From positions 1 to 26,568 of IMG/VR virus record IMGVR_UViG_3300003322_000457: 26,568 nucleotides of DNA, one strand, 5' to 3'. Positions 1 to 26,568 of the stretch are shown here, in pieces. A program made the position numbers and the translations under genes. This DNA comes from a virus. Every line of letters starts with the position of its first letter. The stretch's first letter is position 1. The notes beneath the pieces were generated by a model that was not told the origin of the DNA, made no database searches, and was given only the letters and a program-made list of their open reading frames with translations.

Positions 1-2015
1 CTGTGCGCCTGCTGCCGCGCCACCTCACGTAGCGTATCAACAAACCGCCCCTCGCGCGCGTTCAGGCGCTCGCCCCGTATCGCCTTGTCGACCGCCGCCA
101 CGGCGGCCGGGCCTTCCATGCGGGCATTTGGCGCCATGTCGGCATACCAGTTGGCGTGCGGCACCCACTGCGTGCGGCCAGTTACCGGCCGCTCGGGGCG
201 CGACTCATCACGCAGCACCCTGCCGCCACGCTCCGCCCAGCCCGTCTGTTTCGCCAGTGCCTGCAGGGATTCGGCTTCCTGCGGCTGGATGGGTGCCCGG
301 CCGGCCGGCGCGCTGTCCGTCGAGGGGCTGGCTTGCTGTGGCGCGATCGCTTCCGCCCGTCCGCCACCTAGCGGCGCGGTTGCGTGAGGTGCGGTAGGAA
401 CGGTGTCCAGCTGGGCAGCGTTCGGGGCAGTGGCTGACGCTGCTGGCTCAACATGCGAACGCGTAGGGGCCGCAACCGGTGCCGCTTGCTGCCCACTCGT
501 TGCGGCAGTCCCGCCCGCCACGCTGTCGGGCACGTCTTCCTCATAGTCTGCCCGGTAAGGCGTAGCGGCTTCAGTCTGCTGCGCAGCAGCAGCCACCTGC
601 GGGACGTGCGACGGTGCCGGCGTGTCCTGTGCCATGCCCATATCCGCCAGGCTGGGGCGGCTGCTGTCCTGGTAGATCGTCGGAGCGCGGGCAGGGGCTT
701 CTGGCTCGGCGGCAACGGCCTGCGTCGCCTGACCCATGACGTTCTGCACCAGCCCCTGCAGCGGCGGTACCGGCGTAACCGGCGCCGCCGCCAAAGCGCT
801 GATCGCCTCGCGCGAGCTCATGCCGCTGGTGTCCAGGTTGCTGGCGGTCGGCGCGGTAGGCTGCGGGGCAGGGGAGGGCGTAGCGGCGGCCGTTGGTTCT
901 GCCTGGTGACCATGCCCATGCGCGGCTGACGACATGCCACCCATGGCGCCGCCGGCCGCCAGGCCGCTGGCCATGGCGTTGCCTACGCCCTGCATCAGCG
1001 GCTTGCCCTCGCCCACGTTCTGCCACATCTGCTCGGTACCAGACTGCGCGGCTTCCTCGGCGCCTTCCTGCACAATGCCCTTGACCACCCGAACCGGCAG
1101 AATGCCCGTAGCAGCGCGTCCCGACTGCACGTCGCCCATGCCGGGAATGTGGCTCAGGAAGCGGCCTATGAGGCCGGTTGTCACCCCTGCACCCAAGGCG
1201 GTGGCAGCCTTGAGTGGGTCCAGGTCGCCGTCTGCCTCGTATTGCGCTGCTTGCTGGCCACTGGTCTGCGCGCCCTCGATCGCGGCGCCCAGGCTGGTCA
1301 GCTTGCCCTCCGCCGCGTGAACCGCCTCTGCCGCCGCTTTACGGCTGGCCAGCGCTGCAGCTTCGCCGGTCGCACCTTCCTTGATCGCCAGCTCGAAGGC
1401 CTGGCGTCCGGCCGTGGTTGCAATCGTTTCCGCCGCGCGGCCAGTCACGCCCATCGGCACCAACAGGGCCGGCGCAGACTGGAGCACCATGTCGTATACC
1501 GCCAGCGGGTTTTCCTTGATCGCCCCCAAGGTGTTCCAGAAGCCGTCAGCCGTCTGCACGTTCCAGTTGGCCATCTTCTGGCTGTCGGACTTGTACTCGT
1601 CCAGATCTTTGCGCGCCTCGCTGAATTTCAGCCCGGACTTGGTCAGAGTATCAGTCAAGGATGGGCCTACAGGTACGCCATACTGATAGCGTGCCAGGTC
1701 TGCCAGACCTACCGCCATTTCCGGTAGTGAGACAGCACCTTGCGTCAGCGATATGGTGGCATCGCGGCCGCGCTCCGTATCGAGCGCGGCGCGCGTCAAT
1801 GCAGCACCTGGCCCGCCCATCGCCCCCAGTGCGGTACGTACCCCCTGCCACACCGAGCCGTCACCGTCTCCGGTCTTCTCAGGCATCGGCGGCACGGAAG
1901 CAAACACATCGTCCAGGTAGGTCTTGGACTGGCCCGGGGCCGATGCGGCCGTGTCCGCGAAAACGTCATCCAGATAGGTGCGTGGCTTGACCATCTTATC
2001 GACTGACTGCGACAT
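1..2015 (-). CDS. Large internal virion / ejection protein, partial (3' end beyond window)
   Basis: The frame is open for 671 codons from an ATG at 2015 to the left edge with no stop, so the C-terminus is missing. The start lies 3 nt after the upstream stop and has GAAAGG 7 nt before it. An 8-residue motif, TYLDDVFA, occurs twice at residues 13-20 and 32-39. A helical, Ala-rich region follows, then a segment near residue 313 reading QEGAEEAAQSGTEQ, then a Gly/Ala/Met-rich stretch (about 340-365). A long Pro/Ala/Gln-rich linker of low complexity runs to about residue 590, after which a more ordered, Trp-containing domain begins. The E-rich helix followed by a Gly-rich stretch is, from memory, typical of large phage polyvalent or ejection proteins. 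Its place at the end of the tail cluster fits a protein injected with the DNA. The role is inferred; no catalytic motif is visible in the part present. Confidence 0.85.
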   Translation of the reverse strand, partial: MSQSVDKMVKPRTYLDDVFADTAASAPGQSKTYLDDVFASVPPMPEKTGDGDGSVWQGVRTALGAMGGPGAALTRAALDTERGRDATISLTQGAVSLPEMAVGLADLARYQYGVPVGPSLTDTLTKSGLKFSEARKDLDEYKSDSQKMANWNVQTADGFWNTLGAIKENPLAVYDMVLQSAPALLVPMGVTGRAAETIATTAGRQAFELAIKEGATGEAAALASRKAAAEAVHAAEGKLTSLGAAIEGAQTSGQQAAQYEADGDLDPLKAATALGAGVTTGLIGRFLSHIPGMGDVQSGRAATGILPVRVVKGIVQEGAEEAAQSGTEQMWQNVGEGKPLMQGVGNAMASGLAAGGAMGGMSSAAHGHGHQAEPTAAATPSPAPQPTAPTASNLDTSGMSSREAISALAAAPVTPVPPLQGLVQNVMGQATQAVAAEPEAPARAPTIYQDSSRPSLADMGMAQDTPAPSHVPQVAAAAQQTEAATPYRADYEEDVPDSVAGGTAATSGQQAAPVAAPTRSHVEPAASATAPNAAQLDTVPTAPHATAPLGGGRAEAIAPQQASPSTDSAPAGRAPIQPQEAESLQALAKQTGWAERGGRVLRDESRPERPVTGRTQWVPHANWYADMAPNARMEGPAAVAAVDKAIRGERLNAREGRFVDTLREVARQQAH

Positions 2016-2018
2016 GCC

Positions 2019-2909
2019 TTAGCCTTTCACCTTGTTCAGCTGCGGGTATTTTTTGATGATGGCGGCCTGCGCTTCAGCCTGTGACATGCCGTTGGCCTGC
2101 AGCAGCTGGTACTCCTTGCGCGCCTGATCCTGCAGCTGCGCAACGGCATCGCCACCGGCTGCGCTACCGCCGCGCGCACTGTTCACCAGCCCGGCAGGGG
2201 ACTGCTGCCCGGCACCGCCTATCTGTACCGGCGACAAGCTGCCGTCCGCATTGCGCACCACGGAACGGGTCACCGTCGGGGTGATCGTCCGGCTGGTCGG
2301 GTCCGGGTTCTCGATATGGACGTCGATCGGTTTGACCTCCCCCTTCTGGCCAGGCAAGAAGCGCGTACCATCTACCCCGTATTGGTTCAGCGCTGCCAAG
2401 GTGTTGGCTCGTTCGGCTGGGTCGGTGGTCTGGAGTAGCTTGGCTATCAGCGGCGTCGCCTTCTCTTGATTGGCGATCTGGCGATCAATTTGCGCCTGGG
2501 CCTGCTTGAGCCTGGCGTACTCCGGCCCCTGTTGCGCGCCGATCTTACGCAGTGCGTCCTCAATCTCGCGCTTGTGCAGCGCCAGCATGGCCGGGTCTTC
2601 CAGCTGGAACTTGGCATTCGCCGCCGCCTGGTCGCGGCCTTCCTGCGCCTGCGCATCGCGCATGTCCTTGCCGGCGTCAAAACCAATCTTGTCGGCCTCG
2701 GCCTTGGCCAGCGCATTTTTTGCCAAGTTGTCGCGCTGGTACTGGTCGGCCCACTGGGTGCGCTTCATAAAATCTTGCATCACCGCCTCGCGGTCGGCCG
2801 CCTTCTCCGCTTGCCGGTCCTCCAACGCCGTGCGCCGCGCCGCATCCTGCGCCACATAGCCGGCGCCGCCCGCCAGGCCGCCAATCAGCGCATCAATCAA
2901 GCCGCTCAT
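2019..2909 (-). CDS. Predicted internal virion protein, helical
   Basis: This 296-residue protein starts with a short Gly/Ala-rich hydrophobic segment (residues 3-19). About 130 residues of charged, Ala/Gln-rich helix follow (roughly 25-160), consistent with a coiled coil. A small beta-like region around 195-225 contains Thr-rich strands, and the C-terminal helix is Gln/Ala rich. The ATG overlaps the upstream stop (ATGA), so translation is probably coupled. No enzyme motif is visible. It lies between other low-complexity genes at the end of the tail block, and a helical protein here would fit the ejected core seen in podoviruses. That role is inferred from position; the family is not recognised. 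Confidence 0.85.
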   Translation of the reverse strand: MSGLIDALIGGLAGGAGYVAQDAARRTALEDRQAEKAADREAVMQDFMKRTQWADQYQRDNLAKNALAKAEADKIGFDAGKDMRDAQAQEGRDQAAANAKFQLEDPAMLALHKREIEDALRKIGAQQGPEYARLKQAQAQIDRQIANQEKATPLIAKLLQTTDPAERANTLAALNQYGVDGTRFLPGQKGEVKPIDVHIENPDPTSRTITPTVTRSVVRNADGSLSPVQIGGAGQQSPAGLVNSARGGSAAGGDAVAQLQDQARKEYQLLQANGMSQAEAQAAIIKKYPQLNKVKG

Positions 2910-3403
2910 CGCACGCTCCCCTTGCCGTTCTCATACATGTAAACGGTCAACGCCAGCGCCCGCATGGCCAGCTGCTTGGGGTTCACCTCGGGGCCAATCA
3001 GCTGCGCTGCCTTGGCCATGTCCAAGAGCTTGCCGACCACCATCATCGAGACCTTGCCCAGCACCTCATGCGGGATCTGCCGCTCCATGCCCTTGGCAGT
3101 CTCGGTGGCGCTCTGCAACAGGTTCACCGCCAGCTGCGCCACCGCCATTTCCAGGTCCTTGGCGCCTTCCTGCAGCTGGTGGGTGATGGCCTGCTGCGAT
3201 TCCGGCGAGCTCATGCTCTCGCGCAGCAGATTGGCCACTGCCTGGGTGGCAGGGTCCAGGTTACTGGCGGACGGCGCCCCCGAGGGGTCGCCACCCGGTG
3301 CCTGCGGCGCCATGGCCGGGTCAGCGCCGCCTGGTGCCGCCATACCGGGGGCCTGCCCGGGCTGGCCTGCTGCCAGCTGCATCTGTTGTGCGACCAACCC
3401 CAT
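2906..3403 (-). CDS. Small predicted virion protein, Pro/Gly-rich N-terminus
   Basis: The protein has 165 residues. The ATG at 3403 overlaps the preceding stop as TGATG and sits 6 nt after a strong GGGAGG; a GTG one codon earlier is less likely. Residues 10-50 are rich in Pro, Gly and Ala (disordered), followed by an amphipathic helical domain from about residue 50 to 150 with many Gln and Met. The C-terminal part has regularly spaced aliphatic residues, which suggests a helical bundle. No known motif was recognised. Overlapping stops and starts link it to the genes on both sides, so it is made together with the internal virion candidates. Confidence 0.82.
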   Translation of the reverse strand: MGLVAQQMQLAAGQPGQAPGMAAPGGADPAMAPQAPGGDPSGAPSASNLDPATQAVANLLRESMSSPESQQAITHQLQEGAKDLEMAVAQLAVNLLQSATETAKGMERQIPHEVLGKVSMMVVGKLLDMAKAAQLIGPEVNPKQLAMRALALTVYMYENGKGSVR

Positions 3404-3912
3404 CACTGACCTCCCTTGAACTTCACGCCGAAATCAACCGCCGAGCCGTGCTCACCCACCTGGGGCACCGCGCGCATCTTCAAGAGGCGCTGGTAGGCCT
3501 CTTCACTCTGGGCGGCATTGGCGGCAATCGACTTGTTGATATTGCGGTTGTCCTGGTAGCCCTTGAGCGCGCCGGTAGCCAGGCCGGCAATCAAGCCAGT
3601 GGTGCGCGAATCCCCGCCCAGTACGCTATCCAGCACCTTGGAACCGGTCGTGCCCAGTTGGGACAAGATGCCGCCGGAGGAGGCGCCGGCTTTGAGCTCG
3701 TCACCAGTCCACCTGTTACCGCTCGGCTCTACGGATGCGTCACCTTCTGCGCTACCAACCGACCCTTGGCGCTGGTTACGCGCACTTGCAGCCTCGTTGA
3801 CGTCATAGTCCTTGCCCCAGTCCACCTTGCTGGTGCCTGAGCTGAACAGGCCCTTTGCCCAGTCAACCGCAGTGTCAAACCAGCCCGACAACGTACCCCA
3901 CCAATCGTCCAT
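3403..3912 (-). CDS. Small predicted virion protein, amphipathic N-terminus
   Basis: The protein has 169 residues. The start is supported by AAGGAG 7 nt upstream of the ATG. The first 25 residues are strikingly Trp-rich (four Trp) and amphipathic, which could contact membrane. A polar Ser/Gly-rich linker follows, then a Gly-rich hydrophobic stretch (TGLIAGLATGALKG, around residue 105) that resembles a glycine-zipper helix, then a charged helix. Similar Gly-zipper segments occur in the neighbouring 543-residue protein. These traits fit a membrane-interacting ejection protein, but that is inference and no family is recognised. Confidence 0.82.
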   Translation of the reverse strand: MDDWWGTLSGWFDTAVDWAKGLFSSGTSKVDWGKDYDVNEAASARNQRQGSVGSAEGDASVEPSGNRWTGDELKAGASSGGILSQLGTTGSKVLDSVLGGDSRTTGLIAGLATGALKGYQDNRNINKSIAANAAQSEEAYQRLLKMRAVPQVGEHGSAVDFGVKFKGGQ

Positions 3913-3922
3913 GTCTTACTCC

Positions 3923-5554
3923 TTATCCCTTGCCAAACGTGCCCTTGACTGCGCTGCCGGCGGCTGAGCTCACCAGGTTAATGCCCAGCGCCTTGGGGTC
4001 GATCTTCTTGCCCAGCGCCAGCGAGGTACCGACGGAACCGCCCGCATTCATCACACCCTTGATGATTCCGTCGCTCCAGTTCGAGTGATCCACCAACAGG
4101 CCGCCGGCGGCGGTACCGATGCCCCCGGCCAGAGTGCCGGCCAGCAGCTGCTTGCCGTTCAAGCTGCCCGAGCGGATCAACTGCCCGGCCGCATTTCCTA
4201 CCCCGCCCTTGACGGCGCCGGTCACGAAGTCCGAGGTCAGGTTGCCGACGTTGCTACCCAGCGCGCCGCCCGCCCAGTTTCCGGCAGCATTGCCCAGGTA
4301 CTGGCCCACGTAGCTGGCAGCCAGGCCCTTGGCCAGGTCGGTAATGCTGCCGCCATTGGCCACGGTGCCGGCGGCAGAAACAGCCGCGCCGGCGATAGGG
4401 TTTACCAGCGAGACCAATCCGGCCACCAGCCCGGCGTTCTTCTGGAACCAGCCGTTCTGGCGGCTGTTGTTGGCCGAGGCGGCCGCCTCGACGAATTCCT
4501 TGTTCCCCACCACCCCAAAGCGCGGGTCGTACTTGAACAGGGCGTTCTTCACCAGATCCTGCTGCGCGGCCGTCTTCGCGCCCACCTGGTCGTAGACCTG
4601 GCCCAGCATCTTCTCGATATCGTCGTTGAGCGGCCCCTGGTTGCCGATCTGGACCATGTTCTTGTAGGTCTTGTCGACAATGGCCTGGTAGGTGTCTTGT
4701 CCGGTCTTGGCGATATTGGTGGCGCTTGCCCCCAGCCCGCCATAGGTATTGCCATTGCCAGCAGAGGCGCCGTTGAAGGCGATTGTGGTATTGCCTGCCA
4801 TGCCTGCCAGGCCGGCGCGCTTCAAGAACTCGTCGCGGGTGCCATAGCTCGCCTGCGACATTTCCGCGTGACCATCGTCACCCGTGTAGTTACCGGTAGG
4901 CCGCACGTCGTCGATCATGTAGCTGGCGCGCTGCTCCAGTTCGGCGTCCGAGAGGTTGCCCAGCGCCTTCAAGGCCTCCTCGCGCGTGCCATAGACAGGG
5001 TCTACCGCCTGCACCTCACCCATATTGGCCCTGCCCTTACCCGCTTGGCCTTCTACGCCGTCGCTGATCAGGTAGCGCTTACGCGAGTCCGCATATTGGT
5101 CGACGGTCGTGGCCTGGCTGTGGTCGCCGGCCAGCAGGTAATACTTGTTGCCCTGGTTCTTCTGGATCTGCTGTTTGATATTGTCCGGCAGCCAAAAGTA
5201 CTGGCCATTGGCCGCGCCATAGTCGGCGTCACCCCAGCCGGTATAGCCGTTGTTACCCATCGCATAGGGCGTATAGACCGGCGCCGCGGGCGTGCTGGGC
5301 TGGGTCGGTGCCGGCGTAGCCGTCGGCATCGAGGGCGTCGCCACCTTGTTGCCCAGCTGCAGGCCGCTGACCTTGTTACCCAGCTTGTAGCCGCCCGTTG
5401 CGCTGGTCGTGGTGGCCGTCGCGGCCGCGGTCGGTGCCGCGGTGGCCTGCATCATCGGCGGCCGCACCACGCTCGCCACCAGACCCTGCTGCGTAGGCGC
5501 GACGTCGCCCAGCAGCGCCGCGTTGTCGGGCTGCGCTAGGTAGTCTTTGTTCAT
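3923..5554 (-). CDS. Predicted ejection protein with glycine-zipper C-terminus
   Basis: The protein has 543 residues and starts 3 nt after the preceding stop. Residues 20-95 are low-complexity Ala/Thr/Pro, with a twice-repeated LGNKV motif. A Tyr/Trp-containing middle domain spans about 95-340. The last 170 residues are a long series of small-residue (Gly/Ala/Ser) hydrophobic stretches, for example GTLAGGIGTAAGGLL, typical of glycine-zipper helices able to pack in membranes. Podoviral ejection proteins build a channel across the cell envelope, and such a C-terminus would suit that. The evidence is composition and position only; no homologous family was recognised and no lytic transglycosylase motif is seen. 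Confidence 0.88.
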   Translation of the reverse strand: MNKDYLAQPDNAALLGDVAPTQQGLVASVVRPPMMQATAAPTAAATATTTSATGGYKLGNKVSGLQLGNKVATPSMPTATPAPTQPSTPAAPVYTPYAMGNNGYTGWGDADYGAANGQYFWLPDNIKQQIQKNQGNKYYLLAGDHSQATTVDQYADSRKRYLISDGVEGQAGKGRANMGEVQAVDPVYGTREEALKALGNLSDAELEQRASYMIDDVRPTGNYTGDDGHAEMSQASYGTRDEFLKRAGLAGMAGNTTIAFNGASAGNGNTYGGLGASATNIAKTGQDTYQAIVDKTYKNMVQIGNQGPLNDDIEKMLGQVYDQVGAKTAAQQDLVKNALFKYDPRFGVVGNKEFVEAAASANNSRQNGWFQKNAGLVAGLVSLVNPIAGAAVSAAGTVANGGSITDLAKGLAASYVGQYLGNAAGNWAGGALGSNVGNLTSDFVTGAVKGGVGNAAGQLIRSGSLNGKQLLAGTLAGGIGTAAGGLLVDHSNWSDGIIKGVMNAGGSVGTSLALGKKIDPKALGINLVSSAAGSAVKGTFGKG

Positions 5555-5557
5555 GGC

Positions 5558-6673
5558 TTAGGCGTTCTGCAGTTCGTAGTAGCTGCCGTCAGGCGTCTGC
5601 AGGTAGGGCTTGCCGGCCGTGTCGTACACCACCACCCCCGTCTGCCCGCCCACGGTCACCTGCTGGCCCTGCTGCGGCGCGGCAGTGCTACCGCCGGCCG
5701 CTGCGCCGCCGCTGGCTGCGCCCGTGCTGCTACCACCGCCCACCGCCGGCAGTGCGTTCTGCAGCTGGCTGGCCGTGCTCGTCGAGGGCGTGAAGCCCTT
5801 CCCAAAATACAGGCTGTTGAGGTGCTGGATCTTGGTCTGCTTGATCTCTTGCGAGTCCTGCCCGTCAAGGATGCCCATGTACAGATTGGTGTACTGGTTG
5901 AACTGGTTGTTGTTGAGCTGGTCGCGGGCCAGCGCCTGGCTTGCGTCGAACTGCTTTTGGTTCTGCTCGCGGCTCTTGGCGTTCTCCGCCGCGTTGTACT
6001 CGTTCTGCGCCTTGGTCTGCGAGGCGCTGAAGGCGTTCTGTGCCTGGTCGCGGGCCGTCTGCACATTGGCATTGAAGGCCGTCAGATTGCTCTGGTTCTG
6101 CGCGCTGGCGTTGAACTGCGAGGCCTGGTTCTGCGCGCTCTGGTTGGCCAGCCCCTGCTGCAGATAGGTTTGGGCGTCCTGGGTGGCGATCGGCAGCGCC
6201 TGGCCTATCATTGCCTCGGTGCCAGCCTGCGCCGCGATCGAGCTATTCACCAGCCCGCGCGCGTTGGCCGTCTGCATCGCCTTGCCGGCGGCCTGGTCCA
6301 GCAGCGGCGAGCCATCGGCCAGGATCTTCTTGAGCTGGTTCTGCGCCAGGTCCGTGTCCTGCACATTCCGCGTGGTCGCCGCGTAGGTCACCGCCTCGGG
6401 CGCCTTGTAGTCCTCGCCGGCCTTGTAGCCGTAGGTGTTACCCCAGACGTTGGCCAAGTCCTTGTTGGCCTTCGCGGCATCGTCCATGCTCATGCCGGCG
6501 GTCATTTTTAGCTTGCTGCCGTCGGTACCGGTGTAGGTCGCGCCGCCGTCAGCATCGCGTACCACGTTCCAGCCGGCGCCGGTATCCACCTTGTCGCCTG
6601 CCTTGCTGGTGTTCCAGAAGCTGCCCCAGTCCTTGCGCATCTGGTCGTTGATCGTGCTCTGCACTATCGCCAT
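5558..6673 (-). CDS. Predicted tail/internal virion protein, Gln/Asn-rich helix
   Basis: The protein has 371 residues. The start chosen is the ATG at 6673 with GGAG 6 nt before it; an in-frame extension to 6715 would read through the terminator hairpin. The N-terminal 90 residues look globular. Residues 100-265 form a long polar helix very rich in Gln, Asn and Ala with the repeated pattern QNQ, and a Gly/Ser/Ala-rich linker (about 310-335) leads to a short C-terminal beta segment containing VGGQTGVVVYD. A rod-like helical region with a small end domain fits a virion component such as an ejected core or tail needle protein. The family is not recognised, so the assignment rests on context. Confidence 0.86.
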   Translation of the reverse strand: MAIVQSTINDQMRKDWGSFWNTSKAGDKVDTGAGWNVVRDADGGATYTGTDGSKLKMTAGMSMDDAAKANKDLANVWGNTYGYKAGEDYKAPEAVTYAATTRNVQDTDLAQNQLKKILADGSPLLDQAAGKAMQTANARGLVNSSIAAQAGTEAMIGQALPIATQDAQTYLQQGLANQSAQNQASQFNASAQNQSNLTAFNANVQTARDQAQNAFSASQTKAQNEYNAAENAKSREQNQKQFDASQALARDQLNNNQFNQYTNLYMGILDGQDSQEIKQTKIQHLNSLYFGKGFTPSTSTASQLQNALPAVGGGSSTGAASGGAAAGGSTAAPQQGQQVTVGGQTGVVVYDTAGKPYLQTPDGSYYELQNA

Positions 6674-6691
6674 TTTCCGCTCCAGAAATGC

Positions 6692-6722
6692 AAAACGCCC
6701 AAGGCCTGGCGGCACTTGGGCG
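6692..6722 (-). terminator. Intrinsic terminator inside the late operon
   Basis: On the minus strand an 8-bp stem (CGCCCAAG with CTTGGGCG; + strand 6696-6703 and 6715-6722) has an 11-nt loop and is followed by TTTTGCATTT. It lies after the hydrolase gene and only about 20 nt before the start of the next gene. Full termination here would cut off all the ejection-protein genes, so it is either leaky or bypassed by antitermination. Confidence 0.7.
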
Positions 6723-6757
6723 ATCGAATGAATTTTTGCCAGTGTAGCATAAAGCCG

Positions 6758-7276
6758 CTATGCACTCGCCAATCGTGGCTTGGTCACCACCACCCCCAGC
6801 GGGTTGCCCCAACAGTCGGTAGCACGCTGCACCATGCCGTCGTCGCGCTCCAGCAAGATGCCCAGCCGCGCCAGAAAGGCCCGCCTGAGCTCGAAGCAGA
6901 ACCATCGGTCTGCCTGCTGCCAGTCGCGCTCCAGCCCGAACAGGAACAGCACCCGGCCCAACACCTGCCAGGCGATCGCTGCCCAGTCGTAGCGCTTGCC
7001 GATCTGCTCATAGAGCCACGCCCAGGCATCGTCTATCTGGGTCTGGCTGATGTGGTCCGGCACCTTGAATTCCTGCATGCCGTAATCCAGGTACTCGGGT
7101 AGCACTGCCGAGAGTGATACGCGCCGCACCCCGGTGGAGCCGAGCGCCTCGATCACATGGTCGCCGTCGATAATGCCCTCATGCGACCAGCGCGAGAAAT
7201 TGAGGAAGCGGATACCGTAGCTGAAGGGATGGCGGCGCGTGCTGCTGATGATGCGAACGGTACGACGATCAGGCAT
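6758..7276 (-). CDS. Permuted papain-like (YiiX/NlpC-P60-type) hydrolase
   Basis: This 172-residue protein shows the two halves expected of the permuted papain-like amidase/peptidase fold. N-terminal SHEGIIDGDHVIEA provides His32 and acidic Glu43. A GKRYDW segment follows at about 93-98, and the C-terminal RWFCFEL provides the nucleophile candidate Cys127. In the family the Cys near the C-terminus pairs with the His near the N-terminus, unlike classic NlpC/P60. Such enzymes cleave amide bonds in peptidoglycan peptides or lipids. Its place between fibre genes and ejection genes suggests a virion-associated or envelope-processing role at entry, or processing of a structural protein. The start abuts the previous stop, and GGAGGG lies just before it. 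The fold call is fairly sure; the substrate is unknown. Confidence 0.85.
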   Translation of the reverse strand: MPDRRTVRIISSTRRHPFSYGIRFLNFSRWSHEGIIDGDHVIEALGSTGVRRVSLSAVLPEYLDYGMQEFKVPDHISQTQIDDAWAWLYEQIGKRYDWAAIAWQVLGRVLFLFGLERDWQQADRWFCFELRRAFLARLGILLERDDGMVQRATDCWGNPLGVVVTKPRLASA

Positions 7277-7651
7277 TTAGCCCTCCAGCGGTTGCGGCAG
7301 ATCCTTGATATGCCGTTCGTAGTCGGTAGTAGGCGCCCCACAGATGGCCGCCTTCTTCGCCGCGGTCATGGGCCCAGACCCGGGAAAGATCGGATTGGCG
7401 GCGGGCTGGCCGGCAGCGATCAGGGTATCCAGCACCGTGGCGAGTTCCGGGCCTTTCAGGTCGGCGTACTTGCTCATGGACAGGATGGTGACGGCCGCCT
7501 TGCAGGCGTCGTGACTGGATGCCGCAATCGCAAACGCATCCGGTCCAAGCCTGGCCGTCAGTCGGCCCGGGTCTATCCACCAATAGCGGGGATCAAGCCC
7601 GGTATCACTCCAGCGCAGCATGGGCGCGGTCGGCGTATGTAGTTCTTCCAT
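7277..7651 (-). CDS. Hypothetical protein between fibre and hydrolase genes
   Basis: The protein has 124 residues. The N-terminal 35 residues are rich in Trp, Tyr and Pro, and the rest is a small Ala-rich helical domain ending in an acidic tail. The ATG is preceded by AGGTAAGG. It sits 8 nt after the fibre gene and ends directly against the hydrolase start, so the three are co-translated. No motif was recognised. Possible roles are a fibre chaperone, a tail accessory protein, or a partner of the hydrolase; none of these can be chosen from sequence. Confidence 0.82.
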   Translation of the reverse strand: MEELHTPTAPMLRWSDTGLDPRYWWIDPGRLTARLGPDAFAIAASSHDACKAAVTILSMSKYADLKGPELATVLDTLIAAGQPAANPIFPGSGPMTAAKKAAICGAPTTDYERHIKDLPQPLEG

Positions 7652-7659
7652 GCCTTACC

Positions 7660-8844
7660 TCACTTGATGCGGCTATGTAGGACGGAGCCGTCCGACAATA
7701 CCGCATAGTTGACGATGCCTACCCAGTCCGGGCTGGGCCAGGTGTTGCAGTACAGCCCCCAGGTCTGGGCGGCATAGTTGACGATAGCGACGGCTTTACC
7801 ACCATTCGCAGCAAAGATGCCGCAAGCGGTACCGCTCGCCGACGTCGGGTAGAGCTGCCGGCGTATCCAGGTCACGCCGCCGTCGGCCGTCAGCAGCAAC
7901 GCAGGGTACTGGTACGCCTGCGACCCGGAGACTTGCAGTGAAGCCACCAGGTTGGTGCCATCACTCGCTAGGTAGCTGATACCCATCTGGGTGCCCGGCA
8001 CGCTGCGCTGCTTCCAGGTCACCAGGTCGTTCGTGCTGTAGATGCTGCTACCGTTCGCTATGTACGCCCAATAGCCATTGGCATAGGCCAACTGGTTGCT
8101 GAGGTTGAGCAGCACCGCCGGCACGGTGATGTTCACCCAGTTCAAGCCGTTGTCGGTCGACTTAAGCCAGCTGGTGCCGCCGTTGTGGCCGATCAGCCAG
8201 GTGCCATTACCGTCGGTGACGATCTGGTTGTAGGTGCCATTGGGCAGCGACCCTGGCAGCGAGGCCGGCGCCGTCCAGGTCACCCCGCCGTTCGTGCTGC
8301 GCTGGATCGGGTTGGTCGTACTGTTGCTGACCAGAATGAACACGCCATTGCCAAAGGCGACGCCTGCCGGGTTGCCCGTCATACCTGCCACAGCAAGGCT
8401 GGTCCGCGCCGTCCACACCGCACCGGTCGGGCTGGTCGAGATAGACAAGCCTGTGGCACTGGTCACCCCGACGGCGACAAATACCCCTGCACCGTAGGCA
8501 ATGCCGGTCATGACGCCGCCCAGCTGATGCGCCGCGCTGTTGTAGGTCTTGCCCCCGTCCAAACTGTAGTCACAGTTAGAGGTGGATGGGTTGGCCAGCA
8601 CGACCGAGTTGCCACCCATCGCAACCACCGCATGCGTCGAGGCCGTTATCCCCGTTGCCAGATCGGCACCCGAGACCTTCAAATGGTCCGTGGCCGCAGC
8701 GCGGGGGAAGCTTGCCGGGAGCGCCATCTGCATCGCACGCAGCCACTGCGAACCGTCTTCCATGGTGATGAATGAGCCCGAATCGGGCATGTGCCGAATG
8801 GTGCCTACAGGCGTGCCGGAACCGTAGCGGCTCTTGTTACCCAT
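7660..8844 (-). CDS. Tail fibre / receptor-binding protein with BNR-type beta-propeller
   Basis: The protein has 394 residues. After an N-terminal beta-rich region (1-60) comes a repeat domain with six Asp-box-like units at about 50-residue spacing: SLDGGKTY (94-101), STSPTGAVW (136-144, degenerate), STNGGVTW (183-190), STDNGLNW (229-236), STNDLVTW (270-277) and TADGGVTW (319-326). Asp boxes mark blades of six- or seven-bladed propellers as in sialidases and other carbohydrate-binding proteins. No sialidase active-site Arg triad was identified, so binding rather than cleavage is the safer reading. The start overlaps the stop of the fibre-base gene (ATGA). A receptor-binding role is inferred from position downstream of nozzle and fibre-base genes. 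Confidence 0.85.
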   Translation of the reverse strand: MGNKSRYGSGTPVGTIRHMPDSGSFITMEDGSQWLRAMQMALPASFPRAAATDHLKVSGADLATGITASTHAVVAMGGNSVVLANPSTSNCDYSLDGGKTYNSAAHQLGGVMTGIAYGAGVFVAVGVTSATGLSISTSPTGAVWTARTSLAVAGMTGNPAGVAFGNGVFILVSNSTTNPIQRSTNGGVTWTAPASLPGSLPNGTYNQIVTDGNGTWLIGHNGGTSWLKSTDNGLNWVNITVPAVLLNLSNQLAYANGYWAYIANGSSIYSTNDLVTWKQRSVPGTQMGISYLASDGTNLVASLQVSGSQAYQYPALLLTADGGVTWIRRQLYPTSASGTACGIFAANGGKAVAIVNYAAQTWGLYCNTWPSPDWVGIVNYAVLSDGSVLHSRIK

Positions 8845-9440
8845 CAGATGATCCTCCAGTTGCTACCGTTCCAGCTCAGGCCAAAGCCGTCGTTTGGATC
8901 GGTACAGTCCAAGACCTCGCCGGCGGCGAGATCCATGATGGTCTTGCCGGCCCCGGGGTCGATGCTCAGCTTGTTGCTGCCGCTACCCCAGTTGCCTACC
9001 TCGTCGAGGAAGTACACCGTGTCACCCATGCCCGGGGCGCTCGGCAGCGCGGCCAAAATGGCCGAGCCGCTGCAGGCCACGCCCAGGCGCTCGTTGCGAT
9101 AGACTGGCCCGCTGGCCAGCAGGCGGCGGTAGACCGGCGCAGTGAAGCTGCCCAGCTGGGCAATGGTCGTCAGCAAGGCGTCCTGGTTCACGGCCAGTTG
9201 CCCGGGTTGTGCCGCGGTGACGGTGGGGACGGTCACCGGCCCGGCGAACACGGCCGGCCCGGTAAAGCTCGGCGTATCCTTGGGCGCCTTGGTGCCGTCG
9301 ACCGCGACCAGCGCATCGAGCTCGGCCTGCACCTTGTCAAAGCCGGTGCTCACCGCATCAAAGTCCGCCTCCACGTCAGAGGCTCGGGCCTTCTGCCCAC
9401 CTAGCAGGTTCAGCACGTTGGTAAAGAATCGGTTAGCCAC
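8844..9440 (-). CDS. Tail fibre base / adaptor protein
   Basis: The protein has 198 residues and starts with GTG at 9440, overlapping the nozzle stop by 8 nt; AGGGCAGGA precedes it. Residues 1-20 contain FFTNVLNLLGG, a helix of the kind that anchors fibres to the tail, followed by a short acidic coiled helix. The motif KAPKDTPSFTGPAVFAG near residue 51 is the widespread tail-fibre phrase (Pro/Thr, then FTGPA, then FAGPV) seen in many fibre proteins. The C-terminus is beta-rich and ends in SWNGSNWRII, a pattern common at the tips of fibre or adhesin domains. It probably links the propeller protein to the tail; that link is inferred from order and translational coupling. Confidence 0.8.
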   Translation of the reverse strand: MANRFFTNVLNLLGGQKARASDVEADFDAVSTGFDKVQAELDALVAVDGTKAPKDTPSFTGPAVFAGPVTVPTVTAAQPGQLAVNQDALLTTIAQLGSFTAPVYRRLLASGPVYRNERLGVACSGSAILAALPSAPGMGDTVYFLDEVGNWGSGSNKLSIDPGAGKTIMDLAAGEVLDCTDPNDGFGLSWNGSNWRII

Positions 9441-11214
9441 GGTCCTGCCCTCTTATGCTGTAAAACACATGCGCCGCTACGATGGTGAAACTGTCCGTAG
9501 TGGCCGATTTGCCGTAGACCAGGAAGCCCACATTGTTGCCAACGCCGCTGAGGTACACCGTCGGCTTGCTCACGATGCCCTCATCCCAGACAAACTCGTC
9601 CCAGTTGGCCACGTCCCAGAATCCGCCCGCGCCGGCGCTGTTCACCGTGTGGGTTTCCACCCGCTGCGTGCCATAGTCGTAGTCAGGCTGGACCAAGATG
9701 CTGAAGGGCGATACGGCCGCCATTTCCAGCTGCAGGCGGTGGAAGCGCTTGCGTTGCGCCGTGCCACCTGGTGCGGCATAGGGCAAGCGCAGAATGAACT
9801 CCATCACCGCGCCATCGAACGACGTGCCCCGCTCCAGTTCGTACACCATGCCGCTATCGCTACCCACGAACAGCCGCTCGGCTCCCGTCAGATCCTTATC
9901 CGCGACGCCACAAACGAAGGTGTGGGCATACAGGCAGCGCCCATAGCCGAGCACCTTGCTACCGATCAACGTGGGCACGATGGCGGACTTGTCACCCAGG
10001 AACAGGTAGTAGCAGCCCGTCCGCCGGCTGATCAGCGCAAAGCGCGCGTCGACCGCCTTCACCAGCGGCGCCACCTTCTCGCTGGCATTGCTGGCGGCAA
10101 AGTCGCCATAGGCCTGCACTGCCTGCAGGAAGGAAAGCCCGGGATCGTCGTAGGCCAGCACCTCGCCACCCACGTCCACTGCCGTGCGTGCCTTGGCCCC
10201 ACCCTGGCGGCTGAAGCTCTTCAGCTGCCACTGCGAGGGCATGGCGCCATACAGCAGGTGAATGGAGTTGACGCAGTAGGTGGCCAGCACATCGCGCGTG
10301 CTCACCAGGTTGGTGATGGTGTCGCCGGTACCGATCTCGGTAGCGCCCAGCCGTGGCGAGAAACTGCCCGGCTCGCCCACGCCGCTGTTCTGTAGCGAGC
10401 CACCCGGGAAGGCCAGGAACAGATAGTTCTGGTGCACGCACAAGGCCCCCGGCGTATCGGTCGGCATGGCGGTCTTGAGCTGGCAAAACATGGTGCCGTC
10501 AAACTCAAAGGCCGGGTTCTTGCCGTCTACCCCGTACAGCCGCACCTTGTCGGATGAGCCGTAGAAGTTGTGCACCTGGGTGCGGTAGGTGCCACCTGGT
10601 GCGAGCATGTGCGCCGCTACCGCACCCGTCGCCTTGGCCTTGGTGGCGCCACCCACCACGATGTTGTTGCCGGCCGCCCAAGTGCCCACTACCGTATCCA
10701 CCACCAGCCGCCCGGATGCATTCGGTGCGCCTGCGAAAGAACCGGCCGAGATCACCACCCGCAGCACCCGGGCCGAAGCCCCGGCGCCGTTGCTGATGGT
10801 GTCACCTTCAGCAATGGGCGTAGCATGGTTGCCAGTGTCGTAAGGCAGGTACTGCCCCAGCGGCACCGCAGACCAGCCCGCCGCTCCCGCCTTGTACAGC
10901 ACGCACGCGGTACCGCCCGCATTGTCGCGCCAGGCATAGACCTCGCCCTTGAGCATGGCCACGCCGCGCACTGGCCCGTTGCCGGGTACCGTCTGTATCG
11001 CCGTGCGCAGCGCCTCGCGCGCCGTGTCGTCGGTTGCCGTGGACGGCGCCGCCCGGCCGTCGAAGCGCTCATAGCCCTTGATCCGCCGGTAACCCCCGCT
11101 CAGGTCACAGACATAGTTCTGCATGAACAGGGTTTCGCCCGGCTTCACAAACAGCGGCGCCGCGGCCAGGTTCAGGCCGCCGGCGAGGGCAATGCTATTT
11201 AGTCGCTGCGTCAT
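9433..11214 (-). CDS. Tail nozzle / tubular protein
   Basis: The protein has 593 residues. The N-terminus carries GGLNL near residue 13, then PGE and a Gly-Gly-Tyr-Arg-Arg patch (about 40-44). Together these match the opening of podoviral nozzle proteins (T7 gp12 / P22 gp10 type), which form the lower tail tube. The remainder is beta-rich with many Gly-Asp and Tyr-Gly turns, in keeping with a propeller-containing nozzle, and the length is in the family's usual range. The ATG overlaps the adaptor stop (ATGA). Order adaptor-nozzle-fibre is the standard podoviral tail order. The family call is from pattern recognition and would be settled by profile search. Confidence 0.85.
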   Translation of the reverse strand: MTQRLNSIALAGGLNLAAAPLFVKPGETLFMQNYVCDLSGGYRRIKGYERFDGRAAPSTATDDTAREALRTAIQTVPGNGPVRGVAMLKGEVYAWRDNAGGTACVLYKAGAAGWSAVPLGQYLPYDTGNHATPIAEGDTISNGAGASARVLRVVISAGSFAGAPNASGRLVVDTVVGTWAAGNNIVVGGATKAKATGAVAAHMLAPGGTYRTQVHNFYGSSDKVRLYGVDGKNPAFEFDGTMFCQLKTAMPTDTPGALCVHQNYLFLAFPGGSLQNSGVGEPGSFSPRLGATEIGTGDTITNLVSTRDVLATYCVNSIHLLYGAMPSQWQLKSFSRQGGAKARTAVDVGGEVLAYDDPGLSFLQAVQAYGDFAASNASEKVAPLVKAVDARFALISRRTGCYYLFLGDKSAIVPTLIGSKVLGYGRCLYAHTFVCGVADKDLTGAERLFVGSDSGMVYELERGTSFDGAVMEFILRLPYAAPGGTAQRKRFHRLQLEMAAVSPFSILVQPDYDYGTQRVETHTVNSAGAGGFWDVANWDEFVWDEGIVSKPTVYLSGVGNNVGFLVYGKSATTDSFTIVAAHVFYSIRGQDRG

Positions 11215-11897
11215 GCCAACCGCCCGCTGTCGATGGTCAGGGCGGGCACTTCCTCGCGCAGCAGCTGCTTCATCAGGATGCCGTACTGCTCACGCGCCAG
11301 CATGGCCAGCTCGCTAGCGCTGTCGTTGCCGCAATAGAGCAGCAAGGCCTTCCAGACGATCAGCTTGTGCAGGTGCGACTTGATGGTCGGCACGTCCAGG
11401 TTGTTCGCCAGCTGCTGCGGTACCGCCTGGTATTCCAGCTGCAGGGCATAGCCCTGATCCGGCGGGCAATCCAGGCGCAGGGTATCGGCGGTCGCCTCCA
11501 CCACCCGCTGCGGCCGTGTTGCCGGCGGCACACTGGAACCGTACAAGCTGCGGAACGTCGGCCAGTCCAGCCACTCCACGCGGCTGGCCTGACCCTGGCT
11601 ATCTAGGACGCGCGCGGCATCCTTGTCCAAGCAAGGGAATCGCCAGTCCGGCGCAAAGCCCGGCGCCAAGGTCGTGCCCACAATGGTGTAGTCGCGCTGG
11701 TTGGCCAGCAGCGGCACCACCACGGTACGGCGCAGAAAGCGCCAGTTGCGCCGCATGCCCTGTATTTCCGTCCAGGCGTTGGCCACCCAGTTGACCGCCT
11801 TGCGCTCCATACCGCGCTGGCCAGCCACCGACTGGGGCCCTGGGCCGGACAAGCCGGCCTCGCTCCAGAACTCCTGCACCAGTTCCAAGAAGGTCAT
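11211..11897 (-). CDS. Head-tail adaptor (connector) protein
   Basis: The protein has 228 residues. It opens with FLELVQEFWSEAGLSG and a WVANAWTEIQ helix, followed by RNWRFL. This matches the common pattern of phage adaptor proteins (SU10/P22 gp4 type), in which an N-terminal helix pair is followed by a beta domain and a helical C-terminus. A C-terminal helical region (about 175-215) contains HKLIVWKALLLYCG. Adaptors form the ring between the portal and the tail nozzle. The gene lies directly before the nozzle gene and overlaps it. The start is 3 nt after the previous stop; no strong ribosome-binding site is seen, so re-initiation is likely. Confidence 0.82.
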   Translation of the reverse strand: MTFLELVQEFWSEAGLSGPGPQSVAGQRGMERKAVNWVANAWTEIQGMRRNWRFLRRTVVVPLLANQRDYTIVGTTLAPGFAPDWRFPCLDKDAARVLDSQGQASRVEWLDWPTFRSLYGSSVPPATRPQRVVEATADTLRLDCPPDQGYALQLEYQAVPQQLANNLDVPTIKSHLHKLIVWKALLLYCGNDSASELAMLAREQYGILMKQLLREEVPALTIDSGRLA

Positions 11898-11900
11898 GGC

Positions 11901-12128
11901 TTATTCGCCCGCGTAGTCCTTGGCGGCCTCTTCACTGGTATGCGTGATGGGCGTGGGCTCACCTTCGCTCCAGTGGGTCAAGGTCTTGAGGCCGTCGCGC
12001 TCGATCTTGACGATCGTCGGCTTGCTATCCTCGGCTGCAGCTTTGTTTTCATCGCCGCTTGCTTGGCCGGTGATGGCTTGAGCAGCAGCGACTGCAACGG
12101 TCTTGGCTTGGGTCTTGGGGGTGCTCAT
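11901..12128 (-). CDS. Small hypothetical structural-region protein
   Basis: The protein has 75 residues. Two in-frame ATGs lie at 12134 and 12128; the second is preferred because AAGGA is 7 nt before it but only 1 nt before the first. The N-terminal half is Ala/Lys/Gln-rich and probably disordered; the C-terminal half has a short beta-like segment (PTIVKIERDGL) and an acidic tail. It could be a head-completion or decoration factor, by position between head and adaptor genes. No family was recognised. Confidence 0.72.
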   Translation of the reverse strand: MSTPKTQAKTVAVAAAQAITGQASGDENKAAAEDSKPTIVKIERDGLKTLTHWSEGEPTPITHTSEEAAKDYAGE

Positions 12129-12172
12129 GGTCATGTCCTTGGTAGTGGGTCAGTCGATAGCTTGCGTGTAGC

Positions 12173-12556
12173 TCAGGCGGCCAGCTGGGCCGCCTTCGCG
12201 TTGGCGGCAGCATTCGGGTCTTCGCCCATCAGCTGCACCACCACGCTGGGGCGCTCGACCGGAATCAGATAGTTCGAGCCGTTTTCGTCCTGGCCCTGCT
12301 CGGCTATCGTCTCCATGGTCGACAGCAGGTGCTGGTAGACCGGCTCAGGCATGGACACGGCCTCGTTGAACTTGTAGGAGAAGGGCACGCCGTTGATGCC
12401 GCCCTGCAGATGGGTGCGCTTGTCTTCGTGGTGCTTGATCAGGCGCACCATCACGCGCGGCGCGTTGAGGATCTGGTTGCGTGCGCTCTCGTTGTTGAAG
12501 TCCTCTTCCTGCACCAGTTCGGTGGCGGTTTTCTTGTTGCCGTTGGTGGCTGCCAT
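12173..12556 (-). CDS. Hypothetical protein, head region
   Basis: The protein has 127 residues. The start has AGGGAG 9 nt upstream. A charged N-terminal helix (1-30) is followed by a compact alpha/beta segment with RVMVRLIKHHEDKR and VPFSYKFNEAVSMP, and the C-terminus is an Ala-rich helix. It begins about 23 nt after an intrinsic terminator and lies between the decoration candidate and the adaptor. It is probably a virion or assembly protein conserved in this phage group, but the family is not recognised and the role is unknown. Confidence 0.82.
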   Translation of the reverse strand: MAATNGNKKTATELVQEEDFNNESARNQILNAPRVMVRLIKHHEDKRTHLQGGINGVPFSYKFNEAVSMPEPVYQHLLSTMETIAEQGQDENGSNYLIPVERPSVVVQLMGEDPNAAANAKAAQLAA

Positions 12557-12578
12557 GCTCTGCTACTCCCTGTATCGG

Positions 12579-12612
12579 TAAGAAAAAACCCCAGCCGGTC
12601 AGGGCTGGGGTT
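12579..12612 (-). terminator. Intrinsic terminator after the head genes
   Basis: On the minus strand a perfect 10-bp GC-rich stem (AACCCCAGCC with GGCTGGGGTT; + strand 12587-12596 and 12603-12612) with a 6-nt loop runs into TTTTTTCTTA. It follows the capsid and decoration genes and lies just before the next start. This is the strongest terminator inside the operon; it would raise head transcripts over tail transcripts unless antitermination occurs. Confidence 0.85.
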
Positions 12613-12637
12613 CTTGGCTTGCTGCTGTTGCGGCTGC

Positions 12638-13129
12638 TTAGGGCTGGCCGCCCGGGTTCACCATGATGTCGGCGAAGGTCACCGTCAGACCGGCCGCATC
12701 CAGTGCGGTCACGCCCGGGGTAAAGGTCGTCGCCCCGTTGGTCACCACCTTGATGTAGCCAACCGGCGTGCGGCTGGCCGGGGCCTCGGGGATGGTGCCG
12801 TCGCCTACCGCGATGGTCTGCGGGATCAAGCGGCCGGCCCAATGGCCCTGCGTGGTGTAGACGTTACCGGCGTTGTCGACCGACACCAGGTAGTAGGCGG
12901 TGCTGTTGACCGGTTGCACGCCGTAGGCCAGGGCTTCGGGTGGCGATACCAGCGCCTGCGCAGCCAGGGCTGCCTTGGCGTAGAAGATGCCGCCAATGGT
13001 GAACGACAGCGCCGCCGCCGTCTTGATGGTCGGGGCCGACGCGGCATTGATCGCCAGGCCGGCCTTGGTGGTGTTGATGTTGCCCGCGAGCAGCTGCTCG
13101 TAGGCCATATGCGAGTCGCGAACGCTCAT
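12638..13129 (-). CDS. Candidate capsid decoration (cement) protein
   Basis: The protein has 163 residues. The ATG at 13129 has AAAGGA 9 nt upstream; a second ATG at 13108 lacks this. The sequence is beta-rich with many Thr, Val, Ala and Gly and no long charged helix, consistent with a small beta-sandwich or jelly roll. It directly follows the major capsid gene. In BPP-1 a jelly-roll cement protein of about 140 residues is encoded next to the capsid protein, so this gene is a positional match. No sequence motif confirms it. A GC-rich hairpin lies between the two genes. Confidence 0.85.
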   Translation of the reverse strand: MSVRDSHMAYEQLLAGNINTTKAGLAINAASAPTIKTAAALSFTIGGIFYAKAALAAQALVSPPEALAYGVQPVNSTAYYLVSVDNAGNVYTTQGHWAGRLIPQTIAVGDGTIPEAPASRTPVGYIKVVTNGATTFTPGVTALDAAGLTVTFADIMVNPGGQP

Positions 13130-13148
13130 TGCGTGGTCCTTTCGCGTG

Positions 13149-13173
13149 GACCGGCCAGCAGCGCCGGCCGGTC
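13149..13173 (-). other. GC-rich hairpin between capsid and decoration genes
   Basis: GACCGGCC and GGCCGGTC form a perfect 8-bp stem with a 9-nt loop in the 74-nt gap between the two genes. No T-run follows on either strand, so it is not a classical terminator. It may slow decay or mark a processing point that sets the ratio of the two proteins. Confidence 0.5.
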
Positions 13174-13203
13174 ATGGTTTACAAGGGGTCAGCTGGCCGA
13201 GCC

Positions 13204-14196
13204 TTACAGGTCGGTGACGCCCACCTCCAGGCGGCACATCCACAGCTCGTTCGCGCGGCCGGCGGCAAAGTAGCCCTTGGCCGACACAAAGCCGACCTGG
13301 CCAGCCGGGTCGCTCTTGTCGATATCGCCGGGGTTGATGACGCGGATGTTGTAACCCGAGTCACCACGCAGCACCGTAGTGAACAGCGCGTCCTTGCCCA
13401 GGTACACCACCGGGTAGACGTCCACCGCGCCGGCGGTTGCCTTCATGCCGTTGAGCGTGGCGCTGCCGGCGCCGAGGAAGGCATCGAACAGCGGCGAGCA
13501 GACATAGGCCACGTTTTCGACCGAACCGATTTCCTCCGGGCACAGCGGCTTGCGGCTGCCGTACTGCGCCACCGGGATAAAGCCGGCCAGGTCGCGCACG
13601 TCAGCCGCCACGTCGGTGTGAGCCAGGGCCACAAAGCAGGCCTCGATCGCACGGGTAGCGATCTTGTCCGAGGGGGCCAGGATCTCGCGCAGAGTGCTGG
13701 CACGCATCGACTGCAGGAAGCGCACCACGGCGCGCTGCTTGCCCAGGGTGATACGGGTGTTGACCCCGTTTCGCGCGGTACCGTTGGCGTAGTACACGCT
13801 CGAACCACCACGCGCCACGCCCCAGCGGATTTTCTCGAAGGTTTCGCCGAACTGCTCGCCGATCAGCTGCGAGGCATCCGACAACACCGGATCTTCCGCC
13901 AGATCCTGCACCTGGTCGGTGATCTTGATCACCGATACCCATTGCTGCAGGGTGGCGCTGATTTCGGTGTAGCTGATTGCCTGCGGGAGAGGCGAAACAC
14001 CTTCCACAGCGGGCGCGGTCAGCGGCAGCAGCGGGTTGGCGCGGCGCATCTTGATGGTGTTGGTCGCATTGCGCGGGATCTGCTTGGCCATCATGAACTG
14101 CGCCATCACTTCGATGGGCATCTGATGGGCAAGGGCTTTCATATCGGCGTAGGCCGAGGCGCGGGTGCCAATCGCGCTATAGCTGGTTTGTGCCAT
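13204..14196 (-). CDS. Major capsid protein, N4-gp56 family
   Basis: The protein has 330 residues, the usual size for the family. Recognisable features in order are a PRNATNTIKMRR segment (about 41-52), EGV with a following Pro (64-69), then a helix containing ITDQVQDLAEDPVL (91-104), an EQFGETFEKIRW helix and a VYYANG turn near residue 139. This is the N4-gp56-type capsid signature with an HK97-like fold. It assembles the icosahedral shell around the scaffold encoded just upstream. A good ribosome-binding site (AAAGGA, 8-9 nt spacing) precedes the ATG. The assignment is firm at family level. Confidence 0.93.
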   Translation of the reverse strand: MAQTSYSAIGTRASAYADMKALAHQMPIEVMAQFMMAKQIPRNATNTIKMRRANPLLPLTAPAVEGVSPLPQAISYTEISATLQQWVSVIKITDQVQDLAEDPVLSDASQLIGEQFGETFEKIRWGVARGGSSVYYANGTARNGVNTRITLGKQRAVVRFLQSMRASTLREILAPSDKIATRAIEACFVALAHTDVAADVRDLAGFIPVAQYGSRKPLCPEEIGSVENVAYVCSPLFDAFLGAGSATLNGMKATAGAVDVYPVVYLGKDALFTTVLRGDSGYNIRVINPGDIDKSDPAGQVGFVSAKGYFAAGRANELWMCRLEVGVTDL

Positions 14197-14222
14197 CTAG
14201 GCTTTCCTTTCAGGTTGTGGGT

Positions 14223-15167
14223 TCAGCGGAGTCCGAGCTTCTGGGCGTAATGCGCTTTCCAGTACGCCTCGTCGGACTCGTCAGGTTGACGCGCACCTTG
14301 CGCGCCCTTGCCGAGCGGGTTGCTGTTCTGCGCCAGCACCTTGCCGCGCTTGGCCTGCAGCTCCTCGGCCTGCTGTCGTTGCTGCTGCGCCTGCTGGTAG
14401 GCCGGCGAGACCAGCTTGAACTGGCGGGCCATGTAAGCCGCGTCCTTCGGGTCGTTGCTGTTGATCAGCTGCGCTACCGACGGCGGCAGCGACTGGACCC
14501 ACGGCATAAACTCCGGGTGAGTGAACACCTTGCGGTAGTCGCGCACGTCGGCGAACTCCTCGGCGGTATCCAGCGCGTTGAAGCCGGCCGCGATGGCGTC
14601 ATCCACCTGCGCGTCCTGTGCCCCTTGCGCAACTGGTGCCGCGAGCTCGTCAACAATGGCCTGGGTGCGTCGGCTGATATCCTCTTGAAGTGCTTTGGTC
14701 CGGCCTTCCAGCACGGTGGCCAGCTCGGGAAAGTCCCGTTGCAAGCGCGCCATGTCTTCCTGCTGTTGCGGGTCCAACTGTGCGGGCTGGCTGAGCAAGC
14801 CCTGCAGCTTCTTGAGTGATTCAGCGAGCGCGCCTTGTCGGCCACCATGGCTGCGCAGCTGCTTGTTCAGGCGGCTGATCTGCTCCGCCTGGCCCTCCAG
14901 ACGGGCGGCCATGTCGCGCACATAGGCCGGCGCATCGGCAAACGGGTCCACCGACTTCTCGGTGGCGGCCTGGTCGGAACCTTCAGCAGCAGCGGTGGCT
15001 TTGTCCTGCGGGGCGTTCTCGGTGGATTCCTCCACCTTGGCGGCGGGCGGCACGGCGGCGGCCTCAGTGCCAAAGAACTGCCCGGCAAACTCCTGCCGGT
15101 GCTGCTCGTATTCCTGGTCCTGGCCTTGTTGGCCCTGCGCCTGCTCGGCGTTGTCCTGCTGTTGCAT
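14223..15167 (-). CDS. Capsid scaffolding protein
   Basis: The protein has 314 residues and is highly charged, Gln/Ala/Glu-rich and almost entirely helical. A disordered N-terminus (1-80, with 10 Gln in the first 25 residues) is followed by coiled-coil helices around 85-190, and the basic C-terminus (from about 270) includes an AYWKAHYAQKLGLR helix, the sort that binds capsid protein in scaffolds. It lies immediately upstream of the capsid gene, the classical place. GGGAGAG precedes the ATG. No protease motif is visible, so any prohead protease must be elsewhere or absent. The role is inferred from composition and order. Confidence 0.85.
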   Translation of the reverse strand: MQQQDNAEQAQGQQGQDQEYEQHRQEFAGQFFGTEAAAVPPAAKVEESTENAPQDKATAAAEGSDQAATEKSVDPFADAPAYVRDMAARLEGQAEQISRLNKQLRSHGGRQGALAESLKKLQGLLSQPAQLDPQQQEDMARLQRDFPELATVLEGRTKALQEDISRRTQAIVDELAAPVAQGAQDAQVDDAIAAGFNALDTAEEFADVRDYRKVFTHPEFMPWVQSLPPSVAQLINSNDPKDAAYMARQFKLVSPAYQQAQQQRQQAEELQAKRGKVLAQNSNPLGKGAQGARQPDESDEAYWKAHYAQKLGLR

Positions 15168-15220
15168 GCTTCTCTCCCTGGCGGCCGTGGCGGCCAGCTA
15201 TGACAGCCCTTGCGGGCGGT

Positions 15221-15256
15221 GGAAAAACAAAACCCGCCGGCGGTTGCGGGCGGGTT
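15221..15256 (-). terminator. Intrinsic terminator before the scaffold gene
   Basis: On the minus strand AACCCGCC pairs with GGCGGGTT (8 bp; + strand 15231-15238 and 15249-15256) and is followed by TTGTTTTTCC. It separates the terminase-portal genes from scaffold and capsid. Like the other two internal terminators, it stands directly before genes that must be expressed late. Confidence 0.75.
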
Positions 15257-15275
15257 CTGCGGTGAACGGCGGCCG

Positions 15276-15515
15276 TCAGTAGATCGACGGCGCGCCCGTG
15301 TGCTCTTTGTTGCTCGGTGGCATGGCCAGCGCCCGCAGGCGGCGGTAAGCCTCGATCTCGCCCTGCAGGCGGTTGATGGCAACCTCGCCCTGCACCTTTT
15401 CAAAGCGATCGCGGCAGCCCTCGATCGCCTGGTCCAAGACCTTGGCCAGCGCCTCACGCGTCAGGCTCGGCACCTCGGCCATTAGTTGGCGCATAGCCGC
15501 GCTGGTATCGTTCAT
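15276..15515 (-). CDS. Small helical protein after the portal
   Basis: The protein has 79 residues. The ATG overlaps the portal stop as ATGA. Most of the chain (residues 5-65) is predicted to be one or two charged amphipathic helices, and the last 15 residues are polar. No motif was recognised. It is probably a small virion assembly factor; position between portal and scaffold is the only hint. Confidence 0.75.
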   Translation of the reverse strand: MNDTSAAMRQLMAEVPSLTREALAKVLDQAIEGCRDRFEKVQGEVAINRLQGEIEAYRRLRALAMPPSNKEHTGAPSIY

Positions 15516-17752
15516 ATGCCATGTCCTCGCGTCAGTGCCAGCTCGGTTTCAGTATTAAAGCGCTGGTTCTCCGCATCGGTCTGCAGGCGCTTGCCGGCCA
15601 GCGCCGCCTGGTGGCCGGTCACGGTGGCCTCGCTTGATACATGGGCGATCTGTAGATCCGCCTGGATGCGCTCGCGCGCCACTTCAGCGTCCAGTTGCTG
15701 CCCTTGGGCATCAAGCTGCAGGCGCTTCTCCTTCAACTGCTGGTCGCCCTGGGCAATCTGTCCCTTGAGTTGCAGCTCCGCTTGCTTGTCCGGCGATACC
15801 TGCGGCTGGCCCTGCTGTTGCTGCTGGGCCTTCTCCTGCAATTCCTGCTGGTACTGCTGTTCGTCCTTGATGAGGGTAAGCGGCAACCGTGCCACTCGGT
15901 AGAGCTCGCGGTACAGGTCGCCCCACTTGGTACGCCCGGCAAACTCGGGATTGGAGCCGCCTACCTGGATGGCCTGCATCATCCGTTGCATGGCCTGTTC
16001 CTTCTCCAGCAGCGCCGCGGTACCGCGCGCCCGCACCTGGTGGTCACCCTTGATCGACGGGTCTGGGTTGTAGGCCATGTTCCAGTCGATAAAGCGCCCG
16101 ATGGTCGGCGAGGTGATCTGATCATCCCAGGCTTTCACCGCGCGCCGCAGGATGCTGTTGGCGCTGTCCATCAGGATCGACATGCCGGCCGCCGTCTTGG
16201 TGATGTGCGGTGCCTGCTCGCCCTGGGCGATCAGCGGGATCTGCGTCTCCTCATCCACCTGCCGCATGGCCAGAGTATGTAGCTGCTGCAGCTGGTCGAT
16301 ACGGATGGGGATCTCCACCACGCGGAAGGCCTGCGACAGATCGGCGCGCTCGTCCAGCATCCGCCATACCCGCTTGGGACCGAACCCCGGCGCACCGTGT
16401 TCCGGCTCGACCAGCGCCGGGTTGTAGATCAGGTTGCCCGCCACACTCAGACCGGCATTGTCGATCATCATGCGCCAGGTTGAATTCACCAGCTTCTGCG
16501 AGTCGCGGCACAGGTAGGGGATACCGAAACCAAACATGCTGGTCGGGTCAGGCTCGAACACCGCTACCGAGTAGGGCAGCCGGCCCTTTTCGTCATGGTT
16601 GAGGGCCGCCTTGATCACCACATTGTCGATAAACCAGACCGTGGCGCTGATCTCCTCCAGCGGGTCCATCCCCTCGGCGTCCTCGACCAGCCCACAAGCC
16701 TCCAGGGTCGCCGGGTCCAGCGGGCCGCTATAGCGGAATAGCTCATAGCGGTTCTCGGCCGTGTGTGCGGTTGCGTCCTTGCCGTTGATCTGCCGCATCT
16801 GCACCAGGTATTCCGGCGCCACACGCGGCGCCTCCACCTCCTTCAGCACATGGCGGATCTGATCCACCAGCACCCCGTCGCCGCCTTCCTTGGCCAGCTT
16901 GCGCAGCTGCTTGCGGGTCAGGTAGCTGCGCTCGAATACATCCTCGGCGTCCTCGATCTGCAGGGCCGACTCGTCGGGGAAGAAATCGAAGGGGTCCACC
17001 GCATAGGCCGCCGGCACCATCTTCTGCCGCACTACCAGGTCCTGTACCCCGTTACCCAGATCGTTCCAGGCCTTCTCCGTCATCGACATGACGTCGACCG
17101 CACGGATGATGGCCGTGCCCAGCCTCGCCATAAATCGCCGTGCCTGGCGGCATTCCTCGGCGTAGCGCGTCTCGGTCAGCTGGTCGCGGATGGTGCGCTC
17201 CATCGCCTCCGACTTCTTCTTGGCATCGTCCATGATGCGCTGGAAGGCATCGCCCTGGCTCATCGGCTGGCCGTCGTGGTCGGTCACCGGCTGGCCACCC
17301 ACCTGCAGCACCTCGTCCTTGTTGGCGAACTCCGCCATGGTCGGGATGGGCGAGGGCTGCAAGGCATAGTTGTCCTCATCCGCCGTCGGCATCAAGAGGT
17401 CATCCATGCGCGCTTCAAAGCTTGCCACCTTGCCGCGGGTGATACCGACAAACACCTCACTACCGCCAGCCGCGCGGATGCTGGCCAGCGTCTTCTCGTC
17501 GTAGCGGTTGTTGTACTGGCGCAGATCGTCCAGCCAGCGAGTCTCCAGCGGCCGCTTGTTGACGATGCGCTGCTTCACCTTGGCCAGCAGCTGCGCACCC
17601 AGCGCAGTCAATCGCTCTTGCTGCTCACGCTGCCGCGCCTCGATCTGTTCCTGATCCAGCGCCAGCATGTCCAATATCTGCGGGTCTTGCAGCGTGGTTG
17701 GGTCCAGCGGCGTGTCATCCCGCGCCGGCATGTTCTGGTGTACGGTCAGCAT
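15512..17752 (-). CDS. Portal protein (P22-type podoviral)
   Basis: The protein has 746 residues, close to the size of P22-like portals. The N-terminal 60 residues are helical and Gln/Glu-rich. The core contains WLDDLRQYNNRY (about 73-84), a GGSEVFVGITRGKVASFEAR block, and further on FGFGIPYLCRDSQK followed by NSTWRMMIDN. That last pair is the stem-helix region of P22-like portals, where a short loop leads to the long stem helix. The last 120 residues are a Gln-rich helix, fitting the helical barrel that reaches into the capsid in P22. The dodecameric portal is the DNA entry channel and binds terminase. The ATG is 6 nt after the TerL stop, with AGGAA upstream. Confidence 0.92.
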   Translation of the reverse strand: MLTVHQNMPARDDTPLDPTTLQDPQILDMLALDQEQIEARQREQQERLTALGAQLLAKVKQRIVNKRPLETRWLDDLRQYNNRYDEKTLASIRAAGGSEVFVGITRGKVASFEARMDDLLMPTADEDNYALQPSPIPTMAEFANKDEVLQVGGQPVTDHDGQPMSQGDAFQRIMDDAKKKSEAMERTIRDQLTETRYAEECRQARRFMARLGTAIIRAVDVMSMTEKAWNDLGNGVQDLVVRQKMVPAAYAVDPFDFFPDESALQIEDAEDVFERSYLTRKQLRKLAKEGGDGVLVDQIRHVLKEVEAPRVAPEYLVQMRQINGKDATAHTAENRYELFRYSGPLDPATLEACGLVEDAEGMDPLEEISATVWFIDNVVIKAALNHDEKGRLPYSVAVFEPDPTSMFGFGIPYLCRDSQKLVNSTWRMMIDNAGLSVAGNLIYNPALVEPEHGAPGFGPKRVWRMLDERADLSQAFRVVEIPIRIDQLQQLHTLAMRQVDEETQIPLIAQGEQAPHITKTAAGMSILMDSANSILRRAVKAWDDQITSPTIGRFIDWNMAYNPDPSIKGDHQVRARGTAALLEKEQAMQRMMQAIQVGGSNPEFAGRTKWGDLYRELYRVARLPLTLIKDEQQYQQELQEKAQQQQQGQPQVSPDKQAELQLKGQIAQGDQQLKEKRLQLDAQGQQLDAEVARERIQADLQIAHVSSEATVTGHQAALAGKRLQTDAENQRFNTETELALTRGHGI

Positions 17753-17758
17753 GGTTTC

Positions 17759-19177
17759 CTAGTAGCCCGTGGTGCGGTCGCCCACCTGGTGGCGACCATA
17801 GTTGTTCTGCCGCGGCGCGGGCTTGGTGATGGCAAAGCGCAGGCACATCATGGCGTAGCGCGTTGCACTCAAAACGTCATCGGCCTCTTTGACTACCTGG
17901 CCGTTCTTGCGGTGGTACAGGCGGAACTCCTCAAACCAGTCCGAAAGGTGCGAAAAGACCTTGAATCGGCCGGTCTGCATGCGCTCCAGCATCATCATCA
18001 AGCCGGCCTCGACCGAGTTGGTACCGTCCTCGAACAGCGCCCGCTCGGCGAGCATCTTCAAGCCCTGCCGGCGGTAGGACTCGGCCAGCTGCTCGCCGCT
18101 GCCCTTCTCGCTGTTCAAACCATCGTGTGGCCACGCCACCGGAATCCAGTCACCGCGCGGCTTGATCGCCGCCGCATGCACGATCGGCGTGGCTTCCCGC
18201 TCCCGGTAGCAGTCGGTCACGTACAGCACATCACTGTCACGGTCCCAGGCCAGCCAGGCGCAGGCAAAGGGGTGATCCCAGCCGAAGTCGATACCGGCGA
18301 TACGCGGCCAGTGCGACGGAATCGCGAACGGCGGCACCGTGATCGCCGACTCCATGATCGGGAAAATCCGCCCGCTACCCAGCGTCGGAATACCCTTAGC
18401 CCGGGCCTCACGCTCATGCGCCGGAAAGCTGGCGATAATGCGGGCACGCTCCTCGGCACTGATGTGCTCGGCGTCCTCGATCGTCATGTTCGTGTCGGAT
18501 CGGTCAGACGTCGGCTCCACCAGGAAGCGCCGCACCACCTCCGACATGCCCATCAGCGGGGTAAAGGTCAGCGCCGCAAAGCCACCGGTAGCGATGGTCC
18601 GCGCTAGGCCTTCGTCGTAGATATCCTGCGGCGGCTCCTCGTCGAACCACACGAAGTCGACCGGCGGACCCTGCCACTTGCGCCGGCCCTGCGCGTAATA
18701 CTTGAACCGCAAGGTGCTCCAGCCACCGCTGGCATGCCGCACCTTGATGTAGTCGTACAGGTCTGCGACGCCCGACGCCATGCCGTAGTCGCCCAGCCGG
18801 TCCTTGGGAATCGCCCCGGTACCGACCTCGCCCACCAGACCCAGCAGCGCCCGCTGCGGATTGTCACGGGTGGATTCACCGGTTTCCGACGACGCCCAGG
18901 CCACGATAGGCCGATCCCAGCGCCGCCCTTCCCACCAATCCGGGTATAGGCCGGTAAGGTGGTAGGCCATTTCGGCGCCGCAGCAAAACGTCTTGCCGTT
19001 CTGGTTGCCCGCTCGCAGCAGTCGCTCGCGGTACTTCACGCCGGCAGCATGAAAAGCCCGCTGCTTGGTGTACGGCTTGTACGAAGCGAGCTTGTTCTCC
19101 CGCTTCCGCCGCGCCCGCTCTTCCAGCAGGCCCAGCAGCTCAAGCCGGCTGTTATCGGGCGCGACTGAGGGCTGCAA
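17759..19177 (-). CDS. terL: Terminase large subunit (TerL)
   Basis: The protein has 472 residues. The ATPase domain has Walker A GNQNGKT (57-63), Walker B VDFVWFDEE (173-181) and a coupling TFTP motif (204-207). The RNase H-like nuclease domain starts at GIDFGWDHP (Asp297) and has further acidic candidates at Asp322 and in EADDVL (431-436). These are the Terminase_6-type features. The enzyme cuts phage DNA and pumps it into the prohead. The only start in frame is TTG at 19177, 6 nt after GAGG, giving a 26-nt overlap with TerS; no ATG or GTG occurs before the conserved domain. The weak start may keep TerL below TerS. Confidence 0.95.
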   Translation of the reverse strand: MQPSVAPDNSRLELLGLLEERARRKRENKLASYKPYTKQRAFHAAGVKYRERLLRAGNQNGKTFCCGAEMAYHLTGLYPDWWEGRRWDRPIVAWASSETGESTRDNPQRALLGLVGEVGTGAIPKDRLGDYGMASGVADLYDYIKVRHASGGWSTLRFKYYAQGRRKWQGPPVDFVWFDEEPPQDIYDEGLARTIATGGFAALTFTPLMGMSEVVRRFLVEPTSDRSDTNMTIEDAEHISAEERARIIASFPAHEREARAKGIPTLGSGRIFPIMESAITVPPFAIPSHWPRIAGIDFGWDHPFACAWLAWDRDSDVLYVTDCYREREATPIVHAAAIKPRGDWIPVAWPHDGLNSEKGSGEQLAESYRRQGLKMLAERALFEDGTNSVEAGLMMMLERMQTGRFKVFSHLSDWFEEFRLYHRKNGQVVKEADDVLSATRYAMMCLRFAITKPAPRQNNYGRHQVGDRTTGY

Positions 19178-19691
19178 TGCGCGCCTCGATCTCTTGGTCC
19201 GTCAGGTCGGCAAACTCATGCCGCACCGTCGTCTTGTCGTTGAACATGCCCAGGTGACGCATGATCAGCTCCAGCGCGCCTTTCTTGTCCACCGGCTTGA
19301 CCTTCTTGGTGTAGGTCAGCGGCGCATCCTCGCTGACTGCAACCTCAGTTACATCAATGCCAGCCAGTGCAGCCGCCGTTTCGTCATCGAGCTCACGCAC
19401 CGGCAACAGATTGCCGGCCTCGTCGAACAGTTTGCGCACATCAAAGAACGCAATCCGCCCCAGCTCCGTCAACACCCGCGCTTTGTCGATCGCCGCCTTA
19501 TCCGTGGCAATCGTCGTCACCTTCTCGCTCAGCTGGTCGATGCGTGTAGCGACTTCGGGGCGCTTCATCAGCTCCGAAGCCGTTACCGTTGCGCGCGTCT
19601 CCGTATAGCCGCAGAGCTTGGCCGCCTCGGTCGGCGACTTGCCCGCCGCCACATGGCCAGCGAAAGCCTCATGCCGCTTGTTGCTTAACAT
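19152..19691 (-). CDS. terS: Terminase small subunit (TerS, Terminase_2 type)
   Basis: The protein has 179 residues. Residues 1-50 contain the helix-turn-helix of the Terminase_2/XtmA family, with GKSPTEAAKLCGYTE followed by an RPEVATRI helix. The middle is helical (oligomerisation), and the C-terminus has IMRHLGMFNDK near 140, typical for this family. TerS recognises the packaging site and delivers the DNA to TerL, whose gene overlaps it. It starts 3 nt after the membrane-protein stop with only a weak GGTAG upstream, so re-initiation may help. Confidence 0.92.
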   Translation of the reverse strand: MLSNKRHEAFAGHVAAGKSPTEAAKLCGYTETRATVTASELMKRPEVATRIDQLSEKVTTIATDKAAIDKARVLTELGRIAFFDVRKLFDEAGNLLPVRELDDETAAALAGIDVTEVAVSEDAPLTYTKKVKPVDKKGALELIMRHLGMFNDKTTVRHEFADLTDQEIEARIAALSRAR

Positions 19692-19694
19692 CGT

Positions 19695-20285
19695 CTACCA
19701 ACTCCAGCCCACACTCACACGCGGCTCCAGGCTCTCCCGCCTGGCCACCGCCTCGACGCGCAACCGTGCGCGCCACAAATCCCGCTCCAGCCAGATGCCT
19801 GGCGCCCTGTCCTGCGTCAGCGCCAGCGATACACCAGCAGCCCAGCCTTGCGGCGGCAGATCCAGCGCCTTGTTCAGCACCAGATCCTCACCACCCAAGA
19901 GCTTGCCGCCCTCGACCGACGCCACCACGCGCTCACGCCCATCCGGCATATCCACCAGCGACAAGGCCACATCGGCCGGCTGGCAGCTGCAACCAATGGG
20001 GGAATCCGGCGTTGGCTCGGCCTGTACCTGCAGCGTCACCTCACGCTTGAGCTTCGCCCCCTTGGGCAAAACATGCGGCGGCTTGGGCAGCTCGGCCACG
20101 GGCGTCTGCGCCAGCACCTTGGAGCCGTCCGCCTGCTGGATCTCCGGGGCAGGCGTCAACGGCGCAGTGGCCGGGGCCTGAATGGCGTGCCACAAGGTCG
20201 CCAGTCCCAAGCCGAGCACCAGCGCAAACAGCGCCACCACCAGGTCACGCAACAGCAACTGCTTCGGGGTATGGGTAATCACCAT
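19695..20285 (-). CDS. Membrane-anchored protein in the spanin position
   Basis: The protein has 196 residues. AAGGAG lies 7 nt before the ATG, which overlaps the endolysin stop as TGATG. One N-terminal transmembrane helix (about 12-33, LVVALFALVLGLGLATLW) is followed by a Pro-rich linker (37-75). A periplasmic domain of about 120 residues follows, which appears beta-rich and contains a GCSCQP pair of cysteines. Its place right after the endolysin is where Rz-like inner-membrane spanins lie, but those are helical coiled coils, and no overlapping lipobox gene for an outer-membrane partner was seen. It could be an unrelated lysis factor or a structural protein. Function is unknown; topology is well supported. 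Confidence 0.85.
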   Translation of the reverse strand: MVITHTPKQLLLRDLVVALFALVLGLGLATLWHAIQAPATAPLTPAPEIQQADGSKVLAQTPVAELPKPPHVLPKGAKLKREVTLQVQAEPTPDSPIGCSCQPADVALSLVDMPDGRERVVASVEGGKLLGGEDLVLNKALDLPPQGWAAGVSLALTQDRAPGIWLERDLWRARLRVEAVARRESLEPRVSVGWSW

Positions 20286-20767
20286 CACAGCGCTCCTTCA
20301 CAAACCGCCCGCTCTCGGGCACGTCGGGACACCAGCCCGGGCAGCGGCTTGCCGCCCGCATACACCCAGCGGCTCAGCTGCGCACAAGCCCCACGGTAAT
20401 CGCCAGCCCTGGCCAACTTCGCCATCGAGCTGCTGCAATACGCCTGGCTGCCCACATTGAAGGCAAAGCTGGTGAAGCTCTGCCGCACGTTCGCCGGCAA
20501 GCCTGGCGTGCAGTCATCCACCGCTGCCAGCTTCTTGCTCACTTCACCCACCAGCATGCTGGCGCACTGCTCGGCCGTGTAACGCTGTCCCATGCGTATG
20601 TCCGGCCCGGTCTGGCCAAAGCACGCAGTGGGGATGCCGATAGGGTCCAGGTACGTCTGCCGCACCTCGCCCTCGCTGGGGGCCACCAACATAGCGGCCG
20701 CCAAGACTGTGCCCGTCGCACCTGCTGCCAACAGCCGAGCACGCAGCGCATCAGTCAAAGCGGCCAT
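20285..20767 (-). CDS. SAR endolysin (lysozyme, glycoside hydrolase family 24 type)
   Basis: The protein has 160 residues, the normal size. The catalytic triad E-x8-D-x5-T of the T4/P22/P21 lysozymes is present as Glu32, Asp41 and Thr47 in SEGEVRQTYLDPIGIPT, followed by CFGQTG. An N-terminal weakly hydrophobic Ala/Gly/Leu-rich helix (about 10-30) looks like a signal-arrest-release sequence, which lets the enzyme reach the periplasm before the holin fires. Later family motifs include SFTSFAFNVG (about 113-122) and a C-terminal GLVSRRARER. It cleaves the glycan strands of peptidoglycan. GGAG is 8-9 nt before the ATG at 20767. Confidence 0.93.
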   Translation of the reverse strand: MAALTDALRARLLAAGATGTVLAAAMLVAPSEGEVRQTYLDPIGIPTACFGQTGPDIRMGQRYTAEQCASMLVGEVSKKLAAVDDCTPGLPANVRQSFTSFAFNVGSQAYCSSSMAKLARAGDYRGACAQLSRWVYAGGKPLPGLVSRRARERAVCEGAL

Positions 20768-20772
20768 GTCGC

Positions 20773-21189
20773 TTACTCCACGGCGGCCAGCTTGCTGCAC
20801 AGGGCGTAGCCCATCAGCGGCCAAATCTTGCTGACTGCATCCTTGCGAGCGGCAGCACGGCCAGTCTCAGCGTTGAAGTTCTCCGGGCTGGCACAAGCAG
20901 CCTCGCCGGTAACGATGAAACCATTCTGCAGAACCAGCACGCAGAAGGTCAGCAGGTGCAGCCGGCTTTCCACCGTCCGCAAGGTACGGTCAATCTGCCA
21001 GAGCTCGCCACGCGCCACGGCTCCCTCAACGCCGTGCTCGGCGGTGAAGTAGCGTTCGCTGGCAATGTTGCTTTCGATATCCGCGGGCGTAACGCGCGGC
21101 GCGGTCAGGCCCTTCTCTTGGATCAGCTTCTCGATCTCATCATTGATCGCCACATCCGTAGCGGTCGGTGCACTACCCGGTAGAGTCAT
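20773..21189 (-). CDS. N4 gp49 / Sf6 gp66 family protein
   Basis: The protein has 138 residues. The C-terminal two-thirds carries the conserved family signature: ERYFTAEHGVEGA (44-56), LLTFCVLVLQNGFIVTGEA and then KIWPLMGYALCSKLA at the end. The family is common in tailed phages and its function is unknown. It includes a central hydrophobic segment that could be buried or membrane-associated. Here it sits between the holin candidate and the endolysin, an arrangement that suggests a link with lysis or its timing, but this is inference. The start is 3 nt after the holin stop with GAGG upstream. Confidence 0.92.
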   Translation of the reverse strand: MTLPGSAPTATDVAINDEIEKLIQEKGLTAPRVTPADIESNIASERYFTAEHGVEGAVARGELWQIDRTLRTVESRLHLLTFCVLVLQNGFIVTGEAACASPENFNAETGRAAARKDAVSKIWPLMGYALCSKLAAVE

Positions 21190-21192
21190 GTC

Positions 21193-21465
21193 TCAGCCTC
21201 GCTTATTGACGTGGCCGTCATGCCGCCGCTTATTGCGACGCACCCGCCACTCACGTTTCCAGCGCCGCCAATCGGCGCCGAAGTTCTTGCGTAGCACCAC
21301 CACAATCTGCAGCAGCGTGTACGCAATGGTCAGGATCAACACCCATTGGCTCAGCTCCACGCCGGCCAGGGTGATCGAGCTCACGGCCAGCGGCGGCGCC
21401 AGCTTCGCCGAGGCGCCACCAAAGCCGGCAGCATCCACAGCGCCTGTCACGTCCCGTCCGTCCAT
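21193..21465 (-). CDS. Putative holin
   Basis: The protein has 90 residues. The ATG at 21465 has AAGGA 5 nt upstream, and the same AAGGACCAAC leader occurs before the AbrB-like gene at 23308. A clear transmembrane helix (about 40-58, QWVLILTIAYTLLQIVVVL) follows a weaker hydrophobic stretch (22-36), and the last 30 residues are strongly basic, as in many holins. The position before the endolysin fits. The number of membrane passes (one or two) is not certain, and holins have little sequence conservation, so the call is by topology and context. Confidence 0.78.
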   Translation of the reverse strand: MDGRDVTGAVDAAGFGGASAKLAPPLAVSSITLAGVELSQWVLILTIAYTLLQIVVVLRKNFGADWRRWKREWRVRRNKRRHDGHVNKRG

Positions 21466-21473
21466 GTTGGTCC

Positions 21474-21662
21474 TTACCCGTTGAAGTCCGGCCCGTCCTG
21501 ATCCTGCCGCGGCAGCGCATCGGGCGTATCCGGCTCGTCCGAGAAATCCAGTCGCCACAGCCACGGTGATTTCTCGTTTGCCACGGGGCAGGCGGCATGC
21601 GCTGGGCGCTCCGTACCGCACCGGCCGCAGCCGCATTGCCGAGTACGTACCCAAGTCGCCAT
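21474..21662 (-). CDS. Small Cys-containing protein, first gene of the late operon (tentative)
   Basis: The ORF has 62 codons from the ATG at 21662. Its stop (TAA) merges with the holin ribosome-binding site (GGGTAAGGACCAAC), the close junction expected of real genes in this operon. It has four cysteines (10, 12, 15 and 25) and one His (22), arranged CGCGRC, H and C, which might bind one zinc ion, and an acidic, Asp-rich tail. No strong ribosome-binding site precedes the ATG, and it starts only 11 nt after the T-run of a terminator. It is real or not on weak evidence; comparison with related phages would settle it. Confidence 0.45.
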   Translation of the reverse strand: MATWVRTRQCGCGRCGTERPAHAACPVANEKSPWLWRLDFSDEPDTPDALPRQDQDGPDFNG

Positions 21663-21672
21663 ACCGTGCCCC

Positions 21673-21712
21673 AAAAAAGAAGCGCCAGCCGGTAGCCATT
21701 ACCGACTGGCGC
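21673..21712 (-). terminator. Intrinsic terminator just before the lysis genes (second of a tandem pair)
   Basis: On the minus strand a 13-bp stem with one wobble pair (+ strand 21682-21694 and 21700-21712, 5-nt loop) is followed by TTCTTTTTTGG. It is the strongest terminator in the window and lies immediately upstream of the late genes, so late transcription from the promoter candidate at 21847-21875 must pass it. Confidence 0.85.
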
Positions 21713-21780
21713 AGATGCTGCGCAGGTGGCCAGCGTCGCCAAACGCCTGCCGCGCAGCCCTACAGGGAGATTGCAGGGCC

Positions 21781-21822
21781 AGAAAAGCAAACGCCCCGGA
21801 CGGGATTAACCGAACCGGGGCG
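21781..21822 (-). terminator. Intrinsic terminator (first of a tandem pair)
   Basis: CGCCCCGG and CCGGGGCG form an 8-bp stem (+ strand 21792-21799 and 21815-21822) with a 15-nt loop. On the minus strand TTTGCTTTTCT follows. With the hairpin at 21682-21712 it makes a double stop between region C and the lysis genes. Confidence 0.6.
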
Positions 21823-21846
21823 CAACTTCAAAGCCTGACACTTTTT

Positions 21847-21875
21847 AGTTTATGACTCGCCGCCCAAAGGCGCAA
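21847..21875 (-). promoter_or_regulatory. Candidate late promoter, minus strand
   Basis: Read on the minus strand, a TTGCGC -35 box (+ 21870-21875) is separated by 17 bp from a TAAACT -10 box (+ 21847-21852). It points at the two tandem terminators and the lysis genes, with a predicted start near 21840. The match to the sigma-70 consensus is moderate (4 of 6 in the -10). Confidence 0.45.
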
Positions 21876-21923
21876 GCCCACCCCTGTTTTGTACCGCAAT
21901 CACCCCATCGAGACTCACCCCCA

Positions 21924-21943
21924 AAAACTTACGAAAACTTACG
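21924..21943. repeat. Tandem 10-bp direct repeat
   Basis: AAAACTTACG occurs twice in a row with no spacer. The CTTACG core occurs again at 22083-22088 and 22103-22108, the last one spanning the stop of the adjacent gene. Spacing of the first pair is one helical turn, so it could be a protein-binding site upstream of the late promoter. Confidence 0.6.
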
Positions 21944-22103
21944 GAACAGGCACCCACAACCCGCCCGCTCCTCCCCGCCTTCTCTTCTCCCTCTCCTCTC
22001 CTTCCCAAGCCCCACCACGCTTAGCGCTCGCCCACCCCACACCCCAACAAGGAAGCGACCCACCCACACAGCAAGCCGCCCCCTTACGTTTTCTACGCAC
22101 TGC

Positions 22104-22682
22104 TTACGCTGCTTTTTGCTCCCCTTCAGGCTCTCCGAGACTCGCGTATATCCCCTGCATGTACGCCTCCCCCGTCGCTGGTATCCACAACTCGCCGTCG
22201 GGCTGCAGGACCAAGTAGTTGCGCGTCAGCACATTCTTGAACCACAGGCGCCCATCAGCGTCGCGGCCCATCAGCATGAAATCGGTCGGGTAGCAGCGCA
22301 CGCCCTCTGCCTCACGGTGCACTACGCGGTCCAGGCGCTCGGGGCGTGTGCAATGCCGCCGGGGCCGCCCGATAGCGCGCCACGCGGCCCCGCCCTTCCC
22401 GTCCGACTCCATGCGCACCTCCTCCACCAGCACTGACCAGCCACCCCGCCCATCGGCATCCAGCGACAGCACGCGGTCATGGCTCTGCCAGTAATGCTTG
22501 AACACCACATTCCCCGGCACATAGAACGCGGCCACCTCGGGCGGCACGGCCGGCGGCGCCACCGGTAGCAGCTGCTGAGCCAGCGCCCGGACCAATGCCG
22601 CCCAGCCCTCCACAAACGCCGACGACTCACGGCGCACCAACTGCAAGCTGCTCACCCCACGGTCTACCAGATGCTCACTCAT
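22104..22682 (-). CDS. Hypothetical protein, second gene of the minus-strand pair
   Basis: The protein has 192 residues. The ATG at 22682 overlaps the upstream stop by 8 nt. An N-terminal Leu/Ala-rich helix (about 20-50) and a Pro-rich turn (51-58) are followed by an all-beta-looking domain with regular short strands (YVPGNVVFKHYWQ, then GRLWFKNV and ELWIPATG). It ends directly before the late-operon control region, so in a lambda-like arrangement this would be the slot of a late regulator; no helix-turn-helix or zinc motif supports such a role. The family is not recognised. Confidence 0.82.
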   Translation of the reverse strand: MSEHLVDRGVSSLQLVRRESSAFVEGWAALVRALAQQLLPVAPPAVPPEVAAFYVPGNVVFKHYWQSHDRVLSLDADGRGGWSVLVEEVRMESDGKGGAAWRAIGRPRRHCTRPERLDRVVHREAEGVRCYPTDFMLMGRDADGRLWFKNVLTRNYLVLQPDGELWIPATGEAYMQGIYASLGEPEGEQKAA

Positions 22683-22989
22683 CGCCTTGCCCTCCCAGGT
22701 ACTCGCTCTCAAACATCAACTCGGTCACGCCCGTGGCGAAGTCCGTCACCACCACCAGCACGCCCCCATGCTTCCGGTCGGGCCGCTTCAGCACATACCG
22801 CGACACCGCCCGCCCCTTCACCCCCTCGGCCAGCTCGTTGGCTTTCACCAACTGAGCATCCGCCTCACCCCAGTCGCCACTGGTATGGCGCACCAGGTAA
22901 TCAACCGGCGCCAGGTTGCGCCGAACCGCGTACTCCATCACTGCAAGCGAAACCATCACCCGCCCGCTGTTAAACCGCCTAGGACTCAT
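22675..22989 (-). CDS. Hypothetical protein of a phage/plasmid accessory family (GDWGE motif)
   Basis: The protein has 104 residues. The ATG at 22989 is chosen because GGAGG lies 7 nt upstream; an earlier in-frame codon at 23010 would start inside the operator region. The motif HTSGDWGEADAQL (40-52), followed by NE at about 56-57, an SRY (about 69) and a C-terminal VTDFATGVTELMFESEY, matches a widespread small protein of plasmids, conjugative elements and phages whose function is unknown. Its promoter carries copies of the GTATCTAC operator, so it is probably repressed with the divergent operon. Family recognition is from memory of the motif. Confidence 0.85.
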   Translation of the reverse strand: MSPRRFNSGRVMVSLAVMEYAVRRNLAPVDYLVRHTSGDWGEADAQLVKANELAEGVKGRAVSRYVLKRPDRKHGGVLVVVTDFATGVTELMFESEYLGGQGDE

Positions 22990-22999
22990 TGACGCCTCC

Positions 23000-23034
23000 G
23001 TATCTACCACCGGCCGGTCGGCCGGTGTAGATAC
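23000..23034. repeat. Imperfect inverted repeat in the leader of the minus-strand operon
   Basis: The arms GTATCTAC and GTAGATAC flank a perfect 8-bp stem (23008-23015 and 23020-23027) with a 4-nt loop, joined with a single-base offset. In RNA of the minus strand this forms a hairpin ending just before the GGAGG of the gene at 22989, so it may affect translation as well as bind a repressor dimer. Confidence 0.7.
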
Positions 23035-23064
23035 AATGTAGAGCCGTCATTTTTCCCTCGTCAA
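23035..23064 (-). promoter_or_regulatory. Promoter of the minus-strand gene pair
   Basis: On the minus strand TTGACG (+ 23059-23064) is followed after 18 bp by TACATT (+ 23035-23040). The -35 matches the sigma-70 consensus in 5 of 6 bases. Transcription would start near 23028, inside an operator copy that directly follows the -10. Confidence 0.65.
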
Positions 23065-23197
23065 GTTCAATGTGTCGTCATTGTATCTACTTGATGGCTC
23101 ATCTGGCAAGCGTAATACGCATTGATACGCAATAATAACGGGGCTTTCGGCGTGGTACGCGTGGAATTTATACGGTTAATAGGTATCTACTAATCGC

Positions 23198-23227
23198 TTG
23201 CATTTTATGTTGCAGTGTATCTACAAT
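23198..23227 (+). promoter_or_regulatory. Promoter of the AbrB-like operon
   Basis: TACAAT (23222-23227) is a good -10 (5 of 6), with TTGCAT 18 bp upstream (23198-23203) as a weak -35. The operator at 23217-23224 overlaps the -10, and another at 23183-23190 lies just upstream, so the operon is probably repressible. The predicted leader is about 74 nt. Confidence 0.6.
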
Positions 23228-23307
23228 GTATCGTCATTCGATCAACCGCACATCCCAGCAAAGGGGCGATACAATGTCGATACGCAACAACAGTCCAAAG
23301 GACCAAC

Positions 23308-23541
23308 ATGCAGCAACTGGAGATCAGCAAATGGGGCAACAGCGCAGCCCTGCGCCTGCCGCGGGGGCTACTGGATGCAATGGGGGTAGCGATCGGGGAC
23401 CAGGTGTCGGTCAAAGTGGAGAACGGGCAGCTCATCATCAGCCCGCCCGGGCAGGGCAACGCCCTGGAGCAGCTGACCCTCAAGGTCGAGCAGCTGCAGA
23501 AGCAGGTCGATCAATTGCAGGCCTCCGCGACCAAGCGCTGA
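23308..23541 (+). CDS. AbrB/MazE-type (SpoVT-AbrB fold) DNA-binding protein
   Basis: The protein has 77 residues. The ATG at 23308 follows AAAGGACCAAC. Residues 1-48 show the swapped-hairpin AbrB/MazE fold: ISKWGNSAALRLPRGLLDAMG, then GDQVSVKVENGQLIISP. The last 25 residues are a Leu/Gln/Val heptad helix (LEQLTLKVEQLQKQVDQL), probably a coiled coil for oligomers, in place of the disordered toxin-binding tail of MazE antitoxins. No MazF-like toxin is downstream. It is the first gene after an operator array and probably represses its own promoter and the divergent one. The fold is well supported; operator binding is inference. Confidence 0.92.
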   Translation: MQQLEISKWGNSAALRLPRGLLDAMGVAIGDQVSVKVENGQLIISPPGQGNALEQLTLKVEQLQKQVDQLQASATKR

Positions 23542-23546
23542 GCAAC

Positions 23547-23834
23547 ATGGACGCCCAGGCCCACCAGCTTGCCGCCGCCTTTGGCCTCGATGGCAGCGCC
23601 ATGGCCGGCCTGGTCCGCTTCCTGTTCAGCCGCATCGAGAACTACGGCTTCGACAACTTCGCCGCCCTGCCCGAGACAGGCAAGAAGGCCGCCATCAACG
23701 CCGCAGTGAAAGCCTACGAACAGGCCTCGCGCCGTTACTACACCCGCCTCCTCACCGATCCCGCCGCCTTCAACGAGCTGGCCGAGCAGGTCTGGGAAGA
23801 GATCAACGACCAAGCCGCCCAGGGAGTGCACTGA
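23547..23834 (+). CDS. Hypothetical protein partnered with the AbrB-like gene
   Basis: The protein has 95 residues and begins 5 nt after the AbrB-like stop. It is mostly helical: an N-terminal helix with Ala/Gly, then FLFSRIENYGFDNFAAL, an AINAAVKAYEQASRRYYTRLL helix and an acidic C-terminal helix. The same frame is open further upstream, but that part is a shadow of the AbrB-like gene with a non-protein composition. It does not resemble MazF. As the immediate partner of the regulator it could be its co-factor, but no evidence fixes this. The stop overlaps the next ATG by 1 nt. Confidence 0.82.
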   Translation: MDAQAHQLAAAFGLDGSAMAGLVRFLFSRIENYGFDNFAALPETGKKAAINAAVKAYEQASRRYYTRLLTDPAAFNELAEQVWEEINDQAAQGVH

Positions 23835-24346
23835 TGGCTATCTATCGCCCACTGCGCACCATCGGTACCGCGCTGAACAAATGGGCCTGCGCCGGCAACT
23901 TAATCCCAGCCGGCCGCATTCGCTGCGCCGTCGCCGATGCTGGTATTGCCCTTATCTGGATGTCGCGTGACTTTGGCTACGACAACCGCACATTCGCCCA
24001 GCGCATGCGATCCGGTAATGAAGCCTGGCGAGCTGCATTTAGGACGCTATTCAACCTCGACGAGCCCTACACGCCACCAACCCCAGAAGCAAACGGCCCA
24101 ACGAAAAAGCAGCAGCTGATCGCCGCCATACAGGAGTGGCGTGAAGAGACAGGGCACATCGGTAAAGGCGGCGTCGTTATCTGCTACTGGGGCGAGCCAC
24201 AAGGCTGGCGGGATACGCTCCGCAACCCCGAGGAGTGGCTGCAGGGCTGCGTGGCTGTCGACGAGGCGGGCCAGCGCTGGCTCGCCGTCGGCGAAGACGA
24301 TGATGACAATGCGAACGAATGGTATTTGATCAAGGAGGCAGCATGA
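23834..24346 (+). CDS. Hypothetical protein, accessory operon
   Basis: The protein has 170 residues. An N-terminal domain (1-75) has two Trp and Arg-rich helices. A Pro-rich linker (78-88) follows, then a C-terminal domain with a QLIAAIQEWREETG helix and beta strands GGVVICYWG and RWLAVGE. The C-terminal tail is very acidic (EDDDD). The ATG overlaps the previous stop (TGATG) and the stop overlaps the next start (ATGA), so the three genes are translationally coupled. No motif was recognised. Confidence 0.82.
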   Translation: MAIYRPLRTIGTALNKWACAGNLIPAGRIRCAVADAGIALIWMSRDFGYDNRTFAQRMRSGNEAWRAAFRTLFNLDEPYTPPTPEANGPTKKQQLIAAIQEWREETGHIGKGGVVICYWGEPQGWRDTLRNPEEWLQGCVAVDEAGQRWLAVGEDDDDNANEWYLIKEAA

Positions 24347-25020
24347 GCGCGCCAACCGAACAGGAATTCCTGCGCGATGTAGCGCAGCACGAAATGCAGG
24401 TGCTGATGGACAACGGCGTCTATCGCCACATCCGCTTCAAGCAGCCTGGCACCGTCTGTATGCACTTTGATTTCATCACCTATCCCGGGCACCTGGTCTA
24501 CTCGGGCGACATGGGCTGTTACGTCTTTTCGCGGTTGTACGATATGTTCGAGTTCTTCCGCACAGACCGAAAATACGCAGAGCGGAGCGGTCGGCAGCTG
24601 GCCATCAACCTCAGTTACTGGTCGGAAAAGCTGGAGGCCGTGGATGGAAACCGCCGCAGCGGCGCGGCCAAGGAGTACAGCCCGGAGAAGTTTGAGCGCG
24701 CAGTGAAGGAACAACTGGTGACGTGGTGGCGCGAATCAAACCTTACCCGCGAACAGCGCCGGGAGTTGCGCCAAGAGGTCGAATACGAGGTACTGGACAA
24801 GAGCCACGATGGCGACGTCCGCGCCTACGATGCCGCCCATGGTTTCCACCACACCATCGGTAGCCACAAGTTCATGTTTCGCGACTGGTGGGACCATGAT
24901 TTCACCGACTACACCCATCGCTTCAAGTGGTGTTGCTATGCGCTAGCCTGGGGTATCAAACAGTACGACGATGCCAAAGCCGCTGCACAAACCACCCCGC
25001 CGGCCGAGCAGGCCGCGTAA
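24343..25020 (+). CDS. Phage protein of unknown function (YPGHLVYSGDMG family)
   Basis: The protein has 225 residues. The ATG at 24343 is preceded by AAGGAGG; an earlier in-frame start would lie inside the previous gene. The central motif TYPGHLVYSGDMG, followed by YVFSRLYDMFEFFR, marks a family seen in many temperate phages, with the upstream part (EFLRDVAQHEMQVLMDNGVYRH) also typical. The middle is a basic and acidic helix region (about 120-150); the C-terminus has an aromatic-rich helix (RFKWCCYALAWGIKQY). The family has no assigned function. It contains no known catalytic motif; many conserved aromatic and acidic residues suggest binding of a substrate or nucleic acid. Recognition is from memory of the motif. 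Confidence 0.88.
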   Translation: MSAPTEQEFLRDVAQHEMQVLMDNGVYRHIRFKQPGTVCMHFDFITYPGHLVYSGDMGCYVFSRLYDMFEFFRTDRKYAERSGRQLAINLSYWSEKLEAVDGNRRSGAAKEYSPEKFERAVKEQLVTWWRESNLTREQRRELRQEVEYEVLDKSHDGDVRAYDAAHGFHHTIGSHKFMFRDWWDHDFTDYTHRFKWCCYALAWGIKQYDDAKAAAQTTPPAEQAA

Positions 25021-25031
25021 CTGAGACTGCC

Positions 25032-25244
25032 ATGGCGATCACAATAGAAGCCTATCGCGAACTGCACGCCCTGGAGCGCTGCGACTTCGATGACGAATGC
25101 GATTCATGCGACAGCCCGTCCGGCGGCAGCTGGGTCAAGCTTTACCACGCCCCAGAAGACGTGACCGAGGCTGACTATTACATGTGCGGCTGCTGCATCG
25201 AAAAGGCAGCGGCCATTGACCACATGGTCAACTACGAATTTTGA
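25032..25244 (+). CDS. Small Cys-rich, probably zinc-binding protein
   Basis: The protein has 70 residues. Six cysteines occur at 17, 23, 26, 52, 54 and 55, forming CxxC (23-26) and CGCC (52-55) pairs that resemble a zinc ribbon or treble-clef site. Between them lies an acidic, Asp/Glu-rich loop. The start is 11 nt after the previous stop and has no strong ribosome-binding site, though GAG lies at a suitable distance. Small zinc proteins of phages often regulate host processes, but the role here is unknown. Confidence 0.8.
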   Translation: MAITIEAYRELHALERCDFDDECDSCDSPSGGSWVKLYHAPEDVTEADYYMCGCCIEKAAAIDHMVNYEF

Positions 25245-25254
25245 GGAGGAAGGA

Positions 25255-25485
25255 ATGTCGACTTGGAATTACGCCCAGCTTACTGCTGAGGCCGAGAGGA
25301 AGATTACAGCGTGGATGACAGAGTCCAGAAATCGGCCATTTGATGAGGCACGGCTGTATCGCAACTGGGCGTATGGTGCCTATCTGCTGTGGTCATCGAT
25401 GACAATTCGCCATCAAAATGAAGGGGACGATGCAAGGCTACTGGCCCTGACCGAACGCGAGCCTCAAGCAGGGGGCAGCGAATGA
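25255..25485 (+). CDS. Small hypothetical protein
   Basis: The protein has 76 residues. GAGGAGGAAGG directly before the ATG at 25255 is the best ribosome-binding site in the operon. It is helical with many aromatic residues (five Trp in the first 45), and ends in a polar tail. The stop overlaps the next start (ATGA). No motif was recognised. Confidence 0.8.
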   Translation: MSTWNYAQLTAEAERKITAWMTESRNRPFDEARLYRNWAYGAYLLWSSMTIRHQNEGDDARLLALTEREPQAGGSE

Positions 25486-25943
25486 CCACCGACCAGCAAT
25501 CCACGAACTTCACGCAAGAGCTCCAGCACTGGGTGCTCTTCTTCTTCGGCCTGGCCATGTTTGGTGTTGGCTTCTGGAAAGTCATGGCCGACAAGGCCCA
25601 GCCAGGCTACGCGCTATTCGCTGCCGGCTTGGTCCTTATCCTTCTAAGCAAGCTGCACTTGCTGAAAGAACTCAAAGTGTGGGGCATAGCGGCAAGCCTG
25701 CATGACCTGCGAGTAGCCACGTCCGAGGCGGCCACGATTCATCAACAATTAAACGCACTGAAGTCCCAAATGGACGAGAGAGCGGGCGAGCTGCAGAAGA
25801 ATCTGGATAGCTCAGATGCCGCCATAAAAACGCTCCAGCAGGAACTCTCCGGGCTGCAGGGCGTGCTGGATCGCTCCGAGCAGGTGTATCGAGTGATCGC
25901 CGCCTCATCGAGGCAAGTGATAAGTCAAGACGGCTCGCACTGA
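25482..25943 (+). CDS. Two-TM membrane protein with coiled-coil cytoplasmic domain
   Basis: The protein has 153 residues. Two transmembrane helices (about 17-36 and 42-60) form a hairpin with a short loop. After a small amphipathic linker, residues 78-140 are a charged coiled coil. There is no signal peptide. Such a short N-terminal TM hairpin with a C-terminal coil is seen in superinfection-exclusion and abortive-infection membrane effectors, but also in unrelated small proteins. It is the last gene of the plus-strand operon and ends 1 nt before a convergent gene. Function is unknown. Confidence 0.85.
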   Translation: MTTDQQSTNFTQELQHWVLFFFGLAMFGVGFWKVMADKAQPGYALFAAGLVLILLSKLHLLKELKVWGIAASLHDLRVATSEAATIHQQLNALKSQMDERAGELQKNLDSSDAAIKTLQQELSGLQGVLDRSEQVYRVIAASSRQVISQDGSH

Positions 25944-25944
25944 A

Positions 25945-26415
25945 CTAGCGCTTATCCCTCGACCGCCGATGCTGGATCAAGTGCGTGGGGTGGGCCTCCA
26001 CCTCACGCACCTGCCATTCATCGCCGGCCAGGTAGAGCACCAGGTACACGCATTCAACCACCTCCACCTCCACCAGCAGGCAACCCAGCACGTAACCGGT
26101 GGCGATCTCGAAGAACTTGTAGCGCCCGTCTATCCAGAGCTCAACCGTATCCGCCTCGATCGCCTGACCGTGCGGCTTATGGTCGCCGGGCGTCATGCCC
26201 ATCTGCAGCAGATTCCCATACATCCAGCACCCAGGCGGAAAGCGCTTGCTCGTCGCCGGCGCACCCCACTTTGTCAGCCGGTGCTGCAGTTGGCTAACCG
26301 TCCCGTTCCTGGGCAGCCGTACATAGGAGTCGTCGCGCCCATTCATCCAGCGCTTCCCATCAATGGCCACCTCGATATGTGGCAGTGTCAGTATTGGTTT
26401 ACCGGCCCAGTCCAT
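25945..26415 (-). CDS. Hypothetical protein, convergent to the accessory operon
   Basis: The protein has 156 residues. The N-terminal half has beta-like segments and basic loops, with WMNGRDDSYVRLPRNG near 23-38 and KFFEIATGYVLGCLLVEVEVV, a hydrophobic stretch, around 100-120. The C-terminus is rich in Arg and His. No ribosome-binding site is obvious; an alternative ATG lies 9 nt further upstream (26424) but is out of frame. It has no recognised family. Its composition is close to the neighbouring phage genes, so it is probably part of the phage rather than host. Confidence 0.75.
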   Translation of the reverse strand: MDWAGKPILTLPHIEVAIDGKRWMNGRDDSYVRLPRNGTVSQLQHRLTKWGAPATSKRFPPGCWMYGNLLQMGMTPGDHKPHGQAIEADTVELWIDGRYKFFEIATGYVLGCLLVEVEVVECVYLVLYLAGDEWQVREVEAHPTHLIQHRRSRDKR

Positions 26416-26480
26416 GCCGGCATGATAGCGCCAAGAGAACGAACGTTCACCAAGAATCGGCGAGCGGAAACAGCACGCCC

Positions 26481-26518
26481 AAAAGAAAAGCCCACGATGT
26501 TACGAGCATCGTGGGCTT
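26481..26518 (-). terminator. Strong intrinsic terminator at the right edge, minus strand
   Basis: A perfect 12-bp stem (+ 26488-26499 and 26507-26518) with a 7-nt loop is followed on the minus strand by TTTTCTTTT. It ends minus-strand transcription arriving from beyond the right edge. The plus-strand side lacks a U-run. The rest of 26416-26568 shows no gene. Confidence 0.85.
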
Positions 26519-26568
26519 GTTCAGAAAGGCATCACTGCGAGCAAAACGACTACCGCCACATGTGCACT

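Follow-up and report, generated by a model that had tools for sequence, protein, structure and literature searches.

MazE-type operators facing both ways beside an orphan MazE-family gene in a viral genome fragment

The closest described counterpart of the locus presented here is the mazEF toxin-antitoxin operon of Escherichia coli, whose promoter holds a MazE-bound operator, the "alternating palindrome" (PMC4803016, reviewing Marianovsky et al. 2001), and whose MazE contacts DNA through residues Trp-9, Asn-11, and Arg-16 (PMC4803016). Our window, i.e., the whole stretch of DNA analyzed, comprises positions 1 to 26,568 of the IMG/VR record IMGVR_UViG_3300003322_000457, a viral fragment of 26.6 kb. 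The locus in this window shares with E. coli mazEF the GTATCTAC half-sites, the AAT core, the position of the operator within the promoter, and a MazE-family DNA-binding domain with W9, N11, and R16. The E. coli operon differs in encoding a MazF toxin and in having a single operator region with one orientation; in the phage, four operators point two each way, the window has no MazF, and a predicted helical tail replaces the MazF-binding tail. Cro/CI-type immunity regions are alike in that several operators lie between divergent promoters with a regulator gene beside them, but the phage array is accompanied by a swapped-hairpin MazE/AbrB protein and by no helix-turn-helix repressor. This bears out the view of a first-pass annotation of this DNA that the array is not of the Cro/CI type. 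The same annotation had stated that no matching system was known, which is not supported, since GTATCTAC is, as judged from sequence, a half-site of the MazE operator in mazEF toxin-antitoxin operons. The system to which the motif belongs is known; what is new is a phage antitoxin homolog without a detectable toxin, combined with four operators facing both ways. The genes flanking the array are the following:

23308..23541, plus strand: orphan MazE/SpoVT-AbrB protein, putative repressor; 77 amino acids, with a MazE-like N-terminal domain and a C-terminal helix
23547..23834, plus strand: downstream gene of the mazE-like operon; 95 amino acids, phrog_25188, predicted to be all-helical, not MazF
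22675..22989, minus strand: gB, which opens the divergent pair; related to a conserved protein of plasmids whose function is unknown
22104..22680, minus strand: gA, which follows gB in the divergent pair; searches gave no relatives

The first-pass annotation had described five copies of an 8-mer in about 225 bp, four in plus and one in minus orientation, as well as a 12-bp inverted pair, and both descriptions were confirmed. All five exact copies of GTATCTAC in the window lie within 225 bp (23000-23224), against an expectation of 0.16 for the whole window and a maximum of 1 in 100 shuffles, and the inverted pair is located at 23027-23038 and 23079-23090. Given that the 8-mer had been picked post hoc, we used an unbiased 8-mer scan of the whole window as a control, in which GTATCTAC was the sole 8-mer with at least four nonoverlapping copies per 300 bp. 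The larger unit, which was absent from the first-pass annotation, spans 19 bp as a near-palindrome, GTATCTAC-AWT-GTAGATAC, of which the array has four copies with 4 or 5 mismatches in 18 positions each. These four sites (23027-23045, 23217-23235, 23072-23090, and 23265-23283) are the best operator matches in the entire 26.6 kb, and sites with up to 6 mismatches were found four times compared to 0.11 expected from shuffles of the region. Each operator is imperfect, consisting of one exact or near-exact half and a degenerate half. The AAT/ATT core is kept in all four and forms, together with neighboring bases, TACAAT or TACATT, a −10-like hexamer, twice in plus and twice in minus sense. Upstream of the mazE-like gene we thus found four imperfect copies of the operator form over such a hexamer. 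The elements of the array are as follows:

23000 (plus), 23027 (minus), 23083 (plus), 23183 (plus), and 23217 (plus): exact copies of GTATCTAC, four plus and one minus
23217..23235, plus strand: MazE-type operator 1, GTATCTACAATGTATCGTC; 4 of 18 positions mismatched to GTATCTACANTGTAGATAC; overlaps TACAAT at 23222-23227
23265..23283, plus strand: MazE-type operator 2, GGCGATACAATGTCGATAC; 5 of 18 mismatched; contains a plus-sense TACAAT
23027..23045, minus strand: MazE-type operator 3, GTAGATACAATGTAGAGCC on the plus strand; 4 of 18 mismatched; overlaps the promoter-like TTGACG-18-TACATT
23072..23090, minus strand: MazE-type operator 4, GTGTCGTCATTGTATCTAC on the plus strand; 5 of 18 mismatched; overlaps the promoter-like TTGCCA-18-TACAAT
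23000..23007, plus strand: lone exact half-site GTATCTAC; forms a stem-loop base with 23027-23034
23183..23190, plus strand: lone exact half-site GTATCTAC; precedes the plus-strand promoter candidate

The two lone half-sites, exact 8-mers at 23000 and 23183 that have no partner half-site, fit the full-operator model poorly.

The identity of the motif was drawn from comparison with mazE loci. Two exact copies of GTATCTAC are present in the 77-bp interval upstream of mazE in E. coli K-12 (L201), and GTATCTACAATGTA (window positions 23217-23230) represents 14 nucleotides identical to the E. coli mazEF operator, a length reached by none of 2,000 simulated regions. A GntR/HutC-type operator was considered and dropped, because the match to E. 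coli mazEF and the conserved asymmetric TC center better account for the site. Among 20 plasmid MazE-type loci, 6 contain an exact GTATCTAC within 200 bp upstream (null mean, 0.12; at most 2 in 300 shuffles), and sites of the same type with up to one mismatch number 36 versus 2.8 expected, a count in which the self-complementary GTATATAC was scored on both strands, i.e., twice. At least one plasmid locus (L206) has the full form GTATCTAC-AAT-GTAGATAC. In genome_contigs, which covers ∼85,000 bacterial and archaeal species genomes, the exact 19-bp operator GTATCTACAWTGTAGATAC occurs in 50 stretches compared to an estimated ∼2 expected by chance. When a profile made from the window protein, E. 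coli MazE, and the plasmid proteins was applied, a mazE homolog was detected 11 to 31 bp downstream of the operator in 38 of these 50; some of the 12 misses are at stretch ends, and two extra viral matches without MazE were kept outside the 50. The plasmid enrichment and these 38 stretches are the reason for assigning GTATCTAC as a MazE operator half-site, and the census strongly supports, at the sequence level, that GTATCTACAWTGTAGATAC is a widespread mazE operator. Proteobacterial plasmid and chromosomal mazEF or chpB-type operons (L206, L207, and L224 to L273) resemble the phage locus in having GTATCTAC-AWT-GTAGATAC directly upstream of a mazE homolog. They differ from it in that, for 35 of the 38 operator-linked genomic loci, the preceding 60 bp contain no other half-site (up to one mismatch) and that MazF directly follows MazE in 31 of the 38, some of the remainder being cut by a stretch end. 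As a side observation, a MazE homolog on the E. coli plasmid pMyNCGM74 (LC744514; L219, 683-931) carries the annotation "multidrug transporter MatE," which is apparently a misnaming.

The operators were then placed relative to promoter-like sites. The first-pass annotation had the array touching the −10 elements of two divergent promoters, which holds for the minus strand by promoter scanner and for the plus strand by eye. The scanner reported TTGCCA-18-TACAAT at 23109-23080, with 10 of 12 consensus matches, and TTGACG-18-TACATT at 23064-23035, both on the minus strand. The plus-strand candidate, TTGCAT-18-TACAAT at 23198-23227, was recognized by eye and is weak by consensus (8 of 12 matches, under the scanner cutoff). 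Three of the four operators coincide with one of these promoters; the exception is operator 2 (23265-23283), which lies just upstream of the mazE-like gene and for which no good −35 element was recognized. The leader RNA predicted for gB contains an additional element:

22998..23036, minus strand: stem-loop at the start (5′ end) of the leader RNA predicted for gB, directly before the ribosome-binding site

Its predicted fold has an energy of −26.9 kcal/mol (z = −4.5), and the half-sites at 23000 and 23027 pair as its base. It is possible that this stem-loop acts in translational control or as an RNA stability element.

The product of 23308-23541 matches the PF04014 MazE_antitoxin domain with 43.6 bits (curated cutoff, 24.7). 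In contrast, it reaches only 33.1 of the 113 bits set by the NCBIfam equivalog model for MazE and 30.1 of the 101 bits set for ChpS, far below both cutoffs, and is hence a family member but not a MazE or ChpS equivalog. In an alignment with 21 operator-linked MazE proteins, K8, W9, G10, N11, S12, and R16 are invariant in the window protein and in all 21, forming one shared set of invariant columns; the retained W9, N11, and R16 correspond to the DNA-contact residues of E. coli MazE. The AlphaFold2 model (pLDDT, 85.5) shows the MazE strands followed by a helix at residues 52 to 75, and the nearest PDB entries (2mrn, 1ub4, 1mvf, and 2mru) are all E. coli MazE, with 2mru being a DNA complex. Based on sequence and model, the protein is a member of the MazE/SpoVT-AbrB family with a predicted MazE fold. 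The alignment also shows that the motif around GxPVGKE, which other MazE proteins have in their MazF-binding tail, is absent from this protein; the predicted helix, with a heptad-like pattern, takes the place where the MazF-wrapping tail would be. Neither PF02452 nor an HMM built in this analysis detected a MazF/PemK gene in the 26.6-kb window, although, the record being a fragment, a toxin gene may lie elsewhere in the genome. The earlier suggestion that this AbrB/MazE-type product is the likely binder of the array is supported by the MazE-operator identity, the protein family, and the contact residues and is very likely right.

We therefore consider it probable, at roughly 0.8, that the array consists of MazE-type operators and that the toxin-less MazE-family protein of the phage itself (23308-23541) binds them, acting as an antitoxin-derived transcriptional repressor. 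A MazE dimer would recognize GTATCTAC half-sites, and the full operator would consist of two half-sites placed 11 bp apart around the AAT/ATT core. Given that the core and the left-hand TAC make up the −10-like hexamer, we propose that bound MazE would cover the −10 and block RNA polymerase. As two operators face the mazE-like operon and two face gB-gA, one protein could repress both itself and the divergent pair. We infer that the 23308-23541 product binds and represses at these sites, autoregulating its own operon and also controlling gB-gA, with a putative role in phage development.

The gene context bears on whether the mazE-like gene could instead belong to a complete toxin-antitoxin module, with either the 23547-23834 product or a divergent gene as a new toxin and the array serving ordinary antitoxin autoregulation. 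Such an arrangement would be in keeping with 23547-23834 starting only 6 nucleotides after the mazE-like gene ends, a layout known from antitoxin-toxin operons, and with MazF following MazE in 31 of the 38 operator-bearing genomic loci. However, the 23547-23834 product is not MazF, has no Pfam match above threshold, and yields an all-helical single-sequence model of low confidence (pLDDT, 67). Furthermore, the MazF-binding tail motif is missing from the MazE-like protein, and more plus-strand open reading frames continue downstream with no clear break, so that we regard a new toxin as unlikely. No viral relatives of the 23547-23834 product were found. On the other side of the array, tblastn matched gB to 29 plasmids, many of them conjugative, at a distant level (best E = 7e-6; ∼32 to 35% identity). 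A terminator-like hairpin with a 13-bp stem (21712-21682, minus strand) lies between gA and the lysis genes, suggesting that gB-gA forms a unit apart from the lysis and structural genes. No integrase was recognized among the window proteins scanned, which were a subset of the open reading frames of this fragmentary contig. The first-pass annotation had taken the array for an early or lysogeny switch, which is a possible role at most. Farther downstream, the 24343-25020 protein belongs to phrog_4657 and has many relatives in viral contigs and mycobacteriophages; in the latter, they adjoin a RecA-like recombinase gene.

To gain an idea about how widespread this arrangement is, we turned to phages and viral contigs. 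Searching phages with the DNA of window positions 22900-24400 gave no match, and peptide patterns confirmed no relatives of the 23308-23541 product in viral_contigs and genome_contigs. Among 80 terminase relatives, including many contigs too short for the region, and in Rhizobium phage RHph_N3_2, we detected neither MazE nor a GTATCTAC array; likewise, 74 loci with relatives of the 24343-25020 protein contained no array, with single copies in some. The first-pass annotation had looked to related phages for conservation of the repeats, and the outcome is mixed: array and gene are not seen in these terminase relatives, whereas the operator is widely conserved in bacterial mazEF operons. A search with a shortened operator returned 118 new viral loci, with mazE adjoining in 3, all of which also had MazF. 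The viral contigs L303, L326, and L387 carry the operator beside mazE, as here, but with one exact 8-mer each and as complete mazEF pairs, with no orphan and array. Within this limited sampling, the orphan with its array was seen solely in our window, suggesting that the module was probably acquired by this phage lineage. Related viral contigs also contain other repeats: AAGCGAGCC, mostly in 36-bp steps near a terminase gene, in two of them (L408, 2078-2367, and L415, 8698-8987), and eight copies of TGAAAGAA in ∼220 bp of another (L431, 7701-7917), possibly a further repeat array.

One Streptomyces-type viral contig (L091; IMGVR_UViG_2865671049_000004) has four GTATCTAC copies within ∼100 bp (6198-6297) between divergent genes, one of whose products looks, by eye, like a small ribbon-helix-helix-type protein. 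It was set aside as a relative, as no MazE was found in its record. Four copies beside a different type of gene, without MazE, would suit the notion that the repeats serve another function, such as a replication origin, where short-repeat arrays are common, or a partition site, and that their likeness to MazE operators is incidental. This is very improbable, given that the match in our window spans the full 19-bp operator form, sits on promoter hexamers, and has a mazE-like neighbor, and that mazE promoters make up 38 of the 50 genomic stretches in which the full operator occurs.

If the array does consist of MazE operators, its main regulator could also be the MazE or MazEF of the host, with the phage promoters mimicking host mazEF operators and opening upon stress-induced loss of the unstable antitoxin. 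Cross-binding is plausible, as many proteobacterial mazEF operons have the very same half-sites, but the phage's own MazE-like gene adjoins the array, making host control an unlikely explanation. A bolder version of regulation by the phage's own protein, which we also hold to be unlikely, is that the antitoxin was made the phage's main two-way repressor and that phage and host MazE cross-regulate, with half-sites matching host mazEF operators. In that event, the level of the labile host antitoxin could signal stress to the phage, and the phage protein could in turn shut down host mazEF.

Returning to repression by the phage's own MazE-family protein, the defined operator and the candidate binder turn a vague "unknown switch" into a directly testable proposal. 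If it is right, an antitoxin DNA-binding domain would have been uncoupled from its toxin and reused in a phage as a repressor whose operator array is expanded and two-directional, raising the question whether phage promoters and host toxin-antitoxin systems engage in cross-talk.
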